A stretch of DNA of 64,000 bases from Pseudomonadota bacterium (lineage in GTDB: Bacteria; Desulfobacterota; Desulfobulbia; Desulfobulbales; Desulfocapsaceae), in assembly GCA_018821985.1 (NCBI GenBank), contig JAHJKP010000026.1:124001-188000 (forward strand), written 5' to 3'. This document shows positions 1-64,000 of the stretch, one piece after another. The notes under the pieces were generated by a model. That model saw only the letters and a program-made list of their open reading frames with translations, searched no databases and was not told where the DNA came from. The first letter of the stretch is position 1, and every line of letters begins with the position of its first letter. Position numbers and translations under genes: made by a program.

Positions 1-246
1 ATCACTCATTCCATAGAGCAGACAGAAAAAAACCGTTTTCAGGGCCACTTTAACAAGAGAAAGCTGTTTCGCCGAGCTGAAATACCACAAAACAGCCATG
101 GCAAGCAGACCATAAATTCCCATGTGGCATATCTTATCCGCCCCGGGAAGGGGCGGCAAGTAAAGGGTATTACCAGCTTGATGGGAGAAAAAAAAGATAA
201 TCCCCATCACAAGAAACATGGGGATTATGCGCAGAAAAAGAAGCAA
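1..246 (-). CDS. VanZ-like membrane protein, cut by the window edge
   Basis: The minus strand reads an open frame running off position 1, with hydrophobic stretches and the motifs LPPLPGADKICHMGIYGLL and YGMSD. These match the VanZ family signature (D-K-x-x-H, then a membrane helix, then Y-G-x-x-D/E). VanZ proteins are small inner-membrane proteins; the founding member affects teicoplanin resistance, but most have no known role. I chose the TTG at 246, ten bases after the stop of the upstream SEC-C gene, because it gives the usual start (short leader, LLLFLRIIP, then a helix). Inner ATG codons at 219 and 207 are possible. The C-terminus is outside the window. A terminator-like hairpin lies inside the first 60 bases of the gene. 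Confidence 0.7.
   Translation of the reverse strand, partial: MLLFLRIIPMFLVMGIIFFFSHQAGNTLYLPPLPGADKICHMGIYGLLAMAVLWYFSSAKQLSLVKVALKTVFFCLLYGMSD
188..228 (-). terminator. Terminator-like hairpin inside the VanZ-like 5' coding region
   Basis: Perfect 11-bp arms ATAATCCCCAT (197-207) and ATGGGGATTAT (218-228) enclose a 10-base loop. On the minus strand the stem is followed directly by eight T residues (188-195). This has the form of an intrinsic terminator and lies about 30 bases after the SEC-C stop. It also lies within the VanZ-like frame, where it encodes the near-symmetric peptide IIPMFLVMGII. It may attenuate the second gene or end most SEC-C transcripts. Confidence 0.5.
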
Positions 247-256
247 GGGGATTCCG

Positions 257-790
257 TCAGACTGATGGCCCAACCGGGTTTGATTTATCCTGCTTCAGAT
301 GGACCATACCGAGCTGTTCTGCAGAGAATTTCTTTTTGATACGTTTCATTGCGGCATGAATCTCTTTGGTCGGATAACCAGTCAGCATCTGCACAGAACG
401 ATCCGCATAGGCCTTGATCTCAAATTCCCGATTGTGAATGGCAAAAACATGACTCCAATTAATTTCAATGGTCTCAGGACTCTGATCAACAGGAACATCG
501 AGTGCCACCCCACCCTTGGCCAACTGTACGCCATCGGAATCAGTGATTTCAAGCAGCCAGGCATCACCCGCAACCGTCGAGAAGAGAATAAAAACCCCAA
601 GTTCCTTGATCTTCTGTTGTCCTTCAAACGCTGCCTTCTGAATCTGTTCAATCTCATGAACCAGGGAGACCTTAAAGGCCTGCTCCGGACTCCTGGGGAC
701 AAGCCCAGCCTGCTGTTTCAACAAACAACAGTGTTTGAATTTTCTTCCGCTTCCGCAGAGACATTGTTCATTACGTCCTATTTTCCCCAT
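257..790 (-). CDS. SEC-C motif protein
   Basis: This 177-residue protein opens with GKIGRNEQCLCGSGRKFKHCC, a SEC-C zinc-binding motif of the kind found at the SecA C-terminus and in many small bacterial proteins. In SecA the motif binds zinc and helps contact SecB and ribosomes; in stand-alone proteins its role is unknown. The remaining ~150 residues are soluble and I do not recognise a second domain. I chose the ATG at 790, with AAGG seven bases upstream; an in-frame GTG at 796 is less likely. It follows nrdJ by 48 bases in the same direction, so the two may be cotranscribed. Confidence 0.75.
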   Translation of the reverse strand: MGKIGRNEQCLCGSGRKFKHCCLLKQQAGLVPRSPEQAFKVSLVHEIEQIQKAAFEGQQKIKELGVFILFSTVAGDAWLLEITDSDGVQLAKGGVALDVPVDQSPETIEINWSHVFAIHNREFEIKAYADRSVQMLTGYPTKEIHAAMKRIKKKFSAEQLGMVHLKQDKSNPVGPSV

Positions 791-838
791 TGCCACACCT
801 TCCTGTCTGCCGACCTTAAAATACTTCTTTTTAAATTA

Positions 839-3010
839 TTACGAACACTTACTATAACCACACTGATGACAGGTCTCACAACCTTCTTCAAAAATCAGCT
901 GACCGGAACATTCCGGACAGACACTGGCAAAACCATGATGAGTTCCTGCCATAAATGATTTAAAAAGTTTACTCAATTGCGCTGGCAGATCTAGCATATG
1001 TCCACTGGAACGGTCAAGCTGTTTAATGATCTCGCTGGCAGGGATATTGAAGCGCAGAGCCAGGGAGACCAGACGGCAGGTGGTGGTCCACATGGTTGAC
1101 TTATCTTTCAGATCAACACGATTATCAAAGGGAAACTTGGCAAAGACCTCCATGGGTTTCTCATTCTCATCAAAACAGACAATGATATAGACTGATTTCT
1201 GATCCTGATCCTTCAAACGGTAGCGCTTGGCATTCAAGGTGTCCGGCAGATTCCTTTTCACCATACCGTCACAGGATACCACTGCCAGCTGCTCGCTTTC
1301 AGCCGATCCCCCGGCATTCAAGACCTGCGAATCCCGGGAGCCATCGCGATAGACAGTCAGCCCCTTGCACCCCAGCTGAAAGCCAAGAAGATAGCACAAT
1401 TTCACCTCTTCACGGGTGGCGCTGTTGGGCAGATTAATGGTCTTGGAGATGGAGGAATCAACCCCGCTCTGCTGCAAGACACCCTGCATGCGGATATGAT
1501 CCTCAGGCCTGACATCCTGGGCTGTACGAAATACCTCTTGCCAATGTTCCGGGATCTCCTCATGGCCAATCACCGTGCCACTATCCGCCACCTTGCTCAT
1601 CAGCTCTTCCGAGAAAAAACCTTCCTCCCTGGCAATCTGCTCAAAATATTTATTGACCAGGATCAGTCGATCCCCGTCCATTACATGCTTGACCATGACA
1701 ATGGAGAAATAGGGTTCACAACCCGAGGCACAGTCGGCAATCATGGAGACAGTGCCTGTGGGCTGGATTGAGGTCAGGGCGGCATTCCGGCGGGCACCAT
1801 ATTTATTGACAGCAGGATCATAGGCCGGGAAAGCCCCTTTTTCCTCCGCCAGCTGCATGGAGCGTTCTTCGGCCGCATCACGGATAAACTGCATCACCTC
1901 GGAGGCCACGTTCCGTCCTTCTTCACTGCCATAGGGGATACCCATCTGAATCAGCATATCATGCAGCCCCATGATACCAAGACCGATCTTCCGAGTTTTT
2001 AAGGTCATCTCCTCGATCTCCGGGATGGGAAAGCGGTTGCAGTCAATCACATTATCAAGAAAAATCGTGGCCGTCTGGGTAACCTTTTTCAGCCGTTCAT
2101 AATCAACCTGGCCATGGGCGACAAAATTGGCCAGGTTGATAGAACCGAGATTACAGCTCTCATAGGGAAGAAGCCATTGCTCTCCGCAGGGATTGGTGGC
2201 CTCAAAGTCACCCAGCTGCGGGGTCATGTTGGCCCGGTTGGCCGCGTCAATAAAGAGTACCCCCGGTTCACCATTATGCCAGGCAAGATCAATGATCTTT
2301 TCAAAGACACTACGTGCATCAAGAGAGGTAACCACAACTCCTGTGGCAGGCTCAATCAGGTCATACTCATGCCCCTCTTCCACTGCCTCCATAAAGGCAT
2401 CCGTAATCGCCACACTGAAATTAAAATTATTAAACTTGTTCTGGTCCTCTTTGGCACAGATAAAATCCATAATATCAGGATGATCAATGCGGAGGACTCC
2501 CATATTGGCCCCCCGCCGCTTCCCGCCCTGCTTGATGGTTTCCGTGGCCACATCAAAGACTGCGGCAAAGGAAAGGGGACCGGAGGCAACCCCCTGGGTT
2601 GATCTAACGGCTGCGTTCTTGGAACGAAGGCGGGAAAATGAATATCCGGTTCCTCCGCCAGTCTTGTGAACCAGTGCACCATTGCGGATGGCGGTGAAGA
2701 TACCATCCATGGAGTCCTCTATGGGAAGGACAAAACAGGCAGACAATTGACCAAGATCCGTCCCGGCATTCATCAGGCAGGGCGAATTAGGCAGAAAATC
2801 CAGATGATATATCAGACGGAAGAATTCTTCACCAAGTTCGGCCCCCTGCGTTCCCTTTCCATTCCCCAAGGCTACGGCATCGGCCACGCGATGACAAAGG
2901 GTTTCCCATGTTTCCACCGGCTGTCCGGCATCATCCTTCAGATAGTAGCGCCTGGCCAGGACGGTCTCGGCCGTAGCGGTCATTTCTTGCTTGGTGTGAT
3001 CAGGGGTCAT
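839..3010 (-). CDS. nrdJ: Adenosylcobalamin-dependent (class II) ribonucleotide reductase
   Basis: The 723-residue protein reduces ribonucleotides to deoxyribonucleotides using a cobalamin-generated thiyl radical. Visible family features are NSPCLMNAG, the substrate-site cysteine in LSACFVLPIEDS, the active-site block NPCGEQWLLPYESCNLGSIN (the catalytic Asn-Cys-Glu), PTGTVSMIADCASGCEP, and a C-terminal four-cysteine segment CPEC...CHQCGYSKC typical of the redox-active tail. There is no N-terminal ATP-cone. The frame is open to 3139, but the ATG at 3010 has AAGAGG seven bases upstream and gives the normal N-terminus. Two promoter and NrdR-box candidates precede it. No cobalamin riboswitch was recognised. 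Confidence 0.95.
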   Translation of the reverse strand: MTPDHTKQEMTATAETVLARRYYLKDDAGQPVETWETLCHRVADAVALGNGKGTQGAELGEEFFRLIYHLDFLPNSPCLMNAGTDLGQLSACFVLPIEDSMDGIFTAIRNGALVHKTGGGTGYSFSRLRSKNAAVRSTQGVASGPLSFAAVFDVATETIKQGGKRRGANMGVLRIDHPDIMDFICAKEDQNKFNNFNFSVAITDAFMEAVEEGHEYDLIEPATGVVVTSLDARSVFEKIIDLAWHNGEPGVLFIDAANRANMTPQLGDFEATNPCGEQWLLPYESCNLGSINLANFVAHGQVDYERLKKVTQTATIFLDNVIDCNRFPIPEIEEMTLKTRKIGLGIMGLHDMLIQMGIPYGSEEGRNVASEVMQFIRDAAEERSMQLAEEKGAFPAYDPAVNKYGARRNAALTSIQPTGTVSMIADCASGCEPYFSIVMVKHVMDGDRLILVNKYFEQIAREEGFFSEELMSKVADSGTVIGHEEIPEHWQEVFRTAQDVRPEDHIRMQGVLQQSGVDSSISKTINLPNSATREEVKLCYLLGFQLGCKGLTVYRDGSRDSQVLNAGGSAESEQLAVVSCDGMVKRNLPDTLNAKRYRLKDQDQKSVYIIVCFDENEKPMEVFAKFPFDNRVDLKDKSTMWTTTCRLVSLALRFNIPASEIIKQLDRSSGHMLDLPAQLSKLFKSFMAGTHHGFASVCPECSGQLIFEEGCETCHQCGYSKCS

Positions 3011-3133
3011 ATCGTGCCTCTTATTGTCGTCTGATAAATCAATAAATCTGAAAAATTTCTCCTGAAATCTCCTGAGCACCCCGCTTGCAAGGCCGGAAAA
3101 TCTCTCCAAAAAAAATACCCCAATTAATGGGAC

Positions 3134-3171
3134 GCACAAGATATATACACCACCCTTGTGGCATTACTCAA
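3134..3171 (-). promoter_or_regulatory. Second candidate nrdJ promoter with partial NrdR-like box
   Basis: TTGAGT (3166-3171), an 18-base spacer and TATATA (3142-3147) repeat the layout seen 34 bases upstream. The -10 lies in TGTATATATCTTGTGC (3134-3149), in which one half of the NrdR consensus is well kept and the other is weak. The two boxes are 45 bases apart, not the 31-32 usual for paired NrdR sites, which weakens the case. Confidence 0.3.
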
Positions 3172-3175
3172 GGAG

Positions 3176-3205
3176 ATTCTACAACATATTGTGCCAGAGA
3201 CTCAA
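3176..3205 (-). promoter_or_regulatory. Candidate nrdJ promoter with NrdR-like box in the spacer
   Basis: On the minus strand TTGAGT (3200-3205) and TAGAAT (3176-3181) form -35 and -10 candidates with an 18-base spacer. An imperfect palindrome, GCACAATATGTTGTAG (3179-3194), fills the spacer. It matches about 12 of 16 positions of the NrdR consensus as I remember it. A repressor bound there would block RNA polymerase. The promoter is an inference from sequence only. Confidence 0.4.
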
Positions 3206-3367
3206 AGCGAGTTTAACAACTCCTTAATATTCAGGAAAAAATTTACAAACAAATAAGATGTTTTTTCTCTCCTCATGCCCTCTCGCCTCAATGAGATTTT
3301 GCAATGAAAAAAATACGCAAAAAAATATTCCCGTCGCCCTGGCATCCATAATTTCCTGATAGATTTT

Positions 3368-5047
3368 ATGGTACGCCTGATGTATTTTAAAAAAATGAGT
3401 AACCATTTCATCATCGAAGGAACCATTGCAGATGTAGTAAACGGGCAGTTCTTCAAGGGAGGGTTTGAAGTAAACCACGGTAGAATTACCCGAATCTACA
3501 ATAAAGATGACGTTCCCGACCAATTCATCCTCCCCGGCTTGATTGACGCCCACATCCATATTGAAAGTTCGATGCTGGTTCCTTCGGAATTTGCACGACT
3601 GGCCGTAATACACGGTACGGTCGCAACAGTGTCGGACCCCCATGAAATTGCCAACGTCCTGGGACTTGATGGAATTGATTTCATGATCAGAAACAGCCAG
3701 GAGGTTCCGTTCAAATTCTTTTTCGGCGCACCAAGCTGCGTACCGGCTACATCATTTGAATCATCAGGCACTCACCTGGGACCCGAAGAAATTGCCGCTC
3801 TGCTGGGAAGAAAGGAGATCAAATACCTCTCCGAAATGATGAATTTCCCCGGAGTGATTAATAACGACAAAGAGGTAATGGCAAAAATCGATATCGCCCA
3901 AGAACAGAAGAAGCCCATAGACGGTCATGCCCCGGGCCTTAGCGGCGAGCAGCTCAGGAAATACATTGCAAGCGGCATCACTACCGATCACGAATGTTTT
4001 ACCCTGGAAGAAGCACGCGAAAAAATCGCTTATGGCATGAAGGTGCAGATCAGAGAGGGAAGCGCTGCCAAAAATTTCAACACACTTATTCCCTTAATTC
4101 AAGAGAACAGCAAAAATATCATGTTCTGTTCGGATGATAAACATCCCGACGAACTGCTGGAGGGACATATCAACCTGATGATCAGAAGAGCGATTCAGTT
4201 GGGATATGATCCTCTCCAAATCTTAAAGGTATGTACACTGAACCCGGTACGTCACTATCAGCTTGACGTTGGACTTTTGCAACAAGGAGATCCTGCCGAT
4301 TTCATTATCGTGGACAATTTCAACGATTTTAACATTGCAGCAACCTATATCAACGGGGTAGCAGTGTCCCGTAATGCTCATTGTCTTTTCTCCACCGAAA
4401 AAGGAGACACACCAAATATATTCAACGCCTCCCCCCTATCCATGGGGGATATAATAGTTCCAGCCCTGGCAGGCACGATCAAGATCATCAGAGCACTTGA
4501 CGGTCAACTGATCACCAAACAGGAATTTGGAGAAGCGAAGATTAAAGACAATCTGGTGGTAAGCGACACCGAAAGAGATATTTTAAAAATAGTGGTCATG
4601 AACAGGTATGAGGACAGCCGACCGGCAGTAGCCTTTATCCGGGGATTTGGGCTGAGAAAAGGGGCGCTGGCTTCAACCGTTGCCCACGACAGCCATAATG
4701 TCATAGCAGTAGGAACATCAGACAGAGAGATCGTCAATGCCGTCAATATGCTGATTGAGTCCAAGGGTGGGATCGTCGTGGTTGACGGAGAGGAACAATT
4801 ACATCTGCCACTGCCCGTTGCCGGCATCATGACCAATCAGAACGGGCAGGAAGTAGCGACCATTTACCGGCAGCTTAACGCAGCTGCCAAAAAACTGGGG
4901 ACACCTTTACATGCCCCTTTCATGACACTTTCATTCATGGCGCTGCTGGTTATTCCAGAACTCAAATTAAGTGACCAGGGGTTATTTGACGGATCCCAGT
5001 TTGACTTTACTTCTTTATTCAAGTCTCACACTCCACTCACACCCTGA
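3368..5047 (+). CDS. ade: Adenine deaminase
   Basis: The 559-residue protein converts adenine to hypoxanthine and ammonia in purine salvage. It is an amidohydrolase: the metal-binding signature LPGLIDAHIHIESSM is near residues 56-70, followed by VSDPHEIANVLG, the histidine block PIDGHAPGLSG, TTDHECF and CSDDKHPDEL. The C-terminal half (KGALASTVAHDSHNVIAVG...) is the family-specific adenine deaminase domain. The length is typical. The start is uncertain: ATG codons at 3368, 3380 and 3395 are all in frame and none has a good Shine-Dalgarno. The gene stands alone on the plus strand, divergent from nrdJ. Confidence 0.93.
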   Translation: MVRLMYFKKMSNHFIIEGTIADVVNGQFFKGGFEVNHGRITRIYNKDDVPDQFILPGLIDAHIHIESSMLVPSEFARLAVIHGTVATVSDPHEIANVLGLDGIDFMIRNSQEVPFKFFFGAPSCVPATSFESSGTHLGPEEIAALLGRKEIKYLSEMMNFPGVINNDKEVMAKIDIAQEQKKPIDGHAPGLSGEQLRKYIASGITTDHECFTLEEAREKIAYGMKVQIREGSAAKNFNTLIPLIQENSKNIMFCSDDKHPDELLEGHINLMIRRAIQLGYDPLQILKVCTLNPVRHYQLDVGLLQQGDPADFIIVDNFNDFNIAATYINGVAVSRNAHCLFSTEKGDTPNIFNASPLSMGDIIVPALAGTIKIIRALDGQLITKQEFGEAKIKDNLVVSDTERDILKIVVMNRYEDSRPAVAFIRGFGLRKGALASTVAHDSHNVIAVGTSDREIVNAVNMLIESKGGIVVVDGEEQLHLPLPVAGIMTNQNGQEVATIYRQLNAAAKKLGTPLHAPFMTLSFMALLVIPELKLSDQGLFDGSQFDFTSLFKSHTPLTP

Positions 5048-5096
5048 AAACGATCATCAGGTCTTAAAGGGTTTTCACTGGATTACACAGGACAAC

Positions 5097-5130
5097 AAAA
5101 AAACCCGCAAGCCTGATCAGGGTGCGGGTT
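5097..5130 (-). terminator. Intrinsic terminator of tRNA-Arg
   Basis: Arms AACCCGC (5102-5108) and GCGGGTT (5124-5130) are extended by the inner palindrome CCTGATCAGG (5112-5121). On the minus strand a T-run (5097-5103) follows the stem. It lies 34 bases beyond the tRNA 3' end. Confidence 0.7.
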
Positions 5131-5164
5131 AATGTTCTTCTTGAGACTGACGGGGGTTTTGAAA

Positions 5165-5241
5165 TGGTGGGCGAGATGGGATTCGAACCCATGACCTTCG
5201 GCTTCGGAGGCCGACACTCTATCCAGCTGAGCTACCCGCCC
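5165..5241 (-). tRNA. tRNA-Arg (anticodon CCG)
   Basis: The minus strand folds into a full cloverleaf. The acceptor stem GGGCGGG pairs with CTCGCCC (one G-U), the D-arm contains AGCTGGATA, and the anticodon stem TCGGC/GCCGA encloses the loop CTCCGAA. The T-arm ATGGG-TTCGAAT-CCCAT is followed by discriminator A and an encoded CCA. Anticodon CCG reads the arginine codon CGG. The length is 77 bases including CCA. Confidence 0.96.
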
Positions 5242-5460
5242 ACATTACATAACTTTCCCAGAAAACAGTACATTAGCTTTAAACTATTTTCCAGACTCAT
5301 GCATTATCTTTTTCTACAAAAAACAAACCTTCTCACTGGGAGGAGGCAACAACGAAGTAAAATACTTTGTTCTTCCCCTCGTCTTGATTAGGATCACTCT
5401 TTAAGAAGAATTTTCCGTCTAATTCACCCAACCGTCAACATTTCAGGAGGGCACACTATT

Positions 5461-6309
5461 ATGGATGCAGCATACATTCCGGCTCAATATCTGCAGCTGG
5501 CAAAAGATTGGCTTCTCAACAACGGCATTGGGCTTCTCATGGCTATTGCCATCTTCATCCTTGGCCGCTGGCTGGCCAGATGGTTTGCAACACTGGGACA
5601 AAAGGCCCTTCTCAAGGGAGGAGTGGAATATACCCTGGCCCAGTTTTTAAACAAACTCATCTACTATGCCCTGCTTACGACCGTTATTGTCGCTGCCGCC
5701 GATCAACTGGGCATCAAAACGACCTCTTTTATCGCCATCCTTGGTGCGGCCGGCCTGGCAATTGCCTTGGCGCTCAAAGACTCACTTGCCAATTTTGCCT
5801 CTGGCCTGATGCTGATCATGTTCAGACCGTTTAAGGTGGGAGACGTTATCACCGCCAGCGGGGTCACCGGCACGGTACGTGATATTGATATCTTCAGCAC
5901 CATCATTCTGACAGGGGATAATCAAAAGATCATCGTTCCCAACAGCGGTATTACCTCCGGCATCATCACCAACATTAATGCCGAATCAACACGCCGAATA
6001 GACCTGACGATCGGCATTGGCTATCAAGATGACAGTAACCAGGCCAAAGAGGTCCTCTTTGAACTCCTGCAGGCAGATAAACGCATCCTGACTGATCCAG
6101 CTCCCCAAATTGCCATCGCGGAACTTGCGGAATCAAGTATCCAGATCGTTGTCCGGCCCTGGGTGCAAACCTCCGACTACTGGGATGTCCGCTTTGACCT
6201 GACCGAAAAGATCAAGATCAGCTTTGACGAAAAAGGTATTTCTTTTCCCTATCCCCAACGAGATGTCCATATATATCAAACAAATCGGCAGGACAGCACA
6301 GAGCACTGA
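5461..6309 (+). CDS. mscS: MscS-type small-conductance mechanosensitive channel
   Basis: This 282-residue inner-membrane protein has three predicted helices near residues 20-40, 63-83 and 88-112. The third is the glycine/alanine-rich pore helix GAAGLAIALALKDSLANFASG, the MscS hallmark, followed by the beta domain FRPFKVGDVITASGVTGTV and the cytoplasmic vestibule ending in FPYPQRDVHI. It opens under membrane tension to release solutes on hypo-osmotic shock. AGGAGG lies about nine bases before the ATG. The length is near that of E. coli MscS. It is a single gene, convergent with the folC-HNH pair. Confidence 0.93.
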   Translation: MDAAYIPAQYLQLAKDWLLNNGIGLLMAIAIFILGRWLARWFATLGQKALLKGGVEYTLAQFLNKLIYYALLTTVIVAAADQLGIKTTSFIAILGAAGLAIALALKDSLANFASGLMLIMFRPFKVGDVITASGVTGTVRDIDIFSTIILTGDNQKIIVPNSGITSGIITNINAESTRRIDLTIGIGYQDDSNQAKEVLFELLQADKRILTDPAPQIAIAELAESSIQIVVRPWVQTSDYWDVRFDLTEKIKISFDEKGISFPYPQRDVHIYQTNRQDSTEH

Positions 6310-6375
6310 ACGTATTCACTCCAGAACAGAATTCACAAAAAGCGGCAGCCAATGACTGCGGGGTAGGACATCCTG

Positions 6376-6681
6376 TCACTTGTCAAAATTCAGCATTTCC
6401 AGATATTCCTCCCACTCCAGGGGAAGCATGTTCTTTTTCTGGTTATTGCAGCTTTTACAGGAAGGAACCAGATTGTCCCTGGTACTACGCCCGCCACGGG
6501 TCAGCGGAACCAGATGGTCCATGGTCAGCTCCTTGTAAGGGACTGTCTGCCCACAATAATAACACTTTCCAGAGGCAGTCTTCTGCTGCCACCAGCGACT
6601 CTTGCGCATCTCCCTGGCCTTGGCCCGTTCCGTACGGATCTGGGCCTCATCCATCCCATCAAATCCGAAAAAATCCTTCAC
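6376..6681 (-). CDS. HNH endonuclease family protein
   Basis: The 101-residue protein has an HNH fold: CYYCGQ and CKSCNNQK form the zinc knuckle, and MDHLVPLTRGGRSTRDNLVPSC supplies the catalytic His and the Asn that define the motif. Such small nucleases cut or nick DNA; chromosomal stand-alone members are mostly uncharacterised. It starts at a GTG (6681) that overlaps the folC stop by four bases (GTGA), so translation is probably coupled. I see no neighbouring phage or restriction gene. The pairing with a folate gene has no obvious functional logic. Confidence 0.85.
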   Translation of the reverse strand: MKDFFGFDGMDEAQIRTERAKAREMRKSRWWQQKTASGKCYYCGQTVPYKELTMDHLVPLTRGGRSTRDNLVPSCKSCNNQKKNMLPLEWEEYLEMLNFDK

Positions 6682-8024
6682 CCTGTCACCAACTCACCCA
6701 AGAGGATCTTGCGCACCGCCCCGACCAGATATAAAGAGCCGGCTACCACAATCAGGTCTCCTGCCGCAGCCAAGGCCTCAGCCCGCATCAAGGCCTGATC
6801 GACCTCAGGGACACACTCACAACGTCCCTGCATCCCTGCATCAAGATGTTCCAGCAACTGCTCCGGCTCGGCGGCACGTTCCCCGTCCGGCCTGGTGAGT
6901 AGCAGAACCCCTGCCAGGTTACCAATCAGCGGCAGGGTCTTCCGCAGATCCTTATCCAGCATAGCGCCCCAGACCACTATCAGCCTTTTATATTCATACT
7001 CATGGCGCAGGGTAAGGACCAGACTCTCCACCCCGGCTGGATTGTGCGCCCCGTCCAGAAGATAACACACGGTTTTTTTATCCGTTCTCTGCCCCTGTTC
7101 ACGTACGTCCCGACTTCTGCGGTCCAGACAGATACACTCAAGACGACCTGGCCAGCGCACCGCCTCAAGAGCTGCCCGAATTGTCTCCGGAGAAAGGAAG
7201 AAACCATGCGGTCGCAACAGGGCCAGCGTGGCCAGGGCAAGGGAAGCATTGACAATCTGATAGCTGCCGCGCATGAAACAGCGCAATGAGTTCAGAGGCA
7301 GAAGTGACAGATTTACGTTCTCCGGCAGCCACGACCAGGAGCGATCATGGCCCTGCTCGGCATGAAAATCCCGGCCATAAAGATAGAGAGGCGCCTTGCG
7401 CTCACGACAGGTCCGACTCACAACCTCCAGCCCCTCATCCGCCGCCACTCCAGAGACTACGGGCACAGAATCTTTGATTATTCCGGCCTTTTCCGCTGCC
7501 ACCGCCGCCACAGTAGTGCCAAGATAGGCCTCATGGTCCATGGTCACGTTGGTAATCACCGAGACCAGGGGCACAACCACATTGGTAGCATCCAGCCTAC
7601 CACCAAGCCCGGTCTCGAGAATCACCAGGTCAAGCCCTGATTCTGCAAACCAGAGCAGGGCAAGAGCAGTAGTAAACTCAAAATAGGTTATTTTTTCTGC
7701 ACCAAGCACACCCTTGATCCGGGTTGCCAGTTCAGCGAATTTCTCCCTGCTGATAAATTCCTCATTAATCCGGAAGCGCTCCCTGACCGAACTGAGATGG
7801 GGAGAGGTATAAAGGCCAACGCGATACCCAGCCGCGGCCAGAAGAGTCAAAAGAGTGACACTTACCGATCCCTTGCCATTGGTACCGGCCACATGGACAT
7901 ATCGCAACTGCTGCTCCGGATGGCCAACCCTGGCCAGAAACGAGCACATGGAGTCAAGACCAAGCTTTATCTTATGAAACTGCAAGTCTTCAAGATAGAT
8001 TTGTGCTTCCTGGTAGTTCATCAC
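6678..8024 (-). CDS. folC: Bifunctional folylpolyglutamate/dihydrofolate synthase
   Basis: The 448-residue Mur-ligase-fold enzyme adds glutamate to dihydropteroate and to folates. The P-loop is VAGTNGKGSVSVTL (residues ~46-59), with YTSPHLSSVRERFRIN, the Omega-loop region, ETGLGGRLDATNVV, TNVTMDHEAYLG and LLDGAHNPAGV, all diagnostic of FolC. The length is normal. It starts with two consecutive ATG codons and no strong Shine-Dalgarno. It overlaps the downstream HNH gene by four bases. The chorismate-to-folate branch also appears in the window as the PabB-PabC fusion at 19.2-21.2 kb. Confidence 0.95.
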   Translation of the reverse strand: MMNYQEAQIYLEDLQFHKIKLGLDSMCSFLARVGHPEQQLRYVHVAGTNGKGSVSVTLLTLLAAAGYRVGLYTSPHLSSVRERFRINEEFISREKFAELATRIKGVLGAEKITYFEFTTALALLWFAESGLDLVILETGLGGRLDATNVVVPLVSVITNVTMDHEAYLGTTVAAVAAEKAGIIKDSVPVVSGVAADEGLEVVSRTCRERKAPLYLYGRDFHAEQGHDRSWSWLPENVNLSLLPLNSLRCFMRGSYQIVNASLALATLALLRPHGFFLSPETIRAALEAVRWPGRLECICLDRRSRDVREQGQRTDKKTVCYLLDGAHNPAGVESLVLTLRHEYEYKRLIVVWGAMLDKDLRKTLPLIGNLAGVLLLTRPDGERAAEPEQLLEHLDAGMQGRCECVPEVDQALMRAEALAAAGDLIVVAGSLYLVGAVRKILLGELVTG

Positions 8025-8145
8025 AATAAAAAGAATAAATAGTTTTTCTCATGACATTCTCCCCACAAGACAGAAAGGCGCCGAGGAAAAAACAAATTTT
8101 GTTCTTTCTCAGCGCCTCTGAGTCTCTGCGGAGATCTGCCTGCCC

Positions 8146-10359
8146 TTAATCGGTCACAATCGTTAGTTTCGCATAATCAAGATGCAGGGTTTTCAAGCCA
8201 TGCCGCTCAAAGAGGACATCAACCGATCGGCCACTACCTACGGTCACAACCGCTCCTTGCCCAAAAAAAGGATGGGTGACCCGGGTGCCTTTCGCCAGAT
8301 CTTTTACGGAGACCTTGCTCCGGCTTTTTCTCAAAGGGGCAAGAACTCCATCCCTTGGGAATCCGCCGCTGGAAGAATTCTGGGGATAAGGATTTGCAAG
8401 AAGAGAGCTCTGCCGCTCCTCCTGGACTCGCTCAAAGACCCCTCCCTTGAGCTCAGAAAGAAATGGCGATATTCCCACCCGCCGGAACTGCCGGTCCGGG
8501 GTCATCAACTCCTTGGGGTAACTCAGATAGAGATGTTTCTTGGCCCGGGTGGCAGCCACATAGAGCAGACGCCTTTCCTCTTCCCATTGTTCACCAGGTT
8601 CCGCTTTGGCATGGGGAAAGCGGCCATCGGCCAGACCAATGACAAAGACCGCCTCCCACTCCAGTCCCTTGGCAGAATGGATAGTAGACAGGACCATCCG
8701 CTCGGCATCCTCTGCCCGATGCGAACCAGCTGATTCCGGAGGATCAAGGGTCGTATCATCAACAAAGGCCTGCAGGTCAGCGTATTCACTGATAATCCCC
8801 TGCAACTGTTCAAGGTCCTTCTGCCGTTTGGGATAGTCATCATGATACAAACGCTCAAAGACCGACTGATAATAAACCATGATCAATTCATACATGACGG
8901 CAGGCGACTCTTCCTGGAGCAGATCATCAAAAAGATTGGCCAGACGACGTAAGCCCTCTTCCCAGGCCTTGCCCGCCGGAAACTCAGCAAGGAGCTGAAA
9001 AGGCTCGGATGACTGGCCAATCTGAGCGGCAATCTTCTGGGCGGTTTTAGGACCCACCTTATCGAGATGGAGCAGGACCCGGTTCCAGGAAAGATTATCC
9101 CGAGGGTTTGACAGGATGCGTAAAAAAGAAAGCACATCCTTCATATGCGCCGATTCGGTCAGCTTCAAACCACCCCGTTTCTCAAAATCGACCCCACCGC
9201 TGGCCAGCTCAATCTCCAGCTTATAAGAATGAAAGCCTGAACGGAATAGCACGGCAATATCCTGGAAACGAACACCTTCGGCCACCAGTTCGCTGATCTT
9301 GCCGGCCACAAATCTGGCCTCTTCCCGTTCATCAGTCGCCGCAAAAAGCAGGGGTTTAGCCGTTCCTTCCAGACGGGTAAAAAGGGTCTTGGTATATTTT
9401 TCCGTGGCGTGACAGATAATATCATTGGTCAGGGAAAGGATCGGCTGGGTGGAGCGATAATTTTCCTCCAGCTTGATGATGTGGGTATCAGGAAATAACT
9501 TGGGAAAGCGCATGATATTATAAAAATCCGCGCCGCGAAACGAATAGATAGACTGGGAATCATCGCCCACCACCATTACATTATCATGTCCGTGAGCAAT
9601 AAGACGGACAATTTCCGCCTGCACCAGATTGGTATCCTGATACTCATCCACCATGACATGGGTGTAACGGGACGCAATGGCCTGGCGCGCCTCAGGAACC
9701 TCTGACATCAGTCGTTTCCAGTTGATAAGCAGATCATCATAGTCCATCAGGCCATGGGTAAATTTGAAATCCTGATAGTGTTTCTGCAACCTGAGCAGAT
9801 CTTCTGTATGTTCACTGAGATGGACGTACTGTTCAAAGACCAAATCCTCAAGGGCTCTGGATTTATTGACTGCCCCGCTGATCATATTGATGATGACCCG
9901 CTTGGAGGGAAACTGCAGATCGCGTCCGGTGAGGCCAAGGGAGGACTTCAGGAGGTTGATGATCCCTTCAGCATCAGAACGATCAATGATGGTAAAGTTC
10001 GAGCCGAAACCAAGATACGAGCCATAGCGCCTGAGCAGCATATTGGCGGTCCCATGGAAGGTACCGCCTACTACCCGGTTACAAGAATCATTAAGAAGTC
10101 TTCCGGCCCGCCACAGCATCTCCTGAGCAGATTTCCTGGTAAAGGTCAGCAGAAGGATATTTTCCGGGGCCACCCCCTTTTCCAAGAGATGGGCCACCCG
10201 ATAGACAAGAGTCCTGGTCTTGCCGCTGCCGGCACCGGCTATAACCAGAACCGGTCCTTCAGTCCTGATCACCGCCTCATACTGGGCAGGATTCAGATCA
10301 TTAAGATCAATGACTGAAATTCCATGACTATTTGAAATATTGGGAATAGGAGCTTGCAT
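8146..10359 (-). CDS. UvrD/PcrA-type superfamily 1 DNA helicase
   Basis: This 737-residue ATP-dependent 3'-5' helicase probably acts in repair or replication restart. SF1 motifs appear in order: Q-motif LNPAQYEAV, Walker A AGAGSGKT, Ia TFTRKSAQEML, II VDEYQDTN, III GDDSQSIYSFRGAD, IV ENYRSTQPI, V TIHSAKGLEWEAVF and VI RRLLYVAATRAKKHLYL. The C-terminal ~50 residues (GTRVTHPFFGQGAVV) resemble the PcrA/UvrD tail that binds RNA polymerase. The frame is open to 10458; I placed the start at the ATG at 10359 on family length. I cannot separate pcrA, uvrD or rep by sequence alone. Confidence 0.9.
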   Translation of the reverse strand: MQAPIPNISNSHGISVIDLNDLNPAQYEAVIRTEGPVLVIAGAGSGKTRTLVYRVAHLLEKGVAPENILLLTFTRKSAQEMLWRAGRLLNDSCNRVVGGTFHGTANMLLRRYGSYLGFGSNFTIIDRSDAEGIINLLKSSLGLTGRDLQFPSKRVIINMISGAVNKSRALEDLVFEQYVHLSEHTEDLLRLQKHYQDFKFTHGLMDYDDLLINWKRLMSEVPEARQAIASRYTHVMVDEYQDTNLVQAEIVRLIAHGHDNVMVVGDDSQSIYSFRGADFYNIMRFPKLFPDTHIIKLEENYRSTQPILSLTNDIICHATEKYTKTLFTRLEGTAKPLLFAATDEREEARFVAGKISELVAEGVRFQDIAVLFRSGFHSYKLEIELASGGVDFEKRGGLKLTESAHMKDVLSFLRILSNPRDNLSWNRVLLHLDKVGPKTAQKIAAQIGQSSEPFQLLAEFPAGKAWEEGLRRLANLFDDLLQEESPAVMYELIMVYYQSVFERLYHDDYPKRQKDLEQLQGIISEYADLQAFVDDTTLDPPESAGSHRAEDAERMVLSTIHSAKGLEWEAVFVIGLADGRFPHAKAEPGEQWEEERRLLYVAATRAKKHLYLSYPKELMTPDRQFRRVGISPFLSELKGGVFERVQEERQSSLLANPYPQNSSSGGFPRDGVLAPLRKSRSKVSVKDLAKGTRVTHPFFGQGAVVTVGSGRSVDVLFERHGLKTLHLDYAKLTIVTD

Positions 10360-10517
10360 GGGGGCAGACTTTACCACAGCGGTGCTTTCACCGCAACGTC
10401 GGTTGACAAAGACGTAACTCTGTTTATAATAACGGTCCCTTTGACACACTGTACCCAAGGCATCAGAGGCAAGATCTCTGGTAACTTTTCTTCAACTCTT
10501 ACCAACAAAAAAACATT

Positions 10518-10913
10518 ATGGATACCAAAACCATTGACGCCCTCTTTACCCCTGAGACTCTGCAACAGCTTTTCCCCAGAGAACGCTCCAATGATTTTTT
10601 TGACGCCCTGTTCGGTGATGCCAGCGAAGGGGCCTATGATATTGAACTTGCCTATAATGGCTGTGATGGCAAAAGTATGAGCCTGGAGTTGCGTCTGCAC
10701 GAAAGACCTGGCTGCTGCCTGGTTTGTAACCTGACGCAAGGACTGCCCCAGGTCTTTACCAGGCATCCGGTAATCAATGTAGCAGGCTTGGTTGAGGCCA
10801 TCAATACCATGCTGGCCGGACAGGCCAGTTGCCGGGAATGGTCACTGGGACGCACCGAACAACGACGCAAAGAAATGCATATCATCCCCCTGATTATTCA
10901 ACTGGCCAAATAA
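10518..10913 (+). CDS. Small conserved protein of unknown function
   Basis: This 131-residue soluble protein has motifs FTPETLQQLFPRERSNDFF, GAYDIELAY and a CLVCNLTQGLPQVFTRHPVI block. I recall a family in Desulfobacterota with this pattern, misnamed in databases after a vertebrate homeobox protein, but cannot verify it. Two cysteines spaced C-x-x-C (residues ~66-69, within CCLVCN) could bind a metal or be redox-active. There is no signal peptide or membrane segment. It is divergent from the helicase and ends before a strong bidirectional terminator, so it is its own transcription unit. Confidence 0.7.
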   Translation: MDTKTIDALFTPETLQQLFPRERSNDFFDALFGDASEGAYDIELAYNGCDGKSMSLELRLHERPGCCLVCNLTQGLPQVFTRHPVINVAGLVEAINTMLAGQASCREWSLGRTEQRRKEMHIIPLIIQLAK

Positions 10914-11000
10914 TCAATTCATCTTCATCAATATCCAGCCAGTAGTCAACAATTTGACAAACGAATATTTGCGGCTGACAAAACCTATTCTGCAGTTGTT

Positions 11001-11046
11001 AAAATAGAAAAAGCCGACTCATAATAAGCCGGCTTTTTCTATTTTA
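11001..11046. terminator. Strong bidirectional terminator
   Basis: A perfect 16-bp stem, AAAATAGAAAAAGCCG (11001-11016) with its complement (11030-11045), encloses a 13-base loop. A/T-rich outer halves give U-tracts in both directions. It separates the plus-strand unknown gene from the convergent GGDEF gene. Confidence 0.85.
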
Positions 11047-11069
11047 AATCTTTTCTGAACCTATGAAAT

Positions 11070-12083
11070 CTAGACTAGACTCACCCTTGATCGACCATTG
11101 GCCTTCGCATGATAGAGGATATCATCCACCCGTTCCATCCATACCTCCAGACTCTCATCTTTTTCCCACTGGGCAAGGCCGATGGAGACCCCAAGCTTTG
11201 TTTCGCTGTCAGCCCATACATCCAACTCGTCAATGGCCAGACATAATCTCTCAGCCAGAATCCGGGAATTTTTCTGATCAGTATCATCCATCACCAGCAG
11301 AAATTCATCTCCGCCCATCCTGACCAGGAGGTCCGTGGAGCGTACCGCCTCAGCCATTACTGCTGCTACCTGCCGCAGCACCTGATCCCCTCGTTGATGG
11401 CCAAGGTTGTCATTAATTTGTTTAAAACGATCCAGATCCATGGAGGCCATAGTCAGCGGGCGGCCGGATCGTCTGGCACTGTCCATTTTAGATTTTATCT
11501 GCTCATCAAAGACCCGACGATTGGCAAGACCGGTTAAGGCATCACGCCGCGCACTCTCAAAAAGCTCCTCATACTCAAGGGCCCGACGCAGAGACTCACT
11601 CAGCACGAGCAGAGACTCATTTATCAAGTCAATCTCTTCGGTTCTCAAAGCCCGGCCGCCCTTTAACACCAAAAGCAATCCCGCGTTGTCAACTGCTTCC
11701 ATCAACCATTTATGAGCATAATGACCATCTTCACTGACACAACATGTGACATTGTGAGCCTTATCCTCCATTAACTGCTCAGCAAAAGCGATCACGCTAC
11801 GCCTGAGCGGCCCATGTCCAGAGCAAAATAAGTGTTTTTTACTGCGAATTGTATTGTTGTAACCTATAAGTTCATGCTCAACATGGGGCATCAACCAAAC
11901 GGAGAATGCCTCGATCATTCCGGCAAGATCAAGAACAGCAGCTAATCGGATATGAAGTTTATTTATCAAATCCAGCCGTTCAGTCTGCCGCCTGAAATGA
12001 TCCAGTTCTATCATCACTCTATCAATTTCAACCACTGGCTTGCTGCTGAAAGTATCTGTAGCTGTCAACATTGGAGAGTTCAT
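11070..12083 (-). CDS. GGDEF-domain protein, probable diguanylate cyclase
   Basis: In this 337-residue protein the C-terminal ~165 residues form a GGDEF domain (DALTGLANRRVF ... MDLDRFKQINDNLGHQRGD ... MGGDEFLLVMDD ... SIGLAQW) that should make cyclic di-GMP from GTP. The active-site GGDEF is intact, and RSTD five residues before it matches the RxxD inhibitory I-site, so product feedback is likely. The N-terminal ~165 residues contain cysteines and look like a sensory fold I cannot name. There are no membrane helices. AAGGAAA sits seven bases before the ATG. Confidence 0.9.
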   Translation of the reverse strand: MNSPMLTATDTFSSKPVVEIDRVMIELDHFRRQTERLDLINKLHIRLAAVLDLAGMIEAFSVWLMPHVEHELIGYNNTIRSKKHLFCSGHGPLRRSVIAFAEQLMEDKAHNVTCCVSEDGHYAHKWLMEAVDNAGLLLVLKGGRALRTEEIDLINESLLVLSESLRRALEYEELFESARRDALTGLANRRVFDEQIKSKMDSARRSGRPLTMASMDLDRFKQINDNLGHQRGDQVLRQVAAVMAEAVRSTDLLVRMGGDEFLLVMDDTDQKNSRILAERLCLAIDELDVWADSETKLGVSIGLAQWEKDESLEVWMERVDDILYHAKANGRSRVSLV

Positions 12084-12382
12084 TATTATTTCCTTATATA
12101 AATTATCAAAACAAGTTTGGACTTGAAAGTATATCGACCAACCGACAAAATATCTTTATCCATCTTTTGATAATTTTATTAAAGCAAGAACAATGCCAGA
12201 CTCACAGTAACCATTCCACCTATCTCCTGTTGCAATTAAACGACAAGAAGAGTAAAGGCAGTTTCAAGGGGGTAAAAAGCTCCCCTATTAACGTGAGGTA
12301 CCTGTTAAATGCCGGATACAACGACTACTCAGAATTGACCAAAAAGCATCACTCATTCCTTAAGGATCTTGGCCAAGCCCCC

Positions 12383-13411
12383 ATGAACATAGAACAAAAA
12401 ATAGGACAGCTCTTTCTCCTTGGATTCGAGGGAGACCGTATCGATGCGTCCCATCCCGTGGTAGCAGATATCAGCCGGAGAAACCTGGGTGGCATTATTC
12501 TCTTTGACCGTTCCCTGGCAAAAAAACAGGACCATAATAACATCAGATCGGCAGGGCAGGTCAAGGAACTCACCGCCACTTTGCAGGGATTTGCCCATAC
12601 TCCCCTCCTCATCGGAGTCGACCAGGAAGGCGGAAAAGTCCGCAGACTCAAGCCGGAAAAGGGTTTTCCGGCAACGGCAAGCGCCGCCGAGCTTGGTCAA
12701 AAAAATGACAGGACCCTGACAAGCATCCATGCCATGACCACTGCCGACACCCTGCAGGCCATGGGTATTAATTTTAATCTTGCCCCGGTCGTTGATGTCA
12801 ACACCTTTCCAGAAAATCCGGTGATCGGCAGACTTGAACGCAGCTTTTCACCGTCTCCCGCTGCTGTCAGTGTCCACGCCAGTGAGTGGATCGAGGCGCA
12901 CAACAGACGAGGCGTTCTCAGTTGCCTGAAACATTTCCCAGGCCATGGCAGCTCCCGATGCGACTCCCATCTGGGATTCACTGATATTACAGAGAGCTGG
13001 AAAGAAGAAGAGCTCCAGCCTTATAAAGATTTGATTGCTTGCGGTCTGGCCGATGCAATCATGACCGGACATCTTTTCCATAAAGGACTGGATCCCATCC
13101 ATCCGGCCACCCTCTCGCCCCACATCATTGGCAATCTCCTGCGCCAGAAACTGCAATTTACCGGAGTTGTCATCTCTGATGACCTGCAGATGAAGGCCAT
13201 CAGCGACCGATACGGCCTGGAAGAAGCCGCATGCCTTGCCCTTGCGGCTGGTGTTGACCTGCTTATAATAGGGAACAATCTTGACTATGCTCCGGATATC
13301 CTGACACGGATCATTCCTGCCATTCTGCAAGCGATACATAGCGGAGTGGTCCAGGAAAGGCAGATCCATGAGGCTTACACACGGGTTCAAGAGTTGAAAA
13401 AGAAGTTCTAA
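12383..13411 (+). CDS. nagZ: Beta-N-acetylhexosaminidase, glycoside hydrolase family 3
   Basis: This enzyme removes N-acetylglucosamine from muropeptides during cell-wall recycling, usually in the cytoplasm. Diagnostic segments are GVDQEGGKVRRLK, LKHFPGHGSSRCDSHLGF (the NagZ His-Asp acid/base loop) and VISDDLQMKAIS, which carries the nucleophile Asp. From the ATG at 12383 the protein has 342 residues, a normal NagZ length. That ATG lacks a good Shine-Dalgarno, and the frame is open back to 12071, so an N-terminal extension cannot be excluded. The 299 bases upstream are shared with the divergent GGDEF gene; I see no strong promoter there. Confidence 0.9.
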   Translation: MNIEQKIGQLFLLGFEGDRIDASHPVVADISRRNLGGIILFDRSLAKKQDHNNIRSAGQVKELTATLQGFAHTPLLIGVDQEGGKVRRLKPEKGFPATASAAELGQKNDRTLTSIHAMTTADTLQAMGINFNLAPVVDVNTFPENPVIGRLERSFSPSPAAVSVHASEWIEAHNRRGVLSCLKHFPGHGSSRCDSHLGFTDITESWKEEELQPYKDLIACGLADAIMTGHLFHKGLDPIHPATLSPHIIGNLLRQKLQFTGVVISDDLQMKAISDRYGLEEAACLALAAGVDLLIIGNNLDYAPDILTRIIPAILQAIHSGVVQERQIHEAYTRVQELKKKF

Positions 13412-13490
13412 AGGTTCAAGATGACTAAGCCCTTAAAGACATCCGTACCATTTTGCATGGAAAGAACAACAGCATAAGGAGTCAGAAGCA

Positions 13491-13892
13491 ATGCCCAAAA
13501 CACAAACCCACACTCCGATCATGGGCTATCTGTTGTGGATCTTCGGTTTTATTGGCGCCCATCGTTTTTATTATGGCAAACCCATTTCCGGCACCATTTA
13601 TTTTTTTACTCTGGGACTTTTTCTGATCGGTTGGCTGGTGGATCTTTTTCTCATTCCCTCAATGAACAGAGAGGCAGATATCCGCTTCCATGAAGGGGAA
13701 ATTGACTATAATCTGGCTTGGATTTTCCTCACCTTTCTGGGGCTGTTCGGCATCCATCGGTTCTATATGGGAAAATGGATATCAGGAATCATATACCTGA
13801 TAACTGGAGGAATTTTCGGACTGGGATATATCTATGATTTCTGGACGCTCAACAATCAGATAAGTCTCTTAAACGACAGCGACAACAACTGA
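13491..13892 (+). CDS. Protein with two TM2 domains
   Basis: This 133-residue membrane protein is built from two copies of the TM2 unit. Each has GFIGAHRFYYGK- or GLFGIHRFYMGK-like motifs between two helices and ends in (L)xxDLF or IYDFWTL. TM2 proteins are widespread and their function is unknown. The duplication gives four helices in all. TAAGGAG lies about ten bases before the ATG. Its last 37 bases overlap the 3' end of the convergent histidine kinase gene. Confidence 0.85.
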   Translation: MPKTQTHTPIMGYLLWIFGFIGAHRFYYGKPISGTIYFFTLGLFLIGWLVDLFLIPSMNREADIRFHEGEIDYNLAWIFLTFLGLFGIHRFYMGKWISGIIYLITGGIFGLGYIYDFWTLNNQISLLNDSDNN

Positions 13893-15892
13893 GTCCCCTT
13901 ATTTTTCCGATCAAGAGCACGACGCACAACCTGGGCCAAGGTCTGCATAGTTACCGGTTTCAGAAAGTATTCATCGACACACGCCCGCTTCAGTAACTCC
14001 TCCGTGATCTGCTCCGGATAGCCGGTATTAAGGATAAGCGGTAAATCCGGCCAGTTTTTTTTGATCTGCTCACAGAGATCAACTCCGGTCAACAGGGGCA
14101 TAGTGAGATCCGTAATCAACAAATCAAAATCACAATTTGCCTCCATGAAAAGCAACAAGGCTTCCTGGGAGGATGTCGTACTGGTCACCCTGTAGCCCAA
14201 TCCTTGCAAGATATTTGTTACAACATCAAGCACCTGCTCTTCATCGTCAACGACAAGAACATGTTCCTTTCCGCCAACGGGCGCTGGAACAGCCAGTACA
14301 CTCTCCATGGGACCAGGTGCACAGACGTCGACTGGCAGATAAACATAAAAGGTAGTCCCCACCCCAACCTCACTTTGCACCTCCACCCTGCCGCCATATC
14401 TACTGACAATGCCGTGCACCATGGCCAGTCCCATCCCTGTACCTCGGCTCTTGTCCTTAGTGGTATAATAAGGTTCAAAGATTCTGGGCAATACTGACGC
14501 CTCAATTCCAGTTCCGGTATCCGTAACACTTAAGACAACCCAACTCTGCCCATCCTGATCTTCTTCTCCCTTGGCAAGACGCACGGTCAAAATCCCGACT
14601 CGCCCTTCCATGGCATGAAAACTATTGGTACACAGGTTCATCAAGACCTGATGCAACTGAACCGGATCAACAAGGACCAGCCCACAGTTGATATCAAGCT
14701 CCTGACGAATCTGGATGGTACTGGGCAAAGCCACTTTTATCAGACTCATTACCTCCTTGACTATGGGATGGACATACAAGGGAACACTCTTCTGCTCCTG
14801 ACTCCTGGAAAAAGTCAGAATCTGATCGACCAAGCCCTTGGCTCTTTTGGCGGCCATCAGAATTTCTCCGATGGAACTTTCCAGTTCACGATCCTCCTGC
14901 CCACGTTGGCGCATACGAAATCGTATAATCTCCGCCTGCCCGATAATCGGAGTCAAGACGTTATTAAAATCATGGGCAATCCCCCCAGCCAGGGAACCGA
15001 TTGCCTCCATTTTCTGCGAATGACGCACCTGCTTTTCCAACCTTATCTTTTCTGTGACATCCCGCGAGATAGCCACCACACTTTTTACCTTACCAGCCAC
15101 GTCTTTAATAGGTGTAGACACAATTTCAAAAAATTTCCCCTCCCCAGTGTCTGGTTCAGATGCTACTTTTTGTATTCCTGATTCAATCTGCCCACTCAAC
15201 AGACTCCGACGGACAGCACAATCCAAACAGGCCTCTTTTTTACCCAGCAAGAGTTGATGACAACACAAGCCAAGCGCATCCGCATCAATCCCACTCCCTT
15301 TACTCTTGACCTTATTGGACCAGATAACTTTTAAATCACAATCAAGCAGGGCCACTGTCCCTGGAAATCCGTCAAGAATGGCCTGCTTTTGCGACTCAAT
15401 CTCTCCCAGATTTTCCTGGGCCTCTTTTAATTCCGAAAGATCTGACAGGGTGACGATAAGCCCCAGAATCCGGTCATCTCGACCATGAACTGCAGCCTTG
15501 GTAAAGATAACAGAGCGTTCCTGGCCATCCCGAGCTAAAACCCGCCCCTCAAAAGAGTCCCGCCCCCCAGTGGCCAACAACTCTACATCTTTCAGTCGAT
15601 ACTCTTCTGCCAGAGCAGGGACTAGAAAATGATACACCCCCTGATTCAGGATACTTTCACGTTCCACCCCCAGAAAATCAGCCAAGGCCCGATTAGCGCC
15701 AAGATAATTCCCCTCGGCATCATTAATGAAAACTGGTACGGGAATGGCGTCGAAAAGTTCTTGTTCAAAGACAAAACAATTCTCAGGCTTTACTGTTTTG
15801 TCCCCCAGCAGATCCTTAAAAAGAGAGTTGTATTCTGTGGACACCTTCTGGCCGACAAAAACTTTTTGACCAAATTGCGGTTTCGTTCCCAT
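13856..15892 (-). CDS. Soluble hybrid histidine kinase (PAS-PAS-HisKA-HATPase-REC)
   Basis: This 678-residue protein has no membrane segment. PAS 1 is near residues 45-160 (FINDAEGNYLGANRALADFLG) and PAS 2 near 170-285. The second contains CCHQLLLGKKEACLDC, a cysteine cluster that could bind a metal or sense redox state. The phosphoacceptor histidine is in GGIAHDFNN, the ATPase has NSFHAME, DTGTGI and GTGMGLAMVHG, and the C-terminal receiver has VVDDEE and LLITDLTMP with a conserved Lys in FLKPV. AGGAGG precedes the ATG. There is no adjacent separate response regulator, so output probably goes through another HPt or regulator. Confidence 0.92.
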   Translation of the reverse strand: MGTKPQFGQKVFVGQKVSTEYNSLFKDLLGDKTVKPENCFVFEQELFDAIPVPVFINDAEGNYLGANRALADFLGVERESILNQGVYHFLVPALAEEYRLKDVELLATGGRDSFEGRVLARDGQERSVIFTKAAVHGRDDRILGLIVTLSDLSELKEAQENLGEIESQKQAILDGFPGTVALLDCDLKVIWSNKVKSKGSGIDADALGLCCHQLLLGKKEACLDCAVRRSLLSGQIESGIQKVASEPDTGEGKFFEIVSTPIKDVAGKVKSVVAISRDVTEKIRLEKQVRHSQKMEAIGSLAGGIAHDFNNVLTPIIGQAEIIRFRMRQRGQEDRELESSIGEILMAAKRAKGLVDQILTFSRSQEQKSVPLYVHPIVKEVMSLIKVALPSTIQIRQELDINCGLVLVDPVQLHQVLMNLCTNSFHAMEGRVGILTVRLAKGEEDQDGQSWVVLSVTDTGTGIEASVLPRIFEPYYTTKDKSRGTGMGLAMVHGIVSRYGGRVEVQSEVGVGTTFYVYLPVDVCAPGPMESVLAVPAPVGGKEHVLVVDDEEQVLDVVTNILQGLGYRVTSTTSSQEALLLFMEANCDFDLLITDLTMPLLTGVDLCEQIKKNWPDLPLILNTGYPEQITEELLKRACVDEYFLKPVTMQTLAQVVRRALDRKNKGTQLLSLSFKRLI

Positions 15893-15995
15893 ACTTCCTG
15901 CCTCCTGTTCCCCTTGACTCTTACAGATCTCCTCTGTAAAGTCGTAAAAAAAAACAACTCAGCAAAACTTAGTCACCAAGGAGCACAAACAGACG

Positions 15996-16277
15996 ATGCT
16001 GACTGATAACAAAGACACAGACCACTGTGCTACAAAAAAGCCAAAGATAACTTATCCCTGCGTCTGGCTGTACAAGGTGATTGGTGAGGATGTTAGTTCT
16101 CTTACCAAGGCAATCACCACAGTATGTCCTGCTCAGCTCTCTATTGCCGCATCAAAAACCAGTTCCGGTGGCAAATATTGCAGCCTGAATGTGGAAATTG
16201 AAGTTGCCGACGAGGCCTCCCGACTTGCCATCTACCAGAATTTGAAAAATCATCTTGCTGTCAAGATGGTGCTCTAG
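15996..16277 (+). CDS. YbeD-like DUF493 family protein
   Basis: In this 93-residue protein the pattern YPCVWLYKVIGEDVSS, SSGGKYCSLNVEIEV and a C-terminal VKMVL matches the YbeD/DUF493 family. These are small ACT-like ferredoxin folds thought to be regulatory, with no settled function. The N-terminal ~15 residues are charged and variable. AAGGAG is 12 bases upstream of the ATG, slightly far. It is followed after nine bases by an unknown gene, probably in the same operon. Confidence 0.75.
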   Translation: MLTDNKDTDHCATKKPKITYPCVWLYKVIGEDVSSLTKAITTVCPAQLSIAASKTSSGGKYCSLNVEIEVADEASRLAIYQNLKNHLAVKMVL

Positions 16278-16286
16278 AGGAGACAA

Positions 16287-16802
16287 ATGGATACAAAAAA
16301 ATCAAAAAATCCTGGGTCACGCTTGATTCCAGTCTTGCGGGAAGGAATTTGCGTGGTACAGATGGTCCTGTTTAAAGAACTGCGTTCCCTGTTGACGAGC
16401 AAGCACCCGGGCCGAGACCCTCTCTCGGTTTCCATGCTCACCGGAGCTATCACCAATGAGCTCTTCGGCACCGTGAACAGCGAAGAGAAATTCCAGGAGT
16501 TCCGCAGAACAAACCGGGCAGACATTGAACAAGAACTGCTCAGCCTGGCTCAAGAACTTCCATCCCTGACCGCAGCGCTCACCGATGCACTACGGATACA
16601 GACCCTCTGTGACAGCATGGAAGATAAAGACAGCGCAAAACTCCTCAACCATGCCGCTGAAATTGGCCTGCTGATACAAGCGCGAGAAGTACCCCTCCCT
16701 TCCACCTTTATGACCATGACACGTAGCCTTGGCGATGCCCATCAGCTGATTATTGCCCCGGCGGAGATAAGCCAAGAAGATGACCAGGGACTTGTCCAGT
16801 AA
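16287..16802 (+). CDS. Hypothetical protein cotranscribed with the DUF493 gene
   Basis: This 171-residue, soluble, mostly helical protein has no domain I recognise. Notable segments are VLREGICVVQMVLFKELR, ELFGTVNSEEKFQEFRR and a leucine-rich stretch near residues 80-105. GAGGAG eight bases upstream overlaps the stop of the DUF493 gene, which supports real translation and an operon. No signal peptide or cysteine motif is visible. I have no functional proposal. Confidence 0.65.
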   Translation: MDTKKSKNPGSRLIPVLREGICVVQMVLFKELRSLLTSKHPGRDPLSVSMLTGAITNELFGTVNSEEKFQEFRRTNRADIEQELLSLAQELPSLTAALTDALRIQTLCDSMEDKDSAKLLNHAAEIGLLIQAREVPLPSTFMTMTRSLGDAHQLIIAPAEISQEDDQGLVQ

Positions 16803-16944
16803 CGAAAGATAAAGAGTGATCCCTGTTACGGAGGAGGAGGAGGGAGCATCTTCAAAGAAGAAAAACGAAAAAAGATTTTATAAACATCTCCATGCCTACG
16901 TGCGAAAAGATACGTATTCAAAATCTTTTTACACCGAACAGTAC

Positions 16945-16984
16945 AATGCCCCATACGCTCCGAGAATAGACCGTATAGGGCATT
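16945..16984. repeat. Inverted repeat downstream of the chemoreceptor gene
   Basis: Thirteen-base arms (AATGCCCCATACG and CGTATAGGGCATT) enclose a 14-base loop. The single mismatch becomes a G-U pair on the minus strand, so the RNA hairpin fits best as the 3' end of the chemoreceptor transcript. No T-run follows directly, so termination is uncertain. Confidence 0.5.
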
Positions 16985-17001
16985 ACTTCCTGCCTTGTCG
17001 T

Positions 17002-19194
17002 TTATTTCACACCATGCCCACGCAGGAAAGAACTATATTTTTTATCTGTACCCTGTATATGATTAACCAGCCAGTTTTTGAGAAATGACATGAGCTCCAT
17101 GGAAAGCATGGCATTTCCTGACTTGAATTTTTTCTGAATATCCACAACCTGGGCCACCAGTTTCCGATGGAGCTCCACATGGGCCTTCTCGTCAGGATAT
17201 CCATACTGGGCAAACAGCTTTTCTTCGAGGGAAAAATGGGTGACCGTGTAGTCGATAAGCCTATCAAGGATCGCGCCCATCACACTATTGCTCTTTTTTA
17301 ACTTCATGGCCTTATGCAGTTCATTGATCATCCCCACCAGCTTCTTGTGCTGGTCATCAATCAGCTTGATATCCACGCTCAGGCTGTTACTCCATGGCAT
17401 GAGATCAGGGATACTGGCAGATGCGGCAGACACCGTGGAAGACGCCATCGGCCTTGACGTTGATGTTTCCACCTTCGTCCCCAGCCCACCACCTGCTGCC
17501 GCAACCATTTTAAAATGGGACACCAGGTTTTTAAGAGTCTCAGCAACATTAGCCAGCTCCTGGGCGCTTCCCTCTACGTCATGACCACTCTGGGAAAGGG
17601 AGCGGGAGACATTACTGACCTCGGTAATATCGCCGGCGATCTGACCCGCCACCATCGAACTCTGGGCCACATTTTCATTGACCTCACTGATCCCCTGAGC
17701 CGCCTGCAGGACACTTTCTGCAATCTCTGAAGTAGTGGCCGTCTGTTCTTCAACGGACTGGGCAATATCGGCCACAATCCCGTTCATCTGACTGATGACC
17801 TTGGTAATCTGCTCGATTTCACTGACAGTCTCGTTGGTTGAGCCCTGAATAGATTCAATCCTGTTTTTGATTTCTCCGGTTGCCGCCGCCGTCTGCTTGG
17901 CCAGTTCCTTAATCTCATTGGCCACCACAGCAAAGCCTTTGCCAGCCTCTCCGGCCCGGGCCGCCTCAATGGTGGCATTCAAGGCCAGCAGATTGGTCTG
18001 ATCCGATATCTCGGTGATGGCCTCAGTAACCTTGCTGATCTCAAGGGCAGCCCTCCCTAAAGCATCCACCTTTTCAGTGGAACTTTGGGCCAGGAGCACC
18101 GCGCCACTGGTAATCTCTTTGGCCTGCTCTGTTTTGGCAGCAATCTGATGAATGGTCGAACTGATCTCCTCGGCCGCCGTGGCCACGATATTGACATTGG
18201 TGGCGGCCTCCTCACTGGCCGCGGCCACCGAGTTCATATTGGCGCTCATCTCCTCGGTGGCTGCGGCCACCGAAGCAGAAAGCTCAGCTGAGTTGCCGGC
18301 CCCGGCCGACAGACTACGGGAAGTTGAGGTCAACTCCTGAGAGGAAGCAGCAAGGGTCGTCACCTCTGCTCCGATACCACCAATAATCTGACGCCACTGA
18401 TCAACCGTGGCAGTCAGGGTTTTGGCCAGGATCCCAATCTCATCTTTCTGACTTATCTCAAGCTGTCCCGTCAGATCGCCTTCGGCCAGTTTTTCAGTAA
18501 AGAGCACCATCTTTTTCAGACTGCCACTGATAATCCGAACGATGTTAAAACCGAAAACAATGCCAATCACCAGGGCCAAGGCCGTCAGAATCAGGATGAT
18601 CTGGATGGCGCTACGGGCGCCTTGTTCAGCCTGTTCATTCACAACCGTTGTTTTCTTACTCAGCTCCTCACCCATTTTCTGAAATATCGCGGAGACCTCT
18701 ACCAAGGCGCTTTGTGTTTTTTGACGAAAGACATCCTGCATGGCAGGCAAGGCCACCCCCTTGCTTTCCGCATTGGCCAGGAGCTGCTGCATCTCGGTCA
18801 CAGAGTCATGCAGCAAGGCATGGGGGGCCTCAAGCTCTTTCAGCTGCGAGGCCAGCTCGGGATACTTTTGTTCCGCCTCCTTGCGACCTTCACCATAGAG
18901 CCATTTCCCAAATTTGCACTTATGGTCATCTGTTTGCAGATCGAGGGTTGTCATGGAGGCATCCTGAAAGAATGTCGTAATCTTGCCCAGAAAACGAAGA
19001 TGATCAATCTCACGGTTGGCGAGTTCAGTATTCAACGCATTGACAGACAAGGCCTCATCCATGTGAGAACTCAGCTGGGACACCTTGAGCAAACCGACGC
19101 CACTAATTCCTACCATAAGCAGCAAGACAACACCCAAGGCCACACCAATCTTTATTCCAATCGACCAATTCTTCCAGTTCATCCTTTTCCCCAT
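17002..19194 (-). CDS. Chemoreceptor with CZB-like sensor and C-terminal hemerythrin
   Basis: This is a 730-residue methyl-accepting chemotaxis protein. Helix 1 is at ~13-35. The external part (36-195) has a His in [18 protein letters not shown] (93-101) and HALLH (125-129), a pattern like the zinc-binding CZB domain. Helix 2 (196-218) and HAMP follow, then a long coiled-coil signalling region whose hairpin tip reads [21 protein letters not shown]. From ~600 a complete bacteriohemerythrin follows: [31 protein letters not shown]-x-x-x-H in KAHVELHRK and HIQGTDKKY supply the diiron ligands. It probably couples O2, NO or redox state plus a zinc-linked signal to chemotaxis. Start at 19194 or the ATG at 19182. 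Confidence 0.93.
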
Positions 19195-19212
19195 TTACCC
19201 CATTAAATTAAT

Positions 19213-21171
19213 TTATATTTCAAAGTCCCTCTTTTCTGTCACCTGCACAACCCCCCGCACCGAATTACAGAGGAAAACGGCATCCGCATGTTGGAGATCA
19301 TCAAGGGTCAGCACCTCTTCCCGCAGGGAACTTTTTGCATTTGCAAGCAGAGATTTTCTCATAATACCTGCCAGTACACCACAATGCAAGGACGGGGTTA
19401 CGTATTCACCCTTGCGGAATAAAATAATATTGGTGATACACCCCTCGGTAAGTTCCCCCCGTTCATTCAAAAAACAACAATCCAACAGTCCATTCTCTCT
19501 GGCCCGTTGTAACTCACGGTCATACACCTCGCGCCTGGTTGTTTTATGAAAATACCAGGGTAAAGATGAGTCTGTCCGCACCTGGGATATCTCGATCAAC
19601 GGCAAATCAGCAGCCCGTAAATCCGAATGGAGCGGGAGGCGGCGAGCAAGAGGAAGTGAACAGGGTTGAGAAGTGATCGCAACGACTCCATCCTTGGCCA
19701 AGGCCAGACGAACACGCATGGGAATGGTGGTAAACAAACGACTTTTTCTGTTCAATTGCTGTTCAATCGAAGACAGAGAAAAACTAAAAAGAAAATAGTC
19801 AGAGGAGGCACGAAGACGCTCCAGGTGGTCGGACAGAAGCCAATACCCAACCCCCGGTTCCCACAGCAGGGTCTCGATGAGCTTAAATTCGGGGGTAGAA
19901 CTGGTCAGGAATTTACCCTTAAGCAGGCATTCCTGCCACTCCTGTTCAGGAACCGAGTCAGCAACAATCCCAGAACCAATGCCCATTTCACCTTGCGTAC
20001 CACGCAGTGAGACGGTACGAATCGGCACATTAAAGAGCGCTTCCCCTGAGGGTGCCAGATAGCCGATGGCCCCGGTATAAACCCCGCGGCGCTCAGTCTC
20101 GAGCTCCGAAATAATCTCCATGGTCCGGATCTTGGGGGCACCAGTCACAGAGCCACAAGGGAAGAGGGCCTGAAAGAGTTGCACAAGGGTCAGGGAGGCA
20201 AGGCAATCCCGGCCGCCATCGGCGATAACCGTGGAGGTCATCTGGAGCAGCGTCTCATAGCGCTCCACATCAAAGAGCGAAGAGGTGCGCACCGGAACAT
20301 CTCCCAGATCATGCATAAGTCGCCCCAGATCGTTGCGCAGGAGATCAACGATCATCACGTTTTCACTGCGATTCTTCACATCATTTCGTAAACGCTGTGC
20401 CTGTTCATTATCCTCATCGGGAAAGCGCCCCCTGTGCATGGTACCTTTCATCGGCCGCACCATTATCCTGTCCGCGTCTTTCCTGAAAAAGAGTTCCGGG
20501 GAGAAGGAGAGCAGCCGGGACTCTCCCAAACGAAGATAGGCCCCGTAGGCCACAGATTGATTCCGCCTGAGTATTTTATAGAGGGCCTCAGGAGTCCCCA
20601 AAAAATCAAAAAACAGCTTCAGGGTATAATTGACCTGATAAGTATCACCTGCCCGGATATATCGCTGAATAGCATGGATGGCCTGGAGATAGGTGTCCCG
20701 ATCCTGACTGGGACGGATATTTTTGACATGACAGGGAACCAGAGGCTCACGCACATCCGTGGCCCGCCCATTTTTCACCTGGTTCACACCAGGAAATGTG
20801 GTATTGCCTGAGAGGTGATCGAAGAAGTATGGTTCAGCAAAAAACCCGATATCGGCCAGCAGGAGCGAGGCATCACCTGACCGGCAAAGCAAGCCTTGCA
20901 AATTTTCTTCCAGGAGATAGCCAAACTCATAGCTGAACCAGCCGGCCACATAATGACCAGCGGCCAGTGCCGACTCAATCCGGGCCAGAAACAAGCGGAA
21001 ATCATCACCACTGCGGCATTGCAGACGGCTGACCGGATTCAGGAAAAGAAGTGAGGTCCTATTTTCAGCGTCAGGTTTGACCGTATCCAGAAAAACAAAC
21101 TGCTCCTGGTCGGCCAAAAACATGAGCAATTCTTCCAGATTACAAACGGAAAAAATATTCATAATCGGCAT
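19213..21171 (-). CDS. pabBC: Fused aminodeoxychorismate synthase I and lyase (PabB-PabC)
   Basis: In this 652-residue protein, residues ~1-420 are the PabB chorismate-binding domain (AIQRYIRAGDTYQVNYTLKL, SPELFFRK, RPMKGTMHRGR, NVMIVDLLRNDLGR, FPCGSVTGAPK, YTGAIGYL). Residues ~430-652 are a PLP-dependent class IV lyase (KLIETLLWEP, HLERLRAS, the candidate PLP lysine in FHKTTRRE, ERGELTEGCITNIIL). Together they convert chorismate and ammonia to 4-aminobenzoate for folate. No glutaminase (PabA) gene is adjacent. The start may be 21171 or 21162; neither has a clear Shine-Dalgarno. It runs 18 bases upstream of the chemoreceptor gene. Confidence 0.93.
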   Translation of the reverse strand: MPIMNIFSVCNLEELLMFLADQEQFVFLDTVKPDAENRTSLLFLNPVSRLQCRSGDDFRLFLARIESALAAGHYVAGWFSYEFGYLLEENLQGLLCRSGDASLLLADIGFFAEPYFFDHLSGNTTFPGVNQVKNGRATDVREPLVPCHVKNIRPSQDRDTYLQAIHAIQRYIRAGDTYQVNYTLKLFFDFLGTPEALYKILRRNQSVAYGAYLRLGESRLLSFSPELFFRKDADRIMVRPMKGTMHRGRFPDEDNEQAQRLRNDVKNRSENVMIVDLLRNDLGRLMHDLGDVPVRTSSLFDVERYETLLQMTSTVIADGGRDCLASLTLVQLFQALFPCGSVTGAPKIRTMEIISELETERRGVYTGAIGYLAPSGEALFNVPIRTVSLRGTQGEMGIGSGIVADSVPEQEWQECLLKGKFLTSSTPEFKLIETLLWEPGVGYWLLSDHLERLRASSDYFLFSFSLSSIEQQLNRKSRLFTTIPMRVRLALAKDGVVAITSQPCSLPLARRLPLHSDLRAADLPLIEISQVRTDSSLPWYFHKTTRREVYDRELQRARENGLLDCCFLNERGELTEGCITNIILFRKGEYVTPSLHCGVLAGIMRKSLLANAKSSLREEVLTLDDLQHADAVFLCNSVRGVVQVTEKRDFEI

Positions 21172-21544
21172 ATATCAATTTCATTCATATCTTGCATCAA
21201 TATTTAAAATACTTTATAGTCGCAAATTGTGTTTATTAAGTTTAATTTCAGATATTATAGGGTACTTTGAAAAAGTATAATTTCGTTGAGCAGGATGGCT
21301 TGACGATTCAAAGAGTGTAAAAATTTTACCTTAGATAGTATATATTCCAAAGATAAAATTTTAAGAACAATACAGGCATTAGCGAAAAGAAAGATTAAAA
21401 AAAAAAAAAGAAGCATCCTATATTTTTCAGCCTTGACGCTTGTCTCCATCCCCCTTGCCGTCAGGCACGCTCATCCACAATGACATCCATTATTCCATTT
21501 TCTATGATTTGCGCAACCATTTACGCAGTTCAAAGGAGGCATTT
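21172..21544. other. Gene-free A/T-rich spacer
   Basis: These 373 bases between divergent pabBC and the CBS protein gene hold no convincing ORF. The stretch is strongly A/T-rich and includes a run of 13 A residues (21397-21409). It should contain promoters for both flanking genes, but I cannot assign one with confidence. Confidence 0.5.
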
Positions 21545-22222
21545 ATGTTAATAAAAGACTGGATGGCAACCACGATTCTTACTGTGGACGCCAACACCTC
21601 GGTGATGCGGGCCACCCGAACCATGAAAGAGAACAATATCAGACGACTGCCAGTCCTGTCCCATGGCAAACTCGCCGGCATCATCACCGACCGCGACCTG
21701 AAAGATGCATCACCATCCAGCAAGGCCGACATGGATATCCACGAGATGTACTACCTGCTCTCTGAGATGAAGGTCAAAGATGTCATGACCGGCAGCCCCA
21801 TCTGCCTGAAAAAAGATGACACTCTAGAGAAGGCGGCCTTGGTCATGCTGCGCGAGAAAATCTCAGGCCTGCTGGTCGTTGACAATAACGACCAGCTGGT
21901 AGGTCTGCTCTCAGAGTCCGATGTTCTCCGAGGATTCATCCACGCCACTGGAATCCAGGACGGTGCCTATCAATTCGTCATTGATATGTCTGACACAGGA
22001 GGTTCCGTCTCAAAACTGATTGACATCCTGCGCCAGCACAACGCCCGCGTCCTCTCTATTCTCACCTCTTTTGACGATGCGCCATCCGGCTTTAAACGAG
22101 TTTCCGTGCGCATCCTTCCCGAACAGGGTATCGATGCCCTTGCCAGCGAGATCACGGCAATGAGCGGATATAAAATCGTGAGCCAGAGTATTGATGACCT
22201 GAGCGATCTGCCCAAAAAATAA
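21545..22222 (+). CDS. AcuB-like CBS-CBS-ACT protein
   Basis: In this 225-residue soluble protein, two CBS domains (DWMATTILTVDANTSVMRA ... GIITDRDLKDA, and VKDVMTGSPICLKKDDTLE ... GLLSESDVLRGF) bind adenine nucleotides as an energy sensor. The C-terminal ~75 residues (SDTGGSVSKLIDILRQHNARVLSI...) form an ACT-like domain, as in AcuB. AAAGGAGG sits six bases before this ATG, which rules out the longer upstream frame. It lies 63 bases upstream of the POR gene in the same direction, so it may regulate or respond to central carbon flux. Confidence 0.85.
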   Translation: MLIKDWMATTILTVDANTSVMRATRTMKENNIRRLPVLSHGKLAGIITDRDLKDASPSSKADMDIHEMYYLLSEMKVKDVMTGSPICLKKDDTLEKAALVMLREKISGLLVVDNNDQLVGLLSESDVLRGFIHATGIQDGAYQFVIDMSDTGGSVSKLIDILRQHNARVLSILTSFDDAPSGFKRVSVRILPEQGIDALASEITAMSGYKIVSQSIDDLSDLPKK

Positions 22223-22285
22223 TTAACAAGTTTATAAATAAACAGAAAACATTTTCTAATCACAGCAATAAAGGAGAGTCGCTTC

Positions 22286-25200
22286 ATGTCACGAAAAATG
22301 GTCACCATCGACGGTAATCAGGCCTGTACCCATGTTGCCTATGCCACCAGCGAAGTCATCACCATCTACCCCATCACCCCATCCACACCGATGGCGGCTG
22401 AGGCAGACACCAAATCAGCAGGTCTGCAGGAGAACATCTGGAATTCCATCCCTGTTGTCACCCAGATGCAGTCCGAGGCAGGTGTTGCCGGTTCCCTGCA
22501 TGGCTCTCTGGCTACAGGCGCCCTCTGCACCACCTTTACCGCGTCCCAGGGACTGTTGTTAATGATCCCCAACATGTATAAGATAGCAGGCGAGCTCACT
22601 CCCACCGTCTTTCATGTGACCGCCCGTTCGATTGCCTGCCAGGGACTCTCTATCTTCGGTGACCATGGAGACATCAACGCTATTCGCCAGACCGGCTGGG
22701 GAATACTTGCTTCCCAGAACGTCCAGGAATGTATGGATATGGCCCTGATTGTCACTCAGACAGCGCTCGCCTCCCGGATCCCTTTTGTCCATTTCTTTGA
22801 TGGTTTCCGTACCTCGCACGAGATCCAGAAGATTGAAGAGTTGACCCGTGAAGATATGGCCGCCATGATCGATGAAGATCTGATCGTTGCCCACCGTCAG
22901 CGCGCCCTGACTCCTGACCGCCCCACCATCCGCGGCACCGCCCAGAACCCAGACGTCTATTTTACCGGCCGCGAGACTGTCAATAAATATTACAATGCCC
23001 TGCCCGGTATCGTTCAAGACACCATGGACAAGTTCGCCACCATCACCGGCCGCCAGTATCACCTCTTTGATTATTATGGAGATCCTGATGCCGAAGATGT
23101 CATTGTGATGATGGCCTCCGGCTGTGAGACAGTATCCGCCACCATCGACCACCTGATAGCCCAGGACAAGAGAGTTGGTATGGTTATTGTCCGCTTGTAT
23201 CGTCCTTTTGACTGCAAGGCCATGGTCAACGCCCTCCCTCCTACGGTTGAGCGCATCACGGTCATGGACCGTACCAAGGAACCCGGATCCGCTGGCGAGC
23301 CACTCTACCTTGATGTCCGCGCCGCAGTCGGTGAGGCCACCGAGAACAATATCGCCGCCTACCAGCCCTTGGTCCTCTCCGGTCGCTATGGTCTTGGTTC
23401 CGCCGAATTTACCCCGGCTATGGTCAAGGCGATTTTTGAAAATATGGCCTCCATGGCCCCCAAGAACCACTTCTGCGTTGGGCCCAACGATGACGTAACC
23501 GGCTCAAGTCTGAGCTACGACAAGAGCTTCAGCATTGAGGGCAAGGACGTTGTCCGCGCCCTGTTTTACGGTCTTGGTTCCGATGGAACCGTAGGCGCTA
23601 ACAAGAACAGCATCAAGATCATCGGCACCGAAACCGATAACTCAGCCCAGGGTTATTTTGTCTACGATTCCAAGAAATCAGGGTCGATCACCACCTCCCA
23701 TCTCCGTTTCGGCAAGAATCCGATTGTTGCGCCCTACCTCATCAACAAGGCCAATTTCATCGCCTGCCACAACGAAAACTTTCTCGACCAGTATGACATG
23801 CTTCGCAATCTGGAAGAAGGCGGCACCTTCCTCCTGACCACTCATTTCAACGCCAAAGAGATCTGGGGAAAACTGCCGAACAAGGTACAGAAGGCCCTGA
23901 TCCAGAAAAAGGCCAAATTCTACATCATTGACGCCATCTCCCTCGGTCTGACCTTGGGCTTGGGCGCCCGCATCAACATGATCATGCAGACCGCCTTTTT
24001 CCTGATCTCCGGCATCATCCCCGAGCATGAGGCCGTCACCGCCATCAAGAACGCGATCAAAAAGACCTACGGCAAAAAAGGCGACAAGGTCGTGGAGATG
24101 AATTACAGCGCAGTCGATGCCGCCATGAAAAATATCGTGGAGGTGAAGCTGGGTAAATCCACCAGCGGCCATGAGGTACCGCCAACTGTTCCCGAGCACG
24201 CGCCTGACTTTGTCAAGGAAGTAACCGCCATCATGATTGAAGGCCGGGGCGACGAGGTAAAGGTTTCCCAGATGCCGGACGATGGTACCTGGCCCACCGG
24301 AACCACTCAGTACGAGAAACGGAATATCGGGGTTCATGTCCCTGAATGGATCCCTGAAAACTGTATCCAGTGTGGCCGATGCTCTCTCGTCTGCCCCCAT
24401 GCCGCCATCCGGATGAAGGTCGCCTCTGACCTGAAAAAAGCACCTAAGGCGTTTAAATCTGCCGACGCCGTGGGCAAACAGTTCACTGGCAAGAAATTTG
24501 TTGTCCAGGTCTTCACCGAAGACTGCTGTGCCTGCACTCAGTGCGTTTCTGTCTGCCCGGCCAAGACCAAAGCCCTGCAGATGACTCCCAACACAGATGA
24601 GATCCGCAAGACCGAGGCCAAGAATGTAGAATACTTCCTCACTCTGCCCGAGGTCAATGCAGCGGAGATTGATCCCGCCACCATCAAGGGCAGTCAGTTA
24701 TGTCGTCCGCTCTTTGAGTTCTCGGGCGCCTGTGCCGGATGCGGCGAGACCCCCTATATCAAGCTGGTCACCCAGATGTTCGGCGACCGGATGCTCGTTG
24801 CCAATGCCACCGGCTGTTCCTCCATTTACGGCGGGAACCTGCCTACCACCCCATACTGTAAACGCGCAGACGGACGTGGACCTGCCTGGGCCAACTCCCT
24901 CTTTGAGGATAATGCCGAATTTGGTCTGGGCATGCGCGCCTCGGTGAACAAGCTTGGCGCCCAGGCAATCGAGCTGCTAAATCAGGCTGTTGCCGCAAAA
25001 ATGATCACCAAGAAGATGGCCGATGAGATTGTAAACGCCGACCAGAAGTCCCAGTCCGCCATTGAGCAGCAACGGGAGCGTGTGGCCCAGTTAAAGAGCA
25101 AGCTTGCCGGCAGCAAGGATGTCATTGCCAAACGCCTTCTGGGAGTGGCTGACTACCTGGTGAAAAAATCGGTTTGGATCTTTGGTGGTGATGGCTGGGC

Positions 25201-25822
25201 CTATGACATTGGCTACGGCGGTCTTGATCACGTCCTTGCCTCCGGCGAGAATGTGAACGTCATGATCATGGATACCGAGGTCTACTCCAACACTGGCGGC
25301 CAGATGTCAAAATCTACTCCACGTGCGGCGACCGCCCAGTTTGCGGCCAGCGGCAAGAAGATGCCGAAGAAGGATATCGGCATGATATTCTCCACCTATG
25401 GCAATGTCTATATTGCCAAGGTGAGCATGGGCGGTAATCCCATTCAGGTTGCCAAGGCCATTGCCGAGGCCGAAGCCTATGATGGTCCGTCACTCATCAT
25501 CGCCTATGCCCACTGCATCAACCATGGCATCAACATGACCAAGGGGCTGGATCAGCAGAAGAAAGCGGTTGAATGCGGTCACTGGCCATTGTACCGCTTC
25601 AACCCTGAGTTGGAGGCTGCGGGCAAGAATCCGCTGACCATCGACTCCAAGGAACCAACCATCACCTTTGAGGAATACGCCATGGCTGAAAACCGCTATC
25701 GTATGCTCAAGATGATGAATCCTGCCCATGCCCAAGAGCTCATGGACTTGTCCCAGAAAGATGTGACCAAATCCTGGAAATTCCTGGTAGCACGGGCAGC
25801 GTCTCTTGAACCAGAAAAATAA
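22286..25822 (+). CDS. por: Pyruvate:ferredoxin (flavodoxin) oxidoreductase, single chain
   Basis: This 1178-residue homodimer-type enzyme oxidises pyruvate to acetyl-CoA and CO2, reducing ferredoxin, in the anaerobic cytoplasm. All domains are present: the N-terminal pyruvate-binding domain (TIDGNQACTHVAYATSEV, YPITPSTPMAE-like), the CoA-binding transketolase-like domain, the gamma-type domain (~415-620), and a two-cluster ferredoxin insert with CIQCGRCSLVCP (~692) and CCACTQCVSVCP (~752). The C-terminal TPP domain has CAGCGETPY, GDGWAYDIGYGGLDHV and NTGGQMSK. AAAGGAG precedes the ATG. Two tandem hairpins end the unit. The length is standard for this form. Confidence 0.97.
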   Translation: MSRKMVTIDGNQACTHVAYATSEVITIYPITPSTPMAAEADTKSAGLQENIWNSIPVVTQMQSEAGVAGSLHGSLATGALCTTFTASQGLLLMIPNMYKIAGELTPTVFHVTARSIACQGLSIFGDHGDINAIRQTGWGILASQNVQECMDMALIVTQTALASRIPFVHFFDGFRTSHEIQKIEELTREDMAAMIDEDLIVAHRQRALTPDRPTIRGTAQNPDVYFTGRETVNKYYNALPGIVQDTMDKFATITGRQYHLFDYYGDPDAEDVIVMMASGCETVSATIDHLIAQDKRVGMVIVRLYRPFDCKAMVNALPPTVERITVMDRTKEPGSAGEPLYLDVRAAVGEATENNIAAYQPLVLSGRYGLGSAEFTPAMVKAIFENMASMAPKNHFCVGPNDDVTGSSLSYDKSFSIEGKDVVRALFYGLGSDGTVGANKNSIKIIGTETDNSAQGYFVYDSKKSGSITTSHLRFGKNPIVAPYLINKANFIACHNENFLDQYDMLRNLEEGGTFLLTTHFNAKEIWGKLPNKVQKALIQKKAKFYIIDAISLGLTLGLGARINMIMQTAFFLISGIIPEHEAVTAIKNAIKKTYGKKGDKVVEMNYSAVDAAMKNIVEVKLGKSTSGHEVPPTVPEHAPDFVKEVTAIMIEGRGDEVKVSQMPDDGTWPTGTTQYEKRNIGVHVPEWIPENCIQCGRCSLVCPHAAIRMKVASDLKKAPKAFKSADAVGKQFTGKKFVVQVFTEDCCACTQCVSVCPAKTKALQMTPNTDEIRKTEAKNVEYFLTLPEVNAAEIDPATIKGSQLCRPLFEFSGACAGCGETPYIKLVTQMFGDRMLVANATGCSSIYGGNLPTTPYCKRADGRGPAWANSLFEDNAEFGLGMRASVNKLGAQAIELLNQAVAAKMITKKMADEIVNADQKSQSAIEQQRERVAQLKSKLAGSKDVIAKRLLGVADYLVKKSVWIFGGDGWAYDIGYGGLDHVLASGENVNVMIMDTEVYSNTGGQMSKSTPRAATAQFAASGKKMPKKDIGMIFSTYGNVYIAKVSMGGNPIQVAKAIAEAEAYDGPSLIIAYAHCINHGINMTKGLDQQKKAVECGHWPLYRFNPELEAAGKNPLTIDSKEPTITFEEYAMAENRYRMLKMMNPAHAQELMDLSQKDVTKSWKFLVARAASLEPEK

Positions 25823-25835
25823 ACGTTACCAACTT

Positions 25836-25867
25836 CTTGAGCCTGTTCCTCAAGGGACAGGCTCAAG
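25836..25867. repeat. First of two hairpins after the POR gene
   Basis: Fourteen-base arms (CTTGAGCCTGTTCC and GGGACAGGCTCAAG, with one non-Watson-Crick position) enclose a TCAA loop just after the POR stop. No U-tract follows, so it may protect the transcript 3' end rather than terminate. Confidence 0.55.
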
Positions 25868-25875
25868 CTCAAAAT

Positions 25876-25920
25876 AAAAAAGGGTGATTCGGAAATTACT
25901 TTCCGAATCACCCTTTTTTT
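25876..25920. terminator. Strong bidirectional terminator after the POR gene
   Basis: A perfect 20-bp stem with a four-base loop (25896-25899) has A-rich and T-rich ends on both sides. It serves the POR gene and the convergent YkgJ-type gene. Confidence 0.9.
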
Positions 25921-26025
25921 ATTTTCAAGTTTTTAACAGGACTTGCGCCTTAAATCAAAAACCGATCACAACCACCCACCCTGCTCAGCTAAACACACTT
26001 ACAAACGATCTTGAGCAGACTACAC

Positions 26026-26970
26026 TCAGCTCTTTCCTTCCATCTCTCGCTGCTGCTTGACCCTCTCATAGTCCTGAATCGACTCAAGAACGGATTCATC
26101 CTGCCGCTGTTTAATCTCCCCAACCTTGGCCTGGATCTTCTCCTCTCGTATCTTCAAGCCCTGGGCACCAAACAGGGTTGCGGCCAGATACTTGAAAGAG
26201 AAGAGCATGAGCTCTACATCATCTTCCTTAATCTTGGCAACTGTCTCATCATCAACAATAAAGGTATCAAGAAATGAGCTTTCAAAGACAAATGTACGGA
26301 AATGGTCAAGATCGGTTGAAGCCATGAAGAACATGCGTTTGGCCTGCTCCGAGAGGGTGGCCTGATGGCCGAATGACTTACGCCGCATGACCAGACGCAA
26401 CCACTCCTTGTTCATCTCGTCACGCACATCAACGCCCTGGTCTGCACGCCACTCACGGACAGTCCACTCTTTATCTTCTTCAAAGCCCTTGCAGTGTTCT
26501 TCTTTGACGATAAAGAAAAATTTCTCTTCATCGTTCTGATCACCATCCTTGCTCTTATTATCACCACCCTCATGAAAATCGGCCATACCCACAGGATAAT
26601 AACGACAAGCAGAAGGACGATCACTATAGACAGTACATCCCTCCGGCGTCACAAAAGGACATTTCTGGTCATCTTCACGCAGCTTGATGGCCACACCGGG
26701 CATATCGGTCTGCTCAAGATAGACAGGGGTCGCATACTGATGCAGAAACTCATGGGCTGCCATATTCAGCCGTTTTTTCAACTGGAGAATATCATAAGGA
26801 GTCAGGATGATCTTGATTCCACCACAACAGGCGGTAAAACATTTCACGCCGGGATGACAGCGAAACTTGATTTTACTGTCCAGAGTCAGTTTGCGGGGAA
26901 GGATATTGGATGGATTTGTTGCTTTGCCAAAGAGAATATTCTCTTTGGCAGACATATTTTGATCAGTCAT
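26026..26970 (-). CDS. YkgJ-family cysteine-cluster protein
   Basis: In this 314-residue soluble protein, residues ~38-125 carry the YkgJ/CxxCxxCC-type pattern: FRCHPGVKCFTACCGG, then CPFVTPEGCTVYSDRPSACRYYPVG. The cysteines probably bind zinc or an Fe-S cluster; the family's role is unknown. The C-terminal part (~210-314) is helical and ends in a charged coiled-coil-like tail. AAGGTGATAAT gives a good Shine-Dalgarno before the ATG. It is convergent with the POR gene across a shared terminator. Confidence 0.85.
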   Translation of the reverse strand: MTDQNMSAKENILFGKATNPSNILPRKLTLDSKIKFRCHPGVKCFTACCGGIKIILTPYDILQLKKRLNMAAHEFLHQYATPVYLEQTDMPGVAIKLREDDQKCPFVTPEGCTVYSDRPSACRYYPVGMADFHEGGDNKSKDGDQNDEEKFFFIVKEEHCKGFEEDKEWTVREWRADQGVDVRDEMNKEWLRLVMRRKSFGHQATLSEQAKRMFFMASTDLDHFRTFVFESSFLDTFIVDDETVAKIKEDDVELMLFSFKYLAATLFGAQGLKIREEKIQAKVGEIKQRQDESVLESIQDYERVKQQREMEGKS

Positions 26971-27283
26971 ATTATCACCTTATATCAAATAGTAATTACC
27001 GCGCCATGAAAGGGCGGAGAAAGTTCCTCTACAGAACCTAGTATAGTAAACATATACTCTTTCACTGTCAAACCTATTTCATACCAGTCAATCCAATGAC
27101 TTCTGCACCCATTGCAACTGCCCTTCCATTTTCTCTTTTTTGCAGGACATGAATGGCCAAATGGCACGCTCTTCTCATACCCCTTGCAGTTTACTATAAA
27201 AATCCTTATAGTCGCTTGTAGTTGAACTGTTTCACTAACATTAAAGAATCCATCACCGTAATTTAGCAACAAAGGTATATTCA
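26971..27283. promoter_or_regulatory. Divergent control region with operator-like inverted repeats
   Basis: This 313-base spacer between the YkgJ-type gene and a small plus-strand ORF has no convincing gene. It contains two A/T-rich inverted repeats: AGTATA-N7-TATACT (27040-27058) and ACTATAA-N6-TTATAGT (27193-27212). Their related half-sites could bind one regulator. This is inference from symmetry only. Confidence 0.3.
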
Positions 27284-27478
27284 ATGAAGATTTTTAGCCG
27301 GCCCATCAATTATGCGAAGGTTCAAACCCTGATCTACCATCTACCCGATGGCCCAGCCCTATCCCTCAACATTGGCGGCATCGGTGAATTCCTTGATCTG
27401 GAACTGGATATTGGCCATGTTTGTGACACCTCAGAAATTGATGGTATTGTCCATTTTTTCCCCAAGGGAAATGCTTAG
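27284..27478 (+). CDS. Small hypothetical protein
   Basis: This 64-residue acidic protein begins MKIFSRPINYAKV and contains GGIGEFLDLELDIGHV, a regular, protein-like composition with no low-complexity bias. AAAGG lies nine bases before the ATG. I do not recognise the family. It could be a small regulatory or adaptor protein for the histidinol-phosphatase-type gene 131 bases downstream. Confidence 0.5.
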   Translation: MKIFSRPINYAKVQTLIYHLPDGPALSLNIGGIGEFLDLELDIGHVCDTSEIDGIVHFFPKGNA

Positions 27479-27609
27479 GGGCCGCGTTGGCCGTTAAGAA
27501 ATACTATGATTTGGTATACGAATTTTATAACGACCCTTATTGCGTTCTAACCATGCCCTAGACCATGTTCATGGTTACGACGGCCTGAGTACTCCTTCAA
27601 CCCCTCCTG

Positions 27610-28416
27610 ATGTCAAACCACTCCTTGATCAATCTCCATTTCGATGGTCACATGCACACCCGATACTGCCATCATGCCACCGGCAGCATGGAGGAGTACG
27701 TGCTGTCAGCAATCGAAAAAGGTCTCGATCATATTGTCTTTCTTGAACATATGGAAGCAACCGCTGTAAACTACTTTGAAACGACCTGGTTGACTGACAA
27801 GGATTTTGATGACTACTTCGAGGAGGGAGAGAAGCTACAGGAGAAGTATGGCGACCAACTGAACATCGGCCTCGGCGTAGAGGTTGGGTATAATGCCGCG
27901 CAGTTACCAGAACTTCAGGATCGGCTGGGAAGACGATCTTGGGATCAAATAGGAATTTCCTACCACTTTATGCCTGTTCCCGGTCAATCTTTTGACTTGA
28001 ACCTGGTCAGCAGAAAGGCAAAAAACATCCTGGCCATTGCCGAAACGGGCTGTGAGAGTATTCTGAACAACTACTTCGATACCCTCATGGAAGCAGTACG
28101 CGTCCTTCCCGGTACTGTACTCTGTCACTTGGACGCCGCCCTCCGTTTTCAACCCGGTCTTCAACTCACGCAAGGCCACTGGCAACAGATCGAGGAACTG
28201 CTTGACACTGTCAAGGAACAGAATATGGCCCTTGAGATAAACACCTCAGGATTTGCTATCCGCGGAACACCTTTTCCAGACCCAACTATTATCCAGATGG
28301 CCATAAACAGAAAAATCCCTCTGATTGCCGGATCAGATGCCCACAGACCCGAGGATGTGGGCCGATACTTTCACAAACTTCCTGAACTGCTGGACCAGCT
28401 TTCAACACTCAGATAA
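27610..28416 (+). CDS. hisK: PHP-domain histidinol-phosphatase
   Basis: The 268-residue protein has PHP metal-site motifs in order: FDGHMHTRYCHHA, FLEHMEA, GVEVGYN, SYHFM, CHLDA, LEINTSGF and GSDAHRPEDVG. This is the HisK (PHP) type of histidinol-phosphatase, the penultimate step of histidine synthesis; related PHP phosphoesterases cannot be excluded. No other his gene is present. The ATG lacks a clear Shine-Dalgarno. Its last eight bases overlap the convergent HEAT-receiver gene. Confidence 0.82.
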   Translation: MSNHSLINLHFDGHMHTRYCHHATGSMEEYVLSAIEKGLDHIVFLEHMEATAVNYFETTWLTDKDFDDYFEEGEKLQEKYGDQLNIGLGVEVGYNAAQLPELQDRLGRRSWDQIGISYHFMPVPGQSFDLNLVSRKAKNILAIAETGCESILNNYFDTLMEAVRVLPGTVLCHLDAALRFQPGLQLTQGHWQQIEELLDTVKEQNMALEINTSGFAIRGTPFPDPTIIQMAINRKIPLIAGSDAHRPEDVGRYFHKLPELLDQLSTLR

Positions 28417-30025
28417 ACTCGGCCATCGCTGCTTTCAATGATGCCGCATTAAACGGTTTCTGAATAATCTTGTTCACCCCGGCGGCCATCGCTGCCTTAT
28501 TATCCTGAACCTCATTCTGGGTGGTAACCATAATCACCGGCAATTCTGTGGCAGAATATTTTTCCCGTATCTTTTCCGTCAGACCTACCCCGGTTATCTC
28601 CGGCATATTCAGATCCGTCAAGACCATAGCGGGTTTCTCTTTCGCCAGCCACTCAAGGGCCGATGCCGGAAACTCGAACAAGACGGGATCATACCCAAGT
28701 TCATGCAGGGTAGCCTTATAGATATTAAGAATCATCCGTGAGTCATCCACAGCCACCACTTTCAGTTTAACCGATACATCTTCACTACCAACCAGTTTTC
28801 TGGCAAAATCATCCATGCCGGCATTCTTCAACAAATCATGATAATGTTGACGAATATCCTTATGGGCATGGGGCAGATAGATCATGGCCATTTCCTGAAA
28901 ATAAGGTTCATCGGCAAGACTCATGAAAATCTTGTCAACTTGGCCGTTGACGATAATCTTGGTGATATGGTGAGCATCATCATCTTTTTCCATCAACAGA
29001 TTTTTAATACCAGCCACCAGAATATCAGAATAATTACGCTCTATGGCCCTGGCAGCTGCGATACAGACATGATCTTCCTTATCCGTCAAGCCTGCGGTCA
29101 AGGTGTAAGCCCCCTTGCGCAGAGGCAGAAGGGCCAGCGTCTCATAGGCCGCAAAACGCACATTGGCACTCTTGGGGTCTCGTCCCAGTAGTTTTCTGAT
29201 CGGCATAATTGCCGATTCATCTCCGATATCACCCAAGACATTCAGGGTATGAATCTGAAAGTCAGGATCTTCATGTAACAAGTTCTCTATGAGGTTGGGA
29301 ACAGCCTTCGCCCCGATGCGTACAATCTCCTGTTTCGCATAGGTACGCATGTGGGCATAATGGGAGCGCAGGGTTTCATTCAACTTCTCCAACGAGACCT
29401 GATCCTGAACATCGGCAAAGATGGAGAGAATCATAAAATCAAGTTCATTATCTGTCCCCATCCGCTCGGCCAGCCTGTGCATAGCCGTCGGCGTCCCAAC
29501 CTGACCAAGTGCCTGAACTGCGGCAATGATCAGCTCTCGATTGGCGGCATAGAGATAATCAGTGAGCAGGTTAATTGCCTCAGGATCACCTATCAAACCT
29601 AGGGTCTCAAGAATCAGCTTGATCTCCGCCTCATCCTGGGATCCTGCTACCAGCTGCATCAGGGCATCTGTTGTATCATCGGAGCGAAGCTCGCCCGCAA
29701 TCTGAATCAGATACTGTTTCCCTTTGATCTTGGGATTTATCAAAAAGTCACTCAACAACTCAGGATAGGCCAGGAGTTGTGAAATCAGCGTCTCTTTGAT
29801 AATCGGCAGCTCAGCCGCCAGCTCGGGATAATCCGTCAAGAGATAGAGAAGCTGAGGGATACAGAACGACACTTCACCGCGAGTCAGTTCATAGATCAAA
29901 CGATTCTGGGTTTTTTTATCGACATCTCCCAGATGGGAAAGGACCAGCTGCGTTTTCATGGCATCGCCGGTTTTTATATTGTCCTGTATCTCTTCAATCA
30001 TATGCTGGGGATTTAAATCCGTCAT
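28409..30025 (-). CDS. HEAT-repeat protein with C-terminal receiver domain
   Basis: In this 538-residue soluble protein, residues ~25-400 are helical repeats of HEAT type (for example LGLIGDPEAINLLTDYL, LGQVGTPTAMHRLAERM, LGDIGDESAIMPIRKLL), a protein-binding scaffold. Residues ~415-538 are a CheY-like receiver with VVAVDDSRM, phospho-Asp in MVLTDLNMPEITG, and VTTQ and the Lys of IQKPF. The order, scaffold first and receiver last, is unusual. AGGA lies six bases before the ATG at 30025; an upstream TTG is less likely. No kinase is directly adjacent; the nearest is at 32.2 kb on the same strand. Confidence 0.85.
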   Translation of the reverse strand: MTDLNPQHMIEEIQDNIKTGDAMKTQLVLSHLGDVDKKTQNRLIYELTRGEVSFCIPQLLYLLTDYPELAAELPIIKETLISQLLAYPELLSDFLINPKIKGKQYLIQIAGELRSDDTTDALMQLVAGSQDEAEIKLILETLGLIGDPEAINLLTDYLYAANRELIIAAVQALGQVGTPTAMHRLAERMGTDNELDFMILSIFADVQDQVSLEKLNETLRSHYAHMRTYAKQEIVRIGAKAVPNLIENLLHEDPDFQIHTLNVLGDIGDESAIMPIRKLLGRDPKSANVRFAAYETLALLPLRKGAYTLTAGLTDKEDHVCIAAARAIERNYSDILVAGIKNLLMEKDDDAHHITKIIVNGQVDKIFMSLADEPYFQEMAMIYLPHAHKDIRQHYHDLLKNAGMDDFARKLVGSEDVSVKLKVVAVDDSRMILNIYKATLHELGYDPVLFEFPASALEWLAKEKPAMVLTDLNMPEITGVGLTEKIREKYSATELPVIMVTTQNEVQDNKAAMAAGVNKIIQKPFNAASLKAAMAEFI

Positions 30026-30333
30026 CTCACATCCTGCCAAATATTATTGGTTAATAATGGATATCTTACAGTTACACAAAAACTGAAACGATACTGCCCG
30101 ACAAACCATTTCATCGTGGAATTAAACTTCTCGTCAACAAACATGTAGAAAGATGTATATATCACAAGAGGACAAGACTTGTCCATAAAACCAGAATAAA
30201 ACTATCCTCCAGCCTGTCTCCGGTTTAGGAATAAAGTTTTCGGCGGCCTTAATAAATGCGAGCAGGGATGATTTCTCATCACTGCTCACCACTTCCACCG
30301 GATTTCACACATCATACATCATAAAAAAAAACC

Positions 30334-32070
30334 TTATTCGGGATACCAGTCGACCCCAATCCTCCGCACTACATTAAAGCCACCACTCAAGACCTGACTA
30401 TTTCGCAGATCAACACTGTCTAAAAAGCTCTGGATCTCAAAGGAACGGGTTCCGGCATCACAGAGGATAACCATGGTCTTATCAGTGGGTAGCTCACGGT
30501 ATCTGGCCCGCACTTCATTATAGGGGATTGCCAACCATCGTTCCGATCCAAATTTCTCAACAAAGGGTCCCGTTTCTTTCAGGTGCCTGATATCAAGAGC
30601 AATCCAGTCCGGTTGCGTACTGAAGTCCTCCATCCACTGCAGAAAAGAAATCACGGGAATCTTCCGCAGACGGCCATCACAGATGTTATCAGCCACATAG
30701 GCCGCAGCATTGATGGAATCAATTGCCGCAGAGAAAGGTGGCGCATAGGCCATTTCCAGGGTCCCGAAATCGTCAATAGTGGCTTCCGTACCGACAAGGG
30801 CTGCTGCCGCGTCAATGCGCGCCGAGATGCCATCACCCATGGGCCCGAACCCCTGGAGTCCCAGGACCCGCCGTGACCGCCGGTCAAACACCATCTGGAA
30901 GACCACGTTATCCACAGTAGGAAAGAAATGAGCCCGGTCGGAAGGAGCAGTCAGGGCCACATCCGCATCATATCCCTCAGCCAGGGCCACATCAAGACTC
31001 AAGCCGGTGGCACCGATACAGACGTCAAAGGCCTTCATGATAAAACTGCCCACCGCCCCCTTGAAGACAGAGGGAATGCCTGCCATGTTATCGCCAACAA
31101 CCCTTCCTTCCTTATTGGCAAGGGAACCAAGAGGTGCGTAAAATTTCTTCCCGGAGACCAGATGACGGACCTCAATGCAATCTCCGGCAGCATAGATAAA
31201 GGGATCCGAAGTCTGCATCCGTTCATTGACTACAATCGCGCCCATGGGCGAGATCTGAAGGCCGGAATCACGTGCCAGTTCTGATCTGGGACGGACACCT
31301 GCGGCCATGATCACCAGATCGGCCTCTATGGTACGGGCAGAAGTGCGGACAGCTGTCACCTTGCCCTCCTCTCCCACAATCTCGGAAGCCCCCTCGCCCA
31401 GATGAACCGCCACCCCTTTGTCACGCAAGTGGCTGGCCAGCATGGCCGCCATGGGAAAATCAACGATACGGGGCAGGAGTTGAGGCATGAACTCAACCAA
31501 CGTAGTCTCCACCCCCCACAGATCAGTCAGGGCCTCTGCCATCTCAACGCCGATGGCACCACCGCCAATGACTACGGCACGCGACACCTTGCCGCCGGCA
31601 ATTCTCTTCTTGATCTCAATGGCCTTATGCAGATTGCTGATGGTGAAAACGCCATCAAGCTCCACACCAGGAATAGGTAACACAAAAGGACGGCTGCCGG
31701 TCGCTAACATCAGTTTATCATAAGCGATACTCTGTTGCGCCCCTGTCTCCACATGTTCAACGTGCACAAGCTTATTTTTGCGATCAATAGACAAGGCACG
31801 AGTACGGGTCAGGGCATCCACCCCTTTGGCCGCCTTGAAGAAATTCTCGTTCCGTACCATATGAAAACTGGTCGAACGCAGTTCTGACTCATCAGACACG
31901 TCGCCAGAGACATAATAGGGGATGCCGCAGCCGCCATAGGAGATGAGACTGTCCTCATCAATAATAGTCACCTGTGCGTCCTGCATCAAACGCTTGACCC
32001 GACATGCAGCCTTGGGGCCTGCTGCCACCCCTCCAATAATGACAATTTTCACACCATTTTTTTCACTCAT
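30334..32070 (-). CDS. CoA-disulfide reductase-like flavoprotein with rhodanese domain
   Basis: In this 578-residue protein the FAD site is IVIIGGVAAGPKAACR (residues ~9-24). A redox cysteine lies in SYGGCGIPYY (C48), the NAD(P) site is VVIGGGAIGVEMAEAL, FAD also binds at IYAAGDC, and a dimer domain follows. The last ~110 residues are a rhodanese module with the active cysteine in VILCDAGTRS. This layout matches CoADR/NADH oxidase-rhodanese enzymes that reduce CoA-disulfide or persulfides, fitting sulfur metabolism and oxygen defence. GGAGA precedes the ATG. A run of nine Ts follows the stop on the minus strand, but I see no clear stem. Confidence 0.9.
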   Translation of the reverse strand: MSEKNGVKIVIIGGVAAGPKAACRVKRLMQDAQVTIIDEDSLISYGGCGIPYYVSGDVSDESELRSTSFHMVRNENFFKAAKGVDALTRTRALSIDRKNKLVHVEHVETGAQQSIAYDKLMLATGSRPFVLPIPGVELDGVFTISNLHKAIEIKKRIAGGKVSRAVVIGGGAIGVEMAEALTDLWGVETTLVEFMPQLLPRIVDFPMAAMLASHLRDKGVAVHLGEGASEIVGEEGKVTAVRTSARTIEADLVIMAAGVRPRSELARDSGLQISPMGAIVVNERMQTSDPFIYAAGDCIEVRHLVSGKKFYAPLGSLANKEGRVVGDNMAGIPSVFKGAVGSFIMKAFDVCIGATGLSLDVALAEGYDADVALTAPSDRAHFFPTVDNVVFQMVFDRRSRRVLGLQGFGPMGDGISARIDAAAALVGTEATIDDFGTLEMAYAPPFSAAIDSINAAAYVADNICDGRLRKIPVISFLQWMEDFSTQPDWIALDIRHLKETGPFVEKFGSERWLAIPYNEVRARYRELPTDKTMVILCDAGTRSFEIQSFLDSVDLRNSQVLSGGFNVVRRIGVDWYPE

Positions 32071-32208
32071 ACTGTTTCTCCATATTCATACCTAGTTAAT
32101 AAAAACACCCAATTATAAAAGCAGTCCATGCACATTCTCCGGGACAGCAGAGGCGCGGAGATGTAGAGGAAAATAGTGTCCAATATCCATTAATACATGC
32201 ATCAATAG

Positions 32209-33741
32209 TCAAACTCCGGGTAAAACAATGGTAAAAGTTGTCCCTTCTCCCTCTTTGCTCTCAACCCCAATGGTTCCATGATGATGCTCAATAATACTCC
32301 GGCTTATGGCAAGCCCGAGACCTGTTCCTCGATTTTTATCGGTAAAAAAGGGTTTGAAGATCTGCTCCGCCTTTTCAGCAGACATTCCCTTGCCGTTATC
32401 ACGAACTATAATCTTCACGACTCCCGTCGACTCCGGCTCCCGTATCATTTGGCCATCCTTGGACGTCGCCGAACCGGCAGCTTCTCCTGTGGTGGAAACC
32501 TGCAAGACCCCTTGATCATCCATGGCCTGCAGGCCATTCACCAGGATATTCAGCAGAGCCCGATAGAACATCTCCTGATCCAGGTCAATTGGGGGCAGAT
32601 CAGGTTCAAGCTCTGCCCGTAACTCGATATTTTTTTCGCGCGCATTGGGCTCAACAAACTGCAAGGCCTTGCGAACAACGGTGTTGACATCAACCCTTGA
32701 AAGCTTGGGTTCCTGGGGTCTGGCAAAATCAAGAAATTCCATGACAATATTATTCAGCCGTGTGGTCTCATCCACAATAATTTGGGCCAATTGCTCATTC
32801 CCTGGAGCCACCTTTTTAATTCTCTTTTCCAGAAGTTCAGCAGTACTTCTGATAATACCCAACGGACTTTTGATCTCATGGGACACGGTGGCCACCATAG
32901 TTCCAAGATGGGCAAGCCGTTCTGACTGGTTCAATTTTTCTTCCAGACGAAGACGTTCCGTGGCCCGAATCTCCATGAAACGGTCGCCACGACTGACAAT
33001 GGTACGAAGGACAAGAAACAATACCGCCATAATAATGCTGGAGACCAGAATAATCCGCCCCTGCAATTCGATTATGGCACCATACTCCTTGGATAGATCC
33101 TGTGTAATCTCTATAACCCCCATGATCTGAGGACTGGCAGCCCCGCTGCTGCTGACCTGACGAAAGGGGATGTATGTCTTGAGCTGACATTGAACCGATG
33201 GTGCCCCAGGGATCAGACTCAAGAGGGAACCACTGAAGACAATCTGAGAAATGGGGCTGTTTTTCAAGGCCTTCTGATATTCAACACCTCCCGCATCTTT
33301 CTTGCCTACAAGCTCGGGACGGGTCGAATAGGAAATAATATTGATACTGGAGTCATAGATGGTAACTGATTTAGTTTTAAGCCCCTGAGTGGCATTTTTA
33401 ACGATACGATCCAGCATCTCAAACTGATCAGGATGACTGAGGGCTATTTTACCGAAACGAACAACAGTCGGCAGGACAAAACTACGAAAAACCTGTTGAT
33501 TCAGATTTTCCGCCAACAGCAGCGAATAGTCCTCACTCTGCTCAAGCATGATCTTCCGGGCATGATTGGAAATAACCCAGGAGAGAATCAGAGTAAAAAC
33601 GAGAATGACCCCAAGGCTGGTAAAGGAAAAATACTTGACCAGCTGAAAAGGACGTAATCCAGCCTGCACTTCCTCCCTCCGCAGGTTTTTTTCCACTGCC
33701 AGCGAGATCATCTTCTCAGGGGATCTCTCTTGCTCAACCAT
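32209..33741 (-). CDS. Membrane sensor histidine kinase
   Basis: This 510-residue inner-membrane kinase has helix 1 near residues 40-62 (FTSLGVILVFTLILSWVI), an external sensor (~63-230) and helix 2 near 232-255. The phosphoacceptor is in HIS-box VATVSHEIKSPLGIIRS, and the ATPase has NILVNGLQAM, DNGKGM, FFTDKNRGTGLGLAISRSI and GTTFTI. GGTGGA precedes the ATG at 33741; the longer frame to 33813 would add an odd hydrophobic leader. No response regulator is adjacent. It lies downstream of the radical-SAM gene in the same direction. Confidence 0.92.
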   Translation of the reverse strand: MVEQERSPEKMISLAVEKNLRREEVQAGLRPFQLVKYFSFTSLGVILVFTLILSWVISNHARKIMLEQSEDYSLLLAENLNQQVFRSFVLPTVVRFGKIALSHPDQFEMLDRIVKNATQGLKTKSVTIYDSSINIISYSTRPELVGKKDAGGVEYQKALKNSPISQIVFSGSLLSLIPGAPSVQCQLKTYIPFRQVSSSGAASPQIMGVIEITQDLSKEYGAIIELQGRIILVSSIIMAVLFLVLRTIVSRGDRFMEIRATERLRLEEKLNQSERLAHLGTMVATVSHEIKSPLGIIRSTAELLEKRIKKVAPGNEQLAQIIVDETTRLNNIVMEFLDFARPQEPKLSRVDVNTVVRKALQFVEPNAREKNIELRAELEPDLPPIDLDQEMFYRALLNILVNGLQAMDDQGVLQVSTTGEAAGSATSKDGQMIREPESTGVVKIIVRDNGKGMSAEKAEQIFKPFFTDKNRGTGLGLAISRSIIEHHHGTIGVESKEGEGTTFTIVLPGV

Positions 33742-33830
33742 GATGTTTCCACCATAAAACATCAGATGATTCAGCCACACAACAAAGAGAAACCAGCAGA
33801 ACTCCGGTAACAATCAAGTGTTGAACAGTA

Positions 33831-35582
33831 TCAATCATCACACACTCCACAACGCCTGCAAACTCTGGTATCGCAGGCGTTGGTGGCTTTTTCGGCAAAG
33901 GCCTTCATGTATTCATCCCATAGATATTGCTGTTTAATCCCGTGATCAACGATACTCCAGGGTAAAGGTTCATCACACCCATATCCACGTATGGCAAACT
34001 GTTCAGCCTGCAGATGATTCTTGCGCATTGCCTGTTTCCATGAGAGCCCCTCTGCTGCCATATCAAACAAAACCGGGGCCAGCCTGCGATCACCCCGCGC
34101 CAGTACCGCCTGAAAAAGGACATTTTCCGGCTTATCACAGGTCATACGAACATTAGCTTCATTCTTCAATCCCCTTTGTAAAAATTTGATCTTTGCCTTC
34201 AAAGTCCCCACAGCATCTGCCCCCTCACGTGTTTCTCCTGGCGCCAGTCGCTCACTCACCCCAAAGGGATGAAACTGAAACGGAGTACATGGCTTGGGGG
34301 TGAAGCTGTTGACAGAAAGGGTAATTTCACAAAGCCGCCCGCGCTCCCGTCCTATGGGTTGGATTCGATCCTTGATCCTGCGAATAAGCACCAGCATCTC
34401 CTCGATATCTTCCAGGGTCTCCGTGGGCAGACCAACCATCAGATACATCTTCAATTTATAAAGACCAGCACGGGCCAGAGATTCCGCCGCCGCCAGCAAG
34501 TCATCAGCAGTCAAGCCCTTATTGATCACCCGGCGTAAACGCTCTGAAGCCCCATCGGGCGCAATTGCCACACTCTTGAGCTGGCTTTTTTCAAGAAGAC
34601 TCAATAATGGCCCGGATATTCTATCAGCACGAAGAGATGAAAATGCAAGCGAACAGCCACTGTCGAGGAGGTAACGGGAAAGGATAGTCAAGGAATCATG
34701 ATCAGCCATCTCCATCCCCAACAGTCCAATACGATTTATCGAATTGGGACGCTCAGCGAGACCACTCAGTACGGCTTCGACATCCCACAGTCGAGGCGGC
34801 CGATAGATAAAACCGGCAGCACAGAATCGACACCCCCTTGAACAACCCCGGCCAAGCTCAGTGAGATAGAGATCAGAAAACTCAGCATTAGGCGTCAAAA
34901 GCTGAGAGTGCGCCGCCTGGTCACAGGTCAGGGTCGTCACCTTTTGAATACGCTGTGGCAATCCAGATGCAGGAGTATGTCCAACAAATGAACCGTCCTG
35001 AGTATATTGCGGGGTATAAAGAGCAGGAGCATAACAGCCAGGGAACCCAAGGCTGATCTCTTTTAACAGGTCAGAACGTCTTTCCTCTTTCATATGAACA
35101 GCGAGGAAAGAGACCAGGGAAGCCAGCACTGGCTCTGCCTCGCCAAGGACAAAAAGGTCAATAAAGGGGGCCAGAGGCTCGGGATTCATAAAGGTGGCGA
35201 CACCTCCACAAACGACCAGTGGCTGTGAAGCACAAACTTTATCTTCCCGATTTTCAGCAAAAGGCGGGAGAGATCCGGCAAGAAGAAGCCGGACAAGATT
35301 CAGATAATCATGTTCAAAACTGATAGAGAAAAAAACCAGGGGGAAGTTATCAAGGGTACGGCCAGACTCCAGCGATCGCAGAGGGTCATCTGTTCCGGAA
35401 AAGAAAAAACGTTCACAGACAATCCCTTCCATTTCCCCCAGCAGGGCATAAACCAGTTGAAACCCCAGGCTGGACATGCCGACAGAATAAGAATTGGGGT
35501 AAATCAGGGCAATTGGCAACTGCCCTGTCCATTTCTTTAAATAGCTCCCTCTTTCCAGATCAAGTAGTGAGCGACGATCCAT
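33831..35582 (-). CDS. B12-binding-type radical SAM protein
   Basis: This 583-residue protein has an N-terminal ~200 residues resembling a cobalamin-binding Rossmann region (IALIYPNSYSVGMSSLGFQL, PLVVCGGVATFMNPEPLAPF, DLFVLGEAE). The radical-SAM cluster motif follows as GRGCSRGCRFCAAGF (three Cys spaced C-x3-C-x2-C), then barrel segments (APDGASERLRRVINKGL, LKMYLMVGLPTET). The C-terminus ends in a cysteine tail CDTRVCRRCGVCDD that may bind an extra cluster. The substrate is unknown; related proteins are annotated only as Fe-S oxidoreductases. It follows ftsZ after a 111-base gap. Confidence 0.87.
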   Translation of the reverse strand: MDRRSLLDLERGSYLKKWTGQLPIALIYPNSYSVGMSSLGFQLVYALLGEMEGIVCERFFFSGTDDPLRSLESGRTLDNFPLVFFSISFEHDYLNLVRLLLAGSLPPFAENREDKVCASQPLVVCGGVATFMNPEPLAPFIDLFVLGEAEPVLASLVSFLAVHMKEERRSDLLKEISLGFPGCYAPALYTPQYTQDGSFVGHTPASGLPQRIQKVTTLTCDQAAHSQLLTPNAEFSDLYLTELGRGCSRGCRFCAAGFIYRPPRLWDVEAVLSGLAERPNSINRIGLLGMEMADHDSLTILSRYLLDSGCSLAFSSLRADRISGPLLSLLEKSQLKSVAIAPDGASERLRRVINKGLTADDLLAAAESLARAGLYKLKMYLMVGLPTETLEDIEEMLVLIRRIKDRIQPIGRERGRLCEITLSVNSFTPKPCTPFQFHPFGVSERLAPGETREGADAVGTLKAKIKFLQRGLKNEANVRMTCDKPENVLFQAVLARGDRRLAPVLFDMAAEGLSWKQAMRKNHLQAEQFAIRGYGCDEPLPWSIVDHGIKQQYLWDEYMKAFAEKATNACDTRVCRRCGVCDD

Positions 35583-35655
35583 ATCAGGGAATAGGGTACA
35601 GACTGACGGGAACAGGATAAATTTCGAATTTCCTGCAACCTGTTACCTCTCCTTT

Positions 35656-35694
35656 GTCACCTGTCTCCTGCAATCGTCCCGTCACCTGTCTCCT
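35656..35694. repeat. Direct repeat at the ftsZ 3' end
   Basis: GTCACCTGTCTCCT occurs twice (35656-35669 and 35681-35694), 25 bases apart. The second copy reaches the ftsZ stop codon. This is the remainder of the spacer between ftsZ and the radical-SAM gene; I see no terminator. Confidence 0.5.
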
Positions 35695-36920
35695 CAATTT
35701 GCCTTTTTCCGAAGATACGTTGGAGTCTCCAGATAATCCTCATTCCAAGGCCGAGATTCCTTCTGACTGCGCCCCACCTCTTTACGGGATGAGGAAACAC
35801 CGAGGTTATCAAAACCTTCAAAATTAGATTGCAGTAGAGGAGTGACAAAAGTTGGACGCGGGTTGGCGGGAGCCGGCGCAACAGGGGTCTCCTGAGTGGC
35901 TGCAATCTTCACTGTCTTACGTGGTTCATCCATCAAAGTGATTGGCTCATTTTTCTTGACCACATTTCCTATTCCCGTCGCGATAACAGTAACCCGCAGT
36001 TCATCACCAAGGGTTTCATCGTAAAGTACTCCCAGAACAACTTTGGCATCCTCATCCACCTTACTTTGAATGAGAGCCGATACCTCCATATATTCAGCCA
36101 GAGTCAAACTCTCTTGTGTTGCCGAGACATTAATAATTAAGCCGCGGGCACCATCTATCCCCACATCTTCAAGGAGTTGATTATCAATGGCCCGTTTGGC
36201 CGCCTCGGTGGCTCTGTTTTCGCCAACAGCAGCGCCGGATCCCATGATGGCAGGCCCCACTTCCCGCATAACTGTGCGCAGATCTGCAAAATCAGCATTA
36301 ATCATTCCCGGCACATTGATCAGGTCGGTGATTCCCTTAACTGCCTGCAACAGTACAAGATCGGCCATGACGAGCATGTCGGCAAGCCTGGTATTTTTCT
36401 GCATCAGCGAGAGAAGCCTATCATTGGGAACGGTAATGATCGTATCTGCATATTTCCGCAGTTCTTCCCAACCTGCTTCAGCATTGCGCATGCGGGACTT
36501 ACCTTCAAAATGAAAGGGTTTGGTCACCACTGCCACAGTAAGCGCACCCATTTCTTTACTCACTTTAGCCACAACAGGGGCAGCACCTGTTCCGGTGCCA
36601 CCGCCAAGCCCAGCCGCAACAAAGACCATGTCACTGCCTTTAAGAGCCTTCTTGAGCTCCTCGAGCGATTCATGAGCGGCCTGGGCGCCGATATCAGGAT
36701 CAGTACCTGCCCCCAATCCTTTGGTGATACTGGGACCAATCTGCAGACAGATATCCGCCAGCGACTGGTTCAGGGCCTGCTTATCCGTATTGGCCACAAT
36801 AAACTCAACACCCTGCAGCTTATTGTTGACCATGGTGTTGATGGCATTCCCACCGCCACCGCCGACACCAATGACCTTTACCACTGCAACCCCTTCTGTT
36901 TCCGCCATTCTAAACGGCAT
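35694..36920 (-). CDS. ftsZ: Cell division GTPase FtsZ
   Basis: This 408-residue tubulin homologue polymerises into the Z-ring at midcell. The GTP-binding signature [10 protein letters not shown] is at residues 106-115, the T7 loop NADFADLR is near 207-214, and GVGGGGGNA is at 18-26. A proline-rich linker (~320-395) leads to a conserved C-terminal peptide [11 protein letters not shown], which in other bacteria docks FtsA and ZipA. AGGGGTGAG precedes the ATG. It is the last gene of the dcw cluster. All catalytic features are intact, so ring assembly should be normal despite the unusual upstream synthase genes. Confidence 0.98.
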
Positions 36921-36953
36921 AATCTCACCCCTGAGTACGATTTGCCAAAGCCC

Positions 36954-36965
36954 CCTGCATGCAGG
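36954..36965. repeat. Perfect 12-bp palindrome upstream of ftsZ
   Basis: CCTGCATGCAGG is fully self-complementary and lies 34 bases upstream of the ftsZ start, in the 115-base ftsA-ftsZ spacer. It has no loop, so a dimeric DNA-binding protein is a better guess than an RNA hairpin. Confidence 0.3.
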
Positions 36966-37035
36966 CCTGTTAATAAAATATCACCAAGTAGAATATAGCA
37001 CCTGCTGACACTCGCATAAACAAAAATCATCAAGA

Positions 37036-38307
37036 TTACATGATTTTTTTCACCAACATCTTCATACGTCCAAACATTGAAGAGTCACCACTTATTCTCT
37101 GCACCCGATGTTTACGACCATACATGACCAGACCGACAGCAGTCGTACAGCGCGGGGTATGAACCTCTTCAACACGCCCTCCAATCTTCACCGGATAGCC
37201 GATCCGTACCGGCAAATCAAATATCTGCTCGGCAAGATCCACCAGATTGGCAAGTAAAGCGGTACCACCAGTAATGACTACCCCGCCGTGGATCTTATTT
37301 TTTTTCCCGGAGTGAATAAGTTCCTGGTTAACCATTTCCAGAATTTCCACTATACGGGCCTGCAAAATATCCACCAGGACCTTCTGGGTCACCTTACGTG
37401 GTTCCCGATCGCCTACAGTCGGCACGTCAACCACGTGATTCGGTTTGATCATAGAGGCAATGGCACTGCCGTAATCCTCCTTTAAGCGCTCAGCCTCCTG
37501 GAGTGGCGTCCTTAATCCCACCGACAGATCGTTGGTCAGGTTATGTCCACCAAGCCCTATTTCACAGGTGTGCCTTATGGTCCCGTCACAGAAAACTGCC
37601 AGATCCGTCGTGCCACCCCCGATATCAACAAGGGCCACCCCCAGTTCCATCTCATCGGCACTGAGCACGGCATAGGCTGAGGCGATGGATTCCAGCACCA
37701 TATCCAACACCTCCAGGCCTGCTTTCCGACAACAGGTATAAAGATTATGCACGGCAGCCATGTCAGCGGTCACAATGTGTACATTGGTAACGAGACGAAC
37801 CCCGGTCATCCCCAGGGGATTCTGAATTCCAGTATGATCATCCACCATATACTCCTGAGGCAGGACATGGATAATCTGCTGGTTTTCAGAGATCTTCACG
37901 GTCTTGGCCGCCACAATCACATCTTCAACATCCGCCTCTTTGATCTCTCTACCGTTAATGGCCAGAATTCCGGGACTGTTGAACCCTTTAATGTGATTAC
38001 CGGCAATCCCAACGTAGACAGTATGCAGTTCGCATCCGGCCGCCTCTTCCGCCTGCTCCACGGCCTGCCGTATAGACTTGACGGTGGACTCGATATTGAC
38101 CACAATCCCTTTTTTCAAACCCACTGAGGGCGCAGTACCGACACCGATGATATCCACCCCATCATCGAAGACCTCACCCACGACGCAGCATATCTTCGTG
38201 GTTCCAATATCGAGCCCAGCCACGACCTCACCTGGTGCCCGTTTCTCAGAATCCTGCTCAACCTCAACTACTGGTTCTATCTCATTCATTTCATTTATTT
38301 CATTCAT
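37036..38307 (-). CDS. ftsA: Cell division actin-like protein FtsA
   Basis: This 423-residue ATPase tethers FtsZ to the membrane. Actin-fold motifs are VAGLDIGTTKICCVVGE (~29-45), the 1C domain with VGIAGNHIKGFNSPG, ALVDIGGGTTDLAVF, the SHS2-type insert and VVITGGTALL. The C-terminal FGRMKMLVKKIM is a plausible amphipathic membrane-targeting helix. The N-terminus carries a micro-repeat (MNEINEMNEIE), so several ATG codons within 18 bases are possible starts. It begins six bases after the ftsQ stop. Confidence 0.96.
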   Translation of the reverse strand: MNEINEMNEIEPVVEVEQDSEKRAPGEVVAGLDIGTTKICCVVGEVFDDGVDIIGVGTAPSVGLKKGIVVNIESTVKSIRQAVEQAEEAAGCELHTVYVGIAGNHIKGFNSPGILAINGREIKEADVEDVIVAAKTVKISENQQIIHVLPQEYMVDDHTGIQNPLGMTGVRLVTNVHIVTADMAAVHNLYTCCRKAGLEVLDMVLESIASAYAVLSADEMELGVALVDIGGGTTDLAVFCDGTIRHTCEIGLGGHNLTNDLSVGLRTPLQEAERLKEDYGSAIASMIKPNHVVDVPTVGDREPRKVTQKVLVDILQARIVEILEMVNQELIHSGKKNKIHGGVVITGGTALLANLVDLAEQIFDLPVRIGYPVKIGGRVEEVHTPRCTTAVGLVMYGRKHRVQRISGDSSMFGRMKMLVKKIM

Positions 38308-38313
38308 CAGTTT

Positions 38314-39384
38314 TCAACCCGATCCGCTGTGTGCCACCAGCACCTTATTCTCCAAATAATCCATACGGATATACGCAACATCTGCAATGGTCATTCCCTG
38401 CTCTGTCTCTTTATACAAAATCTCCAACACTCTTTTTAAACGACTATATTTCGTTCTGACAGCACCGAAACCAAAATAAATGGGAAAGGGGTAATCCGCC
38501 AGATATATGGTCATCCCCGCATCTCGGTCAACATGGATCTCAGAAAGATTCTGGAGGGGAAGATTAGGATTATTTTGTCTGACAAGTTTGAGCAAGGTCA
38601 ATGCCTCACTGATCATCTCCGATCGACCGCCATCGCCACTTCCGCTATCCCTGTCTCGAACGGCATTAGACCTTCCCTGGCCGTTATCTTCCTTTGCCTC
38701 GAGGCCGGTTATAACCGGGAGATCCATATCCTGGCCCGGCTCAACCGGCGCAAACACAACTCCGCTCTTATCCAAATAAAAAAACTGCTTACCACCAGGG
38801 ACATCCTGAGCAATCAAGGCCTCAGCCGCATATTCCTTAATAGAGACTACAACCACATCGGGCCAGTCACGCTTAACCTCTACCGCCGCTATCCATGGGT
38901 GCGCTCTGAGAATGGCCGCAATATGTTCCGGATTAAGTCTGAGCAGACTGGCTTGGTACCTGATGCCGGTAAGCTCACGAATCAAGGCAGGAGAGGTCTT
39001 CCGACAACCGTTAATACTAATTTCCTGAATCTTGAAAATGTTCATGCCTGACACAGCATTCACCAAGGGTGAATAAGCCAGGAAGACTAAGGATACGACA
39101 AAAACCAGAAGGCATACGGGTATCAGCCCCCTCGGGGTCCTCCTTTTTGCCATAACGGGAACCCGATTCAAATCCTTACGTCTGGCCGATCGCTTAAACA
39201 GTGATCGTATCCTGCTGACTATCCCGCCACGTTTCTGATCTTGAACAGCAGACCTGGAAGTAAACACAGGTTGAGTCCCACGGCCCGCAATGCCACCACG
39301 AACACTTCTGTTCCTCTTCTTAGGTAAACGAAAGAGAGAACCTATATTTTTCAAGGCATTCAGCACGTTTTTTAAGCCCTTCAC
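38314..39384 (-). CDS. ftsQ: Cell division protein FtsQ/DivIB
   Basis: This 356-residue bitopic protein has a long basic cytoplasmic N-terminus (~1-88), one helix near 90-108 (LIPVCLLVFVVSLVFLAY), and a periplasmic POTRA domain starting FKIQEISINGCRKTSPALI. The beta domain with YLDKSGVVFAP follows. An insertion of ~30 polar residues (EDNGQGRSNAVRDRDSGSG) is unusual. In other bacteria FtsQ recruits FtsB/FtsL and hence FtsWI, which makes its partners here of special interest. It sits between murB and ftsA in normal dcw order. Confidence 0.9.
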   Translation of the reverse strand: MKGLKNVLNALKNIGSLFRLPKKRNRSVRGGIAGRGTQPVFTSRSAVQDQKRGGIVSRIRSLFKRSARRKDLNRVPVMAKRRTPRGLIPVCLLVFVVSLVFLAYSPLVNAVSGMNIFKIQEISINGCRKTSPALIRELTGIRYQASLLRLNPEHIAAILRAHPWIAAVEVKRDWPDVVVVSIKEYAAEALIAQDVPGGKQFFYLDKSGVVFAPVEPGQDMDLPVITGLEAKEDNGQGRSNAVRDRDSGSGDGGRSEMISEALTLLKLVRQNNPNLPLQNLSEIHVDRDAGMTIYLADYPFPIYFGFGAVRTKYSRLKRVLEILYKETEQGMTIADVAYIRMDYLENKVLVAHSGSG

Positions 39385-39401
39385 GAGACGTCAATAAACA
39401 T

Positions 39402-40334
39402 TCAGAGAAAATGTACTTCCGGTTCAAGCACAATTCCACTGTCCTCCTGGACCTTGGCCCGTACTTTTTCCATCAACCCTATAACATCGGCGGCCGTAGC
39501 CCCACCACTATTCACCAGAAAATTAGCATGAACGGGTGACACCATAGCACCGCCGACCCTGAGTCCCTTCAGACCACTGGCCTCTATAAGGCGGCCGGCA
39601 GCGTCTCCTTTCGGATTCTTAAAAAAAGATCCGGCATTGGGCTCTCCCTTAGGTTGCTTTATCCGGCGCTTTGCACGATACGACTGACAGAGGTTTCGTA
39701 TCTGTTCCTGATCCGCCACCACACAGTGTAATTCAACCCCTACCACCACCCGATCCTTTTCTGTACGATAATGATCATGCCAGGATCTATAGCCAAATTC
39801 GAGATCTGCCCGCGGCAGAGTACAGACTTGACCTGATGAGCTGACACAAGTGACGGAAACAAGAACCTCAGCCAGTTCACGCCCCCAGGCCCCGGCGTTC
39901 ATGATCACCGCGCCCCCAATCGTCCCCGGAATTCCAGCCGCAAATTCGACTCCTGAAAGCGACTGATCCACGCACCAGTCAACAAGACGGGTAAGGCTGC
40001 ATGCGGCTCCAACCTGGATGACAGCCCCGCCATTCTCTACTCCATCTCTACGGCTAATAGAAGTAAATCCTTTGCCCAAAACAAGAACGACCCCATCAAA
40101 TCCGGTATCACTCACCAAGAGGTTGGTTCCCCGACCAATAACACGCCACTCGATCTTCTGCTCCTTGAAAAACACAAGCAATCGTTGAAGCTCTGCAAGT
40201 TCCTCGACCGTAATCAAGGCTGCAGCAGGACCACCTATAGCAAAGGAGGTATAACCTTTCAATGGGCAATCCCATAGTACAGGGCTGCTTACCAGCGACG
40301 CCAGCTCCTTCTTCAGTTCACTATCCATAGCCAT
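39402..40334 (-). CDS. murB: UDP-N-acetylenolpyruvoylglucosamine reductase
   Basis: This 310-residue FAD enzyme makes UDP-N-acetylmuramate. Motifs include TSFAIGGPAAALI, VIGRGTNLLVSDTGFDGVVL, GVEFAAGIPGTIGGAVIMNAGAWG, FGYRSW and the catalytic Ser region PNAGSFFKNP, with C-terminal EPEVHFL. The short length marks a type IIb-like MurB. The ATG follows the murC stop with no gap; a second ATG is two codons later. It is in the dcw operon. Confidence 0.96.
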   Translation of the reverse strand: MAMDSELKKELASLVSSPVLWDCPLKGYTSFAIGGPAAALITVEELAELQRLLVFFKEQKIEWRVIGRGTNLLVSDTGFDGVVLVLGKGFTSISRRDGVENGGAVIQVGAACSLTRLVDWCVDQSLSGVEFAAGIPGTIGGAVIMNAGAWGRELAEVLVSVTCVSSSGQVCTLPRADLEFGYRSWHDHYRTEKDRVVVGVELHCVVADQEQIRNLCQSYRAKRRIKQPKGEPNAGSFFKNPKGDAAGRLIEASGLKGLRVGGAMVSPVHANFLVNSGGATAADVIGLMEKVRAKVQEDSGIVLEPEVHFL

Positions 40335-41714
40335 CTATGATTTTCCAAGCAGGTCCAGCAGATCTTCCCCGGCCCTCACAATATTGCCGGCACCGAGGGT
40401 CAGCACCAGATCATCCTTAACCAGCAGGGGCAACAACGCCTCAGCCAGCCCTTCCACCGCCGGAATCAATTGGGTGTGACGCTGCCCATGCTGCTTAATA
40501 TCCAGCAACAAATTCTCACTGCTGACCCCGGGAATCGGCGTCTCACTGGCGGCATAGATATCTGTCATCACCAAGAAATCCGCCTGATGAAAAGCCGTCA
40601 GAAAGTCCTTGTACAGGGCCTCGGTCCGTGTATAACGATGGGGCTGGAACAGGACCACGAGCCGTTTTTCCGGCCAGGCCTCTTTGATGGCAGACAAGGT
40701 TGCCCTGATCTCAGTGGGATGATGGCCATAATCATCAATGATCGTGATGCCATGTGATTCCCCTTTCAACTGCATCCGGCGCTGCACCCCCTCGAAACTG
40801 CCGAGCGCCCCGGCAATAACTGCAAAAGAGATTTCCAATTCAAGCCCCACACAGACTGCGGCCAACGCATTATAAACATTATGACGGCCCGGCAGAGAAA
40901 GGTGAATCTCACCTAGTTGTGTGTCACCCTTCTTGACCACAAAGCGGGTCCTTCCCCCTGCCGCCTCCAACTGCTCCGCATGTACATCAGCCTGAGCCGT
41001 GAGTCCATAGGTGATCATTCTTTTTCTGATCTCAGGCAGAAGATCGGTAATATTGGCATCATCAAGACAAAGAATCACCGCACCATAAAAGGGGATCTTA
41101 TCGATGAATTCCATGAACACCGACTTAATATGGTCAATGTCACGATAATAATCAAGATGTTCCAGATCAATATTGGTGATCACCTCAAGTACGGGAGAGA
41201 GCTTGAGAAAGGAGCCATCACTCTCATCGGCCTCAGCCACCAGAAATTCGCCTTCCCCGAGTTTGGCATTGCCGCCCAGGCTGTCAACCTTGCCGCCGAC
41301 AACAATAGTTGGATCAAGTCCGGCCCGAGTCAGCATCCAGCTGACCATGGAGGTAGTGGAGGTCTTGCCGTGACTGCCGGCAATGGCAATTCCAAATTTC
41401 TTCAGACGCATCAACTCGGCCAACATCTCCGCCCGCTGGATCACGGGAATACCCGCTTCATGTGCAGCCACTACCTCCGGATTAGTCACGGCAATGGCCG
41501 ATGATGTCACCACTACATCGGCACCACTCACCCACTGTCCCTGATGACCGGTATAAATCATTCCGCCAAGAGATGCCAGATTGGCAGTAATGGCAGAACT
41601 GTAGAGATCAGAACCTGAGACCTTGTATCTCAGGTTCAATAACAGTTCAGCAATACCGCTCATGCCGATACCGCCGATGCCGACAAAATGAATATGTTTA
41701 GTTTTCTTATACAT
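40335..41714 (-). CDS. murC: UDP-N-acetylmuramate-L-alanine ligase
   Basis: This 459-residue Mur ligase adds L-Ala to UDP-MurNAc. The N-terminal HFVGIGGIGMSGIAELL, ATP loop IAGSHGKTSTTSM, VAEADESDGSFL, NIDLEHLDYY and DDYGHHPTEI are all diagnostic of MurC. It starts nine bases after the murG stop, and the murB ATG directly abuts its TAG stop, consistent with tight translational coupling in the dcw operon. Confidence 0.97.
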   Translation of the reverse strand: MYKKTKHIHFVGIGGIGMSGIAELLLNLRYKVSGSDLYSSAITANLASLGGMIYTGHQGQWVSGADVVVTSSAIAVTNPEVVAAHEAGIPVIQRAEMLAELMRLKKFGIAIAGSHGKTSTTSMVSWMLTRAGLDPTIVVGGKVDSLGGNAKLGEGEFLVAEADESDGSFLKLSPVLEVITNIDLEHLDYYRDIDHIKSVFMEFIDKIPFYGAVILCLDDANITDLLPEIRKRMITYGLTAQADVHAEQLEAAGGRTRFVVKKGDTQLGEIHLSLPGRHNVYNALAAVCVGLELEISFAVIAGALGSFEGVQRRMQLKGESHGITIIDDYGHHPTEIRATLSAIKEAWPEKRLVVLFQPHRYTRTEALYKDFLTAFHQADFLVMTDIYAASETPIPGVSSENLLLDIKQHGQRHTQLIPAVEGLAEALLPLLVKDDLVLTLGAGNIVRAGEDLLDLLGKS

Positions 41715-41723
41715 GATGAATTA

Positions 41724-42884
41724 TCAGTTGGTTATCAGTTCCAAACAAACATCGACTATCCTTTCTGCGGCATCAGGCCGTGCCATGGAGTGCATGGCCT
41801 CGGCCATCTCCTGCAGCCGTCCAAGATTGCTGACAAGAGCAGCCAGGGCCTCTGCCAGTTTCCTGCCCGTCAGTTCCCGCTCCACTAAGACCACGGCCCC
41901 ACCACTGTCAGCATAATAGCGACCATTCCTGTATTGATGGTCATCAGCGGCAAAGGGATAAGGGATCAGCAGCGCAGGTTTTCCCAGAACTGCCAACTCG
42001 GCAAGGGTGGTGGCGCCAGCCCTTGAGACCAGCAAATCACTTTTACCATAAATCTCTGCCATATCGGTAAAAAAAGCTGCCACCGTGGCCTTGATTCCGG
42101 CCTGCTCATAGGCCAACCGCACCATTTCCTGATCCGCGGCGCCTGTCTGATGGATAACCTCTATCCCTGCTGGCAGGATCTTGCCATAATTGGTCAAGGC
42201 AGCCACCATCAGTTCATTGACCCGGTGCGCTCCCAAGCTGCCCCCCAGGATCAGAATTGTTACCTTATCACCGATTATCCTGGGCGGTCGCTCTTCCGCC
42301 ATCCCTGGAGCGTGCGCCACTGGGCCGTCCTTAGCCTGAGACTTCCCTGCCAGTTCCAGGATCTGACGACGGACAGGATTACCGGTCAACACCGTTTTTC
42401 CTGCCGGGAAAAAGGCCTCACTGCCGGGGAGTGAAAGACAGATCCTGGTGGCCAGGCCACCTAATTTTCTATTGGCTAACCCCGGCACCGAATTCTGTTC
42501 ATGAATCACGGTTGGAAGTCCCAGAATTTTTGCTGCAACCACCACCGGTCCCGTCACATAGCCGCCGACACCCACTACTAGATGCGGATGAAAACGGATG
42601 ATATGCCAGAGGGCCTCCACCAAGGAGAGCGGAAGTAGAACCAGGGCCTGAAGCAGAGCCAAGGCCCCCTTTCCCTTTAATCCCTGGCAATGGATGGTCC
42701 TGGTACTGAAGCCATAATGGGCAAGGCTGCTCTTATCCATCTTCCGGCGCGTTCCCACAAAAAGTATCTCGGTATCTGGAAAACGACGGCACATGGCCTC
42801 TGCTGTGGCAATGGCCGGGAAAAGATGTCCCCCGGTCCCACCACCGGTAAGCAGCAGCCGTATGGGTTCCCGCCTCTTCCCCAT
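41724..42884 (-). CDS. murG: Lipid II-forming GlcNAc transferase MurG
   Basis: This 386-residue peripheral membrane glycosyltransferase converts lipid I to lipid II. The G-loop TGGGTGGHLFPAIATAEA lies near residues 12-29, with GVGGYVTGP, HEQNSVPGLANR, ILGGSLGAHRVNE and SRAGATTLAELAVLGKPALLIPYPFA. The ATG at 42884 overlaps the murD stop as TGATG and gives the normal N-terminus; a longer frame to 42905 exists. In most bacteria ftsW lies between murD and murG, but here there is no room for it. Confidence 0.96.
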   Translation of the reverse strand: MGKRREPIRLLLTGGGTGGHLFPAIATAEAMCRRFPDTEILFVGTRRKMDKSSLAHYGFSTRTIHCQGLKGKGALALLQALVLLPLSLVEALWHIIRFHPHLVVGVGGYVTGPVVVAAKILGLPTVIHEQNSVPGLANRKLGGLATRICLSLPGSEAFFPAGKTVLTGNPVRRQILELAGKSQAKDGPVAHAPGMAEERPPRIIGDKVTILILGGSLGAHRVNELMVAALTNYGKILPAGIEVIHQTGAADQEMVRLAYEQAGIKATVAAFFTDMAEIYGKSDLLVSRAGATTLAELAVLGKPALLIPYPFAADDHQYRNGRYYADSGGAVVLVERELTGRKLAEALAALVSNLGRLQEMAEAMHSMARPDAAERIVDVCLELITN

Positions 42885-44326
42885 CAGGTACCACCATCCT
42901 GGCATGCCACAGGCCCTGACTGGTCAATCACCCTTTGTACTGCCGCCGCAAAGACCCGGCCCCGATGGCCATAATTCTCAAACATATCAAAACTGGCACA
43001 GGCAGGGGAAAGCAGCACCGTATCCCCAGCTCTGGCAATGGAAGCCGCCAGCAGCACCGCCTCTTCCATTGAGCAGGCCTTTCGCTGCTCCGTCACCCCT
43101 GCCAGGGCCTGGGCAATCAGCTCAGCGGCCTCACCGATCAGAATCAGACAGCGCACCTTGCGAGCGACACTCTCTTGCAGCAGGCTATAATCATCGCCCT
43201 TGTCACGGCCGCCGGCAATAAGGATCACGTTCCCCTTAAAATTTTCCAGGGCGCTGAGAACGGCTCCGGTATTAGTGGCCTTGGAGTCATCATAATAAGA
43301 GACCCCGGCAGCCTTCCCCACGAAGGCCATTCGATGAGCCGCCACCTGAAAGGCAGACAGACCCTGCACTATCCTCTCCTGCGTACAACCCAAGCTGCGG
43401 ACGGCAAGAATGGCAGCTGCACTATTCAATGCACCTGTGGCTGTATCAAGCTTGGAGCCCGTAAGGTCATAACGCTCTTCGCGTCCCTGCCACAAAAGCA
43501 TAACGCTATGATCTTCAATCCGCGCCTGACAGTCCCGGCCATGCCCGAAAAGCAGCTGCCGCTGTCCCCCACCAAGGCCCGGCAACATCTCTCGACAATA
43601 GTGATCATCACCGCTGAGAATTGCCGTGTCACTCTGTCCCTGCCCGGAAAAAATATTCATCTTGGCCGCTGCATAGCAATCCATGCTACCGTGGCGGTCC
43701 AGATGATCCGGGGTCACATTGAGTAGGATCGCCACATCGGCCTTAAAGTCCCCTGCTGCCTCCAACTGAAAACTTGACAGTTCAAGAACCAGCACATCAA
43801 TATCTTCAGGATTATTGAGATAATCAAAAAGCGATGTGCCGATATTGCCACCGACAAAAACCTTTTTCCCGGCCCCTTGCAGCAACTCGCCAATCAGGGC
43901 AGTCACAGTGGTCTTACCATTGGTGCCGGTGATGGCAACTACCGGTTTGTTGATGAGCGGCGCAGCCACAGCCAATTCACCCAGCACCGGAATTTTAAGG
44001 GCTCGAAGCTGCTGCAGGATCTCCAGATCCCGACTGATTCCGGGACTAACCAGAATTTTATCAGCCTGTCTGAGAAAGGCCAGGGTATGACCACCACACT
44101 CGTATTCCACCCCATATTCTGCCAAAAAGGCCAGATCTGCTGCCGGCAACAGATGAGCGGCCCTGGTGTCAGACACCAAAACCCTCACTCCGTGTAACGC
44201 CAGATAACGTACCGCGGCCCGGCCTGAGACTCCCAGCCCCATCACCGCGACGCAAGGAATGGACGCTCCCGGGATGGATGAAGAGGGAGCGTGACTGCCG
44301 ACTGCCTTGTTACCTTGCCTGGTCAT
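42884..44326 (-). CDS. murD: UDP-N-acetylmuramoylalanine-D-glutamate ligase
   Basis: This 480-residue Mur ligase adds D-Glu. Motifs are VMGLGVSGRAAVRYL, the ATP loop ITGTNGKTTVTAL, LELSSFQLE, NVTPDHLDRHGSM, YYDDSKATNTGAV and LSPACASFDMFENYGHRG. Its ATG overlaps the mraY stop (TGATG) and its own stop overlaps the murG start, so three genes are translationally linked. The N-terminus has a ~25-residue polar extension before the Rossmann fold. Confidence 0.96.
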   Translation of the reverse strand: MTRQGNKAVGSHAPSSSIPGASIPCVAVMGLGVSGRAAVRYLALHGVRVLVSDTRAAHLLPAADLAFLAEYGVEYECGGHTLAFLRQADKILVSPGISRDLEILQQLRALKIPVLGELAVAAPLINKPVVAITGTNGKTTVTALIGELLQGAGKKVFVGGNIGTSLFDYLNNPEDIDVLVLELSSFQLEAAGDFKADVAILLNVTPDHLDRHGSMDCYAAAKMNIFSGQGQSDTAILSGDDHYCREMLPGLGGGQRQLLFGHGRDCQARIEDHSVMLLWQGREERYDLTGSKLDTATGALNSAAAILAVRSLGCTQERIVQGLSAFQVAAHRMAFVGKAAGVSYYDDSKATNTGAVLSALENFKGNVILIAGGRDKGDDYSLLQESVARKVRCLILIGEAAELIAQALAGVTEQRKACSMEEAVLLAASIARAGDTVLLSPACASFDMFENYGHRGRVFAAAVQRVIDQSGPVACQDGGT

Positions 44327-45405
44327 CAACGCAGCTTCAAAGTGGCAACGGCAATAAGGCCCAGGATCACAGAAACAATCCAGAACCTGACCACCACCTT
44401 TGGTTCATGCCAGCCTTTTTTCTCAAAATGATGATGAAAAGGTGCCATAAGGAAGATCCGTTTGCCATTGGTCATCTTAAAATACCCCACCTGCAAGATG
44501 ACGGATAGCGCCTCCATAACAAAGATTCCACCGACAATGGCCAACAGAATCTCCTGTTTGATAATGATAGCCACCGAACCCAAGGCACCTCCCAAGGCCA
44601 GCGATCCAACGTCACCCATAAAGATCTGGGCTGGATAGGCATTAAACCACAGAAATCCAAGAGACGCCCCGACCATCGCCCCGCAAAAGATCGCCAGCTC
44701 GCCTGCTCCCGGCACAAAGGGAATTTGCAGATACTCCGCCAGCACGGTATGTCCGGCCAGATAAGAAAAGATAAGATAAACCGATCCGGAGATAACCGTT
44801 GGGCCAGTGGCAAGACCATCAAGACCGTCGGTAAGATTTACCGCATTCGAAGCTCCAACAATGACCACTACCGCAAAGACAACATAAAACCAGCCAAGAT
44901 CAGGATGAATATTTTTAAAAAAAGGCACACTTAACTGCCCGTCAAATCCTGGATGGAGAAGCACAAAAAGGCCAACCACGGAAGCACCGCCAATCTGCAG
45001 GATCAGTTTTCCTCTGGCACTCAGCCCTTTGCTGTTTTTCTTGCGCACCTTCTTCAGATCGTCAATTGCCCCAATCATGCCGAAAAACAGGGACACAAAG
45101 AGCAACAGCCACACCAATGAACTGTCCAGCCTGGCCCACAGCAGCGTCGAGCAGGTAATGGCAGAGAGAATCAGCACCCCACCCATGGTGGGCACTCCCT
45201 GCTTTGCCAGATGGGTTTCCGGCCCGTCATCCCGTACCACCTGTCCAATCTGAAAACGGCGCAGAGCCCTGATAAACATTGGTCCCAGGATAATCATCAG
45301 CAGAAAGGCAGTCACCGCGCCGCCGATGGAACGGACGGTGATATAGCGGAAGATATTAAAACCGCTGAAAGCCGTATGCAGTGGATAGAGAAGATGGTAA
45401 AGCAT
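44326..45405 (-). CDS. mraY: Phospho-MurNAc-pentapeptide translocase MraY
   Basis: This 359-residue polytopic inner-membrane enzyme (about ten helices) transfers phospho-MurNAc-pentapeptide to undecaprenyl phosphate to form lipid I. Signature segments are [64 protein letters not shown] and the His loop [15 protein letters not shown]. The length matches the E. coli protein. It lies 78 bases downstream of the murEF fusion. Confidence 0.97.
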
Positions 45406-45483
45406 AACTTACGAGTTTTTAGGGTTAATTTTTAAACAACTAAAGCTGTTAAGCCTGCAGGGATTTAGCTGACAGCCAAAAGT

Positions 45484-48400
45484 CTACAAACTATCCTGCA
45501 ACTGTTCTACCACATCTTCAAGGTGCATCCCCCTTGAACCTTTGACCAACAACCAATCACCCGCCTGTAACTGACGCGCGGCCAGAAGCTCTTCAATCCA
45601 GGCCACCGCATCCTTCTTCTCCTGAAAGACCCTGATCCGCTGACTGTCCATGCCTGCCATTCTCGCCCCGGTGGCTGTCTCTGCCGCAAAACTGCCGATC
45701 AGGGCCAGATAATCAATGAGCTGACCTGCCGCATACCCTCCCACTTCCCGATGGGCCTCAGCGCTGGTGGGTCCCAGTTCCAGCATATCTCCCAGGATGG
45801 CCACCCGCCTTCCTTTACCCTGCTGAGCAAGGGTCGTAAGACCTGCCCGCATTGAGGCCGGATTGGCATTATAAGTATCATTGAGAATATACAAATCCCC
45901 CTTGCCTTTGACAATCTGCATTCGTTTGTCAGCAGGCTGAAATGCAGCAAGACCTGACGCAATATCTCCGATGCCGAGGCCTGCAGCATGGGCAATAGCC
46001 GCTGCAGCCACAGCATTGGAGATATTATGAACACCCGGGACATGCAGGGTCGCAGAGATTGTCTCCAACGCAATATGGAGGACAAAGGTCTGGGCACTCG
46101 TTCCCTCATTCCCTAAGTCAGAAGCCCAGACCTGAGGTCTGTGACGCATACCTTCTTCAGCTGCTGCATAAAAAACCTTTTTCTGACAATACTTTTCAGC
46201 ACAGTTCCGCACATGGGGATCATCCAGATTAATCACCAGAGTACTGTCTTCGCCACTTCCGGCAAAAAGCTCTTCCTTAGCTCGGGCAACCCCTTCGATG
46301 GAGTGCAGCCCCTCGAGATGCGCGGCATGGACATTGACAATACAGGCGATATCAGGGTCAGCAATACGGACAAGCCTGTCAATCTCACCTGGCCGGTTCA
46401 TCCCCATCTCAAGAATAGCAGCTCTGTGGCCAGGATGAATGGGCAAGAGGGAGAGAGGCAAGCCGATAAGATTATTGAAATTGCCTCTGGTCTTCAACAC
46501 CTGATCAAAAGACGCCTGAGTCACGGGATTCAACCCCTGCCAATGCTGTTCAAAGATCGCCGCAGTCATCTCCTTGACCGTAGTCTTGCCACAACTACCC
46601 GTAATCCCCACCACCAACGGCCCACTGACCTCCTTCATCACCTGCCGCCGATATGCGGCCAGGTCGCCCAAGGCCTGTAACGTATCATCCACCAACAGAC
46701 AGGGAATGGCAGGACGCGCCTCTAAAGGAGTTTCCCGGCGAATCACAAGACATCCTGCCCCGGCAGAGGCTACCTGTTTCAGAAAATCATGGCCGTCAAA
46801 CCTCTCTCCGGCCAGGGCCACAAAGATATCACCCGCGACCACTTTCCGGCTGTCGGTGACCATTGATCCAAGAGAAGTTATTCCCATCCTCTCTCCAATC
46901 AGCTCACCGTGAGCTGCGAGACGAAGATTTTCAAGTCTCCAGCTGGTCAGTCCTTTTTTGGCCTCAAGACTGTCATCAAAGAAACGCGTACCATCCGGAC
47001 CAAGCTGATACCGTTCATGCCCTTTTCCAGCAATAAGCACAATATCATCGACCGTGGCCGCTGCAATGGCCAAGGATATCGCCTGGGCACGATCATGAAG
47101 CACCAGAAATCCCTTTTCATCTCCGGCCGAAGCCATGAGCCAGGAAGGTTCCCGTTCTTCCAGATCCGATAAGCGGACACCGGAGACAATCTGACCCACA
47201 ATCTCCTGGGGTGATTCACCCCGGGGATTATCGTCGGTGACCAGTACCACATCGCTGCAACGACCGGCGATCTCACCCATGATGGCCCGTTTCCCCTTGT
47301 CCCGGTCACCGCCGCAGCCAAAGACACAGATCAATCTCCGATGCGGAAGCCGGGAAAGAGTTGCTAAAACCTTTTCCAGGGCATCCGGGGTATGGGCATA
47401 ATCAACAAACACCGCTGGCCGGAAGTGCCTTTCCTTTTCTGCCGCCATTATCCGCTGCAGGCGTCCGGGCGCCCCGGATGCCTGCCCCAGCATCATAGAC
47501 AAAGCTTGTACCTCTACTCCCAGGGCCAGGCCAATTCCCAACACGGTCAACAGGTTTGCCACATTAAAATCACCCACCAGAGAAGTCGTAATCTGGATTT
47601 CATCTTCGGAAGTATGCAGGGTTATGCTGGTGGAATCCAAACCTGACTGGACACTCGAAGGATAAATATCACCGTTCCCGCCACACTGCCATACCTGAGC
47701 GCCCTGAGCTGCACACAAATCTAGCAGTTGTTGCGTCCTTTTTTCTTCCTCAGGATCACGACCTGCTATCCGGGTAATAACAGCCTTACCGCTCTTTTTC
47801 AGATGATCACGAAACAGGAGGGCCTTGGCGGCAAAATAATCATCCATGTCCTGATGATAGTCCAGATGGTCACGCGAGAGATTGGTAAAGGCAACCACAT
47901 CAAATTGCAGATCTCCAAGACGGCGCTGGACCAGGGCGTGGGAGGAAACCTCCATGATCACATGGGTCACACCGGCATCTGCCATCTGCCGTAGAAGAGA
48001 CTGGAGCAAGAGTGGTTCAGGTGTCGTGAAAGGGGCAGGAATCTCAATATCCTGTCCCCTGGCATCACGATAGCGATAGTTAATCGTGCCGATAACCCCA
48101 ACCGCCAGACCCAGCTGCCTCAGGACACTCTCAAGGAGATAACTGACCGTGGTCTTGCCATTGGTGCCGGTGACACCAACCAGGGTCAATCCCTGGGCCG
48201 GCTGGCCATACATATTAGCTGCAATCTGCGCATAGGCCAGATGGCTGTCCGCAACTACAATCACACACTGACTACAATCAGCAAACTGCTCTGGTCTCAC
48301 CCGGCCTTCTTCAACAACCAATACCGCACAGCCACGAGCGAAGGAGGGCTTAGTGTCACTCGCTCCAGAAACCGCCCCAGCGGAAGTACGACCACTGGCC

Positions 48401-48630
48401 ATCACCTGCTCCAGATAGGCATGACCATCCGTCCGGCTTCCGGCAAGGGCCACAAAGAGTGACCCATCCTGTATTTTCCTGGAATCAATCGTTACATCAG
48501 AGACCACTATTCCGGTCGGCAGTGTTTTACCCAAAAGTGAATAAGTGACAGAAGCCAGAAGTGCCTCAAGCAAATATCCCTTGCAGTTACCCTCTTCAAC
48601 AAACTGCTTTTTGAGTCTTGCACTATCCAT
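45484..48630 (-). CDS. murEF: Fused MurE-MurF ligase
   Basis: The 1048-residue protein joins two successive Mur ligases. Residues 1-~565 are MurE: DSRKIQDGSLFVAL, ATP loop GVTGTNGKTT (152-161), EVSSHAL, FTNLSRDHLDYH and DDNPRGES (466-473). The DNPR motif selects meso-diaminopimelate. Residues ~566-1048 are MurF: DSRKVVAGDIFVALAGERFDG, GITGSCGKTTVKE (675-687), EMGMNRPGEI, NVHAAHLEGL, DTYNANPASM and LGDMLELG. Both active sites look complete. There is no stop or frameshift between them. The ATG at 48630 was preferred over a TTG at 48669; neither has a strong Shine-Dalgarno. Confidence 0.95.
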   Translation of the reverse strand: MDSARLKKQFVEEGNCKGYLLEALLASVTYSLLGKTLPTGIVVSDVTIDSRKIQDGSLFVALAGSRTDGHAYLEQVMASGRTSAGAVSGASDTKPSFARGCAVLVVEEGRVRPEQFADCSQCVIVVADSHLAYAQIAANMYGQPAQGLTLVGVTGTNGKTTVSYLLESVLRQLGLAVGVIGTINYRYRDARGQDIEIPAPFTTPEPLLLQSLLRQMADAGVTHVIMEVSSHALVQRRLGDLQFDVVAFTNLSRDHLDYHQDMDDYFAAKALLFRDHLKKSGKAVITRIAGRDPEEEKRTQQLLDLCAAQGAQVWQCGGNGDIYPSSVQSGLDSTSITLHTSEDEIQITTSLVGDFNVANLLTVLGIGLALGVEVQALSMMLGQASGAPGRLQRIMAAEKERHFRPAVFVDYAHTPDALEKVLATLSRLPHRRLICVFGCGGDRDKGKRAIMGEIAGRCSDVVLVTDDNPRGESPQEIVGQIVSGVRLSDLEEREPSWLMASAGDEKGFLVLHDRAQAISLAIAAATVDDIVLIAGKGHERYQLGPDGTRFFDDSLEAKKGLTSWRLENLRLAAHGELIGERMGITSLGSMVTDSRKVVAGDIFVALAGERFDGHDFLKQVASAGAGCLVIRRETPLEARPAIPCLLVDDTLQALGDLAAYRRQVMKEVSGPLVVGITGSCGKTTVKEMTAAIFEQHWQGLNPVTQASFDQVLKTRGNFNNLIGLPLSLLPIHPGHRAAILEMGMNRPGEIDRLVRIADPDIACIVNVHAAHLEGLHSIEGVARAKEELFAGSGEDSTLVINLDDPHVRNCAEKYCQKKVFYAAAEEGMRHRPQVWASDLGNEGTSAQTFVLHIALETISATLHVPGVHNISNAVAAAAIAHAAGLGIGDIASGLAAFQPADKRMQIVKGKGDLYILNDTYNANPASMRAGLTTLAQQGKGRRVAILGDMLELGPTSAEAHREVGGYAAGQLIDYLALIGSFAAETATGARMAGMDSQRIRVFQEKKDAVAWIEELLAARQLQAGDWLLVKGSRGMHLEDVVEQLQDSL

Positions 48631-48731
48631 TAAAAATGGTTGAAAGATAAAATTTAGAACCTTAATCAATCACCAAACACGCGTGAATGAGATTTTCAGT
48701 TAAGAGTGCTTTGGAACAAAGCTTCTGTCAT

Positions 48732-50726
48732 TTATTTTCTCAAGGCACCCTTTATTCGTTCAATTTTATTTTTTATATTGCCTTCGCTCATGGGTTGACC
48801 TTTACCAGTTATATTCTTCTCTACTTGTTCTTTGTTCTTCAAGGTGAGCAGACACTCTTTCACTCCATCAAGTGATACCCCTGCAGCCGGGCTCTGAGCC
48901 ACAACACGTCCTGTCCCCTGGATCCACACCTTTACATTCTTGTCCTGCAACAAACGCAAGGCCCGCCTCAAACTCATACCGGAAAGGTCAGGCATAAGTG
49001 GATGATGCTGCTCAAGCATGGTTTCCAGCCCGACCGGAACTTTTTTCTCTTGTTCCTGCTGATAATTAATATCTTTCCTTTCAGACTTAGTCATCATATC
49101 AGAAAGATTTTTATGAACCTGCTGCAGTGCCACCATCGACGGCAGGGTCTTCCCAGCCGGCCCGACTAGATCAAACACATCTTTTGCTGAGGCAATGGAT
49201 GGCTCCAGGTAGGGCTGACGCACCATCACCATAAGAATCAGTTCCGGTTTGTCTGCCGGCAGCAAGGCAAACATCATTCTGGTTCTGAGATATTCGCCAT
49301 TTTTACCAACCGGCTGAAAAGAGAGTCCTTGAGCATCAACAAAAACTGAATCAAGCACCCCTTTATGCCCCTGGGCCTTAAACAATCTCCATGTTTCTGC
49401 TGTTGCCGGATGCGCTATCAGCCCACGTACTTCACCGCCCCCGTCCTCTCTGGCTCCTACGGCAGCAGGACTTCCTTGTCCATCACCTGGTGCAGAAGAT
49501 CTGAAAAAGTACTCGCGGGCACCGTTCCGCTCAAGGATGCGGTCAAGCACATGCGGCAAGACCTGATGGCCACCATTCAACAAAAAGTTCAAACCAAGAA
49601 GTATCTGCACGGGCGTTGCTTTCAGCGGCACGGTTCCCATTTCACTTTCCGGGGCAACAGCTTTTTTTTCAGTCCCGCCGACATCAGGATGAACATCCTG
49701 TGTTGAAAAATCAAGATCCGGCTCAGCAGTCAAGCCCAACCGTTGCCACAAACGAAGTTCACTTCCGCTGTCAACAGATCCTGCCGTTACACTCCAAGGG
49801 TAGATCTGCTTCTCCTGCTGCCAATCGGCCTGAAGCAAAGCCGATTCGTGAAAAAAACTCCTTATTTCACGAGGAATAACAACAGGTTCAAAGAGGATAT
49901 TGGCAAGATTCTGCTTCTTATATTGATAAAATAAATTCGGGTCGTAGGAGGGGAAATTTGCAGTGGCAACGATGGCACCCGTCTCTGTCTCCATGAGAAG
50001 AGCTACAATCTCCGCATCCTCATGCACCGCACCAAGCGCCGTCACGTATTTTTCAAGAAAATCCTGTATTTTCAGATCGATAGTCAAGACAAGATGTTGA
50101 CCACTGATACCGGTCTTATAATGGCCCGCCAAATCGATATGAGGAAAATCATCCCGACTGATACTGGCCTGATCAAGGAGACGATTATAATAATGCTCCA
50201 CACCGGCCAATCCCATATTCCGATCGGCAAAACCAATCACATGGGCGGCAATACTCTTATACGGATAATAACGAACTTGTTCCCGATGGAGAAAGACACC
50301 CGGAAGATGAAGATCCGCCACGGCCTTTTCTTCTTCCAGGCTGATATCTTTTGCCAACCAGATCCGCTGTGCATCCTTATCCAAAAGGGCCAGCAGCTCT
50401 TGCTCATTCATACCCAGAGCTGTGGCAAGCTGCCCGGCACTGCCATGCACATCTTCAAGCTCTCTGGGTCTTACATAGAGAGAAACCCGGTCAAGTGACA
50501 AGGCCAGTTCCTTGAAGCTCCTGTCATAAATCGTCCCGCGCCCATTTTTTTTCTTATCTGTCGCCTGCTCCTGCCCGGAAAACATCTTGCAGGCAAGGCC
50601 TGTAAGCTCCTGCCAATACAAAGCAGTACCAGTTACAACTCCTGCGACGACAACCAGGGCCATACCCAAAACCGCCAACCCGCTTCGTCCGCTCCTTTTT
50701 CCCCTCCGACGCGACTGGATGACCAT
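48732..50726 (-). CDS. ftsI: FtsI-like class B penicillin-binding protein lacking catalytic motifs
   Basis: This 664-residue protein has a basic N-terminus, one helix (17-39), a PBP-dimer domain (GRGTIYDRSFKELALS 62-77, YYPYKSIAAHVIGFADRNMG 153-172), HLVLTIDLKIQ (211-221), SYDPN (260-264) and LKATPVQILLGLNFLLNGG (368-386). These are FtsI landmarks, and dcw position agrees. Where EPGSTFK should hold the catalytic Ser and Lys, the sequence is EPVVIPR (280-286). No S-x-N follows, and KTGT is replaced by KNGE (475-478), with ~35 residues missing from the core. One PASTA domain (574-632) follows. It is very unlikely to be a transpeptidase; a structural divisome role is inferred. Confidence 0.85.
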   Translation of the reverse strand: MVIQSRRRGKRSGRSGLAVLGMALVVVAGVVTGTALYWQELTGLACKMFSGQEQATDKKKNGRGTIYDRSFKELALSLDRVSLYVRPRELEDVHGSAGQLATALGMNEQELLALLDKDAQRIWLAKDISLEEEKAVADLHLPGVFLHREQVRYYPYKSIAAHVIGFADRNMGLAGVEHYYNRLLDQASISRDDFPHIDLAGHYKTGISGQHLVLTIDLKIQDFLEKYVTALGAVHEDAEIVALLMETETGAIVATANFPSYDPNLFYQYKKQNLANILFEPVVIPREIRSFFHESALLQADWQQEKQIYPWSVTAGSVDSGSELRLWQRLGLTAEPDLDFSTQDVHPDVGGTEKKAVAPESEMGTVPLKATPVQILLGLNFLLNGGHQVLPHVLDRILERNGAREYFFRSSAPGDGQGSPAAVGAREDGGGEVRGLIAHPATAETWRLFKAQGHKGVLDSVFVDAQGLSFQPVGKNGEYLRTRMMFALLPADKPELILMVMVRQPYLEPSIASAKDVFDLVGPAGKTLPSMVALQQVHKNLSDMMTKSERKDINYQQEQEKKVPVGLETMLEQHHPLMPDLSGMSLRRALRLLQDKNVKVWIQGTGRVVAQSPAAGVSLDGVKECLLTLKNKEQVEKNITGKGQPMSEGNIKNKIERIKGALRK

Positions 50727-50843
50727 CTTAGTTTTAGTTAAACCCTTCTTTGCAAAGAATAATTTTGATCTTAAAATAAGAGGAAAGGCATAAGAATTCG
50801 CCAGAAAATAACCAGAAAAGTTCAGTTATCTTCTACTCACCCC

Positions 50844-51206
50844 CTAAAAACGGGTAACCTGCTCTTTTCCAGGGACATAGAGAGCGAGCTGACTTGCCGC
50901 TCTCTTATTGAGATACTCAGGGGAATAAAGACGGGCCCGCTCAGCCCTGAGCTTGATATGCTCATCCATAAGGAGATAACGACCTTGCTCTGCATCCTCA
51001 AGAGCTACGGCTATCCTGCCCGCAGAGGATGACAGCCAGAAATTCGCCAGAAGAAGTAACGGACAGAAAAAAAGCAGCACCTTGCCTACTGCCATCCACA
51101 ATATTTTCGGACCGAGCACACCAAGGGCCTTTTGCCGTAAGTGCTGACGCATTGACGATGGCATCATGGGACGGCTATATGTTTGGATAGATTGATTGAT
51201 AAACAT
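50844..51206 (-). CDS. ftsL: FtsL-like cell division protein
   Basis: This 120-residue bitopic protein has a basic cytoplasmic tail, one helix near residues 36-58 (GKVLLFFCPLLLLANFWL), then a periplasmic heptad-like coiled coil (AGRIAVALEDAEQGRYLL...HIKLRAERARL) and a short conserved end. Size, topology and position between rsmH and ftsI support FtsL, which with FtsB and FtsQ activates FtsWI; sequence alone would not. GGAGG lies eight bases before this ATG, so the longer frame to 51239 is rejected. Confidence 0.8.
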   Translation of the reverse strand: MFINQSIQTYSRPMMPSSMRQHLRQKALGVLGPKILWMAVGKVLLFFCPLLLLANFWLSSSAGRIAVALEDAEQGRYLLMDEHIKLRAERARLYSPEYLNKRAASQLALYVPGKEQVTRF

Positions 51207-51264
51207 AGTACGCTCCTCCGTTGATTTCTCAAAAAACATTACGATTACGATCAGGCTCAGACTA

Positions 51265-52164
51265 TCATTTCCTGACCGCCACTCTCAATCGTGCACTACG
51301 CGCCCTGTAATTTGTCGCAATCTCAGCTGCTGTTGGCATTACAGGCTTGGAGGTAAGGATCTCCATATCGCCCTGTTCTCTAAATTTTCGTTTCACCAGC
51401 CGATCTTCCAGAGAGTGAAAGGAAATCACACAAAACCTTGCCCCGGATCGAAGCAGTGACGGAGCATCATCAAGAATTCGGGCCAGATTTTCCAACTCAC
51501 CATTCACCGCGATTCGCAGGGCCTGAAACACCTTGGTGGCCACATGAATCTTATCGGGATGAAAACGCCGGGGGATTGCCCTGGCCACAACAGCGGCCAG
51601 TTGCCCAGAGCTTACGATCTTCTCTGGAAACCGGGACCGTACAATTTCTCTGGCAATGGGTCTGGCCTGCTTTTCATCACCATAATAAAAAAAGATGTCT
51701 GCCAGTTCTTCTTCAGTACACGTTGCAAGCAGCGATGCTGCCGTCACTTCCCGCCTGGTATCCATCCGCATATCAAGGGGTTCATCATGCCGAAAGCTGA
51801 AACCACGGCCGCCTACATCCAGTTGCAGTGAAGAAAGGCCTATATCAATGAGGATGCCATCCACCTGCTCTACTCCGAGCTCTGCCAGCCCGGCACCGAT
51901 CTCGGCAAAATTACGTCTGACAATGGTCAGGCGGTCGCCAAAAGGCTGCAATCTGACCCGACTCCTGGCAATTGCCTCCTCATCCCATTCAAAAGCAATG
52001 ACCCGGCCATCAGGTGCTGAGTGGCGTAAAATTGCCTCGCAGTGGCCGCCAAGACCTAACGTGCCATCCACATATAATCCGCCTGAACGGGGAGCGAGAT
52101 AATGGAGTACCTCGACGGGCAGTACCGAACAATGGACAGCTTTTTCCTGCCCCTCGGGCTCCAT
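51265..52164 (-). CDS. rsmH: 16S rRNA m4C1402 methyltransferase RsmH
   Basis: This 299-residue SAM-dependent enzyme N4-methylates C1402 of 16S rRNA. Motifs include VDGTLGLGGHCEAIL (SAM site), VIAFEWDEEAI, GILIDIGLSSLQLD, GRGFSFRHDEPLDMRMD, FQALRIAVNGEL and VISFHSLEDRLVKRKF. Its ATG overlaps the mraZ stop (TGATG), the usual mraZ-rsmH arrangement. The length is typical. Confidence 0.97.
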   Translation of the reverse strand: MEPEGQEKAVHCSVLPVEVLHYLAPRSGGLYVDGTLGLGGHCEAILRHSAPDGRVIAFEWDEEAIARSRVRLQPFGDRLTIVRRNFAEIGAGLAELGVEQVDGILIDIGLSSLQLDVGGRGFSFRHDEPLDMRMDTRREVTAASLLATCTEEELADIFFYYGDEKQARPIAREIVRSRFPEKIVSSGQLAAVVARAIPRRFHPDKIHVATKVFQALRIAVNGELENLARILDDAPSLLRSGARFCVISFHSLEDRLVKRKFREQGDMEILTSKPVMPTAAEIATNYRARSARLRVAVRK

Positions 52165-52634
52165 CAGAAAATACCCAATTTGGCTAGGCTCTCCGTATAA
52201 TCACCAAAGTTCTCCCGAGTGGCCTGATTTTCGATCTCCCAGGCCTCTTTATCCCAGATCTCAACATAGTCGAGCATCCCGGTCAGAACCACATCCTTGA
52301 CTATTCCGACCTCAGTACGCAGCGAGGGAGGAAGCAACACTCGACCCTGCTTGTCAGGTTGACAGGGAGTGACCCCGGAGACCACCAGACGGATAAAACC
52401 GGTCAGACCAGGCTGTTCACGGCCATTGGTCAACAACTTATTTTCCAGAATCTCCCACTGAGAGACAGGGAAGACGCGAAGATGGGCGCCCCAGCTGGTC
52501 ACCATCAGCTCCTCGCTATCATACTGCGCAAGGACATCCCTGAATCTACTGGGGACATTCAATCGTCCTTTGATATCGAGCGCGTGTTCTGACCTGCCGC
52601 GAAATCTGCTGGTTGTTAAGTTGCTGTTTCCCAT
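52164..52634 (-). CDS. mraZ: Transcriptional regulator MraZ
   Basis: The 156-residue protein contains two AbrB-like MraZ repeats: FRGRSEHALDIKGRLNVPSRFRD (~9-31) and VTPCQPDKQGRVLLPPSLR (~91-109), each with the D-x-x-GR-(L/V)-x-(V/L)-P core. MraZ represses its own dcw promoter by binding tandem GTGG-type repeats, and such repeats lie just upstream of this gene. It is the first gene of the cluster. Confidence 0.95.
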   Translation of the reverse strand: MGNSNLTTSRFRGRSEHALDIKGRLNVPSRFRDVLAQYDSEELMVTSWGAHLRVFPVSQWEILENKLLTNGREQPGLTGFIRLVVSGVTPCQPDKQGRVLLPPSLRTEVGIVKDVVLTGMLDYVEIWDKEAWEIENQATRENFGDYTESLAKLGIF

Positions 52635-52643
52635 GGCCTCCCG

Positions 52644-52688
52644 CCACCCTTTTCCACCCCACTCCCTTCTTCACCACTTTACACCACT
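52644..52688 (-). promoter_or_regulatory. MraZ operator candidate: GTGG repeats
   Basis: On the minus strand GTGG begins at 52688, 52677, 52657 and 52647, with AGGG at 52667. The spacing is therefore 11, 10, 10 and 10 bases, one helical turn each. Known MraZ sites are tandem short G-rich repeats at about this spacing. They lie between the promoter and the mraZ ATG. Confidence 0.6.
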
Positions 52689-52698
52689 ATTTACCCTT

Positions 52699-52726
52699 TT
52701 ATAGCAGGAGGAACCCACTTGTCAAG
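52699..52726 (-). promoter_or_regulatory. Sigma-70-type promoter of the dcw cluster
   Basis: TTGACA (52721-52726) and TATAAA (52699-52704) are separated by 16 bases, a near-consensus pair about 65 bases upstream of the mraZ start. It is the clearest promoter in the window. Confidence 0.7.
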
Positions 52727-53193
52727 ATCTTTCCCGAATTTTATAAAAAACTATTAGCATCAGATACTTAAAGACATAAACACTACGGAGTGTACAGCGA
52801 TGGAAGAAAATACGCAACAGAAGACACAACTGAAGGCACGACAAAATAGTCATTCAGCAAACAATTTCATAACAGCTTGCCCTGCAGACAAACCATCATA
52901 ATGAAATCATTACTTAAATATTACAGATACTTTTTTGAATCAACAGAAGGATACAGGAAAAAAAATTGAAAAAAACGATGAGATTCACAAAGATGATCAG
53001 AGGCAAAGTAAGCACATCAAATAATAATAAAAAATGGCGAATTTACCGCCAGAAAGGACACAGTTACCTTTCGTTGTAACTATATTCATTTCCGATCGGG
53101 AATAGGTGGGGAGAAGTGGGGATTTTCCACCCCCTCCCCCAACTCTACCAAAGGAGCCAGGGAGAAAAAAGTTTAGCCCACCGAAGTATCAGC
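52727..53193. other. Spacer between the FapA-like gene and the dcw promoter, with a second G-rich repeat
   Basis: These 467 bases are A/T-rich. Two very short plus-strand frames (33 and 37 codons) are not convincing. On the plus strand GTGGGGAGAA and GTGGGGATTT form a tandem 10-base repeat (53106-53125) that resembles an MraZ box. A T-rich stretch shortly after the FapA-like stop is not preceded by a clear stem. Confidence 0.4.
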
Positions 53194-55026
53194 TTAAAGG
53201 CGATTCGCTATCCTCGTAACAAGCTGCCCTTCTTGCAGTTGGAAGGCCGGCGAGGTCATCTCGTCACTCAATTTCATTTTTTGATTGCCAATGGAAAGCG
53301 TTACACCGGGAAAGGCTGTCTCATAAATTTTTATCCGGGCTTCTTCCGGAGGAGGGCCTATCTGTGCCAATAGGTCTTCGCGCCCGGCTAAGAGTGTCTT
53401 ATAGATCTTTGCTTTCGTCCCAATATACTGGGCACGGATGGCCAGACCTTTGCGGCTGCTGCCACTTGCAGCCTCAACCATGGCCTTGATTTTAGCGACC
53501 TCAATACGGGAGAGGCCGAAGAAATCCAGAAGATTCTTTATATGTAAATTACATTTTTCGATCTCAAGCTGCAGCCGGTCAAGCTTCTCCGCCTGATCAG
53601 GAGTGAGGCCGACAAGCAGATCGGTCGATATCCAGGCAGGCGTACCGGCAAAAGACATGCTCATCTCCTTATAGGCACAGTTTCGCCCGCCGGCAAGAGT
53701 ACCTCCTCGTCTGCTGCCCCCGTTTCGCACCTCTATGGCGCCCCCGGCCAGTAGCGTAGCGTGATAGGCATAATCTCCCAAGACGATATCTCCGCCGGAT
53801 ATGACTTTGGCTTCATAGACAAACTGAGCCCTGACATTTCCTCCGGCCTTGACAAGCGTACGGTTTCCTGCAATACCGCGAGCAATAATAATGTTCGAAT
53901 CGGAAATAATTTCAGTTCCATTTTCAACGGATTCAGTAATGGTGATATCCCCGCTTGCCTTCACCGTAAAACCCTGGGAAATTGGCCCCTTGATACAGAC
54001 CTCACCCACAAAATCTATATTCCCTGTTTGATAGTTGACCCCAGCTTCCAGGACAAGTATCTGGACCACGGAAAGCCTGTTGTCCTTAAGACGCAAAGCG
54101 CCGTTGACAGTTGCGTAAAATAAGTCAACAGTTTCCTTTGTCTCCTGCCTGACATTTTGTCCCGCAACTATTTTTTTCTTCTCTTCTCCGTCTCTTGCCA
54201 CCAAAATTTGCCCAAAGATATCGCGACCGGCAACCCCTTTTGTCGCTGGCCGGACCACGGCCACCATCTGATCGCTTGCAACATTGGTCACGAAATTAAC
54301 CTGGTGAAAATCAAGGGAGCCATCCGGCAGTTCCTCACCAATATTACGCTCCAGATTGACGAGGATCTCGATTCTGGCATCCTCTCCATTGTGAGGAGAA
54401 ACGCCGTGGGCAATGGCCACCATGCCTGGAGACTGGATATCGGAGTTTATGGCATTCAAAACCTCTGCAATCAGCTTTTCTCGCAGCTCTGCCTGAATGT
54501 TAAGCTCTTTCAGCCAAGGATGAAGCATGGCCCTGGTGACCTGAAGGGGTTGTTCGGAAAGGAGCAGCCAATACAAGGTCAGTTTGTCAGCGTCGACCCA
54601 GAGTGGTGAGAGAACTGATAATTGATTTTCGTGAAGATACAGGTAGCCATAGCGTTCAGCAATGAATGCCCCTGTTTCCGTCCTGCGGATATGTGACCCC
54701 GCCTGCACTGCCGCGAGGGTGGTGGAATTATTATTGTTGTCGGGAGGTAGCAGAGACTCACCGGAGATAACTGCTCGGGCTCGGGTCTGGAGGATGTCTT
54801 CGTGCTTAATGACAGGGGAATCCAATAATGCCTTGAGGGGTGGCGATGTTTCCCGGGTGCTTGCCAACCAGTTCGGCGGTCCATGCTGATCATTATTATG
54901 CAAATCTTCCTGGTCCCTGGGTTGCCTGTCGTCAAGCATGTCAAACTCTTCCAGGAAGGAGTCGATATTCTCGAGATCCTGCTCTGAGAGCTCTTTTACC
55001 TTCTTCTGCTCTTGATTATCACCCAC
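53194..55026 (-). CDS. FapA-family (DUF342) protein
   Basis: This 610-residue soluble protein has a central glycine-rich right-handed beta-helix of DUF342 type (NIDFVGEVCIKGPISQGF, VKASGDITITESVENG, GGNVRAQFVYEA, SGGDIVLGDYAYH, AGGAIEVRNGGSRRGG). A C-terminal coiled coil (AEKLDRLQLEIEKCNLHIKNL) and an acidic N-terminus flank it. In Vibrio, FapA affects polar flagellar assembly; elsewhere it is uncharacterised. The first ~130 residues are not recognised. It follows the REC-GAF regulator by 12 bases and is surely in its operon, suggesting that surface or flagellar output is under two-component control. Confidence 0.85.
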   Translation of the reverse strand: MGDNQEQKKVKELSEQDLENIDSFLEEFDMLDDRQPRDQEDLHNNDQHGPPNWLASTRETSPPLKALLDSPVIKHEDILQTRARAVISGESLLPPDNNNNSTTLAAVQAGSHIRRTETGAFIAERYGYLYLHENQLSVLSPLWVDADKLTLYWLLLSEQPLQVTRAMLHPWLKELNIQAELREKLIAEVLNAINSDIQSPGMVAIAHGVSPHNGEDARIEILVNLERNIGEELPDGSLDFHQVNFVTNVASDQMVAVVRPATKGVAGRDIFGQILVARDGEEKKKIVAGQNVRQETKETVDLFYATVNGALRLKDNRLSVVQILVLEAGVNYQTGNIDFVGEVCIKGPISQGFTVKASGDITITESVENGTEIISDSNIIIARGIAGNRTLVKAGGNVRAQFVYEAKVISGGDIVLGDYAYHATLLAGGAIEVRNGGSRRGGTLAGGRNCAYKEMSMSFAGTPAWISTDLLVGLTPDQAEKLDRLQLEIEKCNLHIKNLLDFFGLSRIEVAKIKAMVEAASGSSRKGLAIRAQYIGTKAKIYKTLLAGREDLLAQIGPPPEEARIKIYETAFPGVTLSIGNQKMKLSDEMTSPAFQLQEGQLVTRIANRL

Positions 55027-55038
55027 CGCTTCTTGCTC

Positions 55039-56037
55039 CTAGAGATTCAGAAGTTCATCCAGATTGACCCGGTCTTCCAGGAGATCATCGGAAATCCTGG
55101 CCATGCGAAGGACCATGGCAACTTCATGACCCATTCTCCAAAGGATATTGAGGGTCTCGTCATCCTCCGTACCATGAGCCGGGCCACTTACCAGGATGAC
55201 CCCTGCAATTTCTTCCCGGTGAAGAATGGGAATGGCTGCCTGGCCACTCTCGTTTTTTTGGATTTTTTTCTCGCGCAAAGCAATGCTTGTCAATTCTTTC
55301 TGCTCGTTTTTTGCAATCAGGTCGTCAATGGCAGCAGGATTGTCGGATGAAAGATTAAGGGTTGAGACCTTTTCAAGGCTCTTTCCTGAAGCATCAGAGA
55401 CATACAATATCAGCTGCTGCCTATCGACTGCTTCAGCCAGGGTCTGCAGGATTTCACCATAGGTATCGTCGAGTGATCGTCCCTGCAGCTGGAGTCGGGC
55501 AAGCCGATCCCTTCCTTCCAGTTCTTTCACCTGCTGCTTGAGCCTCAGATTGGCCTTGCGCAGCTCATGGGTCTGGGCCTCCACCTTCTGTTCAAGCTCT
55601 TGTTGATAGGAGATGTTTTCATCAAAAAGATGTTTGGTGTAAAGGGCATTCTTGACCCGCAGTGTCGTTTCTTCAAAATCGACAGGTTTAGATAAAAAAT
55701 CATCGGCTCCGGCCTTGATCCCGGTCAAGCGGTCTGCACGCTCAGTCAACATTGTTATCATGAGGATAGGGATATGCGCCGTATCCGGAGAGCCCTTCAG
55801 GCGGCGGCACACCTCAAAGCCGTCCATCTTGGGCATCATCACATCAAGCAGAATGACATCCGGCTGATTTTCCCGTACCCGCTCCAAGGCCTGTTCGCCA
55901 TCACCTGCCTCATCTGTCTGGTATCCCTGAGACTGCATTAAGACTTTGAGGAGTTTACGGTTTTTCTCTTCATCGTCCACAATCAGGATATTCCCCGACA
56001 TCTTCACTGTTGATGATATGTGTAACTCCTTTTCCAT
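55039..56037 (-). CDS. Response regulator with REC, coiled coil and GAF-like domain
   Basis: In this 332-residue soluble protein, residues ~14-130 are a receiver with ILIVDDEEKNRK, phospho-Asp in VILLDVMMPKMDGFE, and the Lys of FLSKPVDFEE. A coiled coil (YQQELEQKVEAQTHELRKANLRLKQQ) follows to ~175. The last ~150 residues read like a degenerate GAF domain. There is no DNA-binding or enzymatic output, so signalling is by protein contact. GGAG is seven bases before the ATG. It is cotranscribed with the FapA-like gene and divergent from the hybrid kinase. Confidence 0.88.
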   Translation of the reverse strand: MEKELHISSTVKMSGNILIVDDEEKNRKLLKVLMQSQGYQTDEAGDGEQALERVRENQPDVILLDVMMPKMDGFEVCRRLKGSPDTAHIPILMITMLTERADRLTGIKAGADDFLSKPVDFEETTLRVKNALYTKHLFDENISYQQELEQKVEAQTHELRKANLRLKQQVKELEGRDRLARLQLQGRSLDDTYGEILQTLAEAVDRQQLILYVSDASGKSLEKVSTLNLSSDNPAAIDDLIAKNEQKELTSIALREKKIQKNESGQAAIPILHREEIAGVILVSGPAHGTEDDETLNILWRMGHEVAMVLRMARISDDLLEDRVNLDELLNL

Positions 56038-56416
56038 GGTGAGCTCCGCATCCGGATAGAACCGAAAATGAAAATAGTAAGATTGAGACAGTCGACCTGA
56101 GAGTTGCTGCCTCGGTAAAAAGGTTAGTAGAGTATCAACACATAACAGAGTGGGAAAAATTTACCTTAAAAAAAATAGCACAAATTCTTCCGGATGACAA
56201 TTCGTTGTCACGGCAAGTGACACATGCCAGCCTGCAACCGAATGCGTCTTCTTGACTGACAGCAGATGGAATTAAATTGACCCCTGCTATGGATTTAACA
56301 AGGTCGATCTGCTACTATTCTTATCGATTAAATAGTTGAATATTGGCTTCTTAACGTTCTCTGGTATTGCCAGCATCCGGAAAAAGATAACAATAAGAGA
56401 GAAGAAGGGAATCTCC
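56038..56416. promoter_or_regulatory. Divergent promoter region with TGACA half-sites
   Basis: This 379-base spacer between the REC-GAF gene and the hybrid kinase gene contains TGACA (56195-56199), TGTCA (56206-56210) and TGACA (56218-56222). The first two extend to TGACAA-TTCG-TTGTCA, which can fold as a UUCG-capped hairpin; the middle element could pair with either neighbour. No ORF is convincing. Confidence 0.35.
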
Positions 56417-59245
56417 ATGACACATGACGACATGACAGAGGCCATCCTCATCGCCCAGCTGCGGCAGAAGGCGGAAACATTCCGGACCATCTTTGATCAG
56501 ACCCTGCAGTTCATCGGCCTCATGACCCCCGAAGGAATTCTGCTGGAGGCCAACAGGTCCTCCCTGCAGCTTGCCGGGATGCGTGAGGAGGATGTGCTCA
56601 ATAAACCTTTATGGCAGGGGCCTTGGTGGCAGCATTCTCCTGAGCTACAGGAGAGAGTGAAGGCGGCGGTGGTGGAGGCGGCCCAGGGCAGGCTGGTGCG
56701 TTTTGAGGCAACCCATCCGGATACGGAGGGTAATCTCCATTATGTGGATTTCTCCCTGAAACCGGTGAAGAATGAACAGGGGCGCGTCACATACCTGATT
56801 CCGGAAGGCCGTGATATCACCGAGATCAAGCAGGGCGAGCTGGAGGGGAAAAAAAGTGCGGCCCGGCTCAAGGCCATCGTGGCCACGGCGGTGGACGGCA
56901 TCATTATCATTAATGAACACGGCCTGATCGAGGCCTTTAATCCGGCGGCAGAACGGATTTTTGGCTATCCTGCCTCCGAGGTGCTTGGCCGCAATATCAA
57001 CATGCTGCAGCCAGAGCCCTATCACAGTGAGCATGACGGCTACCTCCATAATTATGTGACCACCGGCGAGAAAAAGATCATCGGCATCGGCCGGGAGGTG
57101 GTGGGCCGCCGCCGGGACGGCACCACCTTTCCCATGGAGCTGTCGGTCAGTGAGGTTCAGCTGGAGGATAGCGAGCGGCGCTTTGCCGGGATCGTCCGCG
57201 ACATCAGCGAACGGAAGAAGGTCCAGGAGGCGCTGAGGGAAAGCTCGGCCCGGATGAAGGCCATCTGGGATACGGCGGTGGATGCGATTATCACCATCAG
57301 CGACCATGGCCAGGTGCTGATGTTCAACCCGGCGGCAGAACGGATCTTCGGCTACGCTGCCTCCGAGGTGATCGGCAACAATATCAACATGCTGCAGCCG
57401 GAACCCTATCACAGCGAGCATGACACCTACCTGCGGAATTACCGTGAGAGCGGCCTGGCCAGGATCATCGGCATCGGCCGGGAGGTGGTGGGCCGCCGCA
57501 AGAACGGCTCCACCTTTCCCATGGAGCTGGCGGTCAGCAAGGTCGAGCTCGGCGACAAGACCATCTTTACCGGGATCGTCCGCGACATCACCGAGCGCAA
57601 AGAAGCGGAAGAGCGGCTCCATCAGGCAAAAGAGGAAGCGGAAGTGGCCAATCAGGCCAAGAGTGAATTCCTGGCCGCCATGAGTCATGAGATCCGGACC
57701 CCGATGAATGCCATCATCGGCATGGCCGATCTGCTCTGGGAGACCTCCCTGACCACGGAACAGCAGGAATATGTGCGCATCTTCCGCAACGCCGGCGACA
57801 ACCTGCTCAACATCATCAATGATATCCTCGACCTCTCCAAGGTGGAGGCCGGCCGTATGCAACTGGAGAAGATCGAATTCAACCTGCGCGACCTGGTGGA
57901 AAAGACCGGCGAGGTCATGGCGGTGCGGGCCCACGAGAAGAATCTGGAACTGCTCTGCTACCTGCCCCAGGATGTGCCGGAAAACCTGCTGGGGGACCCG
58001 GATCGTCTGCGTCAGGTGCTGATCAACCTCATCGGCAATGCCATAAAATTTACCCCCGCCGGTGAAATCGTGGTTTCGATTAAAGCACAGCCTTCTGCTG
58101 GTCCTGGAGGAAACAAGGATGCGGCGCAGGGAAAGACAGTGGAGCTGCTCTTTGAGGTCAAGGACAGCGGCATCGGCATCCCGGCCGATAAGCTTGACTC
58201 TATTTTTCAGAGTTTTACCCAGGCCGATTCCTCCACCACCCGCAAATTCGGGGGAACAGGCCTGGGGTTGACCATCTCCCGGCGTCTGGTGGAGCTGATG
58301 GGCGGGCAGATCTGGGTGAGAAGCGTGGAAGGTCAGGGAACCACCTTTTGCTTTACCGTGCGGATGCAGGTGGACCCGGAGGGGAAGCATCCCCAGGCAA
58401 GGGCGAGCGCTGATATCGCCGGCCTCAAGGTGCTGGTGGTTGATGACAGCGACACCAATCGTTTCATCCTCAATGAAATGCTGGGCGACTGGGGAATCCA
58501 TGTCCAGGAGGAGGATAACGGCCTGGATGCGCTGACGACCCTGCGGCAGGCGCAACTTGCCGGCAACCCCTTTGATCTGGCCATCCTCGATTGCCGTATG
58601 CCGGGGATGGACGGCTTTCAGCTGGCGGAAGAGGTCGGCCGCGATCCACTGCTTACCGGCCTCACCACCATGATGCTCACCTCTGATACCCGCAGTGGCA
58701 ACGCCACCAGGGCAAAAAATCTGGGCATGGCCGCCTATCTGGTGAAGCCCACCAGGAGGACGGAACTCTATGCCACCATCTCCGAGATCATGGGCAGGAA
58801 AAAATCTTCTCCCGAGGTGGTGGTGCCGCTCCCTCTCCCGGAGGGTGCAGCATCGTCCGGGACGTCACGGAGCCTGCATATCCTGCTGGCGGAAGACACA
58901 GCGGACAATCAGCTGCTGATAAGGTCATACCTGAAGAAGACCAATCACCGGCTCGATATTGCCGAGAACGGGGAAGAGGCAGTGACCATGTTCAAGGAAA
59001 AGGAGTATGATCTGGTGCTCATGGATGTGCAGATGCCGATCATGGATGGCTACAGTGCCACCAGGGCCATCCGCTCCTGGGAAAAGGAGAACAACAGAAC
59101 CCCGATCCCGATCTGCGCCCTCACCGCCCATGCCATGCGCGAGGATGTGGCAAAAAGCCTCGATGCCGGCTGTGACACCCATCTGATTAAGCCGATCAAA
59201 AAGGCGTACCTGCTCGATGCCATTGAGAATTTCAGCAGGAAATAA
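56417..59245 (+). CDS. Soluble hybrid histidine kinase (PAS x3-HisKA-HATPase-REC-REC)
   Basis: In this 942-residue protein, PAS 1 (~20-145) is distinct. PAS 2 and PAS 3 are near-duplicates (both with [24 protein letters not shown] and [15 protein letters not shown]) offset by exactly 129 codons. The kinase histidine is in [16 protein letters not shown], and the ATPase has [34 protein letters not shown] and [11 protein letters not shown] 1 has VVDDSDTNR and [15 protein letters not shown] 2 has AEDTADNQ and [20 protein letters not shown] precedes this ATG; the upstream frame from 56336 lacks a signal. The HPt gene downstream is a natural phosphorelay partner. Confidence 0.94.
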
Positions 59246-59249
59246 GGTC

Positions 59250-59417
59250 TTGCCCCCACCCCGGCCCTCCCCCGCAGGCGGGGGAGGGCGAAATGCAGAG
59301 CCTCCTTTGCACCGGGCAGGGAGGAAATGTACCGGAGATGGGAGAGCAGGCTGGGGGAGAAGGAGGGTGTGCTCCCTCCCTTGCGCACTGCGCGGGGGAG
59401 GGCCGGGGTGGGGGCAA
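59250..59417. repeat. 168-bp nested palindromic intergenic element
   Basis: Perfect 26-base arms (59250-59275 and 59392-59417; outer end TTGCCCCCACCCCGG) bracket the element. The left arm is also half of a near loop-free hairpin, GCCCTCCCCCGC-AG-GCGGGGGAGGGC (59264-59289). It is extremely G/C-rich and fills the gap between the hybrid kinase and HPt genes. The form suggests a REP/MITE-like mobile repeat without coding capacity; the frames crossing it are not genes. Confidence 0.8.
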
Positions 59418-59450
59418 AACAGTGCCGAAAACAAGGAAGGGAGTCTGGCT

Positions 59451-59753
59451 ATGGCTGATACAATTATTGTAATCGTGGATGAGGACCTTGACGATATCGT
59501 GCCGATCTTTCTTGCCAACCGGCAGAAAGACATCATCACCATTCAGGATGCCGTGGCCAAGGGTGATTATGAGACGATCAGCATCCTTGGTCACGGTATG
59601 AAAGGAGTGGGAGCCAGCTACGGCTTTGAGCCGGTCACCGACCTTGGTATTCGTCTTGAGCAGGGAGCCAAAGAGGGAGATGCCGCCAAGATCAGTCAGG
59701 CTGTGAGCGAGTTGGCTGCCTACCTTGCACGCGTTGAGGTACGCTATGAATAA
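59451..59753 (+). CDS. Stand-alone histidine phosphotransfer (HPt) protein
   Basis: This 100-residue all-helical protein contains ILGHGMKGVGASYGF (~44-58), the HPt motif with the phosphorylatable His followed by G-x-K-G. It would shuttle phosphate between receivers of the hybrid kinases and a final regulator. AAGGAAGGGAG lies 9-15 bases before the ATG at 59451; the longer frame from 59217 runs through the palindromic repeat and is rejected. It lies between two multidomain kinases, so a shared relay is likely. Confidence 0.85.
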   Translation: MADTIIVIVDEDLDDIVPIFLANRQKDIITIQDAVAKGDYETISILGHGMKGVGASYGFEPVTDLGIRLEQGAKEGDAAKISQAVSELAAYLARVEVRYE

Positions 59754-59805
59754 GAGTCTTCCCGATATTTTCCTCCTGAGAAGATTCAACAAAAATATGA
59801 AAACA

Positions 59806-59832
59806 GGCCCCTCTCCCACAGGGAGAAGGGCC
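59806..59832. repeat. C/G-rich hairpin between HPt and kinase genes
   Basis: GGCCCCTCTCCC and GGGAGAAGGGCC (one mismatch, a G-U pair on the minus strand) enclose an ACA loop. It has the look of a short REP-like palindrome. A TTTT lies 13 bases beyond, which is too far for a standard terminator. Confidence 0.45.
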
Positions 59833-59896
59833 AAGCTGAGAATCAGTTTTATATAAGTAGTGATGTGTGAAACACTTTAAACAAGCGGTGAAAAGT

Positions 59897-61846
59897 ATGG
59901 ATCAGCACACCCCCCGAATTCTCATTGCCGATGACAATGAAGAGATGCGTCTCTATCTGCAGCATATCCTCAAACGCGAAGGCTGGGAGGTCGTTGAGGC
60001 CGTTGATGGTGAGCAGGCCCTGCAACGTTTTCAGGAGGGTAGATTTGACTTGGTGCTGCTCGACGGGGTCATGCCGAAGTTGGATGGCTTTACGGTCTGT
60101 GAGAAGATCCGTGCCCTGGCGGCAGGGCAAAAGGTGCCGATCATCATGGTCACCGCCCTTGATGACTCCAAGTCGGTTGATCTCGCCTTTGAGGCCGGGG
60201 CCAGTGAATACATCACCAAGCCGGTGCACTGGAATTTTCTCCTGCAGCGGGTGGCCCATCTGCTCACCGCCTCTCAGGCCGAGGCCAGGATTGCCGCCGC
60301 TGCTGCACGGATGCAGGCCATCATCGAAACTGCAATTGATGGTATTATCACCATCAGCGAGTCGGGCATCATTGAGGAGTTTAATCCGGCAGCAGAGAGG
60401 GCCTTTGGTTATCCGGCCGGTGAGGTAGTGGGCCGGAATTTCGGTATGCTCCTGCCTGAACCGTTTCGCAGTACGCTTGATGGCAATCTCAAAAATTATC
60501 TGAAAACCGGGCAGAAAAGACTTATCGGTAGCATCCAGGAGGTGCAGGGACTCCGTAAGGACGACACCACCTTTCCCCTGGAGTTTTCCCTAAGCGAGGT
60601 GTTGCTGCCGGGGAAAAGGCTCTTTACCACTATAGTACGTGACATCAGTGAACGAAAAAAGGCTGAAGATGCCATCAGAAAAAGCGAGGCCTCCTTGCAG
60701 GAGGCCCAGCGCATCGCCCATCTCGGCAATTGGGACTGGGACATTAGCAGGAATGAATTGCACTGGTCCGATGAGATTTATCGGATCTTCGGGCTGGCGC
60801 CCCAGTCCTTTCCGGGAACGTACGAGGCCTTTCTGGCCTCGGTTCATCCCGATGACCGTAAGCCTGTTCAGGAGGCGGTGAACCGGTCCCTGGCTGGGAG
60901 TGAGCCCTATGACCTGGTTCATCGGATTGTCCTGCCTGATGGTACGGGGCGTATGGTTCATGAGCAGGGAGAGGTCTTTCGCGATGAAAGCGGCAGCCCA
61001 ACCCGCATGGTGGGGACGGTGCATGATGTCACCCGGGAGAAGCTGCTGGCACAAAGGCTTCAGGAATACAGTGAAGGGCTGGAACAGAAGGTGCGGGAGC
61101 GGACAGCCGAATATGAGGAGCAGAAGATCAAAGCGGAACGGGCCAATCAGATCAAATCCGAGTTTCTGGCCAATGTCACCCATGAACTGAAGACGCCGCT
61201 GAATGCCATCATCGGCTTTGCCGAGATCCTGCAGCAGGAGATGCTGGGCCCCCTGAATGAAGAGCAGAAGGACTTGATCAACGATGTTGTCGACAGCGGC
61301 CGGGATCTCCATGAAATGGTCTCGGGGCTCCTCCAGGTTGCCAGTTTGGAAAAGGAATCAGCCGAGCTTCGACAGCAGGATTTTTATCCGGCACAGATGC
61401 TGGCCGCAGTGGTGGAGCATTACCTGAAAAAGGCGGAGGCCAAAGGGCTGCAGATCGAGGTGGAGGTGGCTGCAGAGATCAGTGAAATACACGGCGACGA
61501 AGGGAAAGTCCGCGATGTGGTGATGGTCCTGTTGAGCAATGCAGTAAAGTTCTCACCTGCCGGGGAAACAGTGCGTGTTATAGTCAGGCAGGGCGCTGAT
61601 CAGGTTGAAATCTGTGTTGTCGACACGGGTCCCGGCATAGCCCGCGAGGATCAGGATCGACTTTTTCAGCCCTTTACCCAGCTCGACTCCACATTCACCA
61701 AAAAACATGGAGGGACCGGCATGGGCCTCTATCTTGCCAGAAAATTAGTTGAGGTGCATGGCGGCAGGATATGGGTGGAGAGTGCGATCGGGGCAGGAAG
61801 TAAATTCTGCTTTACCCTGCCCCAGCCGGATCGGCAGAGACCATGA
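59897..61846 (+). CDS. Receiver-PAS-PAS histidine kinase
   Basis: In this 649-residue soluble protein, the N-terminal receiver has ILIADDNEEMR, LVLLDGVMPKLDGF and YITKPVHW. PAS 1 (~135-260, EEFNPAAERAFGY) is a clear paralogue of the PAS modules of the upstream hybrid kinase. PAS 2 (~268-385, LGNWDWDISRNELHWSDEIY) is PAS_3-like. The kinase histidine is in NVTHELKTPLNAIIGF, and the ATPase has LLSNAVKFSP, DTGPGIA, HGGTGMGLYLARKL and KFCFTLP. GGTGA sits before the ATG at 59897. A kinase with its own N-terminal receiver can accept phosphate from the HPt protein and so branch the relay. Confidence 0.93.
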   Translation: MDQHTPRILIADDNEEMRLYLQHILKREGWEVVEAVDGEQALQRFQEGRFDLVLLDGVMPKLDGFTVCEKIRALAAGQKVPIIMVTALDDSKSVDLAFEAGASEYITKPVHWNFLLQRVAHLLTASQAEARIAAAAARMQAIIETAIDGIITISESGIIEEFNPAAERAFGYPAGEVVGRNFGMLLPEPFRSTLDGNLKNYLKTGQKRLIGSIQEVQGLRKDDTTFPLEFSLSEVLLPGKRLFTTIVRDISERKKAEDAIRKSEASLQEAQRIAHLGNWDWDISRNELHWSDEIYRIFGLAPQSFPGTYEAFLASVHPDDRKPVQEAVNRSLAGSEPYDLVHRIVLPDGTGRMVHEQGEVFRDESGSPTRMVGTVHDVTREKLLAQRLQEYSEGLEQKVRERTAEYEEQKIKAERANQIKSEFLANVTHELKTPLNAIIGFAEILQQEMLGPLNEEQKDLINDVVDSGRDLHEMVSGLLQVASLEKESAELRQQDFYPAQMLAAVVEHYLKKAEAKGLQIEVEVAAEISEIHGDEGKVRDVVMVLLSNAVKFSPAGETVRVIVRQGADQVEICVVDTGPGIAREDQDRLFQPFTQLDSTFTKKHGGTGMGLYLARKLVEVHGGRIWVESAIGAGSKFCFTLPQPDRQRP

Positions 61847-62000
61847 TTTTTAAACCTGCATCAGCTGCCTCTGCGTTGTCCCGGGATAATCACTAATGGT
61901 TTCAAGCAAGCAGCTCCAACGGGCTTGTCATACAACAAGAATTTTCAGAACGGCAGGAGGCTGAAGAGCAGGCCCATCCTGGCAAGGACAACATGAAACG

Positions 62001-63617
62001 ATGACTGACAAACGACACCATTATGACCTTTTCAACAATATCCCCAGTGGTGTGGCAGTGTATGAAGCTCGCGACAATGGCAACGACTTTGTTTTTGTCG
62101 ATTTTAACCACACCGCCGAAAAAATCGATGGGCTAGAACGGAAGTCACTGATCGGTAAAAGCATTAAGGAGTGTTTTCCCGAGGTCGAGAAATTCGGCTT
62201 TTTTAAGGTGCTGCAAGAGGTATGGAAAACCGGCATACCGCACCACCACCCCCTCTCTCTTTATAAAGATAGGAGAATAGAAGGTTGGCGTGAGAACTAT
62301 GTGTATAAACTCCCATCGGGAGAAATCGTTGCTGTTTACAATGACGTAACCCCTCTGCATGAGAAAGAAAATGCCCTGCAGACTCGGCAGGCACAGTTGA
62401 GCACCCTGTTGTCCTTTTCAGAGGATATGTATGTCCTGAAAGATGCAAAAGGGATCTACAAGATGGTAAATCCTGCTTTCTGCAGGTTCCTTGGCCGGGA
62501 GGAGCATGAAATTATCGGGAAAACAGATTATGACCTTTTTCCCGCTGCTGAGGCCGACAGGTATCGGCAGGATGACAACCGGATCATGGCGTCAGGGGTT
62601 CCCCAGACTCAGGATGAAAAGGTCAGCGGCGAGGGGGAGCTGGCAAGATGGCTGCACGTCAAAAAAGTACCGATAGTCAATGAAAGCAGGCAAATCCTGG
62701 GAGTGCTCTGTTCGGTTCGCGATATCAGTGAGAGAAAAACAATTGAAGATGCCCTACGTGCAAGTGAGACCATGTTGAATGAAGTTCTTCACGCCACGCC
62801 GATGGGTGTTGGGATTGTAAAAGATCGCGTCATTCAATGGGTCAATGCGTCGTTCTGCGCAATGCTTGGTTTCTCCCCGGAAGAATTGGTCGGGCAAAGC
62901 ACCAGGATACTTTATGAAAATGATGAGGAATTTCAGCGTGTCGGGGAAATGTTTTACCCGCAGATTGCTAAAGATGGATTCGGGGCGCTTGATACGCGAT
63001 TTTGCCGTAAGGATGAATACCTTCTCGATATTCACCTGCGGTCTTCCCCTATACAGGAGGGGGTGCTGCAACAGCGGATAGTGTTTACAGCCATGGATGT
63101 TTCTAACCGCGTTGCCGCTGAAAGGGCTTTGACGCAGGCACATGACAAGCTGGAAAAGCGGGTTCAGGAACGGACAGAAGAGCTGGAAGAAGCGAATGTC
63201 GCCCTGAAGGTGCTGCTGCAGCATAGAGGAAAAGAGAAAAACGAGGTCGAAGAAAAGGTCATTGCCAGTGTGCATGAATTCGTTTTCCCTTTTCTGGAAA
63301 AAATCCAAAAAACAGATTCGTTGCGTATGGTGGAGTTGCATGTCCATTCACTCAGAAAGATTCTGGAAGAGATTGTTGAACCTTTTGCCAAGAATATTAT
63401 AGAAAAAGATCTCAGGTTGACGCCGCGAGAAATCCAGGTGGCTTCGTTGGTCAGGCATGGACGGACAACGCAAGAAATTGCCGAAATGATGGGGCTCTCT
63501 CGAAGAACTATTGAGACCTATCGGGACAATCTCCGCCGAAAATTCAATATAAAAAACAAAAACACCAATCTACGATCCTATCTCCTCTCTGTTGGTCTGG
63601 AGGTCAGCGATGGGTGA
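62001..63617 (+). CDS. PAS-LuxR transcriptional regulator
   Basis: In this 538-residue soluble protein, three PAS-like modules lie at ~5-115, ~125-250 and ~255-370; a coiled coil (LEKRVQERTEELEEANVAL) follows. The C-terminal ~65 residues (LTPREIQVASLVRHGRTTQEIAEMMGLSRRTIETYRDNLRRKF) are a LuxR-type helix-turn-helix. The segment at ~415-465 is conserved-looking but unnamed. It lacks a receiver, so it senses ligands or redox directly through PAS, or via protein contact. AAGGA lies ~13 bases before the ATG. It lies 154 bases after the kinase gene. Confidence 0.9.
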   Translation: MTDKRHHYDLFNNIPSGVAVYEARDNGNDFVFVDFNHTAEKIDGLERKSLIGKSIKECFPEVEKFGFFKVLQEVWKTGIPHHHPLSLYKDRRIEGWRENYVYKLPSGEIVAVYNDVTPLHEKENALQTRQAQLSTLLSFSEDMYVLKDAKGIYKMVNPAFCRFLGREEHEIIGKTDYDLFPAAEADRYRQDDNRIMASGVPQTQDEKVSGEGELARWLHVKKVPIVNESRQILGVLCSVRDISERKTIEDALRASETMLNEVLHATPMGVGIVKDRVIQWVNASFCAMLGFSPEELVGQSTRILYENDEEFQRVGEMFYPQIAKDGFGALDTRFCRKDEYLLDIHLRSSPIQEGVLQQRIVFTAMDVSNRVAAERALTQAHDKLEKRVQERTEELEEANVALKVLLQHRGKEKNEVEEKVIASVHEFVFPFLEKIQKTDSLRMVELHVHSLRKILEEIVEPFAKNIIEKDLRLTPREIQVASLVRHGRTTQEIAEMMGLSRRTIETYRDNLRRKFNIKNKNTNLRSYLLSVGLEVSDG

Positions 63618-63761
63618 TCGGATCTTGTATCATACGGGCAATGACCTGTTTGATAGAATAGTTGCCAACAAATATTTTTTACTTATAGCCTGACTGCTCC
63701 CCCGCAATCATCTTTTTTTATACTGAGTTATTGTAGTTGTTATATCCGTATGGATTCAGTA

Positions 63762-63790
63762 TTGATACAAGAGGGATTATTATTTATATG
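63762..63790 (+). promoter_or_regulatory. Candidate promoter of the last gene
   Basis: TTGATA (63762-63767) and TATATG (63785-63790) are 17 bases apart in an A/T-rich spacer, about 115 bases upstream of the next start. TGATACAAG (63763-63771) over the -35 is an inverted copy of CTTGTATCA at 63624-63632. Confidence 0.35.
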
Positions 63791-63905
63791 TAAGAAAATA
63801 AGAATGTTGTATTGTTTCCGTCTTTTTTTTTTGCCACCTTACGCGTCATGAACGATCCTCTACAACAGAAATCGCCCCAACAGATAGATTAAGGAGTTCT
63901 TGTTT

Positions 63906-64000
63906 ATGCGGCCTATTCACTCGTTGAGAACAAAATATATACTGATCGCTGCGCCCCTGCTTTGTATTATTGTTCTCATGGCAGGGAACTCCTTTCGTCT
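63906..64000 (+). CDS. Start of a membrane protein, cut by the window edge
   Basis: AAGGAG nine bases before an ATG starts a frame reading MRPIHSLRTKYILIAAPLLC and a further hydrophobic run. A basic N-terminus followed by one helix is typical of membrane-anchored sensor kinases, chemoreceptors or GGDEF proteins, which fits the signalling block, but only 31 residues are visible. No function can be assigned. Confidence 0.6.
   Translation, partial: MRPIHSLRTKYILIAAPLLCIIVLMAGNSFR

Follow-up and report, generated by a model that had tools for sequence, protein, structure and literature searches.

An apparently inactive FtsI kept without FtsW in the order Desulfobulbales and in other lineages of its phylum

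The gene in the ftsI slot of the window, the whole 64,000-nucleotide stretch of Desulfobulbales DNA analysed here, is predicted to encode an FtsI that has lost its catalytic motifs, and the genome that it comes from appears to lack FtsW altogether. The earlier note on this DNA had treated the dead FtsI as a curiosity of one genome. Dead FtsI together with missing FtsW is instead a trait of the order members examined, and the loss of ftsW goes beyond what that note contained. We consider it probable that FtsI has here turned into a pseudo-enzyme that acts as a non-catalytic subunit of the divisome, the septal wall being made most likely by a class A PBP. Families, genomes and loci are labelled f, G and L throughout.

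Results

A divergent FtsI in the ftsI slot

The frame in the ftsI slot starts with ATG and runs through 664 codons without interruption. Its parts are as follows.

48732..50726, minus strand: ftsI-slot gene, predicted catalytically dead FtsI, 664 aa (open frame, Pfam, alignment, profiles)
50613..50678, minus strand: hydrophobic N-terminal segment, presumed membrane anchor, about residues 17-38 (sequence by eye)
50157..50543, minus strand: pedestal or PBP_dimer region, residues 62-190 (Pfam, domain alignment)
49152..50105, minus strand: degenerate transpeptidase domain, about residues 208-525 (Pfam, alignment, profiles)
49869..49889, minus strand: EPVVIPR at the EPGSxxK site, residues 280-286, without catalytic serine or lysine (alignment)
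49293..49304, minus strand: KNGE, residue 475, just beyond the place of KTGT, with KTG absent there (alignment, profiles)
48831..49001, minus strand: PASTA domain, residues 576-632 (Pfam, domain alignment)

Pfam recognised PBP_dimer at residues 62-167 (47 bits; curated cut-off 24.4) and PASTA at residues 578-618 (35.5 bits), and the earlier description of an intact 664-codon frame with a PASTA domain was confirmed by these matches and the open frame. Only positions 2-38 of the 299 in the Transpeptidase model were matched (28.9 bits). The NCBIfam FtsI model NF011685 gave 75.1 bits, over residues 60-277 only, and its cut-off of 737 was not reached; the relatives of the protein in NCBIfam and the PDB were of the SpoVD, PBP2 and FtsI types and matched mainly its N-terminal half. 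Compared by hhalign with 12 live FtsI of the phylum, a profile of 31 dead FtsI (the window's own and those of its genus and family) aligned over the whole length (E 5e-100, probability 100%), and a profile of 21 order proteins gave E 5e-127. An AlphaFold2 model from ten genus sequences had a mean pLDDT of 31.6 and a pTM of 0.25. The position in the dcw cluster between mraW/ftsL and murE, the full-length homology and the PBP_dimer score indicate that the gene is the true FtsI of its lineage, orthologous to live FtsI. The first reading, an FtsI-like protein in the ftsI slot, is borne out by the dcw neighbours and the full-length profile match.

The catalytic motifs are missing at the active site

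The motif alignment comprised 70 proteins, 58 from FtsW-less lineages and 12 live FtsI (L109-L120) from FtsW-bearing genomes. All three motifs (SxxK, SxN and KTG) were missing at the active-site columns in 58/58 proteins of the FtsW-less lineages, and EPGSxxK, SSN and KTGT were kept in 12/12 FtsI from FtsW-bearing genomes. Left out of the alignment were L012 (in-frame stop), L064, L066 and L067 (short frames), L070 and L071 (split or partial), L072 (MrdA), the stubs L136-L149, and the duplicates L007, L037-L047 and L123-L132; SxxK was absent at the active site in the left-out FtsI frames too, as judged by eye.

In the window protein, EPVVIPR stands for EPGSTFK, as had been read from the sequence and as the alignment with live FtsI now confirms, and S-x-N occurs nowhere in the protein, again as first read. 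The proposed replacement of KTGT by KNGE needs a small correction that leaves the conclusion unchanged: KTG is indeed absent there, but KNGE is found some residues beyond the KTG column. The sole S-x-x-K (residue 548) and the sole K-T/S-G (residue 204) of the protein are far from the active-site columns. Displaced but intact motifs were considered and rejected: the SxxK strings that the protein and its relatives contain all lie outside the active-site column. We also rejected an assembly or sequencing artefact, against which the earlier note had called for a comparison with close relatives: the motifs are likewise lost in relatives of 90%, 84% and 83% identity that come from separate assemblies. 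Dead FtsI is found in single-contig genomes as well (G020, G028, G030, G040, G047, G324 and G365).

The absence of SxxK, SxN and KTG in the alignment supports the original proposal of a dead FtsI, and we predict that the window protein is catalytically dead. It resembles FtsI/PBP3 in its dcw position, hydrophobic N-terminus, pedestal, transpeptidase-derived domain, PASTA domain and full-length profile match, and differs from it in having neither the three motifs nor an FtsW partner.

Purifying selection acts on dead ftsI, and constraint has shifted between domains

Against relatives at 90%, 84%, 83% and 75% identity, dN/dS was 0.29, 0.23, 0.24 and 0.19 for the whole dead ftsI and 0.30, 0.29, 0.29 and 0.17 for the degenerate domain. 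For the first three of these relatives the values were 0.21 in murE-murF, 0.24-0.37 in the ftsL-position ORF and 0.09-0.11 in mraW. The dead ftsI is under purifying selection. A pseudogene was rejected, since there is neither a broken frame nor neutral dN/dS (0.19-0.29), and the earlier statement that the gene is under selection as a protein and not decaying holds on the same two grounds.

Mean pairwise identity was compared among dead FtsI of the family (18 proteins) and of the order (21 proteins) and among 12 live FtsI of wider taxonomic spread. It was 0.26 (family) and 0.22 (order) against 0.45 (live) in the transpeptidase region, 0.46 and 0.40 against 0.36 in the pedestal, and 0.46 and 0.45 against 0.34 in PASTA; because the taxonomic spreads differ, weight attaches to the reversal in domain ranking and not to any single value. 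Constraint has moved away from the transpeptidase part in dead FtsI.

Two alternatives bear on these values. The gene could be a slowly decaying relic, kept for translational coupling in the operon or because deletion is rare, and it would then be natural that the protein is shortened by degrees across lineages, that a few genomes (G001, G029 and G030) have stop or split frames, and that constraint is weaker than on mraW. We judge this very improbable, as dN/dS of about 0.2-0.3 lies near that of murE-murF and ftsL, most relatives have one open frame, and pedestal and PASTA are conserved. The protein could also have remained an enzyme whose catalytic residues are displaced or non-canonical, given that some transpeptidase-like sequence remains, but there is no conserved Ser or Lys at the site, no S-x-x-K is invariant there within the genus, and the mean pairwise identity of the region is 0.22-0.26; we give this account practically no credence.

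FtsW is absent from the dcw cluster and from the SEDS repertoire

The dcw genes of the window follow the order mraZ, mraW, ftsL-position ORF, ftsI slot, murE-murF, mraY, murD, murG, murC, murB, ftsQ, ftsA, ftsZ. Those that matter here, besides the ftsI slot, are listed below.

50844..51239, minus strand: ftsL-position ORF, 131 aa (position)
42884..44329, minus strand: murD, its 3' end overlapping murG
41724..42905, minus strand: murG
38314..39384, minus strand: ftsQ (POTRA_1 and FtsQ_DivIB_C)
37036..38307, minus strand: presumably ftsA (sequence and position)
35694..36920, minus strand: presumably ftsZ (sequence and position)

Since murD overlaps murG, the window leaves no room for ftsW. Read gene by gene, 11 dcw loci of the phylum had ftsW between murD and murG, in an interval of 1126-1296 nt, together with a live FtsI; the twelfth FtsW-bearing locus, L110, is cut by a contig end, and its genome has two SEDS proteins. 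Wherever an FtsW-less dcw locus had a visible ftsI slot, FtsI was dead. In L124, murD and murG are 39 nt apart by their frames, without a SEDS match.

The sole SEDS protein of the source genome is RodA (409.5 bits; cut-off 336.7). The ftsW model gave it 296.8 bits, under the cut-off of 337.5, and its gene adjoins mrdA. Among 58 relatives, the source genome included, 54 had exactly one SEDS and none had two; the two rows of G047 are one split RodA, and three genomes had none, two of these three being <90% complete. A phylum-wide draw of 247 genomes contained 11 order members, of which nine had one SEDS, G047 the split one and G157 none. By hand count, 187 of the other 236 genomes had two or more, 47 had one and two had none, and from the 187 with at least two it follows that a second SEDS is normally detected by this search. 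With RodA as the single SEDS and no ftsW between murD and murG, no FtsW partner for an FtsW-FtsI synthase was found encoded, and FtsW appears to be missing from the source genome.

Three further observations concern the neighbouring genes. In L150 (G047, single-contig), rodA is split at 16656-17785, the reading frame shifting near a C run through either a real change or a sequencing error. The genes murE and murF form one fused 1061-aa frame (window 45484-48669, minus strand); the fusion is also present in the loci of f1, f4, f12, f66, f76, f91 and f86, and murE and murF are unfused in the loci read from f3, f5, f14, f15, f28, f72, f100, f75, f40, f35, f39 and f65. The ORF at 50844..51239, which from its position we take to be ftsL, gave no match in Pfam or NCBIfam, and short ORFs occupy the ftsL position ahead of the ftsI stub in seven other loci inspected. 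A published survey reports ftsL missing in many Desulfobulbaceae (PMC7873302), for which divergence is perhaps the cause; the legend of its table marks fused genes.

Dead FtsI extends beyond the order and is reduced to stubs in some lineages

The dcw locus was read in fourteen families of the phylum that lie outside the order and include single-SEDS members, and in 12 of them ftsW was absent from its slot and the ftsI-slot protein was dead. For f86, the contig of L137 stops before murG, and the ftsW gap is visible in the other locus, L149. G117 (f59) gave no mraW match, which places its dcw locus outside the count. G227, of f65 and with its dcw locus unread, had two SEDS matches, one of them a full RodA beside MrdA (L156); the second may be FtsW, a duplicate or contamination. 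Single SEDS also occur in genomes of mostly two-SEDS families, for example G058, G072, G102, G119 and G147. The families f29 and f94 (L119, L120 and L109) have neither MreB, MrdA-type PBPs nor a second SEDS and have kept live FtsI and FtsW, a pattern that is the mirror image of the order.

The open frame in the ftsI slot measured 643 aa in f28, 526-569 aa in f66, f72, f76, f91 and f100, 544-553 aa in f86, 453-457 aa in f75, 412-440 aa in f40, 334-340 aa in f39, 307-329 aa in f65 and 248-267 aa in f35. Some lineages have eroded FtsI to a membrane stub of 250-330 aa. In L131 (G030, single-contig), the dead ftsI is split into frames of 240 and 438 aa, and murB is split too. Profiles compared with live FtsI gave E 2.9e-24 for f75/f40, a pedestal match (E 2.9e-10) and no PASTA match for f39, and a match by PASTA only (E 1.7e-10) for f35/f65, whose stubs have a hydrophobic N-terminus by eye. 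When five f35/f65 stubs were scanned singly with Pfam, PASTA was above the cut-off in two, below it in two and unmatched in one. PASTA was missing from the one protein scanned of each of f39 and f40, and inspection by eye showed the same loss for f66 and f91.

These reductions bear on the possibility that dead FtsI is a sensor or regulator that uses its PASTA domain to detect lipid II or nascent wall and so gates the septal enzyme. PASTA is among its best conserved parts, and five f35/f65 stubs that have lost nearly all else match live FtsI through it. Live FtsI has PASTA too, however, only 2/5 of those stubs carry it over the cut-off, and f39, f40, f66 and f91 have lost it; we regard a sensor as improbable. 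The earlier note had suggested a structural or lipid-II-sensing role. The second half of that suggestion is unsupported, PASTA being present also in live FtsI of the phylum and lost in some FtsW-less lineages. The first half appears to fit best, because the gene and a hydrophobic stretch at the N-terminus persist even in lineages that have lost most of the protein. Common to all FtsW-less lineages are the gene slot and the hydrophobic N-terminus, and this is our main argument for a structural role.

In f35/f65 (L141, L143, L144, L146 and L147), an ORF of 261-265 aa with many hydrophobic segments lies between murD and murG. By hhalign it matched FtsW with E 0.0034 and a probability of 9.5%, RodA with E 0.34 and MraY with E 0.36; Pfam gave no FtsW match in the three of five ORFs scanned. 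It may be a degenerate FtsW, and we treat this as a lead only. In an IQ-TREE tree of seven dcw proteins (41 rows), most FtsW-less lineages formed one clade, with f35/f65 apart. The FtsW state would have to change three times on this tree, a single FtsW-less clade was not rejected (AU p = 0.0995), and support for the placement of f28 was weak (0.20). Between one and three losses of FtsW are possible.

Candidate septal enzymes

The source genome is 99.85% complete and has two PBP_dimer proteins, an intact MrdA and the dead FtsI. A second live FtsI elsewhere in it was rejected, the only other class B PBP being MrdA, and the genome search that the earlier note had proposed for another intact class B PBP leaves the window gene as the sole FtsI. 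Exactly two PBP_dimer matches were obtained in 142/145 order genomes at least 90% complete, and from those read we infer that the second match is dead FtsI in all 142. The other three, G041, G157 and G360, had one; in G041, FtsI was found only as a C-terminal fragment. SEDS, MrdA and MreB were not matched in G157 (99% complete), nor MrdA, MreB and PF00912 in G360 (90% complete), and polA was not matched in either genome, in a search that had no positive control. In five relatives polA flanks rodA, and its absence from G157 and G360 hints at missing contigs.

The source genome has three further transpeptidase-domain proteins, all of them class A PBPs. One is a PBP1B with UB2H (838 bits, above cut-off), another is a PBP1A-family protein above cut-off, and the third, a longer one, is below all cut-offs. 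Catalytic motifs are legible by eye in all three. The source genome has intact class A PBPs and no live FtsW/FtsI pair, and PF00912 was found in 30/31 genomes from FtsW-less lineages, as a single copy in 12.

Almost all of these genomes have RodA-MrdA just as well, and the pair could make both side wall and septum, with dead FtsI (together with FtsQ and FtsL) as the adaptor that brings it to the septum. Both proteins are intact and their genes adjoin in the source genome, no order genome searched has more than one SEDS, MreB is strong in 37/42 genomes, and the pedestal, which is the part of FtsI that touches the SEDS partner in known complexes, is better kept than the transpeptidase part. In the f35/f65 stubs, by contrast, the pedestal is gone or beyond recognition, the match to live FtsI being by PASTA only. 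Clostridioides difficile, with a similar toolkit, also speaks against this division of labour, for there RodA-PBP2 is reported to elongate the cell and a class A PBP to divide it (PMC10693644). We hold the RodA-MrdA arrangement to be a serious candidate and nonetheless unlikely.

Septum synthesis by a bifunctional class A PBP is what we consider most likely, by analogy with C. difficile, which is also without FtsW-FtsI and divides in this way. Dead FtsI would remain part of the divisome, kept beside FtsL and FtsQ by its membrane helix and pedestal, and would there recruit or regulate the real septum-building enzyme. After FtsW was lost, the transpeptidase half would have drifted and the scaffold half would have stayed.

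Discussion

The diderm bacteria studied here are not known to sporulate. In C. difficile, the canonical FtsW/FtsI pair is likewise reported absent, with RodA-PBP2 and a class A PBP remaining (PMC10693644). A second report has PBP1 mediating division in this species and PBP3 binding PBP1 and promoting septum synthesis without its own catalysis, so that a class B PBP can act non-catalytically there as well (PMC12539705). The two cases differ in the dcw cluster, which in C. difficile is described as encoding SpoVE and SpoVD, sporulation enzymes, whereas the cluster studied here has lost ftsW and encodes a dead FtsI. Bacillus subtilis is reported to divide with an inactive PBP2B if PBP3 is present, PBP2B having a structural role independent of catalysis (PMC5656894). 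The S309A form of PBP2B is thus, like the window protein, a catalytically dead septal class B PBP, and one that supports division; unlike it, it is a laboratory mutation backed by PBP3, whereas here the dead form occurs naturally, with MrdA as the sole further class B PBP found. In Escherichia coli, PBP1b is reported to be repressed by FtsBLQ (PMC6325244).

The closest precedent is a report on cable bacteria and Desulfobulbus, in which ftsW, ftsN and zipA are given as absent in two Ca. Electrothrix and two Desulfobulbus genomes (PMC7873302). It agrees with our results in the absence of ftsW from those four Desulfobulbaceae genomes. It differs in that its passages on the divisome describe septal synthesis by FtsI activity, taking FtsI as a working enzyme and making no mention there of a dead active site. 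The absence of ftsW in four Desulfobulbaceae was accordingly known from that report, and the dead FtsI active site and the wider spread appear to be new. Among titles and abstract openings of the open-licence PMC literature, no report of a dead FtsI in these bacteria was found.

The FtsW-FtsI pair is regarded as the central septal synthase in bacteria with a cell wall and was long held to be universal among them. C. difficile is a reported exception to this rule, and the order and other lineages of the phylum studied here look naturally free of FtsWI. As a tentative account, which we would put at somewhat short of an even chance taken as a whole, a large part of this diderm phylum would have given up FtsW-FtsI, kept the corpse of FtsI for structural purposes and handed septal synthesis to class A PBPs; the corpse would have been pared down lineage by lineage, at the extreme to an anchor and PASTA, and the ORF in the FtsW slot of f35/f65 would maybe be the corpse of FtsW. 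With a dead FtsI under selection, it is evolution, and not mutation, that sets the structural and the catalytic role of FtsI apart. Division in these bacteria would be predicted to tolerate FtsI-specific beta-lactams, and the question of what FtsI is used for besides cross-linking becomes directly testable.
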